Shown here in pieces: positions 1 to 64,000 of a stretch of 64,000 nucleotides of DNA. The DNA comes from Phycisphaerae bacterium (GTDB lineage: Bacteria > Planctomycetota > Phycisphaerae > UBA1845), in NCBI GenBank assembly GCA_029260165.1, contig JAJDDT010000072.1, positions 1 through 64,000 of the forward strand, in the 5' to 3' direction. The notes beneath the pieces were generated by a model. The model made no database searches, was not told where the DNA came from, and saw only the letters and a list, made by a program, of their open reading frames with translations. A program made the position numbers and the translations under genes. How positions within the stretch are numbered: the first letter of the stretch is position 1; each line of letters starts with the position of its first letter.

Positions 1-1
1 G

Positions 2-115
2 ATTGGCCGTTACCGTCGGATGAGCAAAGATTACGAAATGTTGCCCGTCAGCAGCGAAGCCATGGTGCTATTGACCATGATCAATCTGATGATTCACCGG
101 CTAAAACCAGGATGA
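2..115 (+). mobile_element. C-terminal end of an IS5-family transposase (cut by window edge)
   Basis: The frame starting at base 2 is open from the window edge to TGA at 113-115 and gives 37 residues. It begins with the arginine-rich stretch IGRYRRMSKDYE and continues with a hydrophobic helix (SEAMVLLTMINLMIHRL). This matches the well-known end of IS5/IS427-group DDE transposases (R-RLSKDYE-LP-SEA-I--A---LM--RL). Just after the stop, bases 121-136 read as a plausible right terminal inverted repeat (GAGGGTGTGTGAGAAG on the other strand). The rest of the element lies outside the window. Confidence 0.75.
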
Positions 116-136
116 TCTTGCTTCTCACACACCCTC

Positions 137-241
137 TCAGAGACGCTCGACGTGTCGATCGCGACCGTGGAGAATGACCTGCGAATCGCTCGGGCATGGC
201 TTCGGAGCACCGTCAAAAAGTCCCTGGACAACCAAAGCTGA
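137..241 (+). pseudogene. 3' remnant of an ECF sigma factor gene, interrupted by the IS element
   Basis: Bases 137-241 encode SETLDVSIATVENDLRIARA followed by WLRSTVKKSLDNQS and TGA. This is the region 4.2 helix-turn-helix end typical of ECF sigma factors abundant in planctomycetes (LGVS-ATV-RDLR-ARAWLR). No start codon, region 2 or linker precedes it. Upstream sequence is the end of the IS5-like element, in the same frame but separated by its stop codon. The likely reading is that the IS inserted into the sigma gene and only its last 35 codons remain here. Confidence 0.6.
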
Positions 242-351
242 ATCGTCCCCACTCAACGAGATCGATGCTGGCCTCCACGACAACGTGAAGAGTCCAGCCG
301 ATCACCACGAATCGGCCTTCAGGGCAGGGCAACCGCAGGGTCGCGTAACAA

Positions 352-381
352 TTGATTGACCCGTCGTTGAGACAGTACTAG
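352..381 (+). promoter_or_regulatory. possible sigma-70 promoter of the desaturase gene
   Basis: TTGATT (352-357) and TACTAG (376-381) are separated by 18 bases, about 200 bases before the desaturase start. It is the best -35/-10 pair seen in the 242-583 gap, where no gene was found. Both boxes depart from consensus, so this is a weak call. Confidence 0.25.
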
Positions 382-583
382 AATCCCAGCCGGACGAGGC
401 ATGGCGCGGAAATCGCCTCGTCATTTACCGTGAAAGTCACAACCAGAGCACAAGGACTGGCCGGTTCCTTGTGTTGCGGGTTGCCGTTGTCAGGCTGAAA
501 AATTGTCGTGCTATGTGACAAGACTCTCCGCCGAGCAAACGGGTGGGACGGTGGGAGAGTCGACAGACGTACTGGAGATTTTG

Positions 584-1684
584 ATGCCCGTAAATACAGT
601 GATCGACCCAAAGATTACCGCCGCCCCTTCGGAGGCTGCCCCCGTCTCACCACAACAGACAGGCGCACCAAACGAAAGCAGCGAGCAATCCAGGGTGCCC
701 AAAACCCGCCTCGGCAGGATCATCAGAACGATCGGCTGCTGGGTGGACAATTCTGCTAGAACGTACAGCGAAGTTGAGATCGCCAACATGTACGATGTCG
801 ACTGGTTTCGGCTCGTGCCCTACCTCAGCCTCTACCTTGCCTGTTTCGCCGTTATCTGGGTGGGATGGAGCCCTGTTGCGGTAGCGGTGGCCGCGGGATT
901 GTATGTGTTTCACATGTTCTCCATCACGGGGTTTTACCATCGTTATTTCTCCCATCGCACATACAGGACGTCTCGCTTTGCGCAGTTCATCTTTGCGGTG
1001 TGTGGTACGTCTTGCGTTCAGCGCGGGCCAATCTGGTGGGCAGCCAGGCACCGTCATCACCACAAGCACTCCGATGAGCAGATCGATATCCATTCACCGA
1101 TTCGCCACGGGATGTATTGGAGCCATTTTGGTTGGATTACATCGAAGGCGGCGTTTAGCTTCGACAAAAAAGTCGTGCCGGACCTGATGAAATTTCCCGA
1201 GCTTCGATTCCTCAATCGTTACGAGATCCTCGTGCCCGTCATTCAGGCGGTTCTTATCTATTATCTCGGCGTGTGGCTGGAGACTCTTGGCTGGGCGACG
1301 AATGGCTGGCAGATGCTCGTCTGGGGGTTTTTCATCTCAACGTGCGTGTGTTCGCAGGCGACGTTCACCATCAACTCGCTGACACATATGTTCGGCAAGC
1401 CGAGGTACAAGAGCAAGGACGAGAGCAAGAACAGCCTGCTCCTCGCACTGCTGACCTTCGGTGAGGGCTGGCACAACAACCACCACTACTACCCGGGTGC
1501 CGTCCGCCAGGGATTCTATTGGTGGGAAATCGACCTGACCTTCTACGTCCTCTGGTGCATGTCAAAACTCGGCATCATCTGGGATCTTAATGCCGTCCCC
1601 TCCGAAACGCGTGAACGAAACTGGGTGGACCAACCGGAGAAAACGGCGAAACAGCCGCACAGCACAACAGCGACATCTCGTTAG
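584..1684 (+). CDS. acyl-CoA / fatty-acid delta-9-type desaturase
   Basis: This is an integral-membrane di-iron desaturase, which would put a cis double bond into an acyl chain and so adjust membrane fluidity. The 366-residue protein shows the three histidine boxes of the family: HRYFSH (119-124), HRHHH (156-160) and HNNHH (297-301). NSLTH (264-268) supplies the usual extra ligand. Hydrophobic pairs lie before the first box (about 78-112) and between the second and third boxes (about 218-262). Start chosen at ATG 584 because GGAG at 574-577 sits six bases upstream; an in-frame TTG at 503 has no such support. The N-terminal ~60 residues are polar and probably cytoplasmic. It stands alone, with a hairpin after the stop. 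Whether it acts on acyl-CoA or on lipid-bound chains cannot be told. Confidence 0.92.
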   Translation: MPVNTVIDPKITAAPSEAAPVSPQQTGAPNESSEQSRVPKTRLGRIIRTIGCWVDNSARTYSEVEIANMYDVDWFRLVPYLSLYLACFAVIWVGWSPVAVAVAAGLYVFHMFSITGFYHRYFSHRTYRTSRFAQFIFAVCGTSCVQRGPIWWAARHRHHHKHSDEQIDIHSPIRHGMYWSHFGWITSKAAFSFDKKVVPDLMKFPELRFLNRYEILVPVIQAVLIYYLGVWLETLGWATNGWQMLVWGFFISTCVCSQATFTINSLTHMFGKPRYKSKDESKNSLLLALLTFGEGWHNNHHYYPGAVRQGFYWWEIDLTFYVLWCMSKLGIIWDLNAVPSETRERNWVDQPEKTAKQPHSTTATSR

Positions 1685-1765
1685 ACGCCGCAGCGACTTT
1701 TCGCGGTACGACAAGGGTCGTTTGCAGAAACGCGTTGGCGTGGCGTATGGATACCGGCGCGGAGC

Positions 1766-1803
1766 GATGCTCACGAGCGACGCGTGCGCTGCCCGTGAGC
1801 ATC
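1766..1803. terminator. hairpin between convergent desaturase and globin genes
   Basis: A perfect 10-base inverted repeat (GATGCTCACG at 1766-1775, CGTGAGCATC at 1794-1803) encloses an inner AGCG/CGCT pair. It lies between two genes that end toward each other, so it could stop transcription from both sides. There is no clear T tract on either side. Confidence 0.45.
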
Positions 1804-1838
1804 ATCACCCACCCCAGGAGATTGTAACAGGCTGACCG

Positions 1839-2264
1839 TCAGCCGTCCGCGGTCGCCAGTTGCTTCGCACCTTCGAGCATCACCGATGCCACGAAGTCCA
1901 CCGCCGACTTCCAGTCCGAATCCAGTTGCTCGTTCCAGGCTTCCCCAGCCATCTCACCCATCACCGCAACCAGCGTGTCGCGAACCACCGGATAATGCTC
2001 CGGCTCCGTTCCATACCCAACATGTCGCTGGCCCATTTCAACCAGCGGCTGATGCAGTTTCTCAGCCGTGCGGAAATTCTTCACCACCAACACCAGCGAC
2101 GCGACCAGCTTCTGTTTCTGCTGCGACATCTCACGCGGAAACATCGAACGCAACTCGCGATGCTCCGTAAACAGCTTCGCATAGAAACGGTCTGCCAATT
2201 CCTGCGCACGCGGTGCCAGCAGATTAAAGCTCGACTCCAACCGTTCGATTTGTTCCTGATCCAT
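1839..2264 (-). CDS. single-domain globin (flavohaemoglobin-type haem domain)
   Basis: A haem protein of 141 residues, with no reductase domain. Family members bind oxygen or nitric oxide and often serve in NO detoxification or oxygen delivery. The helix pattern fits the FHb/Vgb class: RFYAKLF early (Tyr28 at position B10), a Gln-rich E helix around 48-52, and GQRHVGYGTEPEHY with the proximal haem-ligand His at 81. Start taken at ATG 2264, preceded by AGGGA; the longer frame from 2318 adds an unconvincing leader. It is downstream of the SMUG1-like gene on the same strand with about 290 bases between, so it probably has its own promoter. NO scavenging is inference. Confidence 0.88.
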   Translation of the reverse strand: MDQEQIERLESSFNLLAPRAQELADRFYAKLFTEHRELRSMFPREMSQQKQKLVASLVLVVKNFRTAEKLHQPLVEMGQRHVGYGTEPEHYPVVRDTLVAVMGEMAGEAWNEQLDSDWKSAVDFVASVMLEGAKQLATADG

Positions 2265-2555
2265 CTTGTCTGTCCCTTTTTTGCGGCGATTTGACACACA
2301 GCTATCGTGCAGCTTCAACGTACAATTTCGCGGAAATGATTTGACTGTTTTTCAGAAAATCGACCAGAAAACGAAACAACCGGAATCGACCGGTAAAAAG
2401 CTGCCCGCCTGGCAATCGAAAGCAATCGCCCGCATGCACATCCCCATCAACCCGCACTCACTCACGATGCCGTACCGATAACGACGGACTCAAACCCAAT
2501 CCCCCCCACCCACGTCCCAAAACCAGACGGATCACCCCAATCCTCGTCGCCCGAA

Positions 2556-3293
2556 TCAACCAGGCCAATCCACTCCGATCGCACGAATCTGCTTCGTCGC
2601 CTCACCAGCCCAATCCCGATTAGCCGCAGGACTCGCCGGACTCGGATGCAGAATCCGCGCGACCGCAACATCCAGTCCGTCGCACACAATCCGCAAACGC
2701 GCCTCGGCAAACGCACCAACCCCGATCACCCATCGCGGGTTCATCGCGAGCACGGTCTCACGCAACGCCGCGTCGCAGATTGCAAACAACACCTCGCGTT
2801 CACCCGCAGGAAGCTTGTCCGGTGTCCGATTGCGACCGGTCTCTTCCAAAAACGCAAGCGGGCAATAATTCACCATAAAAAACTGCTCAAAAAACGACTC
2901 GGGCGTTCCAAACCCCTCGCGAACCCAACCCCATATCCGCCGACCGCTCACCTCGCTTCGCGGACAATCGAATCCACTCACGGGTCTCTTCGGGTGTTCA
3001 GTCGCAGGCTTGTCAACCCTGGCTGCGACATCCAGCCAATCTCGCGACACCGTCACCTCACCAAAAGGCACACCCGTCTGCACCATCCCCCACGGACCGG
3101 GGTTCATCCCCACAAAAATCGCCTCGACAGGCCCATCGCTCGCAAACCCCAGAAATTTTTCATGCGACCGTCGTGCATAAACCAACGGATTGTAAACATG
3201 CGTCACAGGCCACGAGAACGACAACCGATCGACGTCCTTCGACAAACGACGCGAAATACGAACCAGACTCGCCGACGTCGACCTGACCACCAT
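2556..3293 (-). CDS. SMUG1-type uracil-DNA glycosylase
   Basis: Predicted to remove uracil and oxidised pyrimidines such as 5-hydroxymethyluracil from DNA, starting base-excision repair. The 245-residue protein has the SMUG1 signature GMNPGPWGMVQTGVPFGE (62-79), which holds the water-activating Asn, then NYCPL (142-146), and the DNA-wedge motif HPSPASPAANRDW (216-228). The last includes the catalytic-site His. Length fits the family. Start is ATG 3293, a few bases after the stop of the upstream GTPase gene; a TTG at 3299 is also in frame. A G-rich stretch just upstream can serve as ribosome-binding site. The close spacing makes it the third gene of an operon with two GTPases, an unexpected partnership for a repair enzyme. 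Confidence 0.92.
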   Translation of the reverse strand: MVVRSTSASLVRISRRLSKDVDRLSFSWPVTHVYNPLVYARRSHEKFLGFASDGPVEAIFVGMNPGPWGMVQTGVPFGEVTVSRDWLDVAARVDKPATEHPKRPVSGFDCPRSEVSGRRIWGWVREGFGTPESFFEQFFMVNYCPLAFLEETGRNRTPDKLPAGEREVLFAICDAALRETVLAMNPRWVIGVGAFAEARLRIVCDGLDVAVARILHPSPASPAANRDWAGEATKQIRAIGVDWPG

Positions 3294-3299
3294 CGTCAA

Positions 3300-5129
3300 T
3301 TACCCCCCCGCCTTCGCATCACCCGCCAAACGCCCCAACTCATCCGCAATACCCGCCAACTCATCACGCACCCGACGCACCGGCGAAACAACACTTCTCG
3401 CGACGCTCCCCAACAACACGGACGCTCCGTCACCACCCTCGACCGCCTCAAACCGATCAACCGCCAGATGCGCATCCCGAACAGCCCGCGAATAAATCGC
3501 GCCCACCATCCCCGCCATGATCAACAACGACACCATCAAACCCGACAACACGTTCACCCCCGACAAGGCCGACACCATCGATCTCACCATCGCCAAACCA
3601 ACCACAAAACCGCTCTCCCCTGCCCCCAACAACGCCTCCAGCACAGGCTGCACCAACGGAAACCACAGCAAAACAGCCATCGGCAACAACCCCCGCATCA
3701 ACCGCCCCACCAACATCGGTCGCCTCGCCAGGACCGGACCAATCACCCCCTCCCGTCGCGCATCAACCCAGACCACCGCCTCGGTCCGAAATCGTTCCGC
3801 CACAACATTGACACCCGGCAACCCTGCGCGAATCCGATCCGACGCCCGCACGACCCGCGTTTCGACCGCCGTCAACAAACGCGACACCCGCTCCTCAAGC
3901 GACACACCCTCCACATGAAACGCATCAACCGCCTCACCATCCACGCCGCGCCGCCAAACAGACCGAAGCCCCGACAACGCACTCGCCAATCCCGCCGCAG
4001 GCCACGCAATCATCCCCAACAGAGGCCACCACCCCATCCGCCGCCGAAACAACGCCCCCGTCCATTCACCCACCAACGCCCGTCGATCCTGCAAACGTCG
4101 CCCCACCTCGCCGGCATACCCCGCACCGAACGACTGCAATACCAACTGCTCGATCTGCTCACTCGAAACCTCCCGATCCAACGCCTCAACAATCGCCCCA
4201 GGCTGATAATACGCCAGCATCCCCCTCGCCTGTCTCCGCGTCTGATACGTCAAGTTCGCGAGCTTATTGGCACGCAAGTCCTCGCCCGACGGTGCCGTCG
4301 TCAACACCGATCGAAGCCTCAAAAAATCACCCAGCAACCGATCGATCGCACGATCCATCTCCACACCACCCACAACCTCCTCCGCCCCAACCGTCACATC
4401 CGTCCGACCACGCGAAATCTCACCCTTGACAGCCTCAACCGATCGACACCGCGCGCTGATCAAAAACGACCGCCGCACGTCCCCGTTCGCACCGCTCACC
4501 GATCGCTGCAACGCCAACGCAGACGACACCCGATCCAGTTCCTCTCCCGGTGAACGATCGCTCTGCGCCAGCAACCAGTCCATCTTGTTCACGACGTAAA
4601 CAAAATTCGTCCGCGATTTCAGCACGCGTTCGATCTCCTGAATCGCCCGCGCATCACCAACCTTTTTGGGCGTCGTCACCCAGATGATTCCATCCAGCCG
4701 CGATGCGACCCGACGAACCTGCTCAGCATGGTCCACGAACACCGAATCGAAATCCGGCAAATCAACCAACACCAATCCCCCCATCGTGCTCGGCGCTCCA
4801 CCGACACGATCAATCACCATCCCCTCCAAACCCGCCAACCTCGCCGACAACTTCTCCCCATCCGAATCCACATGGTAACACGCCGGCCGAAACGTCCCCT
4901 CCCCACCAGGATCATCAGGCCTGACCACGTCCGCACCCGCCAGCGCATTGATCAACGTGCTCTTGCCAACCTCCTTACCCCCCAACACCCCCCACACCCA
5001 CAGCGTGTCCGACATCGACTGCCCACCACCGCGCGTCAGCGGCAACTCCCCAACATCAAGCAGTTCGGATAAATCATGATTCATCCGCGAAAGACGCAGC
5101 TCCGCACGCTCATCCACCACGAACGTCAT
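3300..5129 (-). CDS. membrane-associated dynamin-like / YfjP-type GTPase (second of a pair)
   Basis: A 609-residue P-loop GTPase with Walker A GGKEVGKST (50-58), a G3 element LVDLPDFDS and a G4 element NKMDW. The C-terminal half carries several hydrophobic stretches, one near 'GWWPLLGMIAWPAAGLASAL' and two to three around the 'MAVLLWFPLVQPVLEALL' region, so it is probably anchored in the inner membrane. The end is rich in charged helix. Start is ATG 5129, overlapping the upstream GTPase stop by four bases (ATGA, 5126-5129), which implies translational coupling. It resembles dynamin-like or Era/YfjP-type GTPases found as neighbouring pairs in bacteria. The substrate membrane or process is unknown. 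Confidence 0.75.
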   Translation of the reverse strand: MTFVVDERAELRLSRMNHDLSELLDVGELPLTRGGGQSMSDTLWVWGVLGGKEVGKSTLINALAGADVVRPDDPGGEGTFRPACYHVDSDGEKLSARLAGLEGMVIDRVGGAPSTMGGLVLVDLPDFDSVFVDHAEQVRRVASRLDGIIWVTTPKKVGDARAIQEIERVLKSRTNFVYVVNKMDWLLAQSDRSPGEELDRVSSALALQRSVSGANGDVRRSFLISARCRSVEAVKGEISRGRTDVTVGAEEVVGGVEMDRAIDRLLGDFLRLRSVLTTAPSGEDLRANKLANLTYQTRRQARGMLAYYQPGAIVEALDREVSSEQIEQLVLQSFGAGYAGEVGRRLQDRRALVGEWTGALFRRRMGWWPLLGMIAWPAAGLASALSGLRSVWRRGVDGEAVDAFHVEGVSLEERVSRLLTAVETRVVRASDRIRAGLPGVNVVAERFRTEAVVWVDARREGVIGPVLARRPMLVGRLMRGLLPMAVLLWFPLVQPVLEALLGAGESGFVVGLAMVRSMVSALSGVNVLSGLMVSLLIMAGMVGAIYSRAVRDAHLAVDRFEAVEGGDGASVLLGSVARSVVSPVRRVRDELAGIADELGRLAGDAKAGG

Positions 5130-6778
5130 CGCGACACCTCCGGACCCGACCACGCCATCAACGATTGGGCGAGCGGATCATTCATCAACAAATGTCGCCG
5201 TGGCATCCTGGCAAAATTGGTTTCGCACTGCTCAGCCAACGATTCGCGAATCAGATTCTGATACGCCGTCACCGTCGTCTGATACTCCCGAAACGCCGGC
5301 GATTTCTGAAACACGCTCGTCAACGCCTTCCCCCCAAGAAAACCCGCCACCCACGCAGACGCCCACGTCCACGTCATCCCCGCCCCACCCAAAAACAGCA
5401 GGTCCGCCACCAACAACGGCATCCCCAGCGCAACGGCAGCCGCGTCTCCCCGACGCGACGTCTTACCAGTCTCCTTTTTCCACGCATCGATGTGCGACCG
5501 CACGCGAACCGCCCACGCACGTTCGTCAAACGTCGGCGTCGTCCAGTCAGCACGCCAATCCGTCTCAGCCAGATACGCACTCCCCGCCACAATCCGATCG
5601 ACACGCCCCGTCGCCTCGCCGAACCGATGTTCCAGATTGCGGCGCAGAACATCACCAATTCGGTCGACATCCTTGTCGAATTCAATCTCGCTCGACGCAG
5701 TTCCGCGCCCGGTCCATTTGGACCATTGCCGACCGATTCCCTGAACAACATCGTACAGCGGCAAAAACCGATGCCCCACACCCAACAACGATTTCTCATC
5801 CCCCGTCAGCAAATCCAGCGACAACCGCGCATCGGTCACCGCCTCCACCGACGATGCCTCAATCTCCCGCCGCAACGTTTGATACGCATCCGCACGCTCA
5901 ACATTTTGTCGCCACACCACGCTGCAACGCTGTCGCAACCGACGTTCCAACGCGTCCGCACGCGAGCCAGCCTTGCAACTCCGCACCCAGCCGGTCACAC
6001 GCGACAGCACGTCACCCGACATCGCTCGAAAACCGCTCCCAGCCGAATAGCCCGAAACGCAATGGTCCGCCGCTTCCCGACCGGTTGCGTGTTCCTTCAA
6101 CCGCTCGCGAACCTCCCTGGTCACCGACAATCCCGGCTCCGTACAGTTGAACACGATCCACGTCGTCGGCTCCATCGACCGCGCCAACGCGACAGCCTCG
6201 TCAAAAACCGTCACGTCAAACCACCGCTCCTCGTCCACCACCACAATCAACCCATCAAACCACGGCATCAGCCTCCGCGTGACCGCTCCCTCATCGACCG
6301 ACATCCGACTCGTCACATCCGGCAAATCAACCAGAACCACCTCCGACCAGTCATCCGTCTCATGAGCGTAAAAATGAACCGATCCCACCTCACCGCCGAC
6401 CGCAGACTGCCCGTTGATCGAAAACGGCTCCAATCCCGGCATCATCGCCCCACCCTGCACCCAATCCGTTACTTGTTGATTTTTAGAAGCATGAACGGAC
6501 GCCACCGCCCCGACCGTTTCATGCGCATGCGCGCTCACCCGACTGATTTCCCGACCCATCAACGAATTGAACAGCGTGCTCTTGCCCGACGATGCCCCTC
6601 CGATCAGTCCGATAACCACCGGAGCATCCGTCGCCGTTCGCCCAAACCGCACCGCTGCCACGGTCTGACGATCCACCGGGTCCCAACCGAACCCAAGGTC
6701 CGCCAACCGCGTCAGCGTCGCCTCACTGACGAGTTGTTCGAGATGATCCACCACCAGAAAACTCCACCATGTCGTCAT
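5126..6778 (-). CDS. dynamin-like GTPase (first of a pair)
   Basis: A 550-residue protein with Walker A GGASSGKST (about 60-68) and a G3 stretch LVDLPDVTS. In place of the usual G4 NKxD it has NCTEPG, so guanine specificity may be altered or lost. A hydrophobic hairpin near the C-terminus (VALGMPLLVADLLFLGG followed by WTWASAWVAGFLGG) suggests membrane anchoring. A long helical middle lies between. Start taken at ATG 6778, giving MTTWWSFLVV; in-frame ATG 6832 and upstream codons are possible because no ribosome-binding site is clear. It is translationally coupled to the next GTPase. Paired dynamin-like GTPases commonly act together on membranes, but no function can be assigned here. Confidence 0.75.
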   Translation of the reverse strand: MTTWWSFLVVDHLEQLVSEATLTRLADLGFGWDPVDRQTVAAVRFGRTATDAPVVIGLIGGASSGKSTLFNSLMGREISRVSAHAHETVGAVASVHASKNQQVTDWVQGGAMMPGLEPFSINGQSAVGGEVGSVHFYAHETDDWSEVVLVDLPDVTSRMSVDEGAVTRRLMPWFDGLIVVVDEERWFDVTVFDEAVALARSMEPTTWIVFNCTEPGLSVTREVRERLKEHATGREAADHCVSGYSAGSGFRAMSGDVLSRVTGWVRSCKAGSRADALERRLRQRCSVVWRQNVERADAYQTLRREIEASSVEAVTDARLSLDLLTGDEKSLLGVGHRFLPLYDVVQGIGRQWSKWTGRGTASSEIEFDKDVDRIGDVLRRNLEHRFGEATGRVDRIVAGSAYLAETDWRADWTTPTFDERAWAVRVRSHIDAWKKETGKTSRRGDAAAVALGMPLLVADLLFLGGAGMTWTWASAWVAGFLGGKALTSVFQKSPAFREYQTTVTAYQNLIRESLAEQCETNFARMPRRHLLMNDPLAQSLMAWSGPEVSR

Positions 6779-6951
6779 GCACCGTCGCGCCCACACGGTT
6801 CTTCGCAGGACGAGTGGGAATATCGCGGGCATCGCGGTGGCTGTCCACCGTGTTATCGGATGTTGGTCAGATGGACGCAAAAATACCCTTTGAACCGTTC
6901 AGCCACCCGCTTATCATGGATTCGAGGGCGTCTGCCACCAGGGAGATTCGG

Positions 6952-7410
6952 ATGGGCCGTTGTCGTCGATTCCAGTTCGCACTGTGCGTTCTGTCGCTCG
7001 TACCCTTCACCGGGTTCCTGCACGGCTGTGGCGGCGCACTTCCCACGGGTCAGCTCGTCGGTGTTTGGCGGGTCGGGTTTGTCGATCCCAGTTTTGGTCC
7101 CGCGACCATTGAACTCATCCTGATGAACAACGGGACTTTCCAGCAGCAAACGGCTTTTCAGGCTGGTGCGCTGGTCACTATTTTCGGGACTTACCGCGTT
7201 TTCACCAACGAATCCCTCCTCAGGCTCGACATCCAGCGGGGCGAACCTTCTCAAACCTGCGGGCCACTCGGTTGCACACCCATCATTTTTCCGGCTGGCG
7301 AGTCCTATATTTTCTCGCTGCCGAACGGAAACACGCTGCAATTGCAGCTTGTCAACTGCAATCCCGCGACCGGCGCGGTCTGTAACTTCAGCTACCAGAG
7401 AATCGTCTGA
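6952..7410 (+). CDS. small secreted lipoprotein, function unknown
   Basis: A 152-residue protein with a classic lipoprotein signal: basic MGRCRR, a hydrophobic core, then FLHGCGG, whose Cys would be lipidated. The mature part is rich in Thr, Gly and Phe, with four cysteines and beta-strand-like segments (TIELILMNNGTF, LVTIFGTYRVF, TLQLQLVN), so it may be a small beta-barrel such as a lipocalin-like META domain. Start is ATG 6952 with GGGAG six bases upstream; the longer frame upstream is not supported. It is divergent from the GTPase operon and shares its ~170-base upstream region. Confidence 0.75.
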   Translation: MGRCRRFQFALCVLSLVPFTGFLHGCGGALPTGQLVGVWRVGFVDPSFGPATIELILMNNGTFQQQTAFQAGALVTIFGTYRVFTNESLLRLDIQRGEPSQTCGPLGCTPIIFPAGESYIFSLPNGNTLQLQLVNCNPATGAVCNFSYQRIV

Positions 7411-8029
7411 CACACACTCTGCGAGCCGACCGTCTCGGGTTTGGGGGAATTCCAAAAACCACAGCGAACGGCACGGGTGATGTGGAATATCGCATATTCG
7501 ATACAGAACCACTATTTTCACGCCCCTGGTCCACATAAGGGCCAGCTTATCCTGTTCGGTTGCATCTTGACATTATCCGCGAAATCCGGGTACCGTACGG
7601 TGGAGTTCGCAGCGCTCCGGGTCACCTCCGGGGGCTTTGTTTCCGACGGCGGTTGTGCCGGTGGATGAGGGTTGGGTCGGTGTCGGCGGATTGCGGATTT
7701 GGGAAACGGGGCATCGGGGTCGGTCTGGAATTCCATTCCGACGAGGGTTGAAAGAAGCTCAATCCACTCGTTAGATGCGCGGGCTGTTCGTTCGGGTGAT
7801 GATTCGCCGAATGAGTCGTGTATGTTCGGGCCTGACAAGGGCCTGCCTGTCGTTGCCCGGTCGGTCCCGGGCAATCGCAAATTGGGGTTGAGTTTGTGCA
7901 TGATAAAACCGTCAGTGATGGCGCGAAAATATTAGAAATTACGACGTGGAAGTCGCACATTCGCCTTTCGTTCACCAGGACTCGCGAGCCTTTGGTTGTG
8001 ACGAAAACGAAATACAAGGGAGTAACGCA
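7411..8029. other. 619-base gap before the giant repeat protein
   Basis: Short frames on both strands here look non-coding: no ribosome-binding sites and no recognisable motif. The last ~130 bases are A/T-richer (around 7900-7940) and are the natural place for the promoter of the downstream gene, though no clear -35/-10 pair was found. Confidence 0.4.
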
Positions 8030-11000
8030 ATGAGGACCAGAAGCCTGTACGTCCTGCTCGGATTGATTGTTTCGGCAAGTTCAGCCCAGGAAGCGTTGGC
8101 TGGGGGCGGTGCTTGCTGCTTTGGCGCGAACCTGTGCTCCGTCGAACCCCAGGCAACCTGTCTGGCTCGACCGGGCACCTATGTGCTCGGTGCCACCTGC
8201 GCAGACCCCGATGTCGACGGCGTGCCTGACGCCTGCGACATTTGTCCCGGATTCAACGACGCACTCGATGCTGACCTGGATGGTGTTCCGGACGGTTGCG
8301 ATGCCTGTCCTGGATTCGATGACGCACTTGATGCAGACGCCGACACGGTTCCCGACGGATGCGACATCTGCGCCGGGTTCAACGATTTGGCGGACGCTGA
8401 TGCGGATGGTGTTCCCGACGGGTGCGATATTTGTGCCGGAGGTCCTGACAATGTTGATACCGACCTGGACGGCGTGCCCGATTTCTGTGATGCGTGTCCC
8501 GGGTTTGACGACGCGCTAGACGCCGACCTTGATGGCGTGGCTGACGGGTGCGATGCCTGTCCCGGGTTTGACGACGCACTTGATGCAGACGCCGACACGG
8601 TTCCCGACGGATGCGACATCTGCGCCGGGTTCAACGATTTGGCTGACGCTGACGCGGATGGTGTTCCCGACGGGTGCGACATCTGTGCCGGTGGTCCCGA
8701 CAACGTCGATACCGACCTCGATGGCGTGCCCGATTTCTGCGATGCGTGTCCTGGGTTTGATGACGCGATCGATACCGACCTCGATGGCGTGGCGGACGGC
8801 TGCGACGCCTGTCCGGGGTTTGATGACGCGATCGATACTGATCTTGATGGCGTAGCTGATGGTTGCGATGCCTGTCCGGGATTCGATGATGCACTCGATG
8901 CAGACGCCGACACGGTTCCCGATGGGTGCGACATCTGCGCCGGGTTCAACGATTTGGCTGACGCCGATGCGGATGGTGTTCCCGATGGTTGCGATATTTG
9001 CGCCGGCGGTCCTGACGGCGTCGATACCGACCTGGATGGCGTTCCCGATTTCTGTGACGCCTGTCCCGGATTTGACGACGCGATCGATACCGACCTCGAT
9101 GGCGTGGCGGACGGCTGCGACGCCTGTCCCGGGTTCGATGACGCACTTGATGCAGACGCCGACACGGTTCCCGACGGATGCGACATCTGCGCCGGGTTCA
9201 ACGATTTGGCTGACGCTGATGCGGACGGTGTTCCCGACGGTTGCGATATTTGCGCCGGAGGTCCTGACAATGTTGATACCGACCTGGACGGCGTGCCCGA
9301 TTTCTGTGACGCCTGCCCCGGGTTTGATGACGCGCTGGATGCTGACGCGGACACGGTTCCCGACGGATGCGACATCTGCGCTGGATTCGATGACCTGGCT
9401 GACGCCGATACGGATGGCGTGCCGGACGGGTGCGACATTTGTGCCGGTGGTCCTGACAACGTCGATACCGACCTGGATGGCGTTCCCGATTTCTGCGATG
9501 CGTGTCCGGGGTTTGACGACGCGATCGATACCGACCTCGATGGCGTAGCTGATGGTTGCGACGCCTGTCCCGGGTTTGACGACGCTCTGGATGCTGACCT
9601 GGACACGATTCCCGACGGATGCGACATCTGCGCAGGATTCGATGACCTGGCTGACGCCGATACGGATGGCGTGCCGGACGGTTGCGATATTTGCGCTGGT
9701 GGTCCTGACGGCGTCGATACCGACCTGGACGGCGTTCCCGATTTCTGCGATGCCTGTCCCGGGTTTGACGACGCTCTGGATGCAGACGCGGACACGATTC
9801 CCGACGGATGCGACATCTGCGCCGGGTTCAACGATTTGGCAGACGCTGATGCGGACGGTGTTCCCGACGGGTGCGACATCTGTGCCGGTGGTCCTGACGG
9901 CGTCGATACCGACCTCGATGGTGTGCCCGATTTCTGCGACGCCTGTCCGGGGTTCGATGACGCAATCGATACTGATCTTGATGGCGTAGCGGACGGTTGC
10001 GATGCCTGTCCTGGATTCGACGACACTGTCGATACCGACCTTGATGGTGTAGCGGACGGCTGCGATTCCTGTCCTGGATTCGACGACACTGTCGATACCG
10101 ACCTTGATGGTGTAGCGGACGGCTGCGATGCCTGTCCTGGATTCGACGACACTGTCGATACTGACCTCGATGGCGTGGCGGACGGCTGCGATGCCTGTCC
10201 GGGGTTCGATGACGCTGTCGATACCGACCTCGATGGTGTGGCAGACGGTTGCGACGCCTGTCCCGGGTTCGATGACGCACTCGATGCCGACCTCGATGGC
10301 GTGGCAGATGGTTGCGACGCCTGTCCTGGTTTTGATGACACACTTGATGCTGACGCCGACACGGTTCCCGACGGATGCGACATCTGCGCCGGGTTCGATG
10401 ACTTAATCGACACGGACACCGACGGTGTTCCCGACGGGTGCGATATTTGTGCCGGTGGTCCTGACAACGTCGATACCGACCTGGATGGCGTGCCCGATTT
10501 CTGCGATGCGTGTCCGGGGTTTGATGACGCGATCGATACCGACCTCGATGGCGTGGCGGACGGCTGCGATGCCTGTCCCGGGTTCGATGACGCTGTCGAT
10601 ACTGATCTTGATGGCGTAGCTGACGGCTGCGACGCCTGCCCGGGGTTCGATGACGCTGTCGATACTGACCTCGATGGTGTGGCAGATGGTTGCGACGCCT
10701 GTCCCGGGTTTGATGATGCTATTGATACCGACCTCGATGGCGTGGCGGACGGTTGCGATGCCTGTCCTGGATTCGACGACACTGTCGATACCGACCTTGA
10801 TGGTGTAGCGGACGGCTGCGATGCCTGTCCTGGGTTTGATGACGCGATCGATACTGACCTCGATGGCGTGGCTGATGGGTGCGACGCCTGTCCGGGATTT
10901 GACGACGCACTCGATGCAGACGCCGACACGGTTCCCGACGGATGCGATATCTGCGCCGGATTCGATGACTTAATCGACACGGACACCGACGGAGTGCCTG

Positions 11001-14000
11001 ACGGTTGCGATTCCTGTCCGAATGGTGACGCCGCACTTGATGCCGACGCGGACGGTGTTTGCGATGCGAACGATGCGTGTCCGGGATTTGACGACGCGCT
11101 CGATGCAGACGCGGACACGGTTCCCGACGGATGCGATATCTGCGCCGGATTCGATGACTTAATCGACACGGACACCGACGGTGTGCCTGACGGTTGCGAT
11201 ACCTGTCCGAATGGCGACGCCGCACTCGATGCCGACGCGGACGGTGTTTGCGATGCGAACGATGCGTGTCCGGGATTTGATGATGCGCTCGATGCAGACG
11301 CGGACACGGTTCCCGACGGATGCGACGTCTGCGCCGGATTCGATGACTTAATCGACGCTGACACGGACGGTGTTCCGGACGGATGTGACATTTGCGCCGG
11401 CGGCGATGACAACGTCGACGCCGACCTGGATGGCGTGCCCGATTTCTGCGATGCGTGCCCCGGGTTTGATGACGCGATCGACACCGATAGCGACACCGTG
11501 CCCGATGGTTGCGACGTTTGCCCCGTGTTCAATGACACGTTCGACGCGGACAGCGACGGGGTGCCGAACGGATGCGACAATTGTCCGGTGGATCCGAATC
11601 CCGGCCAGGAGAACAACGACGGAGATTTCTTCGGCGACGTTTGCGATCGATGTCTTGGTTTTGATGATCTGGTCGATACCGACTTCGACGGCGTACCAGA
11701 TGGATGCGACCTGTGTCCGTTTTTCAATGACGGCCTGGACGCCGACGGCGATACGATCCCCGACGGTTGCGACATCTGTGCGGCGGGCGACGACACGATC
11801 GACACCGACCTGGACGGCACGCCTGACGCGTGCGATGGGTGTCCGCTCGGCGACGACACGATCGACACCGACAGCGATACGATCGCCGACGCGTGCGACA
11901 ACTGTCCGAACGATTCAAACATAGGCCAGGCCGATACCGATCTGGACACGGTTGGCGACGCATGCGACCAGTGTGAAGGCTTCGACGACGCGTTGGACGC
12001 GGACACAGATGGGGTTCCGGATGGGTGCGATCTCTGCCCGGGAGTGACGGATGGTGGCGATCCTGACCTGGATGGTATCCCGTCGGGCTGCGATAACTGT
12101 CCGAACGATTCAAACGTCGGTCAGACTGATACCGATATGGATGGTCCGGGTGACGCGTGTGACCTTTGTCCGGGCTTTGATGATTCGATCGACGCCGACG
12201 GCGACACGATTCCCGATCCCTGTGATGTGTGCCCGGGCTTTGACGATCTGATCGACACGGACCTGGACGGCACACCCGACGCCTGCGACGCCTGTCCGAC
12301 GGGTGACGACACGATCGACACCGATATGGACACGCTTCCGGACGGTTGCGACAACTGCCCGACCATTTCCAATCCTGCTCAGGCAGATGCGGACAATGAC
12401 ACCGTCGGCGATCTTTGCGACGTATGCCCCGGTTTCGACGACACGCTCGACGCGGACAGTGACACGGTGCCCGATGGTTGCGACATTTGCCCGTTGTTTT
12501 CCGATCTGCTCGATGCGGACAGCGACGGTGTGCCGAACGGTTGTGATAATTGCCCGAGCGTTTCCAACCCGCTGCAGGCAGACCTTGACGGTGATTTCTT
12601 CGGCGATGCCTGCGACATTTGTCCGGGCTTCGATGATCTGCTCGACGCTGACGCCGATTCTGTCCCGGATGGTTGCGACATCTGCGCTGGGTTCGACGAT
12701 GCTGTCGACACCGACGGCGACAGCGTGCCCGACGGATGCGACATCTGTCCGGGGTTCGACGATGCGCTCGACGTGGATGGCGACACGGTTCCCGACGGGT
12801 GCGACACCTGTCCGAGCGGGGACGACACGCTTGATGCTGACGGCGATGGTGTTTGTGACGCCGACGATGCGTGTCCGGGATTCGATGACACCCTCGACAC
12901 GGACACCGACGGCGTGCCCGATGGGTGCGACGGCTGTCCGAATGACCCGTTCAGCATCCTGGGCCCCTGCCAGGATGTGCTGGTCCGGTGTGTCACACGC
13001 AACGCGTCCAGTGGCATCGCACAGACAACCGGTATTGATCTGCCTGCGTCCGAGCCTGACGTGTTTGAGGATGGTTGTTTCGTCGTCGAGGTTTGGGCGA
13101 TGGACATCAGTGCGGCTGCGAACGGTTTGAGCTGCGTTTTTGTCGACGTCAATTACAGCGAAGCCACCTGTCCGATTTCGGCAGACACAATTGACCACAA
13201 CGGCATGTTCGACACATTTGCCAGCGGAATCATCACCAATGATCCGCCGGACTTCGCCAATCTGGACGAACTTGGCGGTTGCTCGCTCAATCCGGGTGTC
13301 GGCGTCGGCCATTGGGCGCTGGTCGCCACGGTCAACATGCTCGCGCCGGACAGCAGCCCCTGTTTGACAACGACGTCGCTGGCTGACGCGACCACCGATA
13401 CCGCCCTCTTCAATGCCGGCGTGACCAATGCTCTGGATTTGACTGATACCTGTGACGTGAACATCCTGCCGCCGGGGACGATTTACAACCTCGACCGCAG
13501 TGTTTCGATGGACACGTTTGTCGGTCCGGGCGACTTCTCATTCTTCGCGCCGTGCTGGTTGGCTACCTCGCCGCTTGATGCGTGTACCACTTCCGATTTT
13601 GACTGCGACGGCGTGGTCGGTCCGGGCGATCTTTCCTTCCTTGCGACGGCGTGGTTGAGAAACGTGGCGGACTCGCTGATCGTGGTGCCGGCATGCCAGT
13701 TGGATTGTGCGGGACCGGGGGCGGCGTCCGGCGGACCGGAGCTGCCCTGGGCAGACTCGGAGTTGATTCAGAGCTTTGGTCTTGAGATTCCATCACGAGG
13801 CTGGGAGGGCTGGAAGGCGCATCCGGACTATCCGTTCCATGAGACCATCCAGCCACCGTCACGCTGGAACATTCCGCCCGTCGATACGCCGGCGGATGTT
13901 GAGAAGCCTGTCCGCCGATCCGATAAGGAGGGTACACCGTCTCCGCGTGGTCAGCAGGAGACCCGCCGGGAGAGTGGTGCGTTCGATGGGCGACGAGGCT

Positions 14001-14005
14001 TCTAG
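8030..14005 (+). CDS. giant secreted thrombospondin-type-3 repeat protein with cohesin-like and dockerin-like C-terminus
   Basis: A 1991-residue exported protein. A signal peptide (MRTRSLYVLLGLIVSASSAQ, then EALA) is followed by a short Cys-rich part. About 75 tandem units of ~21 residues follow (roughly residues 60-1640), of the form DACPGFDDALDADLDGVADGC. Each unit has the D-x-D-x-DG-x-x-D calcium loop and two cysteines of thrombospondin type 3 repeats. A ~180-residue beta-rich segment comes next and looks cohesin-like. Then a dockerin-like pair follows around residues 1827-1880 (TFVGPGDFSFFAPCW, DGVVGPGDLSFLATAW). Start ATG 8030 has AAGGGAGT upstream. Likely a calcium-stiffened surface or matrix rod; partners unknown. 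Many units are nearly identical at DNA level, so copy number may vary and the assembly may be collapsed. Confidence 0.85.
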   Translation: MRTRSLYVLLGLIVSASSAQEALAGGGACCFGANLCSVEPQATCLARPGTYVLGATCADPDVDGVPDACDICPGFNDALDADLDGVPDGCDACPGFDDALDADADTVPDGCDICAGFNDLADADADGVPDGCDICAGGPDNVDTDLDGVPDFCDACPGFDDALDADLDGVADGCDACPGFDDALDADADTVPDGCDICAGFNDLADADADGVPDGCDICAGGPDNVDTDLDGVPDFCDACPGFDDAIDTDLDGVADGCDACPGFDDAIDTDLDGVADGCDACPGFDDALDADADTVPDGCDICAGFNDLADADADGVPDGCDICAGGPDGVDTDLDGVPDFCDACPGFDDAIDTDLDGVADGCDACPGFDDALDADADTVPDGCDICAGFNDLADADADGVPDGCDICAGGPDNVDTDLDGVPDFCDACPGFDDALDADADTVPDGCDICAGFDDLADADTDGVPDGCDICAGGPDNVDTDLDGVPDFCDACPGFDDAIDTDLDGVADGCDACPGFDDALDADLDTIPDGCDICAGFDDLADADTDGVPDGCDICAGGPDGVDTDLDGVPDFCDACPGFDDALDADADTIPDGCDICAGFNDLADADADGVPDGCDICAGGPDGVDTDLDGVPDFCDACPGFDDAIDTDLDGVADGCDACPGFDDTVDTDLDGVADGCDSCPGFDDTVDTDLDGVADGCDACPGFDDTVDTDLDGVADGCDACPGFDDAVDTDLDGVADGCDACPGFDDALDADLDGVADGCDACPGFDDTLDADADTVPDGCDICAGFDDLIDTDTDGVPDGCDICAGGPDNVDTDLDGVPDFCDACPGFDDAIDTDLDGVADGCDACPGFDDAVDTDLDGVADGCDACPGFDDAVDTDLDGVADGCDACPGFDDAIDTDLDGVADGCDACPGFDDTVDTDLDGVADGCDACPGFDDAIDTDLDGVADGCDACPGFDDALDADADTVPDGCDICAGFDDLIDTDTDGVPDGCDSCPNGDAALDADADGVCDANDACPGFDDALDADADTVPDGCDICAGFDDLIDTDTDGVPDGCDTCPNGDAALDADADGVCDANDACPGFDDALDADADTVPDGCDVCAGFDDLIDADTDGVPDGCDICAGGDDNVDADLDGVPDFCDACPGFDDAIDTDSDTVPDGCDVCPVFNDTFDADSDGVPNGCDNCPVDPNPGQENNDGDFFGDVCDRCLGFDDLVDTDFDGVPDGCDLCPFFNDGLDADGDTIPDGCDICAAGDDTIDTDLDGTPDACDGCPLGDDTIDTDSDTIADACDNCPNDSNIGQADTDLDTVGDACDQCEGFDDALDADTDGVPDGCDLCPGVTDGGDPDLDGIPSGCDNCPNDSNVGQTDTDMDGPGDACDLCPGFDDSIDADGDTIPDPCDVCPGFDDLIDTDLDGTPDACDACPTGDDTIDTDMDTLPDGCDNCPTISNPAQADADNDTVGDLCDVCPGFDDTLDADSDTVPDGCDICPLFSDLLDADSDGVPNGCDNCPSVSNPLQADLDGDFFGDACDICPGFDDLLDADADSVPDGCDICAGFDDAVDTDGDSVPDGCDICPGFDDALDVDGDTVPDGCDTCPSGDDTLDADGDGVCDADDACPGFDDTLDTDTDGVPDGCDGCPNDPFSILGPCQDVLVRCVTRNASSGIAQTTGIDLPASEPDVFEDGCFVVEVWAMDISAAANGLSCVFVDVNYSEATCPISADTIDHNGMFDTFASGIITNDPPDFANLDELGGCSLNPGVGVGHWALVATVNMLAPDSSPCLTTTSLADATTDTALFNAGVTNALDLTDTCDVNILPPGTIYNLDRSVSMDTFVGPGDFSFFAPCWLATSPLDACTTSDFDCDGVVGPGDLSFLATAWLRNVADSLIVVPACQLDCAGPGAASGGPELPWADSELIQSFGLEIPSRGWEGWKAHPDYPFHETIQPPSRWNIPPVDTPADVEKPVRRSDKEGTPSPRGQQETRRESGAFDGRRGF
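8210..12960 (+). repeat. tandem coding repeats of 63 bases
   Basis: About 75 in-frame units of ~63 bases encode the TSP3-like repeats. Higher-order blocks of three units (…TVPDGCDICAGFNDLAD…, …GVPDGCDICAGGPDNVD…, …GVPDFCDACPGFDDA…) recur with near-identical DNA between about 8270 and 10000. A simpler VADGCDACPGFDD unit dominates between 9980 and 10900. Units become more divergent after about 11500. This pattern suggests recent expansion of the N-terminal and middle part by unequal recombination. Confidence 0.9.
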
Positions 14006-14026
14006 TACGAATTGTCAACACCCGGG

Positions 14027-14066
14027 TTCGTCCGCGAGAACGATGAAAATCGTGGCTGCGGACGAA
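14027..14066 (+). terminator. strong hairpin after the giant repeat gene
   Basis: TTCGTCCGC (14027-14035) pairs perfectly with GCGGACGAA (14058-14066), and inside it ACGAT-GAAA-ATCGT forms a second stem with a GNRA-like loop. The element begins 22 bases after the upstream stop and is followed by a T-rich stretch. It lies 48 bases before the next gene, so it may attenuate rather than fully separate the two. Confidence 0.6.
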
Positions 14067-14113
14067 TCCGTTGTTCTTTCAGAATCAGATGGTATGCGGG
14101 GGAAGGAATACTC

Positions 14114-15928
14114 GTGATAAAGCTCAGTCATGTTGTCGGCGCGGTCCTGGTCGGGTTGGTCGGCACAACATTTTGCGTCGCGGGAACACGTTCCATCACC
14201 GTGACAAGCATCCTAAGAACCGCCCCAACCGGGGCGAACACGACGGTGAATCCGACATTGATCGGCTCCCCGGTGACATCGGTCACGCAGTTTATCCCAG
14301 GCGGCAAAGTCTATCTGGAAATCTGGATCACGACGCAGTGGGCGCAGGGGCTTACCGGCGTCGGAGTGGACGTGGATTTTGATGACCTCTTTCTGTCTAC
14401 CTCAACCGCACAGGTGTCGCTGAATCCCGCGTGGGGACTGCTGTCTTTCTGTCCGAACAACCAGGAATGCGTCCCACGACCGGGATTCGTTGATAATGTC
14501 GGCGGCAACAACCTGTCGGGATTGCCCGCGTCGGTTGGTCTTTGGGAACGAATCGCGACGATCGAATTCGACGTCACCAGCCAGCCCGATCCCTGCACCG
14601 GATTCGGACTTCTCCAGGATGGTGCGATGTTGCTCGCGTTCTTTGGCGGCGGCTTGGCACTGCCATCCGAGGTTGAATACATCAGTCTGGGCGTTCCCGG
14701 CCCGGACTACATCGATGATGATTCGGACTTTGTGGTCGATTGCCTCGATAATTGTCCGACGCTGTTCAACCCCAGCCAGGCCGACTGTGATGGGGACGGG
14801 TTGGGCGATGCCTGCACGATCGAAAGCGGCATCGACACGGACTGCAACAGCAACACAATCCCCGATCAATGCGATATCGATGCTGGTGCCATCGACGATA
14901 ACAACAACAATTTCCCCGACGAATGCGAGGTTTGCGATCGGGATTGCGATTGCTACACCGACCAGTCCGGGCAACCGCTTCCGTTTTTCACAGGCGCGTG
15001 TGATTACCGTTTCTGTCTCAACAATCTCTGTCAGATGTGTCAACGCCGGTACGGAAACACCTGCGCGCCATTCAATTCGTTAGTTGGAACAAATGACATC
15101 CTTTGCTCGGTGGCAGGGTTCGGCAATTACTGTGCCTGCCCAAACGCGGACCTCTGGGACACCACCGCGCCGGGCTGCTCAGCGGGTACACCTGAAAACT
15201 GCGAGGGACCGAGCGGTGTCCCGATTTCGACGGCAGACATCCTCGCGACGGTCGGTGCATTCGGTGGGCAAAACCCGTTCAGTTGCCCGTGCATCCCCAT
15301 TCCCAATACCGCGAGCTGCGACTTCCCCAACAACTGTGACCTGGCCGCTCTTTCGCCCCCTGGCGCGTGCGGCGCCGCCGCCGCCGCGGTGACCACGGTA
15401 GCACCCGGGGCACGGTGGCCTTCGACAATAGACGAACCACGTCGCCCCACCGCGAGCAGCTCGCCCGCCGTCGTTTCGATAGTGCCACGAACACGGGAAA
15501 TCACGCCGGGTGGCGAGCTTGTCGTCGATGTTTTCGCTACCGGAAACACGACGCTTTCCGCACTCCAGGTGGCATTCGACGCGCGCGGTGGACAACGGGG
15601 CGAATTGGTATTGACGGACGTTTATGTCGATATCGGTCGCAGCGATTATCTTTTCAGACAGGGCAATAACATCGCCGCGACGGATTTGACCCTGGGGCGC
15701 GTGGGCCTTGTCGACATTGGCGCGGGCGTTCAATTGTTTGACGACGAATCCGCCTATATCGCGACGTTTGAGTTCAAGGCAGGTGACGACGCTCGCGGGC
15801 TGTTCACCATCTACCCAGCCACAGAATTATTCGAGTTGTGGGCAGACCTTGGGATACCCGTCGATTTCCAGGTCGCCAACGATGCCACCATCGTCGTTGG
15901 TCCCAACACGCGCAGACCACCACAATAA
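14114..15928 (+). CDS. secreted protein with two cohesin-like domains and dockerin-like motifs
   Basis: A 604-residue exported protein. GTG 14114 is chosen as start because GGAAGGA lies six bases upstream and it opens directly onto a signal peptide (VIKLSHVVGAVLVGLVGTTF). The N-terminal beta-rich domain (about 30-205) and a C-terminal one (about 480-600, beginning near REITPGGELVVDVFATG) look cohesin-like. Between them are calcium-loop repeats (DNCPTLFNPSQADCDGDGLG) and a Cys-rich part with two TADIL/AFGG-type dockerin-like motifs. The C-terminal domain matches that of the protein at 31860-33287 in layout and motifs (VDVFA…, …DYxF…, …ATFEFKAGDDARG). No PEP-CTERM tail is present. Presumably a surface or matrix component. 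Confidence 0.75.
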   Translation: MIKLSHVVGAVLVGLVGTTFCVAGTRSITVTSILRTAPTGANTTVNPTLIGSPVTSVTQFIPGGKVYLEIWITTQWAQGLTGVGVDVDFDDLFLSTSTAQVSLNPAWGLLSFCPNNQECVPRPGFVDNVGGNNLSGLPASVGLWERIATIEFDVTSQPDPCTGFGLLQDGAMLLAFFGGGLALPSEVEYISLGVPGPDYIDDDSDFVVDCLDNCPTLFNPSQADCDGDGLGDACTIESGIDTDCNSNTIPDQCDIDAGAIDDNNNNFPDECEVCDRDCDCYTDQSGQPLPFFTGACDYRFCLNNLCQMCQRRYGNTCAPFNSLVGTNDILCSVAGFGNYCACPNADLWDTTAPGCSAGTPENCEGPSGVPISTADILATVGAFGGQNPFSCPCIPIPNTASCDFPNNCDLAALSPPGACGAAAAAVTTVAPGARWPSTIDEPRRPTASSSPAVVSIVPRTREITPGGELVVDVFATGNTTLSALQVAFDARGGQRGELVLTDVYVDIGRSDYLFRQGNNIAATDLTLGRVGLVDIGAGVQLFDDESAYIATFEFKAGDDARGLFTIYPATELFELWADLGIPVDFQVANDATIVVGPNTRRPPQ

Positions 15929-16721
15929 CCCCGACCACCACGCCGGTTCCCGCTCGTTTTGACTTCGGACGTTGAGAACGCCGGGGTTTACGATCGATGA
16001 TATACGAATTTATTTTGCGGACCGTGCCTCGTATATTGGGGGCCATAACCTGTTATGCGACATGGACAGGTTGCGCGATCGGCTGTTGATAATTGGGACG
16101 CCGGCGGCAGAGGCGGACGCGATGTCTGTGTTGACGAATAACCACAATCGCAGGGAGAACCCGGCAAACACACAAAATTGGTAATCGAAATTCGATCAAT
16201 CCCCGGTTGCCGACCCGTCGCCCTGGTTCAAACGCATTCCACGCCCGTGCTCGCCCTGAAAATCCGACAGGCGATCATTTTCGGACAAGCTGCCCGACCA
16301 ACGACTATTCAGGAACATTCCAGTGTACGGTCCGGACGTCTCTGCATGCTTTCGGGCGTTATGAGGTCCGAATGTGAGGTCCCATCGTCATGTTGAAAAA
16401 TTCCCTCGAATCTCGCTGGTCTGCGATGATTTTCGGCGCTATGATCACCCGGGGTCGGCCAGTCAGTACAACCGAACGAACTGACAAATGCGGACCCACT
16501 GAGCGTACCGACGTCGCAGCCGGTGCGATGTTCAAGCGTCTCGTAATCAACACTTTTCGCACGACCGCTCCTGTCGATTGGATAGCCGCGCGCTTCAAGC
16601 CGATGGTGCTGACAGCTTCGGCATAGACGGCACACACCCATGTGCCAAAGCCATTAGAGCAAGTGACAGAATCGGTTTCGTTGAACACGCGAAGCCAGGC
16701 CGGTTGAAGGATGAGACGACG
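15929..16721. other. 793-base gap without a convincing gene
   Basis: Frames of 60-80 codons at 15972-16184 and 16390-16626 lack recognisable motifs and good ribosome-binding sites. An inverted repeat AACCTGT…ACAGGTT lies near 16046-16071 and might be an operator or weak terminator. The promoter of the downstream regulator gene should be in the last part. Confidence 0.35.
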
Positions 16722-17294
16722 ATGCAACGATCGAAAGACGTACTGACAACAGGGCAGGTCGCGAAGATCTGCAAGGTCGCACCCCGAACGGTTTCAAAGT
16801 GGTTCGACAGTGGTCAATTGCGAGGCTATCGCATTCCCGGCAGCAAGGACCGCCGAATCCCGCTGAACCATCTCGTCAGCTTCATGCGTGAGCACGGGAT
16901 ACCGCTCAACGGTCTGGAGGCTGGCGTCGTCAAGATTGTCGTCATTGATTCGGACCAGGCCAGTTGTAATCTTCTTCGCGAAACGTTGAGTCCGTCGGCG
17001 GGATTCGACGTAACAACCGTCGGAACCGCGTTTGAGGCTGGAATCGCGATCGAAAGTCACCGCCCGGTCGCCGTGATCGTCGATGTATCGCTGCCGGATA
17101 TCAAGGCTGAGCAACTGGTCCTGGATCTGCGTTCGATCGCCGGCCTGGAGGAAATCCGCCTGGTGGCGATCAGTGGCGCGATGACCGAGGGACAGGGGCA
17201 GGAACTCCTGCAGTCGGGGTTTGACGCGTTTTTCCAGAAACCATTCGATGTGAACGATTTCGTCCGCAAGATCAACGAACTGGCGGGCGTGTAG
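16722..17294 (+). CDS. HTH (MerR/excisionase-type) plus receiver-domain regulator
   Basis: A 190-residue protein with reversed order relative to normal response regulators. Residues 7-57 form a MerR/BldC-like DNA-binding motif (LTTGQVAKICKVAPRTVSKW, then RIPGSKDRRIPL). Residues 70-190 form a receiver domain with the phospho-acceptor Asp121 (VIVDVSLPD), a switch Ser/Thr-like site at VAISGAM and Lys173 (FQKPF). The acidic pocket is partly replaced (VVIDSDQ). Start is ATG 16722, weakly supported by GAAGGA about 12 bases upstream. No kinase gene is adjacent, so it is an orphan regulator. Its last 23 bases overlap the convergent gene on the other strand. Targets unknown. Confidence 0.8.
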   Translation: MQRSKDVLTTGQVAKICKVAPRTVSKWFDSGQLRGYRIPGSKDRRIPLNHLVSFMREHGIPLNGLEAGVVKIVVIDSDQASCNLLRETLSPSAGFDVTTVGTAFEAGIAIESHRPVAVIVDVSLPDIKAEQLVLDLRSIAGLEEIRLVAISGAMTEGQGQELLQSGFDAFFQKPFDVNDFVRKINELAGV

Positions 17295-18867
17295 GTCTTT
17301 TTTTTCTCTGCGAGTGGGCGGAAATCCGATCGCTCAATTCCGCGATTTGTCCGGGCAGTCGCAGGTGTCCGCCCTTGATGACACATCGGTGGATTGATTC
17401 GCCGGCTTCTTCAAATCGGCCCTGATCGGCAAGCACCATCGCGTTGAAACACCAGGATTCACCCTTGTCGGGATGATGTTCAATCATCCGCTTTGCATAC
17501 GCATCCGCGTCCCCGATTCGACCATCTCCTGCCATCGTGTGACACATGCCCGCCAGGGCGAAATAGTCATTCGGATGTTTTTCGAGTACGCAGGTGACCA
17601 GGGCTTCGTTGCTCAAGAAGCAGTCCTGATATCGCCACGACTGGTACGCAACCACCGGCAACAATCCCAGGATCAACACGCCGAGCGTTTTCGGGCGTCG
17701 CGCGATGACCGATGCGATCATCATCGCCACAAAAGCCGACGGTGCGTAAAGCCAGCGTTCTCCGAAGAACCAGTTGGCAACAGGCAGTAGGTGACATGGG
17801 ATCGCAAGCAACGCAACCAGAGATGCGGTTGGGATGAACAGCCTGTTTCTGTGTCGGTGCGTTAAGACCAGGAAGATAACGATCAGCAGCAAAATGGCCA
17901 CGCCGGCCAGAACGTCCGTCCTTGTTACCTCGCTTGCAAGATCAAAACTACCCGCACCCCAGTTCGGCGAATGCCCTGCTGGAAGGACCATCAGCCGAAA
18001 CGATAACGCCACCAACGCGAGCGGTGTCAGCATCTTCTCGATGATCGTCGCGTGATCCAGCGGGTTGGGCGAGCTGACCGCTGTCTCTGATGGCAGCACT
18101 ACCCGCCAATCGAATACCAGCCAGCGTGCGAGGAAAAACGCCGCGAGAACGAGGATCATGCCCAAATAGTGCGACTGCGTCAGATATCCGAGCCGGTCCC
18201 GCCAACGTCGCTGCGACATCTCCCGCCAATGGAGGAAATCAATTGAGGCGACGATGAAAAGCGTAAAGACGCCATGCTCCTTGGAAAGGAGACCCAGCGC
18301 AAACAGAAGCGAGAGCATCAGATGGTACGGTAGCGAAACGTTGGCGGGTTTCTGTGTCCTGTTCGAAATCGACTTCAAATGCAGGGACGTGGTGGCCAGC
18401 ATGAAGATCAGGACCAACAATTCCGATCGTCCGACGATCAGCGCGATGGCTTCGGTGTGCACCGGGTGGAGTGCGAAAAACAGACTCGAAATCAGGCCCG
18501 CGAATGTGCTCCGCGTCAACTGCATGACCACGATCGCGACGAGCACCGACGCCAATGCGTGCAGCATCGTGTTCGCGACGTGATAGCCCCACGGTTCAAC
18601 ACCAGACACCAGCGCATTGAGGCGGAAAGAAGCCGTCGTCACGGGTCTGTAAATCCGGTCAGACGAAATCGACGGAGACCAATAAGGCTGCGTCAGGACG
18701 TGGCTCCATGGCGCACTACCCTGTACGACAGGATTGTCCCTGACGGCAGGTTGGTCGTCGTGGACGAACGGGTGGTCCCATGTTGGGCTGAACGCAACCA
18801 CAGCCGCAATTGCGACAATCGCCAATGACGGAACAAACCAACGATCTTTGCGGGCGATTGATTCCAT
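17272..18867 (-). CDS. TMTC-like multi-spanning membrane protein with TPR C-terminus
   Basis: A 531-residue polytopic protein. After TM1 (SLAIVAIAAVVAF) come the GT-C-type signature FVHDDQPAVRDNPVV and later FFALHPVHTEAIA. Both are hallmarks of TMTC/DUF1736 proteins, some of which are O-mannosyltransferases using polyprenyl-phosphate sugars. About ten membrane helices follow, ending around residue 415. The last ~110 residues form TPR-like helices (NDYFALAGMCHTMAGDGRIG, then GESWCFNAMVLADQGRFEEA). The acidic DD in the first loop is the presumed catalytic site. It faces miaB with 79 bases between starts. Protein glycosylation is inference from the family. Confidence 0.75.
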   Translation of the reverse strand: MESIARKDRWFVPSLAIVAIAAVVAFSPTWDHPFVHDDQPAVRDNPVVQGSAPWSHVLTQPYWSPSISSDRIYRPVTTASFRLNALVSGVEPWGYHVANTMLHALASVLVAIVVMQLTRSTFAGLISSLFFALHPVHTEAIALIVGRSELLVLIFMLATTSLHLKSISNRTQKPANVSLPYHLMLSLLFALGLLSKEHGVFTLFIVASIDFLHWREMSQRRWRDRLGYLTQSHYLGMILVLAAFFLARWLVFDWRVVLPSETAVSSPNPLDHATIIEKMLTPLALVALSFRLMVLPAGHSPNWGAGSFDLASEVTRTDVLAGVAILLLIVIFLVLTHRHRNRLFIPTASLVALLAIPCHLLPVANWFFGERWLYAPSAFVAMMIASVIARRPKTLGVLILGLLPVVAYQSWRYQDCFLSNEALVTCVLEKHPNDYFALAGMCHTMAGDGRIGDADAYAKRMIEHHPDKGESWCFNAMVLADQGRFEEAGESIHRCVIKGGHLRLPGQIAELSDRISAHSQRKKRPTRPPVR

Positions 18868-18946
18868 TCTGCCTTGTCCGGAACGGCTCAGGAGATACTG
18901 GTACCGTATGGTCGGCGATCAGTCACGATGTTACAATCCGTGAATC

Positions 18947-20428
18947 ATGGCTGGGAAAAAACTCTACATTGAGACGATGGGCTGTCAGATGAACGTCCTG
19001 GACAGCGAACTGGTCGTCGGCCAGTTGAATGGCCGGGGATACACGCTGACCGATGAGATGACGACCGCGGACGTGGTGCTGCTGAATACCTGCAGCGTGC
19101 GCGATCATGCGGAGGCCAAGGCGTTGTCACGACTCGGGTCGCTCAAAAAACCGAAGCTCGGGAATCCGGACATGATCGTCGGCGTGATCGGGTGCATGGC
19201 CGAGCGCGATCCGGACGGAATCACGACGAAAATGCCGCACGTCGATCTGATCTGCGGCCCGGGCGAGCTAAACAAGATACCCGCCATGATTGACGAAATC
19301 GAAGAGACGCGAAATCGGTCGATATCGCTGTCGCAGAGTTTGTCGCGACGGAGCACGCCGATCGAGCGGGCGGTCGAATACGATTCGGTCGAGGCGTTGG
19401 ACCTGTCACGATCGGCCGGGATCGACGGCAATCCATTGCAGGCCTACGTTCGCGTCCAGCGTGGGTGTGACAAATTCTGCACATTTTGCGTTGTTCCGTT
19501 CACCCGTGGAGCCGAGCGAAGTCGTCCGCCGCAGTTGATCGTCGACGAGTGCAGGATGCTGGTCGATCGCGGAGTCAGGGAAATCACCCTGCTCGGACAG
19601 ACGGTCAACAGTTACGTCAATCAGGACGACGGTAAACCTGTCCGATTCGCCGAGCTTCTCGAACGCATCGATGCCGTTTCGGGATTGGAACGCCTTCGAT
19701 TTGTCACGAGCTATCCGGGTGATTTTACCGATGACATTCTTGAGGCGATGCGCGACCTGCGAACAGCCTGCGAGTACCTGCACCTCCCGGTTCAAAGCGG
19801 CAGCGATGCGGTACTGAAGCGTATGCGCCGACAATACACCGTCGGTGAATACGTCGATTTCGTCGACAAAGCCCGCGAGATCGTTCCCGGAATCACGTTG
19901 GCGAGCGATTTCATCGTCGGTTTTTGCAGCGAGACCGACGACGAACACGCCGAGTCGTTGGCGCTCATCGAGCGATGTCAGTTCAAGAATATCTTCGTAT
20001 TCAAATATTCCGAACGTCCCGGCACGGTCGCAGCCAAACGCATCACCGATGATGTGCCTGACGACGTGAAACGACGTCGAAACCTTGAGATGCTCCATGT
20101 GCAGGAGCAGATCGCCATTCAGGCCAACCAAAACCTTATCGGACAGACCATGCAGATTCTGGTCGAGGGGTATAGCAAACGGGCGATAAAAGCCCAGGTA
20201 GCTGAGACCGAGCGGGGGCAGGAAATCGGCTCTGAAGTGACAGGCCAGCTCGTCGGTCGAACGCGAACGGATCGCATTGTTGTTTTCGCTGGGGAAATGA
20301 ATCTTGTTGGCCGATTAATTGATGTCCGAGTCAAAGCGGCCACGGCATTGACACTTCATGGGGAGGTCACCGGGTCGCATGATCCGTCCTGCGGGACGGG
20401 AGACTTGATTTCAATCAACGTCTCTTGA
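18947..20428 (+). CDS. miaB: tRNA-2-methylthio-N6-dimethylallyladenosine synthase (MiaB)
   Basis: A radical-SAM methylthiotransferase that converts i6A37 to ms2i6A37 in tRNAs reading UNN codons. All family parts are present over 493 residues. An N-terminal UPF0004 domain has Fe-S ligands Cys13 (MGCQMN), Cys49 (NTCSVRDHAE) and Cys83 (IGCMAER). The radical-SAM cluster is CDKFCTFC (174-181), followed by PFTRGAERSR and LPVQSGSD. A C-terminal TRAM domain ends in RLIDVRVKAATALTLHGE. Start ATG 18947; no strong ribosome-binding site. The ClpS-like gene follows after 16 bases, so they are probably co-transcribed. Confidence 0.96.
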   Translation: MAGKKLYIETMGCQMNVLDSELVVGQLNGRGYTLTDEMTTADVVLLNTCSVRDHAEAKALSRLGSLKKPKLGNPDMIVGVIGCMAERDPDGITTKMPHVDLICGPGELNKIPAMIDEIEETRNRSISLSQSLSRRSTPIERAVEYDSVEALDLSRSAGIDGNPLQAYVRVQRGCDKFCTFCVVPFTRGAERSRPPQLIVDECRMLVDRGVREITLLGQTVNSYVNQDDGKPVRFAELLERIDAVSGLERLRFVTSYPGDFTDDILEAMRDLRTACEYLHLPVQSGSDAVLKRMRRQYTVGEYVDFVDKAREIVPGITLASDFIVGFCSETDDEHAESLALIERCQFKNIFVFKYSERPGTVAAKRITDDVPDDVKRRRNLEMLHVQEQIAIQANQNLIGQTMQILVEGYSKRAIKAQVAETERGQEIGSEVTGQLVGRTRTDRIVVFAGEMNLVGRLIDVRVKAATALTLHGEVTGSHDPSCGTGDLISINVS

Positions 20429-20444
20429 AGGAGATCATTTGACC

Positions 20445-20798
20445 ATGTCCAGCATGTGGGAAACCGAGTACGAGGATTGTGGCGGAACAGCCGTCGCTCC
20501 GGAGCTGCGTAACCAACCCCGAATCCTGCCGCCCTACCACGTCGTTCTGATCGACGATGACGACCACACCTACGCTTATGTCATCAAAATGATCCAGGAA
20601 CTGTTCGCCATCGAGTATGAAGCCGCGTACGAATTGGCCGTCGAGGTGGACATGACCGGCAGAGCCATTCTCGACACGACGTCGAAGGAACGTGCCGAAT
20701 TCAAACAGGAACAAATACACGCCATCGGCCCGGACAGGCTTCTCGATCGCAGTTGCGGCAGCATGACATCCGTCATCGAACCTGCCGATCTTTCCTAG
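20445..20798 (+). CDS. clpS: ClpS-like ATP-dependent Clp protease adaptor
   Basis: ClpS hands N-degron substrates to the ClpA/C-ClpP protease. This 117-residue protein has the core: PPYHVVLIDDDDHTYAYVIK (the strand with the acidic D-D for the alpha-amino group), then MIQELFAIEYEAAYELAVEV, and ends with KQEQIHAIGPD. The usual M-V-H cofactor-contacting helix is changed (ELAVEVDMTGRAILDT). The C-terminal extension (about 25 residues) resembles planctomycete paralogues. AAGGAG at 20428-20433 is 11 bases from ATG 20445 and five from an in-frame TTG at 20439, so either could be the start. The gene follows miaB closely. Confidence 0.85.
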   Translation: MSSMWETEYEDCGGTAVAPELRNQPRILPPYHVVLIDDDDHTYAYVIKMIQELFAIEYEAAYELAVEVDMTGRAILDTTSKERAEFKQEQIHAIGPDRLLDRSCGSMTSVIEPADLS

Positions 20799-20969
20799 AG
20801 CAACGAAAGTTCTAACTCGGCGAGTTGCAGTCGGTTGGCCGGATCACGGCCCAATCGCGAGGAACAAACGCATCCCGCTCCTTTGACGGATGGAAAGAGG
20901 ACGACACTCCGACGGCTGGTTTCGTCAAAAAAAAAACGTCACGCAGGAACAGGTCAACACCCAAACCTG

Positions 20970-23663
20970 TCACGCGTTCACCGAACCACCTGCGTGATGG
21001 TCTTCCAACCCATCGTCGTCCCCATCGTCAGCGTCGTCGTCAGGTTCATCATCCTCCTCGTCGTCAATATCCTCGTCGTCAAGGTCGTCATCTTCATCTT
21101 CCCAGTCATCATCCTCGTCGTCCTCATCATCGTCGTCGTCGCAATCCGAAACCTGTGACTCAACATCATCGAGTGGCTTCTCCAGCACCACTTCGGACGA
21201 ATTCGTATCGATGACGGCGACAGCATTCTCCACGACGGCAACCACCTCTTCCACCGATCGTTCCTCCGAAACGTCAGTCATATCCCGCCCCGACTGCCTC
21301 TCCCGCATATTGCTCCATTCCTCCGGTGTAATCAAAACCTCCCTCGCCTGAGAACCCTTGTACTCACCAACGAGACCCGCCGCCGCCATCTGCTCGATCA
21401 GCCGCGCAGCGCGGGAATACCCGACGGTCAACCGACGCTGCAGGAGACTAACCGAACCCCGTTTCGTCTCCAGGACCACACCCACCGCATCGTTGAACAG
21501 CGGGTCCCGATCCGCCTCATCCTCACCACCCGCAGCGCGCATGCGAACCAGTTCCGGATGGAATTCCGCCTTGCTCTGCGTCGCGAGAAATTCCAGGACC
21601 TTGTGCAATTCATGATCCTCGATGTACGTCCCCTGCGCGCGGATTAAGTCGTGCGATCCCGGTGGCAGAAACAACATATCACCCTGTCCCATCAGCAGTT
21701 CCGCACCGTTCTGATCCAGCACAATCCGCGAGTCCATCCGCGACGCCACCCGAAACGCACAGCGACAGGGCAGATTCGATTTAATCAACCCCGTCACCAC
21801 CTTCGCCTCAGGACGCTGCGTCGCAACAATGATGTGAATCCCCACCGCACGCGATTTTTGCGCTAGTCTCGCGAGGTGCCGTTCAACATCCTTCCCCGCC
21901 GTCATCATCAGATCCGCCAACTCGTCGATCATGATCACGATGTACGGCAAATGCGTCGCAATCTGACTGCGCTCATCATCGGTACCAGGCTGCAACCGCT
22001 TGTAAATCTCATCCGCCCCAAGCTTGTTGTACGCCCCGATGTTGCGAACCCGCGCCTCGGCCACCATCGCATAACGCTCGTCCATCTTCGTCACAGCCCA
22101 GTCGAGAATCTTCTCCGCCCGCGCCATATCCGTCACGATCGGCGCCATCAAATGCGGCACATCCTTGAACTGACTCATCTCCACCATCTTCGGGTCGATC
22201 AGAATCAGCTTGACCATATCCGGCCGACGCGCAAGCAAAATGCTCATGATGATCGAATTCATCGCAACGCTCTTGCCACTGCCCGTCGTACCCGCGATCA
22301 ACATGTGTGGCATCGCAGCCAGATCCGCGATCAATCCATGACCCGACGCGTTCTTGCCCAGGAGCAGCGGAATCGCCATCTTGTCCATCCGACTCCCCGC
22401 CGTCTGAATCAACTCCTTGATGCGCACCTTCTCCTTGTTGATATTCGGAACCTCAACACCAACCGTATTCTTCCCCGGAATCGGAGCAATAATGCGCACA
22501 GAAGGCGCCTTCAACGCACGCGCTACATCGCTCGCCAGAGACGCAATCTGACTGACCTTGATCCCCGCACCAATCTCCAGCTCAAACAGCGTAATCACCG
22601 GACCCGTGTCAATCTCCACCACACGCGTCTGCAACCGAAACTCCTGCAGCGTCATCTCAAGCGTCTTGGCCTGCGCGCGAAGCGCCGACTCCTGAGCAGC
22701 CGTGAACGTGTGCTCCGGATCGTCCAGCATATCAATCGGAGGAAACGTCCAGTCCGAAAGCTTTCTCGGATAAGGCCGCGCCACCGGCGGCTTCTTCCGC
22801 ACCGACAACGACGCCTTCTTCGCAGAATCACCAACAACAGGCTCTTCCGAAAACAACTTCGGTTGATCGTCCTTCTTACGCTTCGATTTCCGCGACTTTG
22901 GCTTGCCCGTGTTGATCACCAGCGGAACCGGAGCATCCGTCACCTCTTCCGTCGCCACATCAGCCTCGTCCTCACCCTCAACCGACGCCTCGATCAGCTT
23001 CGACTTCCGTTTCCGACGCTTCGTTTCAGGAGCAGCCACCGTCGTCAACCGCGACATCCCCCCCGCAAGCGCAGGCAACGGCAACGCAGAACGCGCGACC
23101 CGCGCAACACCCGCAGACGCCAACGCAGCACGCTTCACAACACCAGGAAGCCTCAACATCCAACCCTCAGCCGTGAACACAAGCCCCACCACAAAGCAGT
23201 AAATCAAAACCAGAACCGTCCCCAGACCGTGGAATTTCTCCGGAAGATACTGACCCAGAGCAGCCCCGATAATCCCACCGTTGCCATAGTGCAGCCCATG
23301 CGAATGAATCGACGGCAACAGATGCGCCGACGCGGACGTACAAGCCACGATCAACACCAACCCAAAAACACGCTGGCCCAGATTCGACAGGTAGCCACGC
23401 AGCGCCCAGAGAACCGACGCAAACGTCGCAAAAAGAACCAGCGGATACGCACCATCCCCAACCACCCGCCGAAGATGATACGTCACAAACGCACCAACCA
23501 CCCCGCACGCATTCGCAGGCGGATCGTTGTGCGGATACTGATCCAGCCCAGGCCAATCCCCCGGATCAAACGTCCAGAGACCCGCCCACAAAAAAACACA
23601 GAACAGCAATCCCAGCATCGGACCCACAACCGACCGGCTCAACCCCTCCTGATCAGATGACAT
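20970..23663 (-). CDS. ftsK: DNA translocase FtsK/SpoIIIE
   Basis: A septal DNA pump that clears chromosome ends at division and activates XerCD at dif. The 897-residue protein has four or so N-terminal membrane helices (about 15-165) and a charged linker. The motor has Walker A AGTTGSGKS near 457-465 and Walker B IVIMIDELAD near 575-584. The gamma winged helix (LLQRRLTVGYSRAARLIEQM) comes near residue 770. Unusually, the gamma domain is followed by about 100 residues ending in a run of some 50 residues that is nearly all Asp/Glu. Start ATG 23663 has GGAGG five bases upstream. It is monocistronic or the last gene after the lipoprotein set. Confidence 0.95.
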   Translation of the reverse strand: MSSDQEGLSRSVVGPMLGLLFCVFLWAGLWTFDPGDWPGLDQYPHNDPPANACGVVGAFVTYHLRRVVGDGAYPLVLFATFASVLWALRGYLSNLGQRVFGLVLIVACTSASAHLLPSIHSHGLHYGNGGIIGAALGQYLPEKFHGLGTVLVLIYCFVVGLVFTAEGWMLRLPGVVKRAALASAGVARVARSALPLPALAGGMSRLTTVAAPETKRRKRKSKLIEASVEGEDEADVATEEVTDAPVPLVINTGKPKSRKSKRKKDDQPKLFSEEPVVGDSAKKASLSVRKKPPVARPYPRKLSDWTFPPIDMLDDPEHTFTAAQESALRAQAKTLEMTLQEFRLQTRVVEIDTGPVITLFELEIGAGIKVSQIASLASDVARALKAPSVRIIAPIPGKNTVGVEVPNINKEKVRIKELIQTAGSRMDKMAIPLLLGKNASGHGLIADLAAMPHMLIAGTTGSGKSVAMNSIIMSILLARRPDMVKLILIDPKMVEMSQFKDVPHLMAPIVTDMARAEKILDWAVTKMDERYAMVAEARVRNIGAYNKLGADEIYKRLQPGTDDERSQIATHLPYIVIMIDELADLMMTAGKDVERHLARLAQKSRAVGIHIIVATQRPEAKVVTGLIKSNLPCRCAFRVASRMDSRIVLDQNGAELLMGQGDMLFLPPGSHDLIRAQGTYIEDHELHKVLEFLATQSKAEFHPELVRMRAAGGEDEADRDPLFNDAVGVVLETKRGSVSLLQRRLTVGYSRAARLIEQMAAAGLVGEYKGSQAREVLITPEEWSNMRERQSGRDMTDVSEERSVEEVVAVVENAVAVIDTNSSEVVLEKPLDDVESQVSDCDDDDDEDDEDDDWEDEDDDLDDEDIDDEEDDEPDDDADDGDDDGLEDHHAGGSVNA

Positions 23664-23833
23664 CCCAACCTCCAACAGGCTCACCACGAAACAATTTCAT
23701 CGAGTCCGATAATACGCTCATGACCCAATAACCGCGCACAAAAACACAGACGCGGATTTCAACACTGAAAACCGCCCCCATCAATCAAATATCGGGCACC
23801 CGGGCGAAAACGCTCCAACCCGGAAACGAAATG

Positions 23834-25168
23834 TTAAAATGGGCAACCTGACGTGTCCAGGAGGCGATACATCTCGCGAAAATCAGCAAGATCCACATCC
23901 CCGTCCTCATCCATATCCCCCGCCCGGCATCGTTCCGACAACGGCTCATTCCCCCGCCCGAAACAGGACTGAAACCCCGAAAAATCGATCAGATCCAGAC
24001 GCGAATCACGATCAAAATCAAAACAACGCTCCACACCCGGAACCGCCTCAGCCAAACCAGCCGACGAACGATCCAAAACCGATGTCGCCGCCACCATGAC
24101 CGCCACTTTTTCATCCGGTTCCACCATCGTCGCCCCACCGACATCCACCGCCATCGCAACAGGCCCGACATCCACAGCCTCCATCATCAGAGGCCCCATG
24201 TCGGCGTCCACAGGCCCATCCTCCTGCATGCGAACAACCGCCTGCTGCTGACCAATCAACGCCGCATGTTGCGCCATCATGAGATCCTTCCGGCGCATCG
24301 TCTCCTTCACCTCATCCAACTCCCGAACCAGGCTCAAAATCACCTGCGCCCAGTCATCGGTCACCACCTCACCGGAATCCCTCGCCGGCGCCAACGACTG
24401 CACCAGTTTCAACTCCGTCTCCGCATCCAGACCCGTTTTCTCCTCAACCGGAATCTCCGTCGGAATACCCGCCAACTGCCTGCTCGCCGCCTCAAATTCA
24501 GGATTGATCGCCAACACCCGCTCGAACGCAACCCGCGCATCCTCGTTGCGACTGTGCGCCCTCAACGCCAAACCCAGGTTGTACAACGCATCCGACTCCG
24601 GCAGCGTCAACCGAAACTCCGCCAACGCCTCATCAAATCGCGCCTGCGCAGCCAGACTCACCGCCAGATTACCACGCGCCTTCAAAAACACCGGCGCAAT
24701 CTCCAACGCCCGACGAAACTCCTGCTCCGCCCTGCCAAACCGCTTCTGACGCAGAAATTCAAAACCATAATTGTTCAAAAGATGTGGCGAGTCAGGACGC
24801 AGCTCAATCGCCCGCGTCAACGACGACTCCGCTTCCTTACCCATATTCAACAACCCATAAATCACGCCAAGACGATTGTGCACCTCAACGTAACCAGGAG
24901 CCTTGACAACCGCAAAACGATACTGCTCGATGGCTTTGTCAAACTGCCGCCTGCCTTCAAGAAGACGCCCCGCAGCGAAATGAGTACGCGCATCAATCGC
25001 AGGATCAGGAGCAACCCCCGCATCTGCAGACGAACGCATCTTCGCCTCAAGATTGGCCGCCCGGAGCGATTGATTATTCAACAGCCCATTCCCATCCTTC
25101 GGGCCACATCCCTGCACCGTTCCCATCACAAGAAAAACACAGGACCAAACGCGAATCAATCGACTCAT
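23834..25168 (-). CDS. TPR lipoprotein with dockerin-like C-terminus (TadD-like position)
   Basis: A 444-residue protein with a lipoprotein signal ending in VMGTVQGC. Residues about 60-260 hold five to six tetratricopeptide repeats (AAGRLLEGRRQFDKAIEQYR, LGVIYGLLNMGKEAESSL, NYGFEFLRQKRFGRAEQEFR). A Met/Val-rich low-complexity stretch follows. The last ~55 residues contain two EF-hand-like loops (DFDRDSRLDLIDFSGF, DMDEDGDVDLADFREM) of dockerin type. Start ATG 25168 has GGGGGA upstream. Next to a secretin it is in the place of a TadD/PilF-type pilotin or assembly factor, but the dockerin-like tail is not part of those families. Function is inferred from context only. Confidence 0.75.
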   Translation of the reverse strand: MSRLIRVWSCVFLVMGTVQGCGPKDGNGLLNNQSLRAANLEAKMRSSADAGVAPDPAIDARTHFAAGRLLEGRRQFDKAIEQYRFAVVKAPGYVEVHNRLGVIYGLLNMGKEAESSLTRAIELRPDSPHLLNNYGFEFLRQKRFGRAEQEFRRALEIAPVFLKARGNLAVSLAAQARFDEALAEFRLTLPESDALYNLGLALRAHSRNEDARVAFERVLAINPEFEAASRQLAGIPTEIPVEEKTGLDAETELKLVQSLAPARDSGEVVTDDWAQVILSLVRELDEVKETMRRKDLMMAQHAALIGQQQAVVRMQEDGPVDADMGPLMMEAVDVGPVAMAVDVGGATMVEPDEKVAVMVAATSVLDRSSAGLAEAVPGVERCFDFDRDSRLDLIDFSGFQSCFGRGNEPLSERCRAGDMDEDGDVDLADFREMYRLLDTSGCPF

Positions 25169-25230
25169 GTGGATTTCCCCCACAACAGGCCACGCAGTTC
25201 CACCGCGCCCGGATCGTCAACCACGAAAAT

Positions 25231-25740
25231 CTATCGACCCTCTGCGACGCCCGGTGCGCCCCCTTCGTCCTCGCCCAACGTGGAGTTGTAGAAGTTCTCC
25301 TGAGCACGAATCGCATCAGACGCCGACAAACCACGACCACCCGAGAGCGCCGCCCGAACCGTCGCCATCTTCTTGTCCATCCCCGCATCCGCCAGATAAC
25401 GCTCAATACTCGTCAGTCGATCCAGCACGAAATCACCATCCCTGGAATACGTCTCATAACGAACCGTACCACCATACTTCTCAAGGATAGGCCCCATCCG
25501 CTCCAGGCGACGAATACCCAGTTTGTTCAGCTTGACCGTATGCGGGAAAAAATGACAATCCGCCAGCGACATATCATGCGCCAACGCCTCCTGATACATC
25601 GGCTTGTAGTACCGATGCATGTCCGTCTTGCCATAAGGCTCGATGGTCAGACGATCCTCCGGCATCTTCCCGCTCTCGCAACCAACCACCATCACCACGA
25701 CGGTCGTCATAACCAGTCCGGTCAGCCTTCGTTTCATCAT
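25231..25740 (-). CDS. small lipoprotein between TPR lipoprotein and secretin
   Basis: A 169-residue protein with a lipoprotein signal (MMKRRLTGLVMTTVVVMVVG, then Cys). The mature part contains a conserved-looking HxLDRxxSIERYLADAGM-type motif (VLDRLTSIERYLADAGM). It has the spacing of peptidoglycan- or OmpA-like helices (ERMGPILEKYGGTVRYET). In Tad-type loci the gene after the secretin often codes a CpaD-like lipoprotein, and this could be its counterpart, but similarity is not clear. Start among three close ATGs (25737, 25740, 25746); 25740 fits the GAGG upstream best. Its product would sit on the outer membrane with the secretin. Confidence 0.65.
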   Translation of the reverse strand: MMKRRLTGLVMTTVVVMVVGCESGKMPEDRLTIEPYGKTDMHRYYKPMYQEALAHDMSLADCHFFPHTVKLNKLGIRRLERMGPILEKYGGTVRYETYSRDGDFVLDRLTSIERYLADAGMDKKMATVRAALSGGRGLSASDAIRAQENFYNSTLGEDEGGAPGVAEGR

Positions 25741-25791
25741 GCACATCCTCGCGATCTCCTCAGCCTCGACACCCACCAACCCCGCCAATCA

Positions 25792-27411
25792 CTATTTCAG
25801 GTAACCGCCCTGCTCACTATACGACGGAATTTCCGAATATCCCCATTCACCATGCAATGACAATCGCAACGGTTGAGATGGCTGCAGCGGAATCTGAAAT
25901 GCCAGTTCATCATCACCATCGTCAGCCACGTCTTCAACCCGTGGTTTCCCTTCGATCGCACCTTCAAAGAACACTTCAAAGTCGTTCGGAACCACAACAT
26001 CCTCGCCAGGCAACGGCGGAAGTTCATCCATGTACGTCGAGTCAACAATCTCAGGCGTCACAAAAATCACCAGCTCCGATCGCGAACGCTGATACTCAAT
26101 CGAACGGAACAACGAACCCAATATCGGCAAATCACCAATACCAGGAACACGATTGACAACACCACGCAACTGGTCCTGCAACAAACCCGCCATCGCCAGT
26201 GTCGCACCATTATCGACAATCACCGTCGTCTCAGCACGACGCGTTACCAGCGCGGGAACCACAATCCCCGAGTTTGTTACAATCGCCTGTGTGTCATCAC
26301 GCGAACTGACCTCCGGTCGAACGCGCAACCGTATCTTCTGGTGTGGTAACACCAACGGCGTAAACGCCAGATTCACACCAAACTCGCGAAACTCAATGGT
26401 AATCGCACCCGTCGCGGAACCTGCCTGCGGTACCGGTATCGGAAACTCACCACCCGCAAGAAAGTGGGCCGTCTCACCACTGACCGCCACAAGCGTCGGC
26501 TCAGCCAGAACACGCAGCAGCGAGTTCTCACGCATCGCCTCAAGAAACATCTCCAACTGCGCACGTGGAAAACCAAGTGTCAATGTATTGGCCGCCGAGT
26601 TGGCAATATCACCCGTCACAAACGGGATCACCGACGTCACATCAATATCCGTCGGTGGCGCGATGTTGATCGAATTGCCACCAATCTGGTTGATCAGAAA
26701 ACCGTCGCGTACGTTTTCGCCTGCCAGAAAACCGCTGACCCCCAACTCGCGCGTCGCCGAGCGATTCATCTCAGCCACCACCACCCGAAGCTGAACCTGC
26801 TGCTCACCAACGACATGCGTCTGATTGATGATCAGGTTTTCCCCCTCGCCTGAACCCGAAACGAACAACTGCGCAACGTCGTCAATCTGTTGAACAATGT
26901 TCGCACCGCTCACCTCGCCCGTGATAATGATGTTGCCCTGCAACGACCGCGCGATCGCCGTGCTCTGCGGATCGATATCTCTCAAATACGCGTTCAACTG
27001 CGTCAGATCCAGCTCAACGTGCACCTCAAAAATGTGACGCTCGCCCGAATCCGACCACACCATCACCTGGGTCACACCATACTGATTCCCGGTGACAATC
27101 AACTGCTTCGGTGTGACCACATCAACACGAACGATCTCCTCCCCAACAGCCTCGACCCGCCGAACCGGAATCGTCGTCTCAATGATGACACTCTTGTTCC
27201 GCGAGACCTTGATGATCTGCGAGGTCTCCTCGGGATTCTTCACCGTCGCGATGAAAACCTCGTGACTGCCCCCACCATCCTGCGCCATCGCGCAGGGCAG
27301 GCACCATCCGAAGCTCAACATCATGACAGACAGTGGCAGCAATCGACCATCGCGCCAACCGAAACGTGCCGTCGATCTTTTGGCGAGGTCGCAGTCCGTT
27401 GCAGCATTCAT
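25792..27411 (-). CDS. secretin of the CpaC/RcpA (Tad pilus / type II) family
   Basis: Outer-membrane channel subunit of 539 residues. A signal peptide ends at about residue 43 (CAMAQDG). The N-terminal pilus-assembly domain (IIKVSRNKSVIIETTIPVRR, EEIVRVDVVTPKQLIVTG) and a BON-like part (SLQGNIIITGEVSG) are typical of CpaC. The secretin domain ends with the signature VPGIGDLPILGSLF (about 422-435) and SELVIFVTPEIV. A Cys-free acidic extension of ~80 residues follows. No ATPase, platform, prepilin or peptidase gene is nearby, so it is an orphan secretin with two lipoproteins, unless the rest is elsewhere. A hairpin lies just upstream of the start. Confidence 0.9.
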   Translation of the reverse strand: MNAATDCDLAKRSTARFGWRDGRLLPLSVMMLSFGWCLPCAMAQDGGGSHEVFIATVKNPEETSQIIKVSRNKSVIIETTIPVRRVEAVGEEIVRVDVVTPKQLIVTGNQYGVTQVMVWSDSGERHIFEVHVELDLTQLNAYLRDIDPQSTAIARSLQGNIIITGEVSGANIVQQIDDVAQLFVSGSGEGENLIINQTHVVGEQQVQLRVVVAEMNRSATRELGVSGFLAGENVRDGFLINQIGGNSINIAPPTDIDVTSVIPFVTGDIANSAANTLTLGFPRAQLEMFLEAMRENSLLRVLAEPTLVAVSGETAHFLAGGEFPIPVPQAGSATGAITIEFREFGVNLAFTPLVLPHQKIRLRVRPEVSSRDDTQAIVTNSGIVVPALVTRRAETTVIVDNGATLAMAGLLQDQLRGVVNRVPGIGDLPILGSLFRSIEYQRSRSELVIFVTPEIVDSTYMDELPPLPGEDVVVPNDFEVFFEGAIEGKPRVEDVADDGDDELAFQIPLQPSQPLRLSLHGEWGYSEIPSYSEQGGYLK

Positions 27412-27426
27412 GTGTGCTCGTCTCCA

Positions 27427-27446
27427 CCACCGATTTGCCTCGGTGG
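27427..27446 (-). terminator. short hairpin between exosortase genes and secretin
   Basis: CCACCGA (27427-27433) pairs with TCGGTGG (27440-27446) around a six-base loop. It lies 15 bases before the secretin start on the minus strand. It could end transcripts coming from the exosortase genes or act in the secretin leader. No T tract follows on the minus strand. Confidence 0.3.
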
Positions 27447-27598
27447 ACAGGAATCAGAATCAGCCATGCTCGTCGATCGCAACCCGAACAGTCACAACTG
27501 CGACCGATGGTTGCACCAACATGCCCCGCCGGGAGACACCTCCCGACTCCAGAGCAATCTCAAAACATCAATCGGCAAAACCGACCAACGCTTCAAAA

Positions 27599-28423
27599 CT
27601 ATTCGCCGGTTGTGTGATCTCTCACATACCGCCGATACGCCCTGACCCGTTGCCCCGACCCCAGAATCCTCGCTGCGTTTTCCGCGACATAATCGTTCTG
27701 ACCGTGTCGCCTCCGCAACTCCAGACCCAGGTACCCGACGGGACGGTTGCCCGGGTCGTACCTAAGCATCTTTTCGACTGCTTGCAGGGTCCCACTGAAG
27801 TGTTTTGACCGAAGAGATTTCGCCAGTTCCCGACGGGCCAATGTCAGGTCTGGATGCGTTTTTTCACCCGCCAACACCACTGGAACCGTCATCACGCCAC
27901 AAAAAAGCAGCATCATCAACCAAACCGACATCAACCGCGGTACGCCGACCCCCGTTTTTTTTGACGATGACCCATCCCGATCAACCGATTCTGACCCGTC
28001 AGGAGGACCGCCCGTCACGATCAACCACAAAATCACCGGAACGACCACCGTGTTGAAAGCCACCTGAACGCTCGACAAATAGGCCCGAACCGCCGAATTC
28101 GTCAGATACGGAGAATACACCACCGCCACCTGAAGCGAGACGAGATAAACGAACGCGAAAATGCCAGGAAAAACGCAAATCCCACGCCGTCGCCACGAAA
28201 GCCACCCACTCGCCAAAATCAGCCCCACCAGAGGCGGAAAAAGCGGATTGAACCAGTAGCGAAAATCAATGTCCGACAGCAAATAAGGCGCAGGATACCC
28301 CGCCAGCGTGTGCAGCCACTTCGCGCCGGAATTCGTCACCCACCAGCCGACAGGCTCCACAAACCACCAGACAGCCGTCGCCATCGTGGAATAGAAAAAA
28401 AATCGGGCAATAAATCGGCTCAT
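27599..28423 (-). CDS. exosortase-associated membrane protein
   Basis: A 274-residue integral membrane protein with about six hydrophobic helices. There is one near the start, and others at SDIDFRYWFNPLFPPLVGLI, GIFAFVYLVSLQVAVVY, FNTVVVPVILWLIV and LMSVWLMMLLFCGVMTV. It ends with a soluble region resembling one or two TPR helices (LTLARRELAKSLRSKHFSG). Its start overlaps the stop of the exosortase gene by four bases (28420-28423), so the two are translationally coupled. Membrane partners of this kind are known beside exosortase H, which is the basis of the call; the sequence itself has no catalytic motif I can identify. Confidence 0.6.
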   Translation of the reverse strand: MSRFIARFFFYSTMATAVWWFVEPVGWWVTNSGAKWLHTLAGYPAPYLLSDIDFRYWFNPLFPPLVGLILASGWLSWRRRGICVFPGIFAFVYLVSLQVAVVYSPYLTNSAVRAYLSSVQVAFNTVVVPVILWLIVTGGPPDGSESVDRDGSSSKKTGVGVPRLMSVWLMMLLFCGVMTVPVVLAGEKTHPDLTLARRELAKSLRSKHFSGTLQAVEKMLRYDPGNRPVGYLGLELRRRHGQNDYVAENAARILGSGQRVRAYRRYVRDHTTGE

Positions 28424-29043
28424 CGCTCGGATTCGACCGCGTCAGGTTCAGGCTCGCGACGACGCGTGGCTCGATACATCCACAAAATCCACATCGGCGA
28501 CACGAACAAAATCAAAAAACCCTGCATCAGCAACGCGTGAACCGTTTCAAACGAGCCGGCGTGAAACCCCTTCACGAACGCCAACGCGGTAATGCGCAGA
28601 AAATTCAAAAGCCCAACGCCCCCAATGCCGATAACAACGCCCTTCCATTTCGACGACCATACGCAGGGAAACGCAAGAACCGCCGCACAAAAAATCGCCG
28701 TCGCCCTGATCCCCGTACATTCCACCGCCACCACCACGCTGCGGCTTCTGATCCGAACCGTCTGATCGGAAACGTTCACCGCGTCGGTGAACCAGGTAGC
28801 CACACCGCCGACAAGCCTTGCAATGAACCCCTGATAGGATGCTACCGCCCCCCCCACCGTGGACTGCAACGACGTTGGCTCGGGTGCATGCTGGGCGCGC
28901 AGAATGAACAATTCGGTCGAACTGCCCAACGCGACAAGAACCGCAAACACGATCGCGAAACGAATCATGCGTGACCGCGAACCCGACCCTGATGACCCAG
29001 CCTCGCGCTTGCGTTGTTTGATTGGATGGCGTGGTTTCGACAT
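28420..29043 (-). CDS. exosortase/archaeosortase family transpeptidase (XrtH-like)
   Basis: A small (207 residues) membrane protein with the catalytic Cys-Arg-His set of exosortases: Cys109 in VECTGIRATAIF, Arg150 in LLNFLRITAL and His169 in FETVHALLMQ. These residues and the surrounding AVLAFPCVWSSKWKGV helix fit the short exosortase H type. Such enzymes cleave C-terminal sorting tails and hand the protein to the envelope or to glycolipid. Four to five membrane helices; an N-terminal basic tail. Start ATG 29043 is preceded by AGGAT; the divergent hemC start is only 19 bases away. No protein in this window shows a matching sorting tail, so substrates are elsewhere. Confidence 0.82.
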   Translation of the reverse strand: MSKPRHPIKQRKREAGSSGSGSRSRMIRFAIVFAVLVALGSSTELFILRAQHAPEPTSLQSTVGGAVASYQGFIARLVGGVATWFTDAVNVSDQTVRIRSRSVVVAVECTGIRATAIFCAAVLAFPCVWSSKWKGVVIGIGGVGLLNFLRITALAFVKGFHAGSFETVHALLMQGFLILFVSPMWILWMYRATRRREPEPDAVESER

Positions 29044-29062
29044 CTCCGGTTATCCTACACGA

Positions 29063-29989
29063 ATGGGCGAATCCTGTGATCACCGCGGTGTCGTCTTGAA
29101 CAGGCTGCGCATCGCAACCCGAGGCAGCGAGCTTGCACTGCGCCAAACGGAAATCGTGGCGAAAATGCTGCACGCCGGGACCGGATGCGATATCGAATTT
29201 GTCGTCGTCACAACCAGGGGAGATCGCAACACGGATCAGCCAATCGCTGAGATTGGCGGTGTCGGCGTTTTTACCCGGGCTGTTGAAGACGCTGTTCTTG
29301 CCGACGAGGCGGATATCGCCGTTCACAGTCTCAAGGATCTGCCGACGGCGGAAACCCCCGGCCTGATCGTGGCTGCGATCCCGCCGCGCGGGGCAGCCAA
29401 CGACGTGTTGATCATCAGGTCCGATATTCTCGACCCGTCACGACCGCCGACAAACCTGCCGGGAGGCGCGACCGTCGGAACAAGTTCGCCGCGTCGCACG
29501 CAACAGATGCTGCATTTGCAACCCGATGCCAGGGTCGCGCCAATCCGCGGGAATGTTCCAACACGCGTGGAAAAACTGCGCGCCGGGGAATTCGATGCGA
29601 TCATTCTTGCTGCGGCTGGAATCGAACGACTCGCAATGGATTTGGACGGTCTGACCGTGATTGATCTGTTGTCGCTGGATTTTTTGCCATCGCCGGGTCA
29701 GGGTGCGATCGCCGTGCAATGCAAGACCGATAATGCGCGGATTCGTGGCATCATTTCGAATGTCCATGATGAATCGACTGCGCATGCCGTCGCGGCGGAA
29801 CGCGGGTTGCTTGCGAAACTGGAGGGTGGCTGCCACGCTGCGTTCGGGTGTTTGGGGTCGGTGGCGGAATCCGGTAGCATCAGGCTGCGCGCGGTCGCGT
29901 TTGAAAATGGGTTGCGAAAGACGGCGGAGGCGAACGGACCGAACGCAGGATTCGTGATTGAAGAATGTTACAGACAACTGCGAGGATGA
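29063..29989 (+). CDS. hemC: porphobilinogen deaminase (hydroxymethylbilane synthase)
   Basis: Joins four porphobilinogens into hydroxymethylbilane in haem and corrin synthesis. The 308-residue protein starts the domain with LRIATRGSELALRQTEIVAK. It has VHSLKDLP and GTSSPRRTQQ in the substrate cleft, and attaches the dipyrromethane cofactor through Cys257 in LEGGCHAAFG. DFLPSPGQGAIAVQ is the usual hinge motif. ATG 29063 is the best start, although a TTG at 29096 is closer to the domain. hemB begins one base after the stop. The start is 19 bases from the divergent exosortase start, so promoters must lie within the neighbouring coding sequences. Confidence 0.96.
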   Translation: MGESCDHRGVVLNRLRIATRGSELALRQTEIVAKMLHAGTGCDIEFVVVTTRGDRNTDQPIAEIGGVGVFTRAVEDAVLADEADIAVHSLKDLPTAETPGLIVAAIPPRGAANDVLIIRSDILDPSRPPTNLPGGATVGTSSPRRTQQMLHLQPDARVAPIRGNVPTRVEKLRAGEFDAIILAAAGIERLAMDLDGLTVIDLLSLDFLPSPGQGAIAVQCKTDNARIRGIISNVHDESTAHAVAAERGLLAKLEGGCHAAFGCLGSVAESGSIRLRAVAFENGLRKTAEANGPNAGFVIEECYRQLRG

Positions 29990-29990
29990 T

Positions 29991-30962
29991 GTGAAATATC
30001 CCGAATCCCGACCGCGACGACTGCGCGGGTGTGACGCTGTCCGAAGCATGGTGCGCGAAACGCGATTCTGCGCTGCGCAACTGATTCAGCCGGTGTTTGT
30101 CGTTTCCGGTGAGAATGTTCGCGAACCGATTTCGGCGATGCCGGGGCAGCATCGTTATTCGATCGACGAGTGCGTTTCCTATTGCCGTCGGGTGACGTCG
30201 GCAGGTGTTGGCGGGGTGTTGTTGTTCGGCGTGCCGGATGGGAAGGATGACGTTGCGAGCGGCGCGTATGACGCTGCGGGCATCGTACAGCGTGCGGTTC
30301 GTGCGATCAGGGAGGCGGCGCCTGAACTGCTGTTGGTGACGGATGTTTGTTTGTGCGCGTTTATGAAACACGGTCATTGCGGGGTGGTTCGCGGTGAGGT
30401 GATTGATAACGACGCGACGTTGCCGTTGCTGGCGAAGACGGCTGTCTCGCACGCAGAGGCGGGGGCGGATTTCGTCGCGCCCTCGGATATGATGGATGGT
30501 CGGGTCGGGGTGATTCGGGCAGCGCTGGACGAGGCGGGCCATTCCGGGGTGGGGATCATGAGTTATGCGGTGAAATACGCGTCTGCGTTTTTCGGGCCAT
30601 TTCGCGAGGCGGCGGATTCCGCGCCACAGTTTGGAGATCGTCGCAGCTATCAGATGGATCCCGGCAATGCTCGTGAGGCGGAGCGGGTGGCGAGGATGGA
30701 CACGGAGGCTGGCGCGGACATGGTGATGGTCAAGCCGGCGATGCCGTATCTGGATATTGTTCGCCGGGTTCGTGAGGCGGTTGCGTTGCCGGTGGCTGCG
30801 TATCAGGTGTCGGGGGAATACGCGATGATCGAGGCGGCGGCTGCGCGTGGGTGGATCGATCGCGAGCGTGCGATCGAGGAGTCGCTGACGTCGATTCGTC
30901 GGGCGGGTGCGGATATCATCATCTCCTATTTTGCGACCGAGGTGGCGGAGCGGTTGTCATGA
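29991..30962 (+). CDS. hemB: delta-aminolevulinic acid dehydratase (porphobilinogen synthase)
   Basis: Condenses two 5-aminolevulinates to porphobilinogen, the step before HemC. 323 residues. The metal site is [14 protein letters not shown] with Cys120, Cys122 and Cys130, so this is the zinc-dependent class. Schiff-base lysines are Lys195 ([15 protein letters not shown]) and Lys248 ([12 protein letters not shown]). The allosteric-region sequence [15 protein letters not shown] is also present. GTG 29991 is chosen as start because GAGG lies five bases upstream and the hemC stop ends at 29989. The tadA start overlaps the hemB stop (ATGA), making a tight three-gene operon. Confidence 0.97.
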
Positions 30963-31456
30963 CGGAGGGTTTGCCGTTTGGGGCTGGTTCGATTGCGGAG
31001 GATGAACGGTTCATGCGGATGGCGCTCGAGGAGGCGGGCGCTGCTTTTGAGGCGGGGGATGTTCCGGTCGGGGCGATCGTTGTGCACGAGGGTCGGGTGA
31101 TCGGTCGCGGTCGGAATCAGCGGGAGTTGATGCAGGACCCGACGGCGCATGCGGAGATGATTGCGTTGACGGCGGCTGCTGATTTTTTGAAGAGTTGGCG
31201 GTTGCTGGACTGTTCGTTGTATGTGACGTTGGAGCCTTGTGTGATGTGTGCGGGTGCGATTGTGCTGGGACGGGTGCCTCGTGTTGTGTTCGGGACGGGT
31301 GATCCGAAGGCTGGGGCTTGCGGGTCGGTTTTTGATGTGTTGGCGGATGGGCGGTTGAATCATCGAGCGACGGTTGAGCGCGGGGTGTTGGAGTTTGAAT
31401 GTTCGGCGGTGTTGAAGGCGTTTTTCGCGCAGCAGCGGGCGATGGGGAAGAAATGA
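30959..31456 (+). CDS. tadA: tRNA-specific adenosine deaminase
   Basis: Deaminates A34 to inosine in tRNA-Arg(ACG). 165 residues with the cytidine/deoxycytidylate deaminase zinc site: His64 and Glu66 in TAHAEMIAL, and Cys94 and Cys97 in [10 protein letters not shown]. The tail [19 protein letters not shown] and the N-terminal FMRMALEEA…[10 protein letters not shown] fit TadA. The four-base overlap with hemB suggests coupled translation. Its last codons (QRAMGKK, stop) are repeated at 33651-33674, at the start of the second copy of a direct repeat; the intact gene is this one. Confidence 0.95.
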
Positions 31457-31774
31457 TGGTTGCGCAGCATGCGGTGATGGTTGTGATTGCGGTGCGTGTT
31501 GTCGAGCGTTTCATTTCGGGTGGCTCCTTTTGTGGTTGGCGAAACTGAGGTCACCTGTTCCCACCCTTAATAACGTTGCAGGCGATCGGAGAAAAATTTT
31601 TGTTCGATCACCTGCATGCGCGCGGCTATGGGGGGTGCGGCGAAGTGGTGCTTTAATTTGGTTAGCTGAATGTTGGGGTCGGGGTGAATTCAGAGTGTGC
31701 CGCGGGTTGACATCGTGGCACGTTCGCGGATGGGGATTCGACTCCCCCACGGCTGAAGCCATGGGCCACCCGTG
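31433..31774 (+). repeat. direct repeat copy A (includes 3' end of tadA)
   Basis: Copy A spans the last ~24 bases of tadA and continues to 31774; copy B is 33651-33980. The first ~100 bases are moderately diverged with small indels. The next 237 bases (31535-31771 against 33741-33977) differ by only three substitutions by eye. The repeat holds a 40-base imperfect palindrome (31577-31616) and a GGGGA…TCCCC stem with the loop TTCGACT. At its right end the unit GCTGAAGCCATGG-CCAC appears twice (31752 and 31774). Confidence 0.9.
31577..31616. repeat. 40-base palindrome inside repeat copy A
   Basis: Left arm TGCAGGCGATCGGAGAAAAA and right arm TTTTTGTTCGATCACCTGCA match at 17 of 20 positions. It lies between convergent genes and could act as a two-way terminator. 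It is shared with copy B (33783-33822). Confidence 0.7.
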
Positions 31775-31805
31775 CTGAAGCCATGGTCCACGCGACGAAG
31801 AAAAG

Positions 31806-31839
31806 GTCACCACGCCGCAAGAGGTCGCGGCGTGGTGAC
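31806..31839 (-). terminator. rho-independent terminator of the secreted-protein gene
   Basis: A perfect 13-base stem (GTCACCACGCCGC at 31806-31818, GCGGCGTGGTGAC at 31827-31839) with an eight-base loop. On the minus strand it is followed by CTTTTCTT. It begins 20 bases after the stop codon of the gene at 31860-33287, the textbook arrangement. Confidence 0.88.
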
Positions 31840-31859
31840 GCATGCATTGTACCGAAACG

Positions 31860-33287
31860 CTATTTGCCGTTCGAGTCGCTGTTCGCAAACGCCCCACGGA
31901 AATTGAGCCGTTTGGTGGCCAACACCTTCCCGTCAAAGGTCACGAGATTCAGCCGAAAAGCGCCTTTGGCGTCCTTTGAGGAACGGTAATTGAAGGTTCC
32001 AAGGTAATATGATCCGGTGGCGGTCATTTTTTGACTCTCATCGATCAGAATCGCGTCGATCCTCCTGTTAGCGGTATTCGTCACGACGATGGCGTCATGA
32101 CCCTGAAAGATGTAATCGGGATGTGTTTGATCGATGGCCACCGACTCCAGGCCTAATTGGCCTGATTCCCCTGCGTCGACGTCTATTTTCAGCGAATAGA
32201 AACCGGAGTTGGAAAATTCACTTGCGAAAACGTCCACCTGGTGGAGGGCTCCGGGGCGATGAATTCGTTCGGCGCTCACCATGGCAACTCGACCGGTTTG
32301 TGTGACATTGGCTGCGGAGGCGGCTGAGGAAGCAGCGGTCAAAGAGGCTGAGCACACGTCGGAGCCGTCGCACATGGGACAAGCCTTGATCCCACCGAAT
32401 GCGTTGATTACGGCGAGTATGTCCGCGGTACCGACCAGACCGCCGTCGGGGTTACATTCTCCGTTTGCACCGACCAGGTCACCAAAGACAGCCCCTGATG
32501 GATTAGAGCAAACCCCGCCAATGCACACGTCTCGCGTGCATTCATCACTGTCGTCGCAGTGCGCCCCGGACAAACATGGACAACCGCCCGTGCAGTCCGT
32601 GTTCACCGTAAAAATGCCACCAAGGTCATCACAGGCTTTTTCAGTGACAGAGGCAGAGCAGGTTTGGCTGCAGTTGTTGTCAACGCAACAGCGACCCGTT
32701 GGGACGTTGATTGTGAGTGAGTTGGCCCCAAGCCCCCCGATACATACGGACCCATTGTCCTTGAGGTAGGTTCCACTCGCAGGGCAACCCAGGCCTTGCA
32801 GGGAAAGCGTAAAAGTTCCTTGCGCGTCATCAGACACCTTGAATGTAAACGTCGCCAGGTACGGCCCCATGACGCCGCCAACCGCGTCCCCCAGAGGAAC
32901 GAAACTCCTCGCCGTCGGCATGTCAGAGAGCGTCGTTGTCGGGCAGCTCCCTGCGTCTACAGTTGAAGTGTGCAAGGGTCGCGTCATGAAGAGATAGTCA
33001 CCATCCTCTTCATCGACGAAGACGGTGGAATTTGCGTCAAATGTGATCGATCCGACCGCGCCCGCACCGGCGGTGGCGGAACAGGGCAGGACGACCTGAT
33101 AATCTTTGACCGAAAGCTGGATGAGCGCATCCAGAAACACTTCCACGGTTAGAGTATCTCCCCCCATTGCAGTAATGGAGGCGCTATCTTCGTGTAGCAC
33201 CCTAAACGTTGTGGCGTGGGCCCCTGGGGTTGCCAACATCGAAACGGCGCAACTGACACTAAATACGAAAGCGATCGTCTTACTCAT
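31860..33287 (-). CDS. secreted protein with two cohesin-like domains, Cys-rich centre and dockerin-like motif
   Basis: A 475-residue exported protein: signal peptide MSKTIAFVFSVSCAVSMLAT ending near AHA. A beta-rich domain (about 26-195; LTVEVFLDALIQLSVKDYQV) resembles cohesin. A Cys-rich centre (about 197-260; CCVDNNCSQTC, CLSGAHCDDSDECTRD) is EGF-like in look. GLVGTADILAVINAFGG (about 285-300) is the dockerin-like motif. The last ~130 residues form a second cohesin-like domain (VDVFASEFSNSGFYSLKIDV … DYIFQGHD … YLGTFNYRSSKDAKGAF). The layout parallels the protein at 14114-15928. Start ATG 33287 has AAAGGACT upstream. The gene is enclosed by two direct repeats and may be part of a transferred cassette. 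Confidence 0.78.
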   Translation of the reverse strand: MSKTIAFVFSVSCAVSMLATPGAHATTFRVLHEDSASITAMGGDTLTVEVFLDALIQLSVKDYQVVLPCSATAGAGAVGSITFDANSTVFVDEEDGDYLFMTRPLHTSTVDAGSCPTTTLSDMPTARSFVPLGDAVGGVMGPYLATFTFKVSDDAQGTFTLSLQGLGCPASGTYLKDNGSVCIGGLGANSLTINVPTGRCCVDNNCSQTCSASVTEKACDDLGGIFTVNTDCTGGCPCLSGAHCDDSDECTRDVCIGGVCSNPSGAVFGDLVGANGECNPDGGLVGTADILAVINAFGGIKACPMCDGSDVCSASLTAASSAASAANVTQTGRVAMVSAERIHRPGALHQVDVFASEFSNSGFYSLKIDVDAGESGQLGLESVAIDQTHPDYIFQGHDAIVVTNTANRRIDAILIDESQKMTATGSYYLGTFNYRSSKDAKGAFRLNLVTFDGKVLATKRLNFRGAFANSDSNGK

Positions 33288-33650
33288 TGCGAGTCCTTTC
33301 AGGAAACGTTGTCCGGAACCATGAATACCAAACGCAACGAACGGCCTGCCCGCCTCTTTTTACGACGCCTTGTCCCACGCGTCCCTGACAGAAATGACTA
33401 TGTGATTTCTCTGCATAGGACCGTTATCCGGGACACCAGGAAACCGGAAGCAGATTTGCCAATGTGCATGCAAGTAATTTACCTGTGGCGTTGTAATTAA
33501 TCAAGCTTTGTTGCACCCAAATTACCCCGCATTACAAACCAACCTGTTTCCCATTATCGAATGGCGACAGCCAACCCAATGTTTTTTTTGGGGGGGGGGC
33601 GTATTGCATTGTTCCGCCATCCGAAACCTGCTGACGGCTGTGCGACTGCT
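33288..33650. other. upstream region of the secreted-protein gene, with a T8-G10 tract
   Basis: No gene is seen. It must hold the promoter for the minus-strand secreted-protein gene, though no clear -35/-10 pair stands out. Bases 33582-33599 are eight T followed by ten G, an unusual homopolymer pair. Confidence 0.45.
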
Positions 33651-33980
33651 CAGCGGGCGATGGGGAAGAAGTGATGGTTGCGCAGCAGGCGATGATGGCC
33701 GTGATTGTCGTGTGTTTCATTTCGCGATGCTCCCTTTCCGGTTGGCGAAACTGAAGTCACCTGTTCCCACCCTTAATAACGTTGCAGGCGATCGGAGAAA
33801 AATTTTTGTTCGATCACCTGCATGCGCTCGGCTATGGGGGGTGCGGCGAAGTGGTGCTTTAATTTGGTTAGCTGAATGTTGGGGTCGGGGTGAATTCAGA
33901 GTGTGCCGCGGGTTGATATCGTGGCACGTTCGCGGATGGGGATTCGACTCCCCCACGGCTGAAGCCATGGGCCACCCATG
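33651..33980 (+). repeat. direct repeat copy B (carries a second tadA 3' end)
   Basis: Second copy of the element described at 31433-31774, in the same orientation, about 2.2 kb away. Its first 24 bases again encode QRAMGKK and a stop, without any upstream tadA sequence. It holds the same palindrome (33783-33822). At its right end, short GCCAC-C/GC-RTGACAG units repeat at about 33971, 33988 and 34006. The rest of the gap to 34203 has no gene; the promoter of the glycan operon should be there. Confidence 0.9.
33783..33822. repeat. 40-base palindrome inside repeat copy B
   Basis: Same arms as in copy A (TGCAGGCGATCGG… and …CGATCACCTGCA). Here it stands upstream of the divergently oriented secreted-protein gene and glycan operon rather than between gene ends. 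Confidence 0.65.
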
Positions 33981-34203
33981 ACAGTGGGCCACGCGTGACA
34001 GGGAGGCCACCCATGGGCTGATGATGGACCGAACTGTCAACCATGTAGCGCTGGAAATCAGACAATCTGGTGCGGAAGGCGATTTTCAGTATTGGCATGG
34101 GTGACTGCGGGCGGTGTTATCGGGCGGTTCGAGCCCTCGAGCACTTCACCTCAATTTTGACCTCGTAACTGAGCGATATTCCATTCGAGGAGGCAACTTT
34201 GCC

Positions 34204-34995
34204 ATGACCACGCTTGCGATACCGCGACCGGATTCTGACCTGGCTGGTCAGACAACCCGCGCACATGACGCATCACGTCAGACCGAGGTCCGACCGCTGG
34301 TCAGTATCGTTTTGGCGACGTTTTGCGAGCGCGAGCACATTCTGCACACCATTGGCGGCATCCTCGAACATGTGGGTGAGCCAATCGAGGTGGTCGTCGT
34401 GGATGACGATTCGCCGGATCGGACATGGGAGCTGGTCGAGCAAATGAACGACGACCGAGTCGTGGCGATTCGTCGCGTTCGGACGCGCGGGTTGGCGTCT
34501 GCGTTCAACCGGGGCATCATCGAATCACGGGGACAGATTGTGGGGTGGATGGACGCAGACATGTGCATGCCGCCCGAGCTGCTTCCTCGAATGATCGCCC
34601 GACTCAATGATCACGACGTCGTCATCGGATCGCGATACGCCGAGGGTGGCAGCGACAATCGCCATTGGGTTCGCGTCACTGCGAGCAGGCTTGTCAACGG
34701 ATTCGCCCGGCTTGTTCTTGGATACGGGATTCGTGACTACGACAGCGGCTTCGTCGTGGTGCGGCGGTCGGTGTTCGACAAGGTTTCGATCATTCCAACG
34801 GGTTACGGTGCCTATTTCATTGAATTCGTTTACACCTGTTGTCGGAAGGGACTGCGCGTTTGCGAGGTGCCTTACGCGTTTCGGGATCGGACGGAAGGCT
34901 ATTCCAAGAGCATGCCGACTATTTGGCGGTTTCTCTGGACAGGGGCGGGATATGTCACGCGAATCATTCGGACGAGACTTCGACGGGCAGACTGA
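34204..34995 (+). CDS. family 2 glycosyltransferase (polyprenyl-phosphate sugar transferase type)
   Basis: Transfers a sugar from a nucleotide-sugar, probably to polyprenyl phosphate. 263 residues, GT-A fold: VSIVLATFCEREHI at the start, VVVVDDDSPDRTW (nucleotide site, Asp67-69), TRGLASAFNRGI, the metal-binding DAD at 117-119 (GWMDADMCMP), then GSRYAEGG and DYDSGFVVVRR. These are typical of DPM1-like enzymes. It lacks the C-terminal membrane pair of ArnC/GtrB types. ATG 34204 follows GAGGAGG by about ten bases. First gene of a three-gene operon; the next start lies one base after its stop. Confidence 0.88.
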   Translation: MTTLAIPRPDSDLAGQTTRAHDASRQTEVRPLVSIVLATFCEREHILHTIGGILEHVGEPIEVVVVDDDSPDRTWELVEQMNDDRVVAIRRVRTRGLASAFNRGIIESRGQIVGWMDADMCMPPELLPRMIARLNDHDVVIGSRYAEGGSDNRHWVRVTASRLVNGFARLVLGYGIRDYDSGFVVVRRSVFDKVSIIPTGYGAYFIEFVYTCCRKGLRVCEVPYAFRDRTEGYSKSMPTIWRFLWTGAGYVTRIIRTRLRRAD

Positions 34996-34996
34996 T

Positions 34997-35398
34997 ATGA
35001 CGACGACTCCGTTATCGCTTTCCGACGAGCGTCCTCGCAATGTTGCGTACATGCGACAGGACAGCCGGGGTTCTCTCACGGAGATCATCAACCACGGCAC
35101 CTGGCGATCGGTGCTTACCGGTGACATGCACGCGGGCGCGGTGATCGGCGATCACTATCACAAGGTCACGGATGTCTATGTGCATATGCTGACGGGAAAG
35201 GCGGTTGTCCACACCGTTTTGGTGAACGAGGAGTCGCGGGACGGCTTTGTGATTGACGCGGGCCAGGGGGCGTTTCTGCCGGCGATGGAGAGTCACCGCG
35301 TGCGCTTTACCGAAGCCTCGACGTTCATATTGCTGAAATCCCAGCCATTCGATCCGAAACACCCAGATACCTACGGCCTGCCCGTTGACGAGGTATAG
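34997..35398 (+). CDS. cupin protein, sugar 3,4-ketoisomerase/WxcM-like
   Basis: A 133-residue single-domain cupin. The metal-type motif is GDHYHKVTDVYVHMLTGKAV and the second strand set is FLPAMESHRVRFTEASTFIL. Such proteins next to glycosyltransferases are often dTDP-keto-sugar isomerases (FdtA/WxcM type) or other sugar-tailoring enzymes. Start ATG 34997 directly follows the upstream stop (TGA 34993-34995); translation is probably coupled. The substrate cannot be read from sequence. Confidence 0.72.
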   Translation: MTTTPLSLSDERPRNVAYMRQDSRGSLTEIINHGTWRSVLTGDMHAGAVIGDHYHKVTDVYVHMLTGKAVVHTVLVNEESRDGFVIDAGQGAFLPAMESHRVRFTEASTFILLKSQPFDPKHPDTYGLPVDEV

Positions 35399-35400
35399 CG

Positions 35401-36135
35401 GTGGAAGCGCACGAGTATGACACGATGGCTCGTTGCGAGCGGACGTATTGGTGGTACCGCGCGCAGCGCGGGATGGTGCTCGATGAGCTGTCGCGGATCG
35501 ATCTGCCTGATGGTGCGACCGGGTTGGACATCGGGTGCGGGACGGGTGTGTTCGTCGGTGAGGTGGCGTCCCGGCTTCGTATCGGCGTGTCGGGGGTTGA
35601 TGTGCAGGCGTCGTGGAAAGAATCCAGCGAACTCGATCTTCGACGCGCGAGTGCCAATGACCTGCCGTTCGATGACCGATCGTTTGATCTTGCGTACAGC
35701 GTCGATGTGCTTTGCTGTCGCGAGGTTGATCCCCGGCGGTCATGTCGGGAGATGGCTCGTGTTCTGAAACCCGGGGGTTTTGCCCTGATCGCCGTGCCAG
35801 CCTACCAATGGATGTTGTCGGTGCATGATGAAGCGGTGCACTGCGTGAGGCGATTTGACAAGAAGTCTGCCAGCTCGCTGATGACAGAAGCGGGTCTCGT
35901 CGTGACACGATCGACGCATCTGTTTCCGTCATTTTTCCCGCTGATCGCAGCGTTTCGACTGGCACGTCGGGCCATCCACCCGTCGACAGCACCCACGTCG
36001 GACATTCGCCCACTGCCACATCCGATCAACGAGGCTTTGTTCGGCTGGTGCCAGCTCGAGCGTCGTCTGTTGCGACATTTCGGGTTCCCGTTCGGCACGA
36101 CCCAACTCACGATCGCGCGCAAGCCCCCGACCTGA
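35401..36135 (+). CDS. class I SAM-dependent methyltransferase
   Basis: A 244-residue methyltransferase with the SAM-binding motif LDIGCGTGVFVGEVA and acidic loop VSGVDVQ. Motif II/III follow (DLAYSVDVLCC, LKPGGFALIAVPAYQWMLS). The YEHDEAVH-like region (VHDEAVHCVRRFDKKS) is seen in methyltransferases of glycan and polyprenyl pathways. GTG 35401 is the start: GAGG is about seven bases upstream and the preceding stop ends at 35398. Last gene of the operon; it converges with the cation transporter gene. Confidence 0.85.
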   Translation: MEAHEYDTMARCERTYWWYRAQRGMVLDELSRIDLPDGATGLDIGCGTGVFVGEVASRLRIGVSGVDVQASWKESSELDLRRASANDLPFDDRSFDLAYSVDVLCCREVDPRRSCREMARVLKPGGFALIAVPAYQWMLSVHDEAVHCVRRFDKKSASSLMTEAGLVVTRSTHLFPSFFPLIAAFRLARRAIHPSTAPTSDIRPLPHPINEALFGWCQLERRLLRHFGFPFGTTQLTIARKPPT

Positions 36136-36197
36136 ATCGGTCAGCAATGCATCCATGAGGAGAATCGTTAACGGGATTGGGCGAACAGTGTCCGCGA

Positions 36198-37130
36198 TCA
36201 GATATCCTGCTGCTGTTTGCGGTGAGCGGACCAGGATTCGGCTTCGATGAAGACCCGGCGCACTTCCGGGATGGCGGCTTTGATCTGACGGTTCATTTCC
36301 GTGATTGCGGACTCGACGTCGTTGCCCGACAGGTCGTCGGAAAAATCGACGCTGAGGGTGACCAGGATATTCTGCGGTCCCATGTGCATGGTGGCCAATT
36401 CGTTGACGCCGTTTAGTCCGACCTGGGTGGCCACTATGTCGTAAATCTGTTTCTGTATTTCCGGGTTGGCTGCCTCGCCGATGAGCAATCCCTTGGTTTC
36501 ATAAGCGAGCCAGATGGCGACGGACGCGAGAATCAAGCCGATGACAATCGACGCGGCTCCGTCGAAAAACGCCATCCCCGTCGCGTGTCCCAGCGCGATC
36601 CCGACGAATGCAACGACCAATCCCAACAGTGCGGCTGAATCCTCGAACAACACGACGAACATCGTCGGATCCTTGCCGCGGTGGACCGCTTCGAAATAAC
36701 CGTGATCGCCCTTGGCTTTTCGGAACTGCTTCCACGCCATGAACCACGCGACGCCCTCGAACACGATCGCGATGGTTAAGACGATGTAACTTACCGTCGG
36801 ATTCTCGATGTCGTGCGGGTGGATCAGATGTTTGATGCCCTCGTAGATCGACACGCCCGCGCCAACGGCGAAGATGAGAATCGCGACGACGAATGACCAG
36901 AAATAGACCTCCTTGCCATGACCGAAGGGGAATCGATCGTCAGCGGGTCGGGCGCTTTGTTTCAGACCCCACAGCAGAAGGATTTGATTCCCGGTATCGA
37001 CGAGGGAGTGGATGGCTTCGGCGATCATGGCGCTCGAACCGGTGACCCCTGCCGCGATAAATTTCGTCACAGCGATGCCTGCGTTGCCGATCAATGCCGC
37101 GTAGATAACCTTTTTGGATCCGCTGGCCAT
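36198..37130 (-). CDS. cation diffusion facilitator family transporter
   Basis: A 310-residue inner-membrane exporter of Zn2+ or a similar divalent metal, exchanged for protons. Six helices; the TM2 metal site is His41/Asp45 (AEAIHSLVDTGNQ) and the TM5 site lies in FFDGAASIVIG. DDRFPFGHGKE is the usual cytoplasmic loop. The C-terminal ~80 residues are the ferredoxin-like metal-sensing domain (VGLNGVNELATMHMGPQNIL). It resembles the SLC30A9-like branch, so metal choice is uncertain. A TATAAT box stands seven bases before ATG 37130, with no ribosome-binding site. Confidence 0.92.
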   Translation of the reverse strand: MASGSKKVIYAALIGNAGIAVTKFIAAGVTGSSAMIAEAIHSLVDTGNQILLLWGLKQSARPADDRFPFGHGKEVYFWSFVVAILIFAVGAGVSIYEGIKHLIHPHDIENPTVSYIVLTIAIVFEGVAWFMAWKQFRKAKGDHGYFEAVHRGKDPTMFVVLFEDSAALLGLVVAFVGIALGHATGMAFFDGAASIVIGLILASVAIWLAYETKGLLIGEAANPEIQKQIYDIVATQVGLNGVNELATMHMGPQNILVTLSVDFSDDLSGNDVESAITEMNRQIKAAIPEVRRVFIEAESWSAHRKQQQDI

Positions 37131-37137
37131 GGGGCGG

Positions 37138-37143
37138 ATTATA
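37138..37143 (-). promoter_or_regulatory. -10 box (TATAAT) directly before the cation transporter gene
   Basis: A perfect TATAAT on the minus strand lies seven bases upstream of the ATG. Transcription would start at or next to the initiation codon, giving a leaderless mRNA. No clear -35 box was found, and no Shine-Dalgarno sequence precedes the gene. Confidence 0.55.
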
Positions 37144-37181
37144 GTCGCGAATTGATGATGAGAAAGGTCGCAGGTTGACGG

Positions 37182-38015
37182 TCAGTCAACAGGCCAATCG
37201 CCCTCGAAAACCTGAACAGCGGGTCCGGTCATGAAAACACGGTTGCTGTCGGTCCACTCGAGTTCGAGTTCACCGCCGGGGACGTCGCAGATAACGCGTT
37301 TGTCCGTCCTGCCCGTCTTCGCTCCGGCGACGCAGACCGCACAAGCTCCGGTGCCGCAGGCCATCGTCGCCCCACTGCCTCGTTCCCAATGGAGCACGTT
37401 TACCCGGTCTCGCGATTCGACGACGCAGAAATGAACGTTCACGCGATTTGGAAACAACGCGTGCGTTTCGACGAACGGGCCATCGACGTCGAGCGTGATG
37501 TCATCCATTGAGTTAAGGAAAAAAACGGCGTGCGGGTTCCCCATTGAAACACAGGTCATGTCGAACGGTCGACCGTTGATATCGATGGGATGGTTAACGA
37601 CTTCCCGGCCTTCGAGTTTGACCGGAATCTGTGGTGGTGCGAATCGCGGTTCTCCCATGTCGATGCGAACGGTATGGGCGACACCATTGTCGATGACGCA
37701 GTCGGCTGTTTTGATCCCATCATCGGTGTCGATGGGGATGGTCGTCTCGGTGGTGATTCCGTGATCGTACAGGTACTTGGCGACGCAGCGGATACCGTTG
37801 CCGCACATGGTGCCTCGCGAACCGTCGACGTTGTACATCTCCATGCGTGCGACGGCTGCGTCGGATGGTCGGATGATGATCAGACCGTCAGAGCCGATAC
37901 CCGTGCGGCGGTTGGAAACGGCGCGTGCGAGAAGGGACGCGTTGGTGACAGTCTCCTCGAAACCGTTGACATAGACGTAGTCGTTTGACGTGCCGTGCAT
38001 CTTGGTGAATTTCAT
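37182..38015 (-). CDS. dapF: diaminopimelate epimerase
   Basis: Interconverts LL- and meso-diaminopimelate for lysine and peptidoglycan synthesis. 277 residues with both active-site cysteines in their motifs: Cys71 in GTMCGNGIRC and Cys220 in GATMACGTGAC. MKFTKMHGTSNDYVYV is the typical N-terminus and SDGLIII follows. It indicates meso-DAP use in the cell. Start ATG 38015; a TAAAAT box is only six bases upstream and there is no ribosome-binding site, as for the neighbouring transporter gene. Confidence 0.96.
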   Translation of the reverse strand: MKFTKMHGTSNDYVYVNGFEETVTNASLLARAVSNRRTGIGSDGLIIIRPSDAAVARMEMYNVDGSRGTMCGNGIRCVAKYLYDHGITTETTIPIDTDDGIKTADCVIDNGVAHTVRIDMGEPRFAPPQIPVKLEGREVVNHPIDINGRPFDMTCVSMGNPHAVFFLNSMDDITLDVDGPFVETHALFPNRVNVHFCVVESRDRVNVLHWERGSGATMACGTGACAVCVAGAKTGRTDKRVICDVPGGELELEWTDSNRVFMTGPAVQVFEGDWPVD

Positions 38016-38021
38016 GGCGGG

Positions 38022-38027
38022 ATTTTA
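38022..38027 (-). promoter_or_regulatory. -10-like box (TAAAAT) directly before dapF
   Basis: TAAAAT on the minus strand ends six bases before the dapF ATG, so the transcript would be leaderless or nearly so. One mismatch to TATAAT; no good -35. Confidence 0.42.
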
Positions 38028-38097
38028 GTGTGTCGCAGAATTCGGGCCAGATTCGAATCAGAGACATTTGCGCCTGATCTGTCTGCGCACGACACGA

Positions 38098-38119
38098 GCC
38101 CGGTCAAAAGAGACCGGGC
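38098..38119 (-). terminator. hairpin after the fliA-linked small gene
   Basis: GCCCGGTC (38098-38105) and GACCGGGC (38112-38119) form a perfect eight-base stem with a six-base loop. It lies about 85 bases after the small acidic gene at the end of the flagellar run and before dapF. No T tract follows, so it may be only a barrier hairpin. Confidence 0.4.
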
Positions 38120-38204
38120 CCGGCCTTAGATCTCTCTCCCAGATCAAACTGGCGGCACCACGCATGGGCACCAGACAACTTGCAGTTTCCAGCTTTCAGA
38201 AGCC

Positions 38205-38522
38205 TCAAGCCTGGACGTCTAAATGCAAATTACCGTCATCGTCGGCTTGCACACCGGGCGCGTCCGCCCCGTCCTGCTCTACCCCATGTTCTAATTGTTC
38301 CTCTTCCGACCGCCCTTGTCCACCCATTCCTTCGGCATCTGAAAAAACAGCGGTGTCGGTATCGGTTGTTTCGATACTGGTATCGGAAGCGTCCATCGCT
38401 TTTACTGATTTATTTGCAGCGATACTTTGCGCCGAACGCTCGGCGTTGCGCGTTTTTGATACATCAGCCTGCTGAAAACCCGCCTGAGCGGCGGAAGAGG
38501 CGATGGGCGGGATGTCGGCCAC
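38205..38522 (-). CDS. small acidic protein linked to fliA, function unknown
   Basis: A 105-residue, cysteine-free, highly polar protein (MADIPPIASSAAQAGFQQAD start; middle SIETTDTDTAVFSDAEGMGG; acidic tail). It has no membrane segment or signal. Starts with GTG 38522 preceded by GGGAG eight bases upstream. The Ala/Gln-rich N-terminal helix reminds one of short flagellar adaptors or anti-sigma-like peptides, but there is no real match. Being the last gene after fliA, in the same direction and 151 bases away, it may belong to the flagellar regulon. Confidence 0.6.
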   Translation of the reverse strand: MADIPPIASSAAQAGFQQADVSKTRNAERSAQSIAANKSVKAMDASDTSIETTDTDTAVFSDAEGMGGQGRSEEEQLEHGVEQDGADAPGVQADDDGNLHLDVQA

Positions 38523-38673
38523 GATCTTGCTCCCATTTCTGCCAGGTTAATATTTCATCGGCAGAAATGTGGAAAATCGGCCAGTTTGATCGGAACGAGA
38601 TGTCCAGAAAACACAGCGACACTGCAAACCTGCCGGTTCGCTCAATCGTCGGCAAACAGTCGTGCTCTTGTTT

Positions 38674-39462
38674 TCAAGCGATCGCAGCCAGCCTTTGCTT
38701 CTTGCGTTGTTTTAACTGGCTTTTGAGCCGCAGGAGAATGGCGGAGTGCATTTGGCTGACACGACTTTCGGAGAGATCGAGGGTCACGCCGATCTCTTTC
38801 ATGGTCATTTGCTCGTAGTAGTAAAGGATGAGGACGAGGCGTTCGGCGCGGGTGAGGCCTTTGGTCATGAGTTCCTTGAGGTCGCGTCGCTGGGCTTCAT
38901 CGAGCGGGTCAACGCCCTTGCGGTCCTCAAGGATGTCGATTTCGCGGACGTCGCGGTTGGAATCGGTTTCGTATTGCTTTCGCGACAGGGAGACGAGCGA
39001 GACGGCTTTTGAATCGCGCATGAGGCGTTCGAATTCGTCTTTGGGGAGTTTCATGTGCGATTTGATTTCGTCGCGTGTGGGTTGCCTGCCGTTGAGGGAC
39101 TCGAGGGATTTGGTGGCGCGATCGAGCTTGTGTGCCCGACTTCGGACAAGCCTGGGAACCCAGTCCATGGCGCGGAGTTCGTCGAGGATGGCTCCGCGGA
39201 TTCTCGGGGCGCAATAGGTCTCGAATTTGACACCTCGGTTGAGGTCGAAGGATTCAAGGGCGTCGACAAGTCCGAAAACACCGGCAGAGACGAGATCGTC
39301 GATATCGACTTCGTCGGGGAGCTTGGCGCGGACGCGGTCGGCGTTGTATCGGACGATGGGGAGATAGCGTTCCATCAGTTTGTTGCGTGCGATGGGTGAG
39401 GCGGTGAGTCTGTACTCGGTCCAGATCGCTGCGACTTCGGGATCAATTTTGGTTGAACGCAT
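38674..39462 (-). CDS. fliA: flagellar RNA polymerase sigma factor FliA (sigma-28)
   Basis: Directs transcription of late flagellar and chemotaxis genes. 262 residues: region 2 (LMERYLPIVRYNADRVRAKL, DIDDLVSAGVFGLVDALESF, VKFETYCAPRIRGAILDELR), region 3 (LDRATKSLESLNGRQPTRDE) and region 4 (MTMKEIGVTLDLSESRVSQM). The region 2.2 text is diagnostic of FliA/WhiG. ATG 39462 is taken as start because GAGGAG lies nine bases upstream; ATG 39471 touches that site and is less likely. No FlgM-like anti-sigma gene was recognised in the window. Confidence 0.95.
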   Translation of the reverse strand: MRSTKIDPEVAAIWTEYRLTASPIARNKLMERYLPIVRYNADRVRAKLPDEVDIDDLVSAGVFGLVDALESFDLNRGVKFETYCAPRIRGAILDELRAMDWVPRLVRSRAHKLDRATKSLESLNGRQPTRDEIKSHMKLPKDEFERLMRDSKAVSLVSLSRKQYETDSNRDVREIDILEDRKGVDPLDEAQRRDLKELMTKGLTRAERLVLILYYYEQMTMKEIGVTLDLSESRVSQMHSAILLRLKSQLKQRKKQRLAAIA

Positions 39463-39554
39463 TTGCTTCATCTCCTCTTCGCGTGTGATCGCCGTTGGAG
39501 GCCTGGTTCAATTGGGTACTGAAATGAGCGTTTTTCACGATCGTTCCTTCGGGA

Positions 39555-39845
39555 TCATGTGTCCATCGGTTCCGCACTGTCGTTAGTGGACGACTTTTTG
39601 CTTTCGAAATCGTCATGTACTTTTTGCACAGCCTCATCCAGCTTTGCTTCGCGATTCCGGACATGTTCCCGGACCACGGCGGAAACGGCTGCACCGGCAG
39701 CCAGCCCGATAAGGCAAAACACGACCATGGCGGTGATGGCGCGCGTCAGAATGACGCCCGGTTGATTTCGTGCCATCAACCCGGTGATGATGGTGATTGA
39801 AAACGCAAGCAGCCCGAGGGTTGCTCCAGTGATGCGAGAAGCCAT
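39555..39845 (-). CDS. small membrane protein between fliA and flhF
   Basis: A 96-residue protein with two membrane helices (ITGATLGLLAFSITIITGLM and AITAMVVFCLIGLAAGAAVS) and a charged helical C-terminus (EHVRNREAKLDEAVQKVHDD). No family recognised. It sits where flhG (a MinD-like ATPase) is usually found. Start ATG 39845. Its place in the run suggests a flagellar link, but nothing else supports it. Confidence 0.65.
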   Translation of the reverse strand: MASRITGATLGLLAFSITIITGLMARNQPGVILTRAITAMVVFCLIGLAAGAAVSAVVREHVRNREAKLDEAVQKVHDDFESKKSSTNDSAEPMDT

Positions 39846-40381
39846 GACACGTCCCTGCGCATTGCCCGTTTTTCGATGATCGACTGTCGATGGGACGGAA
39901 GCGTCCGCTGAGGAAGTGCGATTCCGTCCTTGATCGATGCCATATCGGTCATCGAGGCGTCAACATCCGTGCCGACGCAAACCGTCCCACCCGGCCACAT
40001 GCCACTCCATGGCAATGAACTCGAGGAAACGGTCGGAAGAAAGGTCAGTCCTTCATGCGACATGGGCCTGACGCTCCCGAAAAGGCATCTTGGTCATTGG
40101 TTACGGCGTCTGCAAGCCAAAACCGGGAGTGTTGGCTGGTCGCGCGGTGTGGAAAATCGGGGTGTCGTTTGCCACCCCTGGTGCCGGGAAGGGCGTTTTC
40201 AATCCGTGAATTTATCTTGTGACAATATGCCCGTCCTGGCTGTTACATAATACAGAACAAGGGGTTATGGAGTCTTGGAAAATCGGATCACATGGTTAGA
40301 AAGCGAAAAAACTCTTGAAGAACGGGGCATTGGGAAACATCGGCGATTGGGTGTGAATTTCTCGAAAAAAATTTCGCGATT
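39846..40381. other. 536-base gap between flhF and the small membrane gene
   Basis: No firm gene. A minus-strand frame of 95 codons (39776-40063) has GGGAG upstream of its ATG but overlaps the next gene's start and shows no motif. Sequence around 40205-40260 is A/T-rich and may hold a promoter for the fliA end of the cluster. Confidence 0.35.
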
Positions 40382-41542
40382 CTACGCGCAGATGGTCCCG
40401 ATTTGCAATCCGGAGACGATGGCGTGGGCGAGAACCTCGCTGTTGCAGGGAGAAATATCGTCGGGAACGCGTTGTCCGTTGGTGGTGAATGACAGTCTCG
40501 CGTGGGCGGTTTTGAGGCTGTTGAGGATGACACCGAACCCGATGGCTTCGTCGAGTTTGGTGAAAATGATGCGATTGAACCCGAGCTGCTCAAAGCGCCG
40601 GGTGTGCTGCTCGATGACTCCCTGATTGGACTCAGCCGAGAGGACCAGATGGGTTTCGCCGGGTTTGGCTGCCTCAAGCAGGGATTTGAGGTCCTCGATT
40701 CGGTCTGCGTCGGCAGGTGAGCAGCCTGGGGTATCGATAAACACGATGTCGCAGTGGCGTGTCTGGTCGAGCGCGGTTTGCATTTGGTCGGTGGTTGATA
40801 CGACGTGGAGATTGACGTGGATGATGTCGGCGTACGTCTGGAGTTGGTCGGCTGCTCCGACGCGAAGCGTGTCGGTGGTGATGAGTCCGACGGTTTTGTG
40901 GTGGCGTAGAGAATGGTTGGCGGTGAGCTTGGCGATGGTGGTGGTTTTGCCGACACCGGTCGCGCCGACGAGGGCGATGATGTGGGGTGTTTTGGATCGC
41001 GTGAGGCGAGGCGTTTCCGCGACGGGAAGCATCGTTGAGATGAATTCGGTGAGTTTCGCCCTGACGGACTCGGGATTGGTCAGTTGGGCGGGGGTCAGTT
41101 CGCGTTGGATTTTTCGCGTGAGTTTGGCTGCGATGTCGGTGGAAACCTGCGACTCAACCAGATGCTGAAAGGTCTTCTTGAGGTGGGAGGGCACGCTGGG
41201 ATCATCGGCGGACCAGCGGTCGTGGAGAAGTTGATCGACGGAAGATTGCAGTGTGATGAGGCGGTCGGTTAGTTTTGAATCGGTCGTCGGTGTGCGGCGT
41301 GCGGCCACCGGAGCGCGTGTTTGGGGTTTTTCGGATTGACGGATTCGGGATGATTTTGTTTCGGGGGTTGGCGGTTCCCCCTGGCTGGCGGTGATTTCGA
41401 CACGTTGTTTCGCTCCTCCGGGAAGCCTTCGTTTGGTGTCGCAGGTTCGGGTGTGGAGGATGACGGCGTTGGGGCCGAAGTGTTTTTTGACCATCGCGAT
41501 GGCTTCGCCCATGGAATCTGCCTGGAAAGTCTTAACGTTCAT
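40382..41542 (-). CDS. flhF: flagellar SRP-like GTPase FlhF
   Basis: Sets the place and number of flagella at the pole in many bacteria, helping FliF assemble. 386 residues: an N-terminal B domain (MNVKTFQADSMGEAIAMVKK, FGPNAVIL), a helical N domain, and an SRP-type G domain. The G domain holds G1 GATGVGKTTTIAKL, LITTDTLRVGAADQLQTYA, FIDTPGCSPAD and FTKLDEA. The start overlaps the flhA end by 11 bases. Its normal partner FlhG is not next to it. Confidence 0.95.
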   Translation of the reverse strand: MNVKTFQADSMGEAIAMVKKHFGPNAVILHTRTCDTKRRLPGGAKQRVEITASQGEPPTPETKSSRIRQSEKPQTRAPVAARRTPTTDSKLTDRLITLQSSVDQLLHDRWSADDPSVPSHLKKTFQHLVESQVSTDIAAKLTRKIQRELTPAQLTNPESVRAKLTEFISTMLPVAETPRLTRSKTPHIIALVGATGVGKTTTIAKLTANHSLRHHKTVGLITTDTLRVGAADQLQTYADIIHVNLHVVSTTDQMQTALDQTRHCDIVFIDTPGCSPADADRIEDLKSLLEAAKPGETHLVLSAESNQGVIEQHTRRFEQLGFNRIIFTKLDEAIGFGVILNSLKTAHARLSFTTNGQRVPDDISPCNSEVLAHAIVSGLQIGTICA

Positions 41543-43649
41543 TTTCGAGTATCACCATGCCTCTCGTTCGGATATCGACGCCGCGAACGATTTCGTTGAA
41601 TGATAAAACATGAATCTGGGGCAACGACTGTTCGATCATGCGGCGGACCCATTGTCGGAGTCGTGGGTTGCAGAGGATGACGGGTGTGTGGCCTGCGGAT
41701 TGCGGTAGCGCTTTTTCGACGGCGATTCGGATGCTGTCGATGACGCGGGTCTGCATTTGCGGTGGCATGGCGAAGAAGGTGCCTCGTTCGGTGGATTCGA
41801 CGTGCGAGGCGATGGTTTCCTCGACGGTCGGATCGAGCGAAATGCAACTGATGGTCCCGTCCGGGGCTTTGCAGATTTCGCAGATGCTTCGGGCGAGGGC
41901 TGCGCGGACGTATTCGACGAGGATGTCGGGATCCCTGGTTCTGCCTGCCCAATCGCCGATGGTTTCGACGATGGTTTCGAGATCGCGGACGGGGAGTCGT
42001 TCGCGGAGGAGTTGCTGCAGGACCTTTTGGATTTCGCCCGGTTTGACGATTTGTGGGATGAGCTCCTCGACGAGTTTTGGGGAGCGTTCCCTGAGCGTAT
42101 CGAGCAGGGTGTTGGTTGCGTTGCGGGTGAGTAGTTCATCCGCGTGGCGTTTGATGATTTCGGTGAGGTGCGTGGAAAGGACGCTGGAGGGTTCGACGAC
42201 GGTGTAGTTTCGCGATTCGGCGGTGTGTCGTTCGTCTGTGTTGACCCATGTGGCGGGGAGTCCGAAGGCGGGTTCGGTGCCTTCGATGCCGTGGACCTTT
42301 TCGGTGACGGTTCCGGAGTCGATGGCGAGCAGGTGTCCGGGCATGACCTCGCCTTTGCCGACGTCGTTGCCGCGGATTTTGACGACGTACTGATTGGGTT
42401 GCAACTGGATGTTGTCGCGAATTCGGACCGGGGGCACGACCATCCCGAGTTCCTGGGCGATCTGATTGCGCATGTTGGTGATGCGATCGAGGAGGTCGCC
42501 GCCCTGCTTGCGATCGACGAGCTTGATGAGTCCGTAGCCGACCTCGAGTTCCATCGGGTCGGGCATAATGAGTTGTTCGGGTTTTTGCTCCGGTTTCGCT
42601 TTTGCGGTTGCTTTTTCGGCTTTTTGGGTTGCTTCCTTCTTTTGTGACGCATTCATGACGTAGGCGATGGTGGCCATCGCAACACCAAGCCCGAGCAGCG
42701 GGACTTTCGGGAGTGGTGTCATCATGAGGACGAAAAGGAAGACGGCGGCGAGACCGAGTGCGATGGGTTGGTGGGTGAGTTGGTCGATGATTTCGGCGCC
42801 GAGGTTTTTCTTTGAGGCGGACCTTGTGACGACGAGTGCGGCTGCTATGGAGACGATGAATGCGGGGATTTGTGAGACGAGTCCGTCGCCGATGGTGAGC
42901 TTGCTGAAGACGTTGAGCGTTTCACCGAAATCCATCTGGTGTTCGATCATGCCGACGTAGAGTCCACCGAGGATGTTGATGAACGTGATGATCAATCCTG
43001 CGATGGCGTCGCCGCGTACGAACTTGCTGGCTCCGTCCATGGCTCCGTAGAAGTCGGCTTCGTTGGTGATTTCCTCCCGACGTTTTCGTGCTTCGCGTTC
43101 GTCGAGGATGCCTGCGTTGAGGTCTGCATCGATGGCCATCTGCTTTCCGGGCATACCATCGAGGGTGAATCTTGCGGCGACTTCGGCGATGCGTGTTGCG
43201 CCCTTGGTGATGACGACAAACTGGATGATGACGATGATGCCGAAAATGACGACGCCGACCATGAGTGATCCGCCCGCGACGAATTCGCCGAAGACGCGGA
43301 TGACCTCGCCGGCGGCGGAAGGTCCGTCACCGGCGTTGGTGAGAATGAGCCTGGTTGTGGCGATATTGAGGACGAGGCGGAAGAGGGTCATCGCGAGCAG
43401 CATGGATGGGAACGAGGTGAATTCGAGCGGTCCTGTCATGTACATGACGGTGAACATGACGACGGCGGCTGCGGTGATGTTGGCTGCGAGCATGACGTCC
43501 ATCAGCGCGGGTGGCAGTGGGACGAGCATGACGATGATGAGGCAGAGGGCGCCGATCGGGACGATGGTGCCCTGATGTTTGGTGACCAAACCGATGAGGT
43601 CGTTTCGGCGCAGGTTGCGAAGTGACTGGATGTGATCAGCGGTTGCCAT
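41532..43649 (-). CDS. flhA: flagellar export gate protein FlhA
   Basis: Proton-driven export gate of the flagellar type III apparatus. 705 residues: eight N-terminal membrane helices (first near IVPIGALCLIIVMLVPLPPA). The FHIPEP-like cytoplasmic loop holds TRIAEVAARFTLDGMPGKQM and DADLNAG-DE-EARKRR. A poly-charged linker (KKEATQKAEKATAKAKPEQK) and the large C-terminal domain that docks chaperones (MELEVGYGLIKLVDRKQGGD) complete it. Starts 23 bases after flhB stops. In most phyla the order flhB-flhA-flhF is the same. Confidence 0.97.
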   Translation of the reverse strand: MATADHIQSLRNLRRNDLIGLVTKHQGTIVPIGALCLIIVMLVPLPPALMDVMLAANITAAAVVMFTVMYMTGPLEFTSFPSMLLAMTLFRLVLNIATTRLILTNAGDGPSAAGEVIRVFGEFVAGGSLMVGVVIFGIIVIIQFVVITKGATRIAEVAARFTLDGMPGKQMAIDADLNAGILDEREARKRREEITNEADFYGAMDGASKFVRGDAIAGLIITFINILGGLYVGMIEHQMDFGETLNVFSKLTIGDGLVSQIPAFIVSIAAALVVTRSASKKNLGAEIIDQLTHQPIALGLAAVFLFVLMMTPLPKVPLLGLGVAMATIAYVMNASQKKEATQKAEKATAKAKPEQKPEQLIMPDPMELEVGYGLIKLVDRKQGGDLLDRITNMRNQIAQELGMVVPPVRIRDNIQLQPNQYVVKIRGNDVGKGEVMPGHLLAIDSGTVTEKVHGIEGTEPAFGLPATWVNTDERHTAESRNYTVVEPSSVLSTHLTEIIKRHADELLTRNATNTLLDTLRERSPKLVEELIPQIVKPGEIQKVLQQLLRERLPVRDLETIVETIGDWAGRTRDPDILVEYVRAALARSICEICKAPDGTISCISLDPTVEETIASHVESTERGTFFAMPPQMQTRVIDSIRIAVEKALPQSAGHTPVILCNPRLRQWVRRMIEQSLPQIHVLSFNEIVRGVDIRTRGMVILENER

Positions 43650-43672
43650 GGTTGGTCGTTATTGATTCCTCG

Positions 43673-44752
43673 TCAGGCTGGGACGGGTTTGGGTCCCATG
43701 TTCTGTCCGGCGATCTGGTAGACGTAGGCCATCACTTCCGCGACGGCGCGGTAGAATCTTTCCGGGATTTCGTGGCCGACCTCGACGTCCTTGTAGAGCG
43801 TTCTTGCCAATAGAGGTTTTTCGACAATTGGGATGCCCGCGCTTGCGGCGATTTCCCGGATACGCATGGCGAGCTGGTCGACACCCTTGGCGACGACCCT
43901 TGGGGCGGACATTGAATCGGCGTCGTATTTGATCGCGATGGCGTAATGCGTTGGGTTGGTGACGACGACGTCTGCCTGGGGTACGGCGTTTTTGACCCGT
44001 TCGGCGGCGAGTTTCATCTGGATTTCGCGGCGGCGACGCTTGACGATCGGGTCGCCGTCCATGCGTTTCATTTCCTCCTTGACCTCCTCCTTGGTCATCT
44101 TGAGCTGTTTTTCGTGGCGATGTTTTTGCCACACATAGTCGAGAAGTGCGAGGATGATCAGCAGGATGACGAGTTTGATGCCAAGATCGAAGACCAAATC
44201 GCCGGCGTGGGCGGCGAGGACGGCGTAATCGAGTGTGTGTGCGAGAAAAATCTCGGCGGCGTGGCTTTTGAGGGTCGTGTAGGCGACGCCGACGATGAGC
44301 AGGAGCTTGACGAGGTTTTGGGCGAGCATGACCAGGGAGTTTGGCGAGAAGATTCGCTTCACGCCCTCGAGGGGATTGAGCTTGTCGAGGCTTGGGGTGA
44401 TGGGCTTGAGCGTGAGCATGAATCCCACCTGGGAAAAGACGACGGCGAGGCCGAAGACGAAGATGAGTGCAACGAGCGGGGCGACTGCCCAAAACGTGCG
44501 TCCGAGGGCGGCGGAGCTGAGCAGGAGTGTTTCCTTAATGTCTGCGGTGCTGGTGGTTTCGAGAGCGGTTCGCATGACGAGGAGCAAGGCGCGCCAGATT
44601 CCGCCGCCGAACCAGAGCAGGCCCATCAGTGCGACGAGGAGCATGACGGCGGCGTTGAGTTCCTGACTGCGCGCAACCTGTCCCCTTTCGCGCGCTTCGG
44701 AGCGCCTTCTGGGTGTTGGCGGTTCTGACTTGTCGCCGACATCATCGGGCAT
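43673..44752 (-). CDS. flhB: flagellar export switch protein FlhB
   Basis: Controls the change from hook to filament substrates. 359 residues: four membrane helices in the first 210, then a cytoplasmic domain with the self-cleavage motif Asn266-Pro-Thr-His269 (VVVTNPTHYAIAIKY). EKTEPPTPRR-like start (DKSEPPTPRRRSEARERGQV) is typical. The start overlaps fliR by 11 bases. Confidence 0.97.
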   Translation of the reverse strand: MPDDVGDKSEPPTPRRRSEARERGQVARSQELNAAVMLLVALMGLLWFGGGIWRALLLVMRTALETTSTADIKETLLLSSAALGRTFWAVAPLVALIFVFGLAVVFSQVGFMLTLKPITPSLDKLNPLEGVKRIFSPNSLVMLAQNLVKLLLIVGVAYTTLKSHAAEIFLAHTLDYAVLAAHAGDLVFDLGIKLVILLIILALLDYVWQKHRHEKQLKMTKEEVKEEMKRMDGDPIVKRRRREIQMKLAAERVKNAVPQADVVVTNPTHYAIAIKYDADSMSAPRVVAKGVDQLAMRIREIAASAGIPIVEKPLLARTLYKDVEVGHEIPERFYRAVAEVMAYVYQIAGQNMGPKPVPA

Positions 44753-45545
44753 GTGTCATGGTTCCTGCTGGAAGATTGGTGAGGACGTCCCGGGTCTGAC
44801 CCAGAAATTCGTGGATCACGTCCTGAAAGAGATCGACCCCGAAAGAAAACGCGATGGCGCTCACGGCGAGACCCACGACGACGCGGATGGTGAATCCGAC
44901 GGACAGGACGTTCAGTTGTGGGATCGTGCGGGAAAGGAATCCGAGAATGAGGCTGACCATGAGCAGCGCGATGAGCGCGGGTGCTGCAAGCCTGACGGCG
45001 AGGATGAAGGCGTCGTTGAGGAGTGTTGTGAGAAGCTCGAGCAGTGATGCGTCGAATTTGAAACTTCCCGGTGGGACGGTTGAGAACGTATCGAGTAAGG
45101 TGAGAACGACGGCGCGGTGACCACCGATGAGAAGGAAGATCATCATGGTGGCGATGAAGTAGAGTTGTCCGACGATGGTGGAGTCGCTGTCGAGGAGTGG
45201 GTTGACGACGCGACCGAGTCCGATGCCGGCCTGCTGACCTATGATCATGCCGGCCAATTCACCGCCGAGGAATACGAGACCGACGGCGGTACCGAGGACA
45301 AGCCCGATGAGCAATTCGCCGATGACGGCGATCACGACCATGGAGAGCGGCAGGTGGCTGGGGATGTTTCCCATCACGACGGGAAAAACCATAAGCGCCA
45401 TCGCGAACGACAGGGAGATTTTAACGCGCGCGGGGATGGCCTGGCTGGAAAACATGGGTGCGGCGATGGTCAAACCGGCCACGCGAAACAGGACGAGCGT
45501 GAAACTCGGCAGAAGCCATTCGATTTTGAGTGCAAGCCAGGGCAC
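44742..45545 (-). CDS. fliR: flagellar export protein FliR
   Basis: A component of the export gate core with FliP and FliQ. 267 residues, about six membrane helices (FTLVLFRVAGLTIAAPMFSS, VVIAVIGELLIGLVLGTAVG, LIGGHRAVVLTLLDTFSTVP). GTG 45545 is the start, with GAGAGGA seven bases upstream. Located after fliQ with a ~50-base spacer. Confidence 0.95.
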   Translation of the reverse strand: MPWLALKIEWLLPSFTLVLFRVAGLTIAAPMFSSQAIPARVKISLSFAMALMVFPVVMGNIPSHLPLSMVVIAVIGELLIGLVLGTAVGLVFLGGELAGMIIGQQAGIGLGRVVNPLLDSDSTIVGQLYFIATMMIFLLIGGHRAVVLTLLDTFSTVPPGSFKFDASLLELLTTLLNDAFILAVRLAAPALIALLMVSLILGFLSRTIPQLNVLSVGFTIRVVVGLAVSAIAFSFGVDLFQDVIHEFLGQTRDVLTNLPAGTMTHAR

Positions 45546-45596
45546 GATTTTTCCTCTCCGCGGGTCCGTCGCGTTTCGCTGACGTCGTTTTATGTG

Positions 45597-45854
45597 TTAT
45601 GGAATGGTGCCGAGCATTTCCTGGGTGTAGTCAATCATGCGGTTGGCGATCCACGGGAAGAAAAACGACGCGGCGATGACCATGGCTGCGATTTTGGGAA
45701 CAAAGGTCAGGGTTTGTTCCTGTAGCTGGGTGACGGATTGAACCACGGAGATGGCCAGCCCGACGAACAGCCCGATGACGAGAATCGGTGTGGCGGTTGA
45801 GAGCGCCATGAAGAGTGCGTTGCGAGACAGGTCGAGGGCTATTCCGAGGTCCAT
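45597..45854 (-). CDS. fliQ: flagellar export protein FliQ
   Basis: Two-helix gate subunit of 85 residues, the standard length: ALFMALSTATPILVIGLFVG, then VTQLQEQTLTFVPKIAAMVI. AAGGAA about ten bases before ATG 45854 supports the start. Confidence 0.95.
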   Translation of the reverse strand: MDLGIALDLSRNALFMALSTATPILVIGLFVGLAISVVQSVTQLQEQTLTFVPKIAAMVIAASFFFPWIANRMIDYTQEMLGTIP

Positions 45855-45873
45855 GGTTTTGATTCCTTTCCGG

Positions 45874-46707
45874 TCAGCCTGTTAGCGGGTCGAAGCTGTA
45901 GAGCAATGTCTGGACGGTCAGATGCCAACCGTCGGCGAGCACGAACAGAAGTATTTTGAAGGGCAGACTGATCAATACCGGTGGGAGCATCATCATGCCC
46001 ATGGAAATCAGGATGGAGGCGATAACCATGTCGATCACGAGAAACGGCAGGTAGATGCGGAACCCCATGACGAAGGCGGTCTTGAGTTCGCTGAGGATAA
46101 ACGCGGGCACGAGGGCGGTGGCGCTCACGTCCTCGAGCCTGAGGGTCTCGTCTTCGGGAACGGATTTTCCCGTGGCGTATTCGTGGAAGAGGTAGATATC
46201 CTCCTGGTTTTCGCTTTGTTCGATTTGAGCGTACATGAAATTTCGCATGTGGAACAACGCGCGATCCATTGCGACCTTTTGCGATAATCCGTCGTTGAAA
46301 TAGGGCTGAATGGCGTCCTGGTTAATACGTCCGTAGGTCGGAGCCATCACGAGCAGTGTCATGAAAAGGGCCATTCCGAGAAGAACCTGACCCGGGGGTA
46401 GTTGTGGGGTCGCCATCGCCTGCCTCAAAAGCGAGAGGACGACGATGATGCGTGTGAAGCAGGTGGTCATGATGAGGATGGACGGCACGAGGGTAAGCAC
46501 CGTCATCATGACGAGAATTTGCAGGGTTACGCCGACGCCCTCACCGTCGGTGGCTTTGGGGAGCACACCTCGCACATCCGGAATGTTGATGGGGTTGTCA
46601 ATCGCCTGTGCGTGGGCGGTCGAGGGGAATGCGCAGAGGACCACCACAATGGCGATGGTCATTGCAAACGCAATGCGCGGCGATTTTGAGCGTCCATGCT
46701 CGGTCAA
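45874..46707 (-). CDS. fliP: flagellar export protein FliP
   Basis: Gate-forming subunit with a cleaved signal peptide (AMTIAIVVVLCAFPSTAHAQ). 277 residues; LQILVMMTVLTLVPSILIMT and FTRIIVVLSLLRQAMATPQL are the conserved first helix and loop. FILSELKTAFVMGFRIYLPF and MMMLPPVLISLPFKILLFVL are the conserved end. The start appears to be TTG 46707: AAGGAGT lies eight bases upstream, while the first in-frame ATG (46662) would cut into the signal peptide. Confidence 0.95.
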   Translation of the reverse strand: MTEHGRSKSPRIAFAMTIAIVVVLCAFPSTAHAQAIDNPINIPDVRGVLPKATDGEGVGVTLQILVMMTVLTLVPSILIMTTCFTRIIVVLSLLRQAMATPQLPPGQVLLGMALFMTLLVMAPTYGRINQDAIQPYFNDGLSQKVAMDRALFHMRNFMYAQIEQSENQEDIYLFHEYATGKSVPEDETLRLEDVSATALVPAFILSELKTAFVMGFRIYLPFLVIDMVIASILISMGMMMLPPVLISLPFKILLFVLADGWHLTVQTLLYSFDPLTG

Positions 46708-46735
46708 CGGCGCTACTCCTTAGCGCGTACTCGTG

Positions 46736-47608
46736 TCAGCTTCTTTCCTGCTCCCTGATCGACGACGTCTGCGTTGCGTCCCTGCGTAGCGAACGGAGTC
46801 GATCGAGAAGTCCGGTGATCTCTTTGCGTACCTGATGTTCTCCCGATGCGGGCATTGTTTCGGATGACGCGTCGGGTTCCATCGCGTCCGCGAGCTTGTG
46901 GCCTTCATCGCGGACGACGGTTTCAAACGGCGTTATGTTTTTCCTGACCCCGCCTATGCGGAGTCTGGTTTTGACGGTGGCTGCCTCCTCGCGGTCCTCG
47001 ATGACACGAATGGGCGTGATGGCCTGTGGGGTGACACCGACGAAGACGAGTTTCCCACCCATCTGGACCAACGCGACGCTTTGCCGCTGCGAAAGGTGTG
47101 TCTGTGTGAGAACGCTGAGGACGTCTCCGCCGTTGATTTTGACGGTGCCTTTCCATTTTTTCAGGGTCAGACCGATGGCGCCGATGACGGCGAGGACGAT
47201 TCCGAGCGGCAGCAGTCCCGCCTGATACCACGCGGTTTTCCCGGCAACAGCCTCTGACCGGGGGTGGATTCGTTCGATCGGTGTTCGACTGGACGAACCA
47301 GGACGGGCAATTTCAATGGATGATACCGGCGTATCGAATTGCGTTGGTACGGTCGTTTCCGCGTTCGATGACTCCGAATCTGCCGTTGGTGGTGTCGGTT
47401 CGGTTTCGATGTCGATGGTGACGGCTGCGTTGGCGAGTGTGGTGGGCGGCGTCTCCGTCGGATGTGCGACCATCCACGCGCGGTGCGTTTCGATCAGGTT
47501 TCCGAGCAGCGTGATGTTTTGCGCGTTGGCGGAGCCTGATACGATCAGGACGACGAACGAGCACACGATGAGTTTTCTGATTTTTTGTTTTTCAGGCGGC
47601 GGATACAT
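46736..47608 (-). CDS. fliO: flagellar assembly protein FliO
   Basis: Small membrane chaperone for FliP-ring formation. 290 residues, larger than usual: a signal peptide (MYPPPEKQKIRKLIVCSFVV) is followed by a Thr/Pro-rich periplasmic stretch. One membrane helix (AGLLPLGIVLAVIGAIGLTL) and a cytoplasmic domain with VLSVLTQTHLSQRQSVALVQ and GGKLVFVGVTPQAITPI complete it; the last two are the FliO signature. A long charged tail follows. ATG 47608 overlaps fliN by 17 bases and has AAGGA seven bases upstream. The longer frame upstream of it is a shadow of fliN. Confidence 0.85.
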   Translation of the reverse strand: MYPPPEKQKIRKLIVCSFVVLIVSGSANAQNITLLGNLIETHRAWMVAHPTETPPTTLANAAVTIDIETEPTPPTADSESSNAETTVPTQFDTPVSSIEIARPGSSSRTPIERIHPRSEAVAGKTAWYQAGLLPLGIVLAVIGAIGLTLKKWKGTVKINGGDVLSVLTQTHLSQRQSVALVQMGGKLVFVGVTPQAITPIRVIEDREEAATVKTRLRIGGVRKNITPFETVVRDEGHKLADAMEPDASSETMPASGEHQVRKEITGLLDRLRSLRRDATQTSSIREQERS

Positions 47609-48476
47609 CCTGCAATCCTTGCACGATTTCGCTGATGCGGACACAGAAGTTATCGCTGAGGACAAGCACTTCTCCGCGTGCGATGAGTCTTCCATTGACA
47701 TAGATATCCACCGGATCACCGGCGAGATTTTGCAATTCGACGACGCTGCCTTCACCAAGCCTGAGCACGTCCTCGATGTACATTTTGGTTCGACCCAACT
47801 CGACGTGTACGCGAAGCGAGACGTCGTGCAGGATGGAGATGTCCTGGTCCGCGTTGGCTGCGGTTTCCGCGGAAAAATCGGCCACTTCCATCGGCTCGGG
47901 TTGGGGTCCCGTTGCGACGGAAGGTGGTGGTGCGGGAGCCTCGTCCTCGATTGCGGCGGCCATGGCTGCTGCGATGTCGTCGAACGGTCTTCCGGCGGAG
48001 TCGACGCGATCGTCGGCCGGCGAGGCGTCGGGAGTCGTGGTCGCGGTATCGAGTTCGGCGAGTGCGGCGTCGATGTCGGCCTGACTGACCGCGTTGCCTG
48101 AATCGGCACCCGCGTCTGCGGTCTCCACCGCGCTCTGTAACAGGGCGGCGTCGATGTCGGCCTGTGACAACGCGCCGGTGTCGGATGGTGTGTCGGCCGG
48201 GGGTGCGGATTCGGGTTCGGATCCCGCCGCTGCTGCGTTCATCGCGGCATCGATGTCCGCTGGTGAAAGATCACCTGAGTCTTCGGCGGTTTCCCCCTGT
48301 GTGGATTGGGCAATTGCTTCGTTTGCCGCGTTGAGCGCCGCGTCGATGTCGGCCTGGCTCAGACCGCCGCCGGTATCGTCAGCATCGTCGACAGAAGCGG
48401 GTGGCGGATCCTGTTGGGGATCGCCCTGCTCATCTTCGACATTATCGGACTGGTTTTCGATTGGTTCGTCTGGCAT
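47592..48476 (-). CDS. fliN: flagellar motor switch protein FliN, with repeated CheY-binding-like motifs
   Basis: C-ring subunit. 294 residues instead of the usual 80-140. The C-terminal SpoA domain (about 213-290; ISILHDVSLRVHVELGRTKM, LRLGEGSVVEL, VYVNGRLIARGEVLV-like) is normal. The ~200-residue acidic, Ala-rich N-terminus holds four copies of a LSQADIDAAL-type motif at 39-48, 70-79, 103-112 and 130-139, plus a degenerate one at 165-172. In FliM and in FliY the N-terminal LSQ-EIDALL peptide binds CheY-P, so this protein may do so many times. ATG 48476 is the only ATG; an upstream in-frame TTG at 48530 is less likely. It directly follows fliL; fliM, normally between them, is absent. Confidence 0.9.
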   Translation of the reverse strand: MPDEPIENQSDNVEDEQGDPQQDPPPASVDDADDTGGGLSQADIDAALNAANEAIAQSTQGETAEDSGDLSPADIDAAMNAAAAGSEPESAPPADTPSDTGALSQADIDAALLQSAVETADAGADSGNAVSQADIDAALAELDTATTTPDASPADDRVDSAGRPFDDIAAAMAAAIEDEAPAPPPSVATGPQPEPMEVADFSAETAANADQDISILHDVSLRVHVELGRTKMYIEDVLRLGEGSVVELQNLAGDPVDIYVNGRLIARGEVLVLSDNFCVRISEIVQGLQDVSAA

Positions 48477-48530
48477 TGGTCCGCACGTTACCTCGCCTGC
48501 ATATCGACGCGATGGATGCTCAAATTCCAA

Positions 48531-49052
48531 TCAAAGGTGCGATCGTGACCGAATCATGTTGGAAATGAGAATATCCTCGATCAATTCCTTGCCCAGGAGG
48601 TTGTTCAACTCGAATTTCAACTGGCGCTTCATGACCTGCAGCGTCGGATCACCGAGGTCCTGCGGATCGGCGGATCGAATCACGGTCTGAACGCGATCGA
48701 GGATCGATTTTTCGCGTGCTTCCACGAATCGCTCGACCATCTCAAGGTTTTCGCAGTTGACGATGGCGGACAATTCGATGTGGTAAGTGTGTACCCGCCC
48801 TTCCTTACCATTGGTGGCCTGGGCCTGGCAGATGAAAATCTCGGATTCCACCTTGAAGGGATCGACCTCCTCGGGGGTATCGTCCGCCATGGCGGTTTCG
48901 GGTGGTGGATTGACGATCCCCAGGAGGACGTAGATTCCAACCCCTTCGCCGAGCATGAGGGCTGCGACGATGATGAGCGGTTTGAACCTGCCCTTCTTTG
49001 GGGCGGTTTCCTGTTGTTGCTCTTCGGTCTCTTCGGGTTTCCTAGCTGCCAT
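48531..49052 (-). CDS. fliL: flagellar basal-body-associated protein FliL
   Basis: Ring-forming protein around the stator that aids torque. 173 residues: charged cytoplasmic start, one helix (FKPLIIVAALMLGEGVGIYV), and a periplasmic stomatin-like domain ending in LKFELNNLLGKELIEDILIS. ATG 49052 overlaps the motB end by 11 bases. An in-frame ATG at 49094 would lengthen it by 14 residues and overlap more. Confidence 0.88.
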   Translation of the reverse strand: MAARKPEETEEQQQETAPKKGRFKPLIIVAALMLGEGVGIYVLLGIVNPPPETAMADDTPEEVDPFKVESEIFICQAQATNGKEGRVHTYHIELSAIVNCENLEMVERFVEAREKSILDRVQTVIRSADPQDLGDPTLQVMKRQLKFELNNLLGKELIEDILISNMIRSRSHL

Positions 49053-49803
49053 CTTCCGACTCTCTGACCTCTTGCGATTGCGGTTCGCCTGCATAGTCCT
49101 CGACGATGGCTTCGGTCACGATGACCTCAACGCGTCGATTCAGGGCGAGTCTCCGCTCTTCGTACGCCTGTGCGAGCAATGGCTCGCTTGCTCCGCAGCC
49201 AATGATCCGGATGCGTATGGAACGCACTCCGTTGGCTACAAGCTCATCGGCCACCGCCTGGGCGCGGGTCAGTGAGAGGTGCATTTGATCCTTGAATTCC
49301 GAGTCGGGTGGGAGGGGTTCGCGCGTGGTGTGCCCCCGAACGTGGAGCACGGTGTTTCTACCCACGATTTTTTCGGACAGGTTGCGGATAAGTTTTTGGG
49401 CTTCGGGTTTGAGTTTGGCCTTGAATCGCTCAAATGTTATCCGACCCCCGACGACGATGCTGATTCCTTCCCGGACGTTTGTGACTCTGAATACCCTGCC
49501 ATTGATGCCTTCGTCGTCGGAATCCCCTTCTTTTGTGGTGTATTGTGGAATGACGATTTTCTGGAGCTGCTGGATCAGGCTGTTTTGGGATGGTTGAATT
49601 TCGGGGATTTGTCCGGGGCTGTTGGAGTATCCGAATGCCTGCTGGATGGAATCGACGACGACCTGGAACTTGACGTCCTTCTTGACTTCGCTCATCGAGA
49701 CAATGATGACGAAAAAGCACAGGAGCAGGGACATCATGTCGCCGAATGTGACCATCCATTCGGGTGCGCCGGCGGCTTTTTCCTCTTTTTTCTTCTTAGC
49801 CAC
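49042..49803 (-). CDS. motB: flagellar stator protein MotB
   Basis: Stator subunit that anchors MotA to peptidoglycan. 253 residues: lysine-rich start, then PEWMVTFGDMMSLLLCFFVI with the proton-carrying Asp22. The OmpA-like domain follows (LHVRGHTTREPLPPDSEFKD, LSLTRAQAVADELVANGV, NRRVEVIVTE). GTG 49803 is the start. An Asp/Glu-rich insertion lies between helix and domain. Asp at the ion site fits proton use, though sodium cannot be excluded. Confidence 0.95.
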   Translation of the reverse strand: MAKKKKEEKAAGAPEWMVTFGDMMSLLLCFFVIIVSMSEVKKDVKFQVVVDSIQQAFGYSNSPGQIPEIQPSQNSLIQQLQKIVIPQYTTKEGDSDDEGINGRVFRVTNVREGISIVVGGRITFERFKAKLKPEAQKLIRNLSEKIVGRNTVLHVRGHTTREPLPPDSEFKDQMHLSLTRAQAVADELVANGVRSIRIRIIGCGASEPLLAQAYEERRLALNRRVEVIVTEAIVEDYAGEPQSQEVRESEDGS

Positions 49804-49818
49804 AGTGCGTATCCGGTG

Positions 49819-50595
49819 TCAGGCGGCTTCCTGCTCGACCATCCCATCCCTTACTTTCGGTGGGAGAAACGTTTTGAGTTTTTGCTCGACGATGCGCGGG
49901 TTGTCACCGGCCTGAATGGACATGATTCCCTTGATGACAATTTCCTTGTGGAGCATTTCCTCCGCACTTCTGATGCCAAGTTTGTCAGCCAGGGGAAGCG
50001 CGATGAGGTTTGCGACAAGGGCACCGTACATGGTTGTCAGGAGTGCGACGGCCATACCAGGGCCGATCTTGGAGGGGTCGTCCATGTTCTGGAGCATGAC
50101 GACGAGTCCGACGAGTGTCCCGATCATGCCAAAGGCCGGCGCGTATCGACCGAGGGTATCGAACAGGCCTTTGCCTTCGCCGTGTCGCATGGCGATGGAG
50201 TCGATTTCGCTGTTGAGCATCTGTTCGACGAGTTCGGGGTCCGTGCCATCGACGGCCATTTGAATACCCGAGACGATGAACGGATCGCTTGCTTCGGCGA
50301 TCACGCCCTCGAGCGCGAGGATACCGTCTCGCCGCGCGACCTCCGCGTAGCGCACCAGATCCTTAATGACCTCAATAAGATCGGGGGGTTTGTTGAGGAT
50401 GGTCTTTTTGATGACCTTCCCAATATTCAGGACACCCTTGAGCGGGGTCGCGATGAGTGTGGCTGCGACCGCGCCACCGACGACGATGGCGACCGAAGGG
50501 TAGTCGATGAACGTCTGGAGTGACGCATTGGAGGTCATGGCCCAGACGATGAGCGAAACGCCCGAGATGAGTCCGATAAGTGTTGCGATGTCCAT
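49819..50595 (-). CDS. motA: flagellar stator protein MotA
   Basis: Ion-channel stator subunit. 258 residues, four helices (first MDIATLIGLISGVSLIVWAM). The charged cytoplasmic loop contains RYAEVARRDGILALEG and the torque-related Arg/Glu region around DPELVEQMLNSEID. Conserved prolines are in RYAPAFGMIGTLVGLV. It pairs with motB 16 bases downstream. Confidence 0.95.
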   Translation of the reverse strand: MDIATLIGLISGVSLIVWAMTSNASLQTFIDYPSVAIVVGGAVAATLIATPLKGVLNIGKVIKKTILNKPPDLIEVIKDLVRYAEVARRDGILALEGVIAEASDPFIVSGIQMAVDGTDPELVEQMLNSEIDSIAMRHGEGKGLFDTLGRYAPAFGMIGTLVGLVVMLQNMDDPSKIGPGMAVALLTTMYGALVANLIALPLADKLGIRSAEEMLHKEIVIKGIMSIQAGDNPRIVEQKLKTFLPPKVRDGMVEQEAA

Positions 50596-50662
50596 ACTGC
50601 GGTGCCCTACCGGTGTCTGTCGTTAGTGACGCGTTTTTGTGTACATCGTCGTGACTCGATCA

Positions 50663-50857
50663 TCAGACCACCTGAAATCCGTGTATTTGGCGTTGATAGT
50701 CGATCACCTTGGAGACGACTTCATCGACGGACTCCTGCACCATGAGATGGTCGCCGTTGACAAGTGTGATCAGGGTATCCGGGGTTTTTTCGATCAGTTT
50801 GATGACCTCGGCGTTGATGACCACGGGTTTTTTGTTGAGTCGCGTCAGAAAGACCAT
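50663..50857 (-). CDS. flbD: FlbD-family small flagellar protein
   Basis: A 64-residue protein (MVFLTRLNKKPVVINAEVIK; KTPDTLITLVNGDHLMVQES; VSKVIDYQRQIHGF) that matches the short FlbD/SwrD type found beside motA or flgE in many phyla. In some bacteria SwrD raises flagellar power. This is not the sigma-54 activator of the same name in Caulobacter. Confidence 0.88.
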   Translation of the reverse strand: MVFLTRLNKKPVVINAEVIKLIEKTPDTLITLVNGDHLMVQESVDEVVSKVIDYQRQIHGFQVV

Positions 50858-50883
50858 GTTGCTGTCGCCATTCTCCTGTTTGC

Positions 50884-52578
50884 TTATCGGACGAGGAGCA
50901 GCAGTTCCTGGAGCATTTCGTCGGCGGTTCTGATGGTTCGACTGGCTGCGGAGAATCCGTTTGAGGCGGTGAGCAGTCCGATAAGCTCGCGCGACAGATC
51001 GACGTTGCTGATTTCGAGACTTCCGGAGGCGATCGCACCGGCGGCGGATTCTGTTGGGGCGAGGATGACGGGGTCTCCTGAGTTGACGCCGACGGTGAAG
51101 ACGTTTTCGCTTTTCGCGACGAGTCCCATGGGGTTGGTGAACGTCGCGAGGGCGACCTGTCCGAATGCGCGTTGTTCGCCGTTGGAGAAGGTGCCGTTGA
51201 CGATTCCTTCTCGATCGACCTCGTAGGCGACGAGAATGCCCTCGGAGAAGCCGTCCTGTTCGGCGAGTCCCAGGGTGGAGTCACCAATGACGCTTGTGAG
51301 CCCGGTGAGTCCGGACAGGTCGAGGTTGAAGGAGAGTGGGGAGACGGCTCCGGAGTTTGTCAGTGGTACTGATATCTGGTTGCCGGTGGCTGAGACGAAA
51401 GCGCCGGACTGGTCGAAGCTGAGCGTGCCGCTGCCGAAGTGCGGGGTATCGACCCTGTCATCGCCGGATTCGACCGTGTATTCCCATTGTGATCCTTCGG
51501 CTCCTCGCGATGTCAGGGCCATTCGTATGCGGATGTCGACGGGCGTGCCGAGGGAATCGTGGACGATGGCGGTGGTTGTGACGCCCTCGCCCTTGGCGAT
51601 TGTTGTGCTGAATACGAACGGTGCGAGGCTGTTGGTATCGTTGCGGATGGAGGCGGGTCCGAATGCGAGACCGTTTACGTCGGCGGCGTTGGAATTGACG
51701 ATGAGTGAACCCGGGCTGGTGGAGCTTGCATCGCCGATGAAGACGCCTGGTGAACCGATGGCACCTTCGGTGGTGTCGATGCTGAGTGCGTTTTCGAGGA
51801 AGGCTGCGAAGTCGCCGTAGGATGTGCCGTCGATGCCAACGGTAAACTGTGCTTCAGGCAGATCGATACCGCCCTTCTGAACGTTTCGGATGATGACGAC
51901 ATCGGCGGTTGCGAAGAGCGCGTTGCCCTGAGCGTCACGGAGGTCTGCCAATTGGGTGTTGGTGGTGGCTGGTGTTCCGGCTGCGTCGAAGAGTGGGTCT
52001 GCGACGGACGATGACCCGTTGGTGGCGAGAGCGGTGTCGGCGTTGAGGTTTCCGATGAATCTTGCCTGGGTTGTGGCTTGTGCGCTGGATAGTTCGCCGA
52101 GGGGAATTGTGATGCTGGACAGACTTCCGTTGTCGATGGTGCCGTCTGCGGAGGCGGCGAATCCCTGGACGAAACCACCGGAGGCGGTGACGAGTTGGTT
52201 GCCGGTGTTCAGTTGGAACGATCCGTCGCGGGAGTAGACCTGTCCGTCGGGTGGGTTGTTGACGATGAAGAATCCGTTGCCGTCGACGGCGAGGTCGGAC
52301 GGTACGCCTGTCTGTTGAAACGTTCCCTGGCCAAAATCGCGTTGGGTGGTGGCGAGTCCCGCGCCGAAGCCGAATTGTACGGGGTTGGTTCCGCCCTGAT
52401 TCTGGTCGGGTGCGGTTCCGCCTTCGGTCGTTTGAGACATCAGGGTTTCGAACAGGGCGCGTGATCCCTTGAACCCCGTGGTGTTTACGTTGGCGACGTT
52501 GTTACCGATGGTGTCGATGGCGAGTTGGTTGGTTTCGATGCCGGTGAATCCGGTCATGATGGCATTGGTCAGTCCCAT
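50884..52578 (-). CDS. flgE: flagellar hook protein FlgE
   Basis: Hook subunit. 564 residues. The N-terminal rod/hook motif is MGLTNAIMTGFTGIETNQLA, IGNNVANVNTTGFKGSRALF. GGTNPVQFGFGAGLATTQRD and VPSDLAVDGNGFFIVN are typical of the FlgE/F/G core. The variable centre is long. The C-terminal helix ends with LTASNGFSAASRTIRTADEM. GGGAG eight bases before ATG 52578. Confidence 0.96.
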   Translation of the reverse strand: MGLTNAIMTGFTGIETNQLAIDTIGNNVANVNTTGFKGSRALFETLMSQTTEGGTAPDQNQGGTNPVQFGFGAGLATTQRDFGQGTFQQTGVPSDLAVDGNGFFIVNNPPDGQVYSRDGSFQLNTGNQLVTASGGFVQGFAASADGTIDNGSLSSITIPLGELSSAQATTQARFIGNLNADTALATNGSSSVADPLFDAAGTPATTNTQLADLRDAQGNALFATADVVIIRNVQKGGIDLPEAQFTVGIDGTSYGDFAAFLENALSIDTTEGAIGSPGVFIGDASSTSPGSLIVNSNAADVNGLAFGPASIRNDTNSLAPFVFSTTIAKGEGVTTTAIVHDSLGTPVDIRIRMALTSRGAEGSQWEYTVESGDDRVDTPHFGSGTLSFDQSGAFVSATGNQISVPLTNSGAVSPLSFNLDLSGLTGLTSVIGDSTLGLAEQDGFSEGILVAYEVDREGIVNGTFSNGEQRAFGQVALATFTNPMGLVAKSENVFTVGVNSGDPVILAPTESAAGAIASGSLEISNVDLSRELIGLLTASNGFSAASRTIRTADEMLQELLLLVR

Positions 52579-52604
52579 TGTGGTGCTCCCTGTGGGTGGT
52601 GAAG

Positions 52605-53198
52605 TCAGGCGGTCACGGTGACGATGTCGGCGAGATCGATTTGTTGACCGGTGTCGAGTTCGAGTTTGATGCGGTCGTTTTCGTTGGTGAACGAGGTCAC
52701 GATTCCCTGGACGGCTTTGGGATTTTCGGGGTTGCTGCGATCGACACCGACGACGGTTTTTCCGACGAGCGAAGCGGCTGCGTGTTCGGAGGACTGGATG
52801 GACTGGATGTCTCCGAGTGGGACGGTTTCGCCTGTGGCGAGGTCGAGTGTTGCCTTGCCATCGTCGTCGTATTGAACGCCGACGACCATGCCGGACAAGC
52901 CCGGTTGGGTTTCATCGCCTGATTTGGTGGTGATGTAGGAACCGATCAGGTTTGGAGCAGCGCTGAATCGTTCGTTTCCGACGAGTGTTTTGAGCGAGTC
53001 CGCGAGCGTGGTGGAGAGATCGATGTCGCGAATGGCTGATAGCTGCTGGAGCAGGTCCTCGTTGCTGGTGGGTTCAAGCGGGTCCTGATTGGTGAGCTGG
53101 GTCACGAGCAACTGCAGGAAGTCGTCGGAGCCTAGTTCCAGCGACTCGGTCGCGGCTTGTGCGGGTGATTGGGTTGGGGCGGTTTGTGCTATTTCCAT
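52605..53198 (-). CDS. flgD: hook-capping protein FlgD
   Basis: Scaffold that caps the growing hook and allows FlgE to polymerise. 197 residues; LGSDDFLQLLVTQLTNQDPL and PTSNEDLLQQLSAIRDIDLS are the diagnostic N-terminal part. The C-terminal part has small beta domains (LIGSYITTKSGD, DDDGKATLDLATGETVPLGD). AGGAGA stands five bases before ATG 53198. Immediately precedes flgE. Confidence 0.95.
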   Translation of the reverse strand: MEIAQTAPTQSPAQAATESLELGSDDFLQLLVTQLTNQDPLEPTSNEDLLQQLSAIRDIDLSTTLADSLKTLVGNERFSAAPNLIGSYITTKSGDETQPGLSGMVVGVQYDDDGKATLDLATGETVPLGDIQSIQSSEHAAASLVGKTVVGVDRSNPENPKAVQGIVTSFTNENDRIKLELDTGQQIDLADIVTVTA

Positions 53199-53218
53199 GA
53201 TCTTCTCCTGCCGTTTGG

Positions 53219-54472
53219 TTAGGCTTTGATATCCAGTCGGTCGCGTGTGATTCGTTCGGATGCGACGGTTTCGGTGTTCGCGTTGCCCGGGTTCGCCATG
53301 CGTTCCGCGCGTGACGCGTCCTGGTTTGATTCCTTCGCGGATGACGCGTTTGTGCCCTGCGCATGTTGGTTTTGTCCATGGTCGTTTTGTTGGGGCGCGC
53401 CGTGTTTCGTGTCGGTTTCGGGATTCTGATGGTCGGACGATGCGTGGGTGTCGTTGGCATCGGGAAAATCGACGCGGTCGATTTTGTACCCGTGCGACTC
53501 GAGAGCGGTTCGCAGATCGTGGGACTGAGCTTGCAGGGTGCTCCGCGCATGGGACTTTTCGGTGGTCAGTCTGACGCGCAGAACGTTGTTGGTGAGTCGC
53601 AGGTGGACGTTGACGTTGCCCATTCCGGGTGGGTCCAGGCGGACGCGGGCGACGGTTTCGTTTTTGCCGATTTTGGCTTGAATGACGCGGGCGATGCGTT
53701 CGGTGTTGGATTTCCCGGCTTCGGTGTCGACGGGTTGGGACGTTTTCGCCGTCCTGACACTTGCGGTTTTGGTTTTGGGTTGAATCGCCGGGGCGGAGTC
53801 GGCTGATGAACGCGCGGCGGGTTTGGCGGTGTTCGTTGACGTATTCTGCGTGGTCGCGGTGGCTGGTTTCGGTGTGGGTGTCGATGGCGTCGTGGCGGAC
53901 GCGACTGTGGTGTTTGTTGGGGTCGGTTTGGAGGGTGACGACGCGTGGTCGTTGGCGATGTTGGACTGATGGGACGACTCGTTGTTCGGCGGTGGTGGGA
54001 TCGCACCGGGTTTGATGTTGGGACTGTTCGATGCTTCTTTTCCGATTGTTGGGTTTGGTTTGAGGGTAGCGGTATCTGGACTGACGGTGGGTTTGGCTCC
54101 ATTGAGGGTGGGCGGTTGCGACTTTTGGGATTCGGTTTTCGCCTTTGCCTGGGTTTCGATGTCATCTTCCAGGGATTCCTGGAGCGGCTGGTTTCCCTCC
54201 TGTGTCAGCGCGATGCGGGAGGATCCGTTGCGGTGGTCGATGTCCTGTTGGCGAATCTCGTTCACGAGGGTTCCACCGCGCCCCGTTGTGTCTGAGAAGA
54301 ATCCCGATGATGTGGTGAGGAGTGATGATTGGGTTGGGTTGTAGTTCTTAAGCGTATCAAACAGCATGGCAAAGACGGGAGGTGTTGACGTGTTTTCATC
54401 TTTGCGACGATCTGTTTTGGAGGCGGTTGTCGGTGCGTCGTGGATCGGTTGTGTCGCAATGGCGGTGGTCAT
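53219..54472 (-). CDS. fliK: hook-length control protein FliK
   Basis: Secreted ruler that sets hook length and triggers the FlhB switch. 417 residues: a long Thr/Pro/Ser/Lys-rich low-complexity N-terminal part, then the Flg_hook domain VARVRLDPPGMGNVNVHLRL, followed by LRVRLTTEKSHARSTLQAQS and LRTALESHGYKIDRVDF. The end is Gln/Asn/Glu-rich. The start overlaps the preceding stop by four bases (54469-54472). Confidence 0.85.
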   Translation of the reverse strand: MTTAIATQPIHDAPTTASKTDRRKDENTSTPPVFAMLFDTLKNYNPTQSSLLTTSSGFFSDTTGRGGTLVNEIRQQDIDHRNGSSRIALTQEGNQPLQESLEDDIETQAKAKTESQKSQPPTLNGAKPTVSPDTATLKPNPTIGKEASNSPNIKPGAIPPPPNNESSHQSNIANDHASSPSKPTPTNTTVASATTPSTPTPKPATATTQNTSTNTAKPAARSSADSAPAIQPKTKTASVRTAKTSQPVDTEAGKSNTERIARVIQAKIGKNETVARVRLDPPGMGNVNVHLRLTNNVLRVRLTTEKSHARSTLQAQSHDLRTALESHGYKIDRVDFPDANDTHASSDHQNPETDTKHGAPQQNDHGQNQHAQGTNASSAKESNQDASRAERMANPGNANTETVASERITRDRLDIKA

Positions 54473-55140
54473 GAATTCAATCCTTTGCCGATCGCATCCT
54501 CGGTGGTGACATCGCGGATCAGCTCACGAATGGTGGTCATTTTTTTGATTTGCGCTTCGGTCTTTGCTGCTTCAAAGAGCTTCTTGACCTGACGGGCGCT
54601 GAGCTTGAAGAGCAGTTCGGCGGCCTGTGCGTCGTCCATGGTCATGATCTGGGTGAGTGCTGCGTTCGGCTTGAGGGAGCGAATGATTTCCAGTTCCTTT
54701 GCAAACCCCGCGGTTTGTTGTCGTTCGAGGCTCTTGCGTGCGTTGGCGTTGGAAAGCTGCTGGTTTCGGTCGAACTCTTCACGGAGGCGGTCGATTTCGA
54801 TTCTTTCGCGGCGAATGAACTTGAGTCGTTGTTCGAGCTGGGTGCGGTAGCGATCGGTGTCACGTCGCACGACCTCCTCTGAAACGCGGGAATCCTCGCG
54901 AGAGACAGCGACCCGTGTTTCGATCGGGGCGTCAGTGGATTGCCCGACACTGGTCTCGCCGACGGTGTCGGATTGTCCGGATTCGCTGTCGTCGCCTTTG
55001 ATGAGTTTGACGATGGTGCGTGCTTTTTCGACATCGAGCTTTTTGGATGAGACGAGGTAGCCTATGAAGCTGCCGATGCCGACGAGATGGATCAATGCGA
55101 GAAAAGTGGCTGTTCGGTAGACGTTTTTGAGGAGACTCAT
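54469..55140 (-). CDS. MotE-like flagellar coiled-coil protein
   Basis: A 223-residue protein with one N-terminal helix (YRTATFLALIHLVGIGSFIG), an Arg/Glu-rich coiled coil (RTQLEQRLKFIRRERIEIDR), and an MgtE-N-like end (LTQIMTMDDAQAAELLFKLS, ARQVKKLFEAAKTEAQIKKM). Such proteins between fliJ and fliK are the MotE/YlxF type, which chaperone MotC or steady the motor. Start ATG 55140 with AGGA upstream. Translationally coupled to fliK. Confidence 0.75.
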   Translation of the reverse strand: MSLLKNVYRTATFLALIHLVGIGSFIGYLVSSKKLDVEKARTIVKLIKGDDSESGQSDTVGETSVGQSTDAPIETRVAVSREDSRVSEEVVRRDTDRYRTQLEQRLKFIRRERIEIDRLREEFDRNQQLSNANARKSLERQQTAGFAKELEIIRSLKPNAALTQIMTMDDAQAAELLFKLSARQVKKLFEAAKTEAQIKKMTTIRELIRDVTTEDAIGKGLNS

Positions 55141-55149
55141 GATCGCGTC

Positions 55150-55623
55150 CTATCCAGTCGTTGCGATGTTTTCGGCTCGATTGCGTTGGGACATGTTGGC
55201 TGCGATTTCGTCGGTCTCGTATTGTTCGGCGCGGCGGAGGTCGTATTGAAAGGCGTCGAATCGTTTTTGGTGGAGTTTTTCGAGGGCTTTGACGTCCCTG
55301 GCGCGAGTGGCCAACTCGGTTTGGGCATCCCTGAGCCTGCCTTGCGATTGTTGCAGTTGTACTTTTGCCTTGTTGATCCTGCGAACGAGACATTCCTGCC
55401 ATTTCCGGTTTTGCTGTTCCCAGGTGATGTCGATCGTTCCACCTTTTCGCATGATGGTTGCGGCGCTTCGGGTGTCGGACAACGCCTGTTCGATGTCGGT
55501 GAGTTGTTTCTGACCTGTTTGCACATCACGCAGGAATGATGCGACGACACGCCGCTGCTCGTTTTCCCGCTGTTTTCGCAGTCGAAGAACGGGGGCGAGT
55601 TTGAACTGGAAGCGTTTGGCCAT
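55150..55623 (-). CDS. fliJ: flagellar export chaperone FliJ
   Basis: A 157-residue two-helix coiled-coil that links the FliI ATPase to FlhA. RFQFKLAPVLRLRKQRENEQ is the usual start, and VKALEKLHQKRFDAFQYDLR the usual end. It has the expected place after fliI. Confidence 0.85.
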   Translation of the reverse strand: MAKRFQFKLAPVLRLRKQRENEQRRVVASFLRDVQTGQKQLTDIEQALSDTRSAATIMRKGGTIDITWEQQNRKWQECLVRRINKAKVQLQQSQGRLRDAQTELATRARDVKALEKLHQKRFDAFQYDLRRAEQYETDEIAANMSQRNRAENIATTG

Positions 55624-55653
55624 TGTTTCACCATCGTTGAAAATTGCATCGGA

Positions 55654-57030
55654 TTATCCGTTTGCACCGTTTTCGGAAGATTCGGTATCGGGTGTCAATT
55701 GCGATCGTACCTGTTCGATGTCCTGATGTAGCTGGACCAATCGGTCACGCGTTTCTGCGAACGATCCGGATTCGCGCATGTCCTGGGTCAGGAATTCCCT
55801 GATGCGGGGGGTCATTTTCACGGCGATGTCAAAATCGATATTTGCACCCGGAACGTACGCGCCGATGTTGACGAGGTCTTCGATTTCCAGCCACGTTGCG
55901 AGCACCTTGCGCACGGCGCGGGCGGCTGCGAGATGCTCTTTGCTGACAACGTCGACCATGATTCGGCTGACGCTGTCGAGAATGGAAATGGCTGGGTAGT
56001 GTCCGGCGTTGGCGAGTTTTCGTTCGAGCCAGACGTGACCATCGAGAACGCCCCGGACGTTGTCGGCGACGGGGTCGTTGAGATCATCGCCCTCGGTGAG
56101 AACGGTGTAGATTCCGGTGATGCTGCCGTGGTCGTTTGTTCCGGCTCGTTCGAGCATTTTGGGGAGCATGGCGAATGCGCTGGGTGGATAACCGCGTGTG
56201 GCGGGCGGTTCACCGGTTGCAAGCCCGATCTGTCGCTGGGCCATCGCGAATCGGGTGACCGAGTCCATCAGGAGTAGAACATTTTTCCCCTGATCGCGGA
56301 AATACTCCGCGACGGCGGTGGCGACGAAACAGGCCCGTGAGCGGAGGACGGGTGACTCGTCGGAGGTGCTGACGACCATCACGGTTCGCTTCATGCCATC
56401 TGGCCCCAGTTCTTTGCGCATGAAGTCACCGACCTCGCGTCCGCGTTCTCCGACGAGGGCGATGACGGTGACGTCGGCGGATGTATGGCGTGTGATCATG
56501 CCCATCAGAACGCTTTTTCCGACGCCTGTTCCGGCAAAAAGACCGATGCGTTGCCCGCCGCCGAGGGTGAGCATGCTGTCGATGGCGCGAATACCGGTGG
56601 CGATGGGTTGTTCGATCGGTTGGCGTGTTAGTGCGTGTGGTGCGTCGGCGAAAACGGGGTACTGCAGTTCGTGGAGGATGGGGCCTTTGTTATCGATCGG
56701 GACGCCAAGCCCGTTGAGCACGCGACCGAGGAGGTGATGGCCGACGTTGACGGATTCCATCATCGGGCAGCTTGAGACGGGTTGACCCGGGCGGATGCCG
56801 TTGGTCTCGCACAGAGGCATGAGAACGGTGTGGTTGTTCTGGAAGCCGACGACCTGCGCGAGGATCGTGTCGGCATGTCGAATGTCGATCTCGGCCATCG
56901 CCCCGACGGGCAGTGGCAGTCCCTCTGCCGACACGGTCAGGCCTGCGACTTTCACGATGCGACCGGTGACGCGCATGAGCGTTGCACGATCGATGCATTG
57001 CAGTGGTTTTTCCAGTATCGATGCGATCAT
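55654..57030 (-). CDS. fliI: flagellum-specific ATPase FliI
   Basis: Export ATPase related to F1-beta. 458 residues: Walker A GTGVGKS (167-173), VIALVGERGREVGDFMRKEL, Walker B VLLLMDSVTRFAMAQRQIGL, and EPPATRGYPPSAFAMLPKML. The start overlaps fliH by four bases (57027-57030). Confidence 0.97.
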   Translation of the reverse strand: MIASILEKPLQCIDRATLMRVTGRIVKVAGLTVSAEGLPLPVGAMAEIDIRHADTILAQVVGFQNNHTVLMPLCETNGIRPGQPVSSCPMMESVNVGHHLLGRVLNGLGVPIDNKGPILHELQYPVFADAPHALTRQPIEQPIATGIRAIDSMLTLGGGQRIGLFAGTGVGKSVLMGMITRHTSADVTVIALVGERGREVGDFMRKELGPDGMKRTVMVVSTSDESPVLRSRACFVATAVAEYFRDQGKNVLLLMDSVTRFAMAQRQIGLATGEPPATRGYPPSAFAMLPKMLERAGTNDHGSITGIYTVLTEGDDLNDPVADNVRGVLDGHVWLERKLANAGHYPAISILDSVSRIMVDVVSKEHLAAARAVRKVLATWLEIEDLVNIGAYVPGANIDFDIAVKMTPRIREFLTQDMRESGSFAETRDRLVQLHQDIEQVRSQLTPDTESSENGANG

Positions 57031-57746
57031 GTTTTCTCCCGGGTGATGGTTTCACCGAAGAGCAGCTTCTCGGCCTGGGCGAGCTGTTCGCTGATGGTCG
57101 CGTCGATCCGGCCTGATGGCGAGTCGACGATGCATCCACCACGTTCGACGTTGTCGTCTACGACGAGTCGGATGTGGGTCGCGTTGGAGAGGTCGTTGCC
57201 TGCTTCTTTTGCGAATCTTTTCATGGCGTCCGCATCCGCCTGGTTGACGCGAACCGAGATGTCGGTGTTCCTGCCGACAAGTTCGATGGCTTGCTTTGCG
57301 TTTTCAATCGCGGATGACTCTGATTCCGATGCGATCTGTTTCGTGATTCTCCTTGCGACACCAAATGCGAATCGCTGGAGTTCCTTTTCAGCCACCAGCA
57401 GGAGATCGTCCTTGGCTTGATCGACGTTGCTGACTGTTTGATTCAGAACACCAACGAGTTGCTGGATTTGTGCGTCGTATTTCGCGATGACGTTGGCGTA
57501 GGCTTCGTCGTGTCCGGTTTTCTGACCTGTGCGCGTTCCGTCGGCCATCCCTTCCGCGAACCCTTTTTTTCGTGCCTGTTCGCGGACGAGTCTGGCTTCG
57601 GCATGGGTCTGATCAATGATATCCTGAGACTCCTGACGCGCGTTGGCAAGAAGGGTTTTCGCCTCTGCGATATGGTCGTTGACGGCGAGTCCCTTGAATC
57701 GGTGTTGCATTCTGGCGGCCTGCCCGGCCTTGATAACGATACCCAC
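57027..57746 (-). CDS. fliH: flagellar assembly protein FliH
   Basis: Peripheral-stalk-like regulator of FliI. 239 residues, rich in coiled coil (LANARQESQDIIDQTHAEAR, VREQARKKGFAEGMADGTRT) with the AxxxG-like pattern weak. The ATPase-binding end contains VDDNVERGGCIVDSPSGRID, then ISEQLAQAEKLLFGE. GTG 57746 is the start: AGGAG is eight bases upstream. Confidence 0.9.
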   Translation of the reverse strand: MGIVIKAGQAARMQHRFKGLAVNDHIAEAKTLLANARQESQDIIDQTHAEARLVREQARKKGFAEGMADGTRTGQKTGHDEAYANVIAKYDAQIQQLVGVLNQTVSNVDQAKDDLLLVAEKELQRFAFGVARRITKQIASESESSAIENAKQAIELVGRNTDISVRVNQADADAMKRFAKEAGNDLSNATHIRLVVDDNVERGGCIVDSPSGRIDATISEQLAQAEKLLFGETITREKT

Positions 57747-57774
57747 GAACGATTCTCCTTTGATACGACGATGA

Positions 57775-58803
57775 TCAGACGATCATCTCTTTTTCGCCGC
57801 CGCGTCCCGAGATGATGATCTCACCGGCATCCTCGAGGCGACGGACGACATCGACGAGTTTTTGTTGCGACTGTTCGACATCGGCGACGCGCACGGGACC
57901 CATATACTCCATGTCTTCCTTGATCAGTTGGGCCGCCCGTTCGGACATGTTTTTGAATATCTTCTCCTGGAGTTCACCGCTTGCGGTCTTGAGCGCCAGC
58001 GACAGGTCATCGTTTTCGATTTCCTTGAGCATCGATTGAATGCCCTTGTCGTTCACGAGCATCAGATCCTCGAAGACGAACATCAGCCGACGGATTTGAT
58101 CAACCAGATCGGGGTCCTGTGATTCCAGCGATTCGAGGATGCCTTTCTCGGTCGCACGGTCGGCCAGGTTGAGCATCTCAGCCACCGACTCGACGCCGCC
58201 GACCGTTCTGAACGTTTGAGACACAATTCCCGAAAGACGCAGTTCCAGCCCTTCTTCGACCTCTCGAACGACCTCCGGATTGGTTTGGTCCATGTTTGCG
58301 ATTCGCGATACGACTTCCAGTTGCTTGTCCTGGCGCAGACCGGCCAGGATCTGACTGCCCTTGCCGGGTGGCACATGCGCGAGAATCAGTGCGATCGTCT
58401 GGGGGTGTTCGTCCTGGATAAATGTCCGCAGATTTTCACCATCCGTACGTTGCAGGAAGGCGAATGGTTGTTTGTAAACCTCGCCTTCGATGATGGAGAT
58501 GATGCGTTTGGCTTCACCGTCCGGTAGCGCCTTGATCAGCATGTTGCGCGCGTACGAGACACCGCCATGGTCCATATACTGCGTTGCGAGCGCGAGGTTG
58601 TAGAATTCCTCAACGACCGAGGCACGCGTGGCACTGTCAACGTAGTCAACAAGTGCGACTTCACGCGTCAGGATTTCGACAAGCTCCGCATCCAACTCGC
58701 CGAGCAACCTGGAGGCGGTTTCGTACCCCAGTGATACCAGCAGGATGGCTGCCTTTCGCATGCCGCTGATGCTGCTTTTCTCTTGTTTCGGTGTATCGGA
58801 CAT
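57775..58803 (-). CDS. fliG: flagellar motor switch protein FliG
   Basis: Rotor protein that meets the stator. 342 residues: SGMRKAAILLVSLGYETASR start, the EHPQTIALILAHVPPGKGSQ armadillo motif, and the charged torque helix (EDLMLVNDKGIQSMLKEIEN). SERAAQLIKEDMEYMGPVRV comes near the end. It follows fliF by 23 bases. Confidence 0.97.
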   Translation of the reverse strand: MSDTPKQEKSSISGMRKAAILLVSLGYETASRLLGELDAELVEILTREVALVDYVDSATRASVVEEFYNLALATQYMDHGGVSYARNMLIKALPDGEAKRIISIIEGEVYKQPFAFLQRTDGENLRTFIQDEHPQTIALILAHVPPGKGSQILAGLRQDKQLEVVSRIANMDQTNPEVVREVEEGLELRLSGIVSQTFRTVGGVESVAEMLNLADRATEKGILESLESQDPDLVDQIRRLMFVFEDLMLVNDKGIQSMLKEIENDDLSLALKTASGELQEKIFKNMSERAAQLIKEDMEYMGPVRVADVEQSQQKLVDVVRRLEDAGEIIISGRGGEKEMIV

Positions 58804-58826
58804 AGTCTACGCTCTTTGTATCATCG

Positions 58827-60497
58827 TTAGTCGTCGTGGCTGTCGGTCCAGCGGCGGAGAAGTTTGGAAACAGCCACAGGGTCTTCCTCAACGAGCGAAC
58901 GTACCTGCTCACCTACCTGTGTTGCCCGGACGGAGTGTTCATCCACTTCATGGCCTTCGAGAAGGCTGTCGCCCGTCGGGTCCACGCGTCCGATGGGGCC
59001 TGCGGAAATCGTCAATGGTTCGCCATCATCCTCATCGCCCTCTTTGGGTTTGGTGTCGTGTTCCTGCCACTCGTTGGCCAGTCGCGCTGATTTTCTGGCC
59101 ATCCGCGTCAGCAGGAACATCCCCGTCAACGCCATCAGCCCCAGGATGATTTCAGAAACGTGGTCCTGAACGCCTGTGAGGACACCTCCACCGCTCGACT
59201 GCGAAGAGGCGACGAATGTCCCATCCGGAAGAATCGTCACGCCCGGCTGGACGTCGTGAATGTAGGTAACGGCGACGTCGCTCTCGTTGTCAGACAGTAG
59301 AATGTTGCCGACGATGCTCCGCACGCGTTGACTTTCGCTATTGAACAGATCGTCAATCTCCTCACTGGTCGGCTCGGCTTCGTCTTCGGGAGGCTTTGTC
59401 GATTTGACGATGCCGGCGAGATAGCTTCGCGGGATGGCAATGCTGGCCAATGCTCGTTGTACCGCGTAGGGAGCGGATTTTGTCCTTTGCTCCTTGCGGA
59501 GTTTTTGTTCCTGGAATGTTGATGTTGACTCTTCAGAGATCTCGGATTGAGTCGCACCGGATCCGGTGAGCGCCTGGCCTACGTTCGGACCGACACCGGT
59601 TTCTCCGGATGACGATCCCGTGCGCGAATCGGTGGAGCTTGACTGCTCCTCCTTAATCGCGGGTTCGGTATACTCGAACTCGTGGCTTTCTCTCGTGGAT
59701 GGATCAAGCTCCACGGAAACGGCAACACGAACACCGGGGATATAGGACAACTGGTTTGAAATTTTGGTAACGAGGATTTCCTCATGCTTGTTTCTTTCAC
59801 GAAGCATCCCCTGTGCGAACGAATCTTCGGGATTCGGAGTCTTGTACGCCATCATCGTGTTGCCATCGATCACGGAGACGTTGTGGGGCAGCAATCCTGG
59901 AACACTGCCCGCGACCAGCGCGGAACAGGCGTTGACAATCTCCTGATTCAGGCTGTGGCCGGGCGCGGTTGTCACCTTCACAGACGCGGTCGCGGTGATG
60001 TTGCGCGCGGAAATCCGACGTTTCGTGGTATCGGTGATGAACACCTCAGCCGACTGAATCATTTTCGACGATGCAATGACCCGCGCGAGTTCACTCTGCA
60101 GCGCGACGAGCCTGCGAAATTTATTTTCACCCTCGGGCCTGAACGGCGATTCACCTTCGAAGATGCTTTTGAACGAAATGCTGGTTTCCTCGGGCATCGC
60201 GCCTTTGCGGTGAAGCTCCCAGATCAACTCGTGCTTCTCCGCAGGGTTAACAAGGATATAGTCACCGGCAATACGGTATTTTCCTTCGGGCAACGCCTCA
60301 CCGGCGGCTTGAAGACTTTCCATACTCAATCGCTGGTCCAGCAAACGAACATATTCCGGCTCGGTGGACCAGCGAATCAACCACATGAATGATCCGACGA
60401 TCACGACCGCGCACAGGCCGATCGCAATCCGCTGCGAAGCGGTCAGATCGCTGAGTGTGGTGTTTATTTTTGTAACGAGCCGTGTTAGTGCTTCCAT
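58827..60497 (-). CDS. fliF: flagellar MS-ring protein FliF
   Basis: Forms the MS ring. 556 residues: first helix AIGLCAVVIVGSFMWLIRWS, two ring-building domains (RYRIAGDYILVNPAEKHELI, ARVIASSKMIQSAEVFITDT), a Ser/Thr-rich beta-collar, and a second helix (EIILGLMALTGMFLLTRMAR). The C-terminal FliG-binding tail is RSLVEEDPVAVSKLLRRWTD. Confidence 0.96.
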   Translation of the reverse strand: MEALTRLVTKINTTLSDLTASQRIAIGLCAVVIVGSFMWLIRWSTEPEYVRLLDQRLSMESLQAAGEALPEGKYRIAGDYILVNPAEKHELIWELHRKGAMPEETSISFKSIFEGESPFRPEGENKFRRLVALQSELARVIASSKMIQSAEVFITDTTKRRISARNITATASVKVTTAPGHSLNQEIVNACSALVAGSVPGLLPHNVSVIDGNTMMAYKTPNPEDSFAQGMLRERNKHEEILVTKISNQLSYIPGVRVAVSVELDPSTRESHEFEYTEPAIKEEQSSSTDSRTGSSSGETGVGPNVGQALTGSGATQSEISEESTSTFQEQKLRKEQRTKSAPYAVQRALASIAIPRSYLAGIVKSTKPPEDEAEPTSEEIDDLFNSESQRVRSIVGNILLSDNESDVAVTYIHDVQPGVTILPDGTFVASSQSSGGGVLTGVQDHVSEIILGLMALTGMFLLTRMARKSARLANEWQEHDTKPKEGDEDDGEPLTISAGPIGRVDPTGDSLLEGHEVDEHSVRATQVGEQVRSLVEEDPVAVSKLLRRWTDSHDD

Positions 60498-60535
60498 GCC
60501 TTATTCAAACATCCCTGTACAAAAACCACACTGTA

Positions 60536-60841
60536 TTACACACGCATCTGTTGGATTTCGCGGTACGCATCCATAAGCCTGTTGCGCACCTCCATTAACA
60601 TATCAAACGCGATCCCGGCTTTGTTGCTCGTTGCAAAGACCTCTGCCACATTGTCGGTTTCGCCGGTGAGCAATCGCTGAACCCCCGCGTCAGCTTCGGT
60701 TTGCAATTTGTTTACTTCATTCAGCCGGTCGATCATGAAATCCGAAAACGACTTCCCATCGGCGGGTTGTGTCGGCGTGGCACCACCGCCTGCCATCGGC
60801 AGTGGCGGAATCATCGGTCCTTGTAGTGGATCAATCGTCAT
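60536..60841 (-). CDS. fliE: flagellar hook-basal body protein FliE
   Basis: Joins MS ring and rod. 101 residues; FSDFMIDRLNEVNKLQTEAD, GETDNVAEVFATSNKAGIAF and DMLMEVRNRLMDAYREIQQM are the family pattern. Start ATG 60841. Confidence 0.95.
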   Translation of the reverse strand: MTIDPLQGPMIPPLPMAGGGATPTQPADGKSFSDFMIDRLNEVNKLQTEADAGVQRLLTGETDNVAEVFATSNKAGIAFDMLMEVRNRLMDAYREIQQMRV

Positions 60842-60859
60842 GGTTTGCTATATCCTGTT

Positions 60860-61273
60860 TCAGGCCATCAACCTTAGCACAGCCGACGCCATTGACTTTG
60901 TAATTTCCATCACCGAAACGTTGGCTTCGTACGCCCGGGCAGCCATCATTGCATTGACCATTTCAGTACTCGGATTGACATTGGGCATCATGACGTAACC
61001 CTTGTCCGGCCCGCTCTGGATCGCGTCCGGATGCTCCGGTTGGTACACTTTTCGCAAGGGACTGGGGTCGCGAACAATTTCGCGAATGTGCACACCCGCA
61101 GCATCGCGACCTTTGGCTGGATTGCCGCTGGCAAACATCGCAATACGCCGGCGAAACGGCCCACCATCCTCGGAACGCATCGAATACATATTCGCGACGT
61201 TGCCGGAAATCACATCGAGGTTTGTTCGATGAGCGGTCAAGGCCGACGCACTAATATCCATTGATCCAAACAT
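60860..61273 (-). CDS. flgC: flagellar proximal rod protein FlgC
   Basis: Rod subunit. 137 residues: MDISASALTAHRTNLDVISG near the start (usual MxIxASGLxA). YVMMPNVNPSTEMVNAMMAA and YEANVSVMEITKSMASAVLR form the C-terminal half. A second ATG at 61261 is possible. Confidence 0.95.
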   Translation of the reverse strand: MFGSMDISASALTAHRTNLDVISGNVANMYSMRSEDGGPFRRRIAMFASGNPAKGRDAAGVHIREIVRDPSPLRKVYQPEHPDAIQSGPDKGYVMMPNVNPSTEMVNAMMAARAYEANVSVMEITKSMASAVLRLMA

Positions 61274-61307
61274 AGACTATATCTTTCTATTCAAACCAAT
61301 CGAAACG

Positions 61308-61739
61308 CTAAATGGTTCCGCGAATCGCTTTTCTCATTCCATCAAAATAGCCACGCAACAACGTGTTCGTGGCTTCGTAGACCATGGCGTTGTCCGCAAG
61401 GTCGGTCATCAACGCTTCGATCGACGTGTTTGTTCCATCGTGAAAAAGAATGTTTCTGTTCGGAGATTTGGAAGGTGTCACTTCCAGATGGCCACCGACG
61501 TTGGTGCGAACCTGATCACTTTGAACATCAAGGACTTTTCTGAAATCGCTGCCCTTTTCTTCAAGAGCGGAACGCAGAGCCTGCTGAAAACCCTTCGTGT
61601 CGAGGTGTTTGGCTTTGTACCCCGGCATGTTCCAGTTCGCGACGTTGTCGGCGATGGTACGGTGTCGCGTTTCGGTAAACGTCAGCGTCGCGATGAGCGC
61701 GGGCGTGGCTCCACGGTTGGTAAGATTGTTCAGAATCAT
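61308..61739 (-). CDS. flgB: flagellar proximal rod protein FlgB
   Basis: Rod subunit and first gene of the flagellar operon. 143 residues: TPALIATLTFTETRHRTIAD, NVANWNMPGYKAKHLDTKGF are the rod motif, and YEATNTLLRGYFDGMRKAIR is the end. Start ATG 61739 has a perfect AGGAGG at 61748-61753. A sigma-54 promoter lies just upstream. Confidence 0.94.
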   Translation of the reverse strand: MILNNLTNRGATPALIATLTFTETRHRTIADNVANWNMPGYKAKHLDTKGFQQALRSALEEKGSDFRKVLDVQSDQVRTNVGGHLEVTPSKSPNRNILFHDGTNTSIEALMTDLADNAMVYEATNTLLRGYFDGMRKAIRGTI

Positions 61740-61779
61740 CCGATCATCCTCCTGCGACCAACATTGCCGGATCCAGACT

Positions 61780-61794
61780 GCATTTGGCGTGCCC
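61780..61794 (-). promoter_or_regulatory. sigma-54 (RpoN) promoter of the flgB operon
   Basis: On the minus strand the sequence reads GGGCACGCCAAATGC, against the consensus TGGCACG-N4-TTGC. The essential GG and GC are at exactly the right spacing, with two mismatches elsewhere. The predicted transcript start is about 61768, leaving a ~28-base leader with the AGGAGG site before flgB. A sigma-54 activator gene lies directly upstream. Confidence 0.75.
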
Positions 61795-61886
61795 GCAGGC
61801 AATCGCCGTTTTCAGCATTGATTTCCCATCGCCGGCTTGATGCGAGGCTGCATCGTCCGCGCAGCTGAGCGCAATTTCTGCGCAAC

Positions 61887-63281
61887 TCACGACACACCAA
61901 CCAGGGCTTCCTGATCGCGATCAGCCTTGGCAGCTTCCGCCTCACGCCACTGCTTCAGTTTCAAGCCGAGCGTTCTGACACCCATCCCGAGCGCCTTTGC
62001 AGACTTGACACGATGGCCTTCGTATTGCTTGAGGGTCCGCTGAATCAGTTGCCGCTCCATATCCTCGAGCATGCGACCGTGCCGAAGACTGCCAAATCCC
62101 GACGATCCGGACGGTGCAGACACGATCCATCTCCCAATATCCCTGACCGTCACCGTTCCACTCGTCGTCGCAGCCGCCCTCTGACACGCATTTTCCAACT
62201 CGCGGATATTCCCAGGCCAGCGGTAGCGACACAATTCCTCCATCGCATCAGGCTCCACGGCAAGCGGATCGGTGCCACTCCGACGGGCGATGCAATCGAG
62301 GAAATAGTCAATCAACTGCGGAATGTCCTCCTGACGTTCACGCAGCGGTGGTAATTGCAACGGCAGCACGTTGAGACGATAGAACAAATCCTCGCGGAAT
62401 TTATCCTTGCGAACCCATTCCTGAAGATCGCGATTCGACGTGGCGATGATGCGAACGTCCGCCCGCAAGGTCGCACTGCTTCCGACGCGTTCAAACTCAC
62501 CCTCCTGGAGAACGCGAAGCAGTTTCGCCTGCAATGGCAGCGCCATCTCCGATATCTCGTCAAGCAGCAGCGTTCCCTCGTGGGCAAGTTCAAACCGTCC
62601 CTTGCGAAGCTTGTCCGCACCGGTAAACGCACCCTTTTCGTGGCCGAACAGTTCGCTTTCCAGCAGATTCCCGGAAAGCGCCGCGCAATTCAGACACAGC
62701 ATCGGGCGTTCGCGACGTTCGGAGTTGGCGTGAATCGCAGCGGCGGCCAATTCCTTACCCGTGCCCGATTCGCCGGTGATCATCACCGTGGCTTCTCCGG
62801 AAGCGTATTGATTCATCAGCTCGTGGACATGCTGCATCACCTTGCTCCGGCCAACCATCCGGCGACCGCGACTCATATCCTCGAGTGACGTCTTGAGCGC
62901 TTCATTTTCGTGACGCAGTCGGCGATGGTTCAACGCCCGTTCGATTTGCAGTCGCAGACCATCCGCCTCGAATGGCTTTTGAACAAAATCAAACGCACCA
63001 AGTCGCATCGCCTCAACGGCTGTGTCTACCGATCCATAGGCTGTCATGACAATCACAGGCATCTCACAACGCGCTTCCTTCAGTGCGCGAAGGAGTGACA
63101 ACCCGTCCATCTGCGGCATCTTGAGATCGGTCAGGACCAGATCAAACGACGATTTCCGAATGACCGCGAGCGCTTTGACAGGATTCGCAAAGGATGTGAC
63201 ATCGAACCCGCCACGCTTGAGCGCCTGGGTAATCGAGTCACGCATGAGTTCCTTATCGTCAATGACGCAAATGTGGGGCAT
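61887..63281 (-). CDS. sigma-54-dependent response regulator (FlgR/FlrC/NtrC type)
   Basis: Activator of sigma-54 promoters. 464 residues: receiver with Asp52 (LVLTDLKMPQMDG) and Lys102; AAA+ domain with Walker A GESGTGKE (170-177), the sigma-54 contact loop GAFTGA (217-222), LLLDEISEM and RWPGNIRELENAC; and a C-terminal Fis-type HTH (LIQRTLKQYEGHRVKSAKAL). Start ATG 63281. The linked kinase and the sigma-54 promoter of flgB right after it make it the probable master switch of this flagellar locus. Confidence 0.95.
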   Translation of the reverse strand: MPHICVIDDKELMRDSITQALKRGGFDVTSFANPVKALAVIRKSSFDLVLTDLKMPQMDGLSLLRALKEARCEMPVIVMTAYGSVDTAVEAMRLGAFDFVQKPFEADGLRLQIERALNHRRLRHENEALKTSLEDMSRGRRMVGRSKVMQHVHELMNQYASGEATVMITGESGTGKELAAAAIHANSERRERPMLCLNCAALSGNLLESELFGHEKGAFTGADKLRKGRFELAHEGTLLLDEISEMALPLQAKLLRVLQEGEFERVGSSATLRADVRIIATSNRDLQEWVRKDKFREDLFYRLNVLPLQLPPLRERQEDIPQLIDYFLDCIARRSGTDPLAVEPDAMEELCRYRWPGNIRELENACQRAAATTSGTVTVRDIGRWIVSAPSGSSGFGSLRHGRMLEDMERQLIQRTLKQYEGHRVKSAKALGMGVRTLGLKLKQWREAEAAKADRDQEALVGVS

Positions 63282-63296
63282 AAGACCGAGACTCCG

Positions 63297-64000
63297 TTAT
63301 GATTCTGTAGACGACTGACCTGCCGGCAATGACACACAAAAGACAGCGCCGCCGAGTGGACCGTCTCCGACGATGACCCGCCCCCCGTGTGACGCGACAA
63401 TTCGATAGACGATGGCGAGACCCAATCCCGTCCCCGAGTCTTTGGTCGTGAAGAACGGCTCGAAAATCCGTTCCTTGATGCTGTCATGAATACCATCGCC
63501 GGTATCGCTGATTAGAATTTGCACCTCATCGTTGATGCGCGTAATCACGACACTGACATCACCGGCGTTGGCTGCATCCACCGCGTTGAACAGCAAATTC
63601 AGCAACGCACGCTGAATCTGCGCACCGTCGGCGGAGACAACCGTATCGCAGGTCCGGTAATCCACCCTGACACGACAACCCGTTTCCACCGCACGCGGAG
63701 CAACGAGTCGAACAACGTCCGTCATGATTTCACTCAACGTCACCTTTTGAAATCGACAGGTCCCCGGACCCGCGAACGCGAGCACATCACCCACAATTCC
63801 GTCAAGCGCCCGAACAGCCACCACAATCTGATCTGCCAGCGATTTGTTTTCCGGCGCGTTTTCCAGTTCCTTTGAAAGCATATCAGCGCAAAGGAGAATG
63901 CTACCCAACGGATTGCGCACCTCATGGGCAACGCCTGCAGCCATCTGCCCCAACGCTGCCAATCGCGCACGACGCTCCAGCTCCAAATCCTTTTCATGTA
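63297..64000 (-). CDS. sensor histidine kinase, C-terminal part (continues beyond the window)
   Basis: Phospho-donor of the regulator 15 bases downstream. The visible 234 residues contain the H box MAAGVAHEVRNPLGSI with the phospho-His, the N box LLNLLFNAVDAANAGD, and the G boxes (ISDTGDGI, TTKDSGTGLGLAIVYRIV). The frame is open to the window edge (…HEKDLELERRARLAALGQ), so the sensing part is outside. NtrB/FlrB-like; no membrane segment is visible in this part. Confidence 0.93.
   Translation of the reverse strand, partial: HEKDLELERRARLAALGQMAAGVAHEVRNPLGSILLCADMLSKELENAPENKSLADQIVVAVRALDGIVGDVLAFAGPGTCRFQKVTLSEIMTDVVRLVAPRAVETGCRVRVDYRTCDTVVSADGAQIQRALLNLLFNAVDAANAGDVSVVITRINDEVQILISDTGDGIHDSIKERIFEPFFTTKDSGTGLGLAIVYRIVASHGGRVIVGDGPLGGAVFCVSLPAGQSSTES

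Follow-up and report, generated by a model that had tools for sequence, protein, structure and literature searches.

Docking motifs of the EIDALL type are bound by CheY-P at the N-terminus of FliM and FliY (PMC9126983, PMC6946799). The CheY-P tethered in this way by FliM is thought to be handed on to secondary sites, on either the FliM middle domain or FliN (PMC7355467), and the ring holds about three FliN per FliM (PMC7505661). In other bacteria the same N-terminal segment binds FlhG, at the first 36 residues of FliY of the Bacillus type and at the FliM N-terminus in polar flagellates (PMC12327844, PMC12826062), and therefore two ligands have to be weighed for any new occurrence of the motif. 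The motif, its role in FliM and FliY, and FliN itself are already known. The FliN described here, which we call FliN1, shares with the FliM peptide the short motif, the predicted helix, the disordered tether and the attachment to the C ring, but it differs in that FliN bears the motifs, with as many as five strict copies on one chain, while the FliM peptide is intact besides, and in that the first L of the motif is A in this genus. FliY of Bacillus, Helicobacter and Campylobacter is likewise a FliN-type SPOA protein with an N-terminal motif of the CheY-binding type, but as described it has a CheC-like domain and one motif, whereas FliN1 lacks the CheC domain and bears several motifs. With the canonical FliN of Salmonella and Thermotoga it shares the C-terminal SPOA domain and the operon position; Salmonella FliN has 137 aa and no reported docking-motif array. 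We found no report in the open literature of multi-copy EIDALL motifs on a CheC-less FliN in cells that keep the FliM peptide. We consider it likely that the FliG/FliM/FliN switch is otherwise ordinary and that its FliN provides additional sites for the docking of CheY-P; FliN1 would be a normal C-ring FliN with a disordered tail of helix-forming motifs.

The window, a stretch of 64,000 nucleotides from a Phycisphaerae genome, holds on its minus strand the gene order fliL, fliN, fliO, fliP, fliQ, fliR, flhB, flhA, flhF and fliA (Table 1), so that fliN does directly follow fliL, as the initial annotation had stated. The name fliL is given by position, and its protein has no Pfam hit. The open frame of FliN1 (47592-48530) reaches upstream to a TTG at 48530, and the start is likely the ATG listed in Table 1, judging by the protein of a congener, which begins at the same place. 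The C-terminal part is a standard SPOA domain (PF01052, E=5.6e-23) whose best structure matches are the FliN proteins of Thermotoga and Salmonella. This is the only Pfam domain found, and FliN1 has the makeup of a FliN, with an SPOA domain, no FliM middle domain and a site in the flagellar operon near fliO and fliP. Its four EIDALL-type motif copies at the N-terminus would also suit a FliY. That assignment was rejected because the CheC-like domain is absent: Pfam gave no CheC hit in FliN1, and the CheC domains of this genome sit in separate proteins.

Table 1. Positions of FliN1, its neighbour fliL and the elements of FliN1 in the window
Feature	Position	Strand	Description
fliL (by position)	48531..49094	minus	187-aa membrane-anchored protein; motB on one side, fliN on the other
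FliN1 coding sequence	47592..48476	minus	294 aa from ATG at 48476
Motif copy 1, LSQADIDAAL	48333..48362	minus	residues 39-48; predicted helix 41-57
Motif copy 2, LSPADIDAAM	48240..48269	minus	residues 70-79; predicted helix 72-83
Motif copy 3, LSQADIDAAL	48141..48170	minus	residues 103-112; predicted helix 105-118
Motif copy 4, VSQADIDAAL	48060..48089	minus	residues 130-139; predicted helix 132-143
Conserved element GRPFDDIAAAMAAAIEDE	47940..47993	minus	between motif array and SPOA; nearly invariant in alignment; predicted helix 165-177
SPOA (FliMN_C) domain	47622..47831	minus	PF01052; structural matches to FliN; places FliN in the C ring

The four motifs that the initial annotation had noticed in the N-terminal tail are present. 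The strict pattern that we used for counting was xxQx[D/E][I/V/L][D/N]x[L/M/I/A/F]x; a narrower one, with L/M/I at the first L position, missed the copies of the window's own genus, and all counts given here use the widened pattern. Copy 2 has P where Q is otherwise near-invariant, and the tail of the window's FliN1 holds three strict motifs, against 0.018 expected from composition-preserving shuffles. Across 40 FliN1 proteins of the family the same kind of shuffles gave an expectation of 0.28 strict motifs, compared to the 81 observed. In every FliN1 copy of the window's genus the first L of EIDALL is replaced by A (DIDAAL), which may weaken CheY binding in this genus. The AlphaFold2 model of FliN1 is of low confidence overall (mean pLDDT 61.9) but puts separate helices on the four motifs, where 10-residue blocks reach about 70-85, with low-confidence linkers between them; a fifth helix falls on the conserved GRPFD-x-x-AAAM element. 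FliN1 thus shows the sequence pattern of an EIDALL-type docking motif and, by prediction, a short helix borne on a disordered tether as well.

A, D, E, P and S abound in the tail, and relatives differ widely in copy number, as could be expected if the motifs were nothing but functionless, low-complexity drift of an Ala/Asp/Glu-rich linker. We regard this as extremely improbable, given that the shuffles and the conservation tests already contradict it: across 20 aligned relatives the linkers differ in both length and content, whereas the Q, I and D of the motif (Q-x-D/E-I-D-A) are retained. The association with CheA described below also speaks against drift, as do the differences between the copies at the DNA level. 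The copies in the window's FliN1 differ pairwise at 3-5 synonymous codons, most of the changes being synonymous, and the 45 bases on each side of them are roughly as dissimilar as unrelated GC-rich DNA. It is therefore the peptide that is conserved and not the DNA, and a recent tandem DNA duplication was rejected as the origin of the copies on the same grounds.

The absence of fliM next to fliN, from which the initial annotation had gone on to suggest that FliN might stand in for a missing FliM, holds for the neighbourhood but not for the genome. The assembly has 119 contigs and is estimated to be 100% complete, and a search for fliM turned up a normal FliM on contig C67 (PF02154, E=1.2e-65; 335 aa), with the N-terminus MADVLEQSEVDSLLQAV and its own motif, LEQSEVDSLL. 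A FliM with the N-terminal motif was found in each of the 21 family genomes read, including that of the window, so the idea of a replacement was wrong. The resemblance of the FliN motifs to the CheY-binding peptide of FliM is genuine, and the FliM of the same genomes has the same motif at its N-terminus. The expectation that fliM should lie between fliL and fliN also fails in this group: at 80 named planctomycete FliN loci, with flanks of up to 3 kb, there was no FliM beside FliN. Most flagellated genomes in the class contain two or three genes for SPOA proteins, and on both counts a fliM distant from fliN is ordinary in the class. In a few members (G051, G082, G134) FliN does adjoin a FliM-sized SPOA match.

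The third SPOA protein of the window's genome is a second, short FliN (FliN2) of 139 aa on contig C6, MDILDQSEIDSLLSGG, with the motif LDQSEIDSLL. All three SPOA proteins thus bear the motif, with FliM and the short FliN having one apiece. A search of the genome's DNA for codings of Q-x-D/E-I-D-A/S/T gave 18 matches, 3 of them in FliN1, and established no other carrier, with one further locus read for frames. The short FliN gene (L004 1456-1875, minus strand) stands apart from other flagellar genes.

The motif array is a family-level trait, with 0-5 strict copies per FliN. With three proteins of the family omitted because they failed to fit the anchor on which the count was based, the window's family has FliN1 proteins with no strict copy (5 proteins), one (9), two (11), three (12), four (1) and five (2). 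Outside the family, 26 of the 27 FliNs sampled from the class are without the motif. The named relatives that bear arrays are metagenome-assembled Phycisphaerae and other Planctomycetota. On a weakly resolved tree of the SPOA domain, which has few columns and weak support, at least 17 changes are needed to account for the state of having two or more copies, so this state is labile. A scan of 392 genomes of the phylum for a tandem GACATCGACGC pair matched in 4: one match is this FliN, a second genome has a palindromic DNA element in repeated copies, and the other two genomes gave single matches. Being codon-strict, the pattern would overlook most of the known arrays, and the scan therefore says little about how widely arrays are spread. 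A repeat that includes GGAGCGGCGATGTCCACATCGCCG was found in the planctomycete genome G368 (L264, L267-L275), both as tandem copies and at several places.

The chemotaxis genes in the window's genome are two CheA, CheR, CheB, a two-domain CheC, CheD, CheX and CheY. The CheY (P0003) is of the Thermotoga type and matches the T. maritima CheY structure 4IGA with E=2.8e-39. The protein with two CheC domains (L136 9991-11181), which is likely a CheY-P phosphatase, has cheA and cheD on either side and adjoins cheY. To relate the array to chemotaxis, CheA was sought in 51 family genomes and then set against the FliN1 copy number. The mean was 2.76 motifs in 29 genomes with CheA, none of which had zero, and 0.85 in 13 genomes scored as lacking it, five of which had zero; absence here means that one Pfam model found no CheA in draft genomes, some of them 67-79% complete. 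The Mann-Whitney test, which ignores kinship, gave p=1.4e-5 for all genomes, p=0.0021 at a completeness of at least 90% and p=0.002 on genus means. Each of the five FliN1s with zero copies belongs to a genome without CheA, and the five come from two genera; in one genus (g3) the single member with CheA has 2 motifs while the three without it have 0. There are exceptions, as three genomes without CheA retain 2 FliN1 motifs. Only 4 supported independent pairs could be formed, with copy number concordant in 1-2 and almost never opposed, too few for significance. The motif of the short FliN follows the same direction, being present in 15 of 20 genomes with CheA and in 2 of 8 without (Fisher p=0.03).

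Because copy number is higher in the genomes that have CheA, CheY binding by FliN receives indirect support. The motif of FliM behaves differently, with exactly one in 16 of 16 genomes with CheA and in 5 of 5 without (L001 1372-2379; L095-L114). Its retention without CheA means that this class of motif can have another use, and the N-terminal peptide of FliM probably has a role besides CheY-P binding. Taking FliM and FliN together, with one always constant and the other richer where CheA is present, the pattern suggests that peptides of one class do two different jobs, perhaps assembly and signalling, and that these genomes allow the two to be told apart.

A use of that kind could in principle extend to the FliN1 repeats, which would then bind the MinD-like ATPase FlhG for C-ring assembly or the control of flagellar number, and the binding of FlhG to the same segment elsewhere (PMC12327844, PMC12826062) lends this some appeal. 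The presence of FlhG does not track the FliN1 motifs, however. In the window's genome there is no flhG after flhF (40382-41542), nor was one found elsewhere by ParA-family and DQAxxLR searches, although a divergent copy could be missed by these. The flagellar operons of the array-bearing genomes G071 and G148 have none either, whereas an FlhG-like gene is present in the operons of G045, G159, G065 and G008, whose FliN1 has no motif. FlhG as the ligand of the FliN1 array is on this account disfavoured, and we hold it to be quite unlikely. The association with CheA, together with this distribution of FlhG, favours a chemotaxis protein as the ligand, most simply CheY-P, and leaves assembly as a possible role for the FliM motif. 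The CheA-less genomes G045 and G159 (L276, L285) have no recognisable flhF in the stretch from flhA to fliA and keep the FlhG-like gene, the reverse of the window's genome.

The association with CheA would suit any partner linked to chemotaxis, and the genome has many stand-alone receivers as well as CheC and CheX. The motifs could thus dock a second receiver, a CheC/CheX phosphatase or a scaffold, and the array would then bring a phosphatase, or some other regulator, to the motor. This has a small share of our confidence, as the same genomes have a FliM peptide that the motif matches, and the known ligand of that peptide elsewhere is CheY-P (PMC9126983, PMC7355467).

With CheY-P as the ligand, FliM, which is encoded elsewhere, would supply the standard single docking peptide and the short FliN would add one more. 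In the chemotactic members of the family, each FliN would most likely gather several CheY-P on its motifs, keeping them near the secondary binding surfaces of the C ring, which lie on the FliM middle domain and on FliN. This could raise CheY-P locally and shift or buffer the switching set-point, without necessarily steepening it; the steeper response put forward in the initial annotation is not implied by the array. What we infer is that CheY-P binds physically, how many of the sites are usable, and any effect on motor output. The same evidence would also fit copies that bind CheY-P as decoys or as a buffer, competing with the FliM peptide and lowering the sensitivity of the motor, the more so as FliN tails may outnumber FliM peptides. 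We give such a role very little credence, given that the tails belong to the C ring and lie beside the secondary CheY site reported on FliN (PMC7355467), so that captured CheY-P would be near its place of action.

The extra docking sites on FliN could be numerous. With about three FliN per FliM and the 34 units per ring that appear in the titles of matched structures, we infer that a motor could have as many as a few hundred sites, depending on the shares of FliN1 and the short FliN. As a tentative proposal that we would put at somewhat less than even, the FliN ring might be densely set with CheY-P docking sites, up to a few hundred in all, and serve as a motor-borne reservoir that sets the sensitivity or duration of switching. 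It would act as a second input stage, separate from the FliM peptide, and evolution would have tuned it through copy number. The number and place of CheY-P sites per motor are central to how binding is turned into ultrasensitive switching, and these lineages, whose FliN has from 0 to 5 docking motifs against the same FliM background, offer a natural copy-number series for testing this.

Two minor observations concern the window itself. The GRPFD-AAAM-AAI helix (47940-47993) is mostly absent from relatives without CheA, being kept in 4 of 13 of these against 29 of 31 with CheA, and on the plus strand an open frame of 2019 aa extends over 7946-14005.
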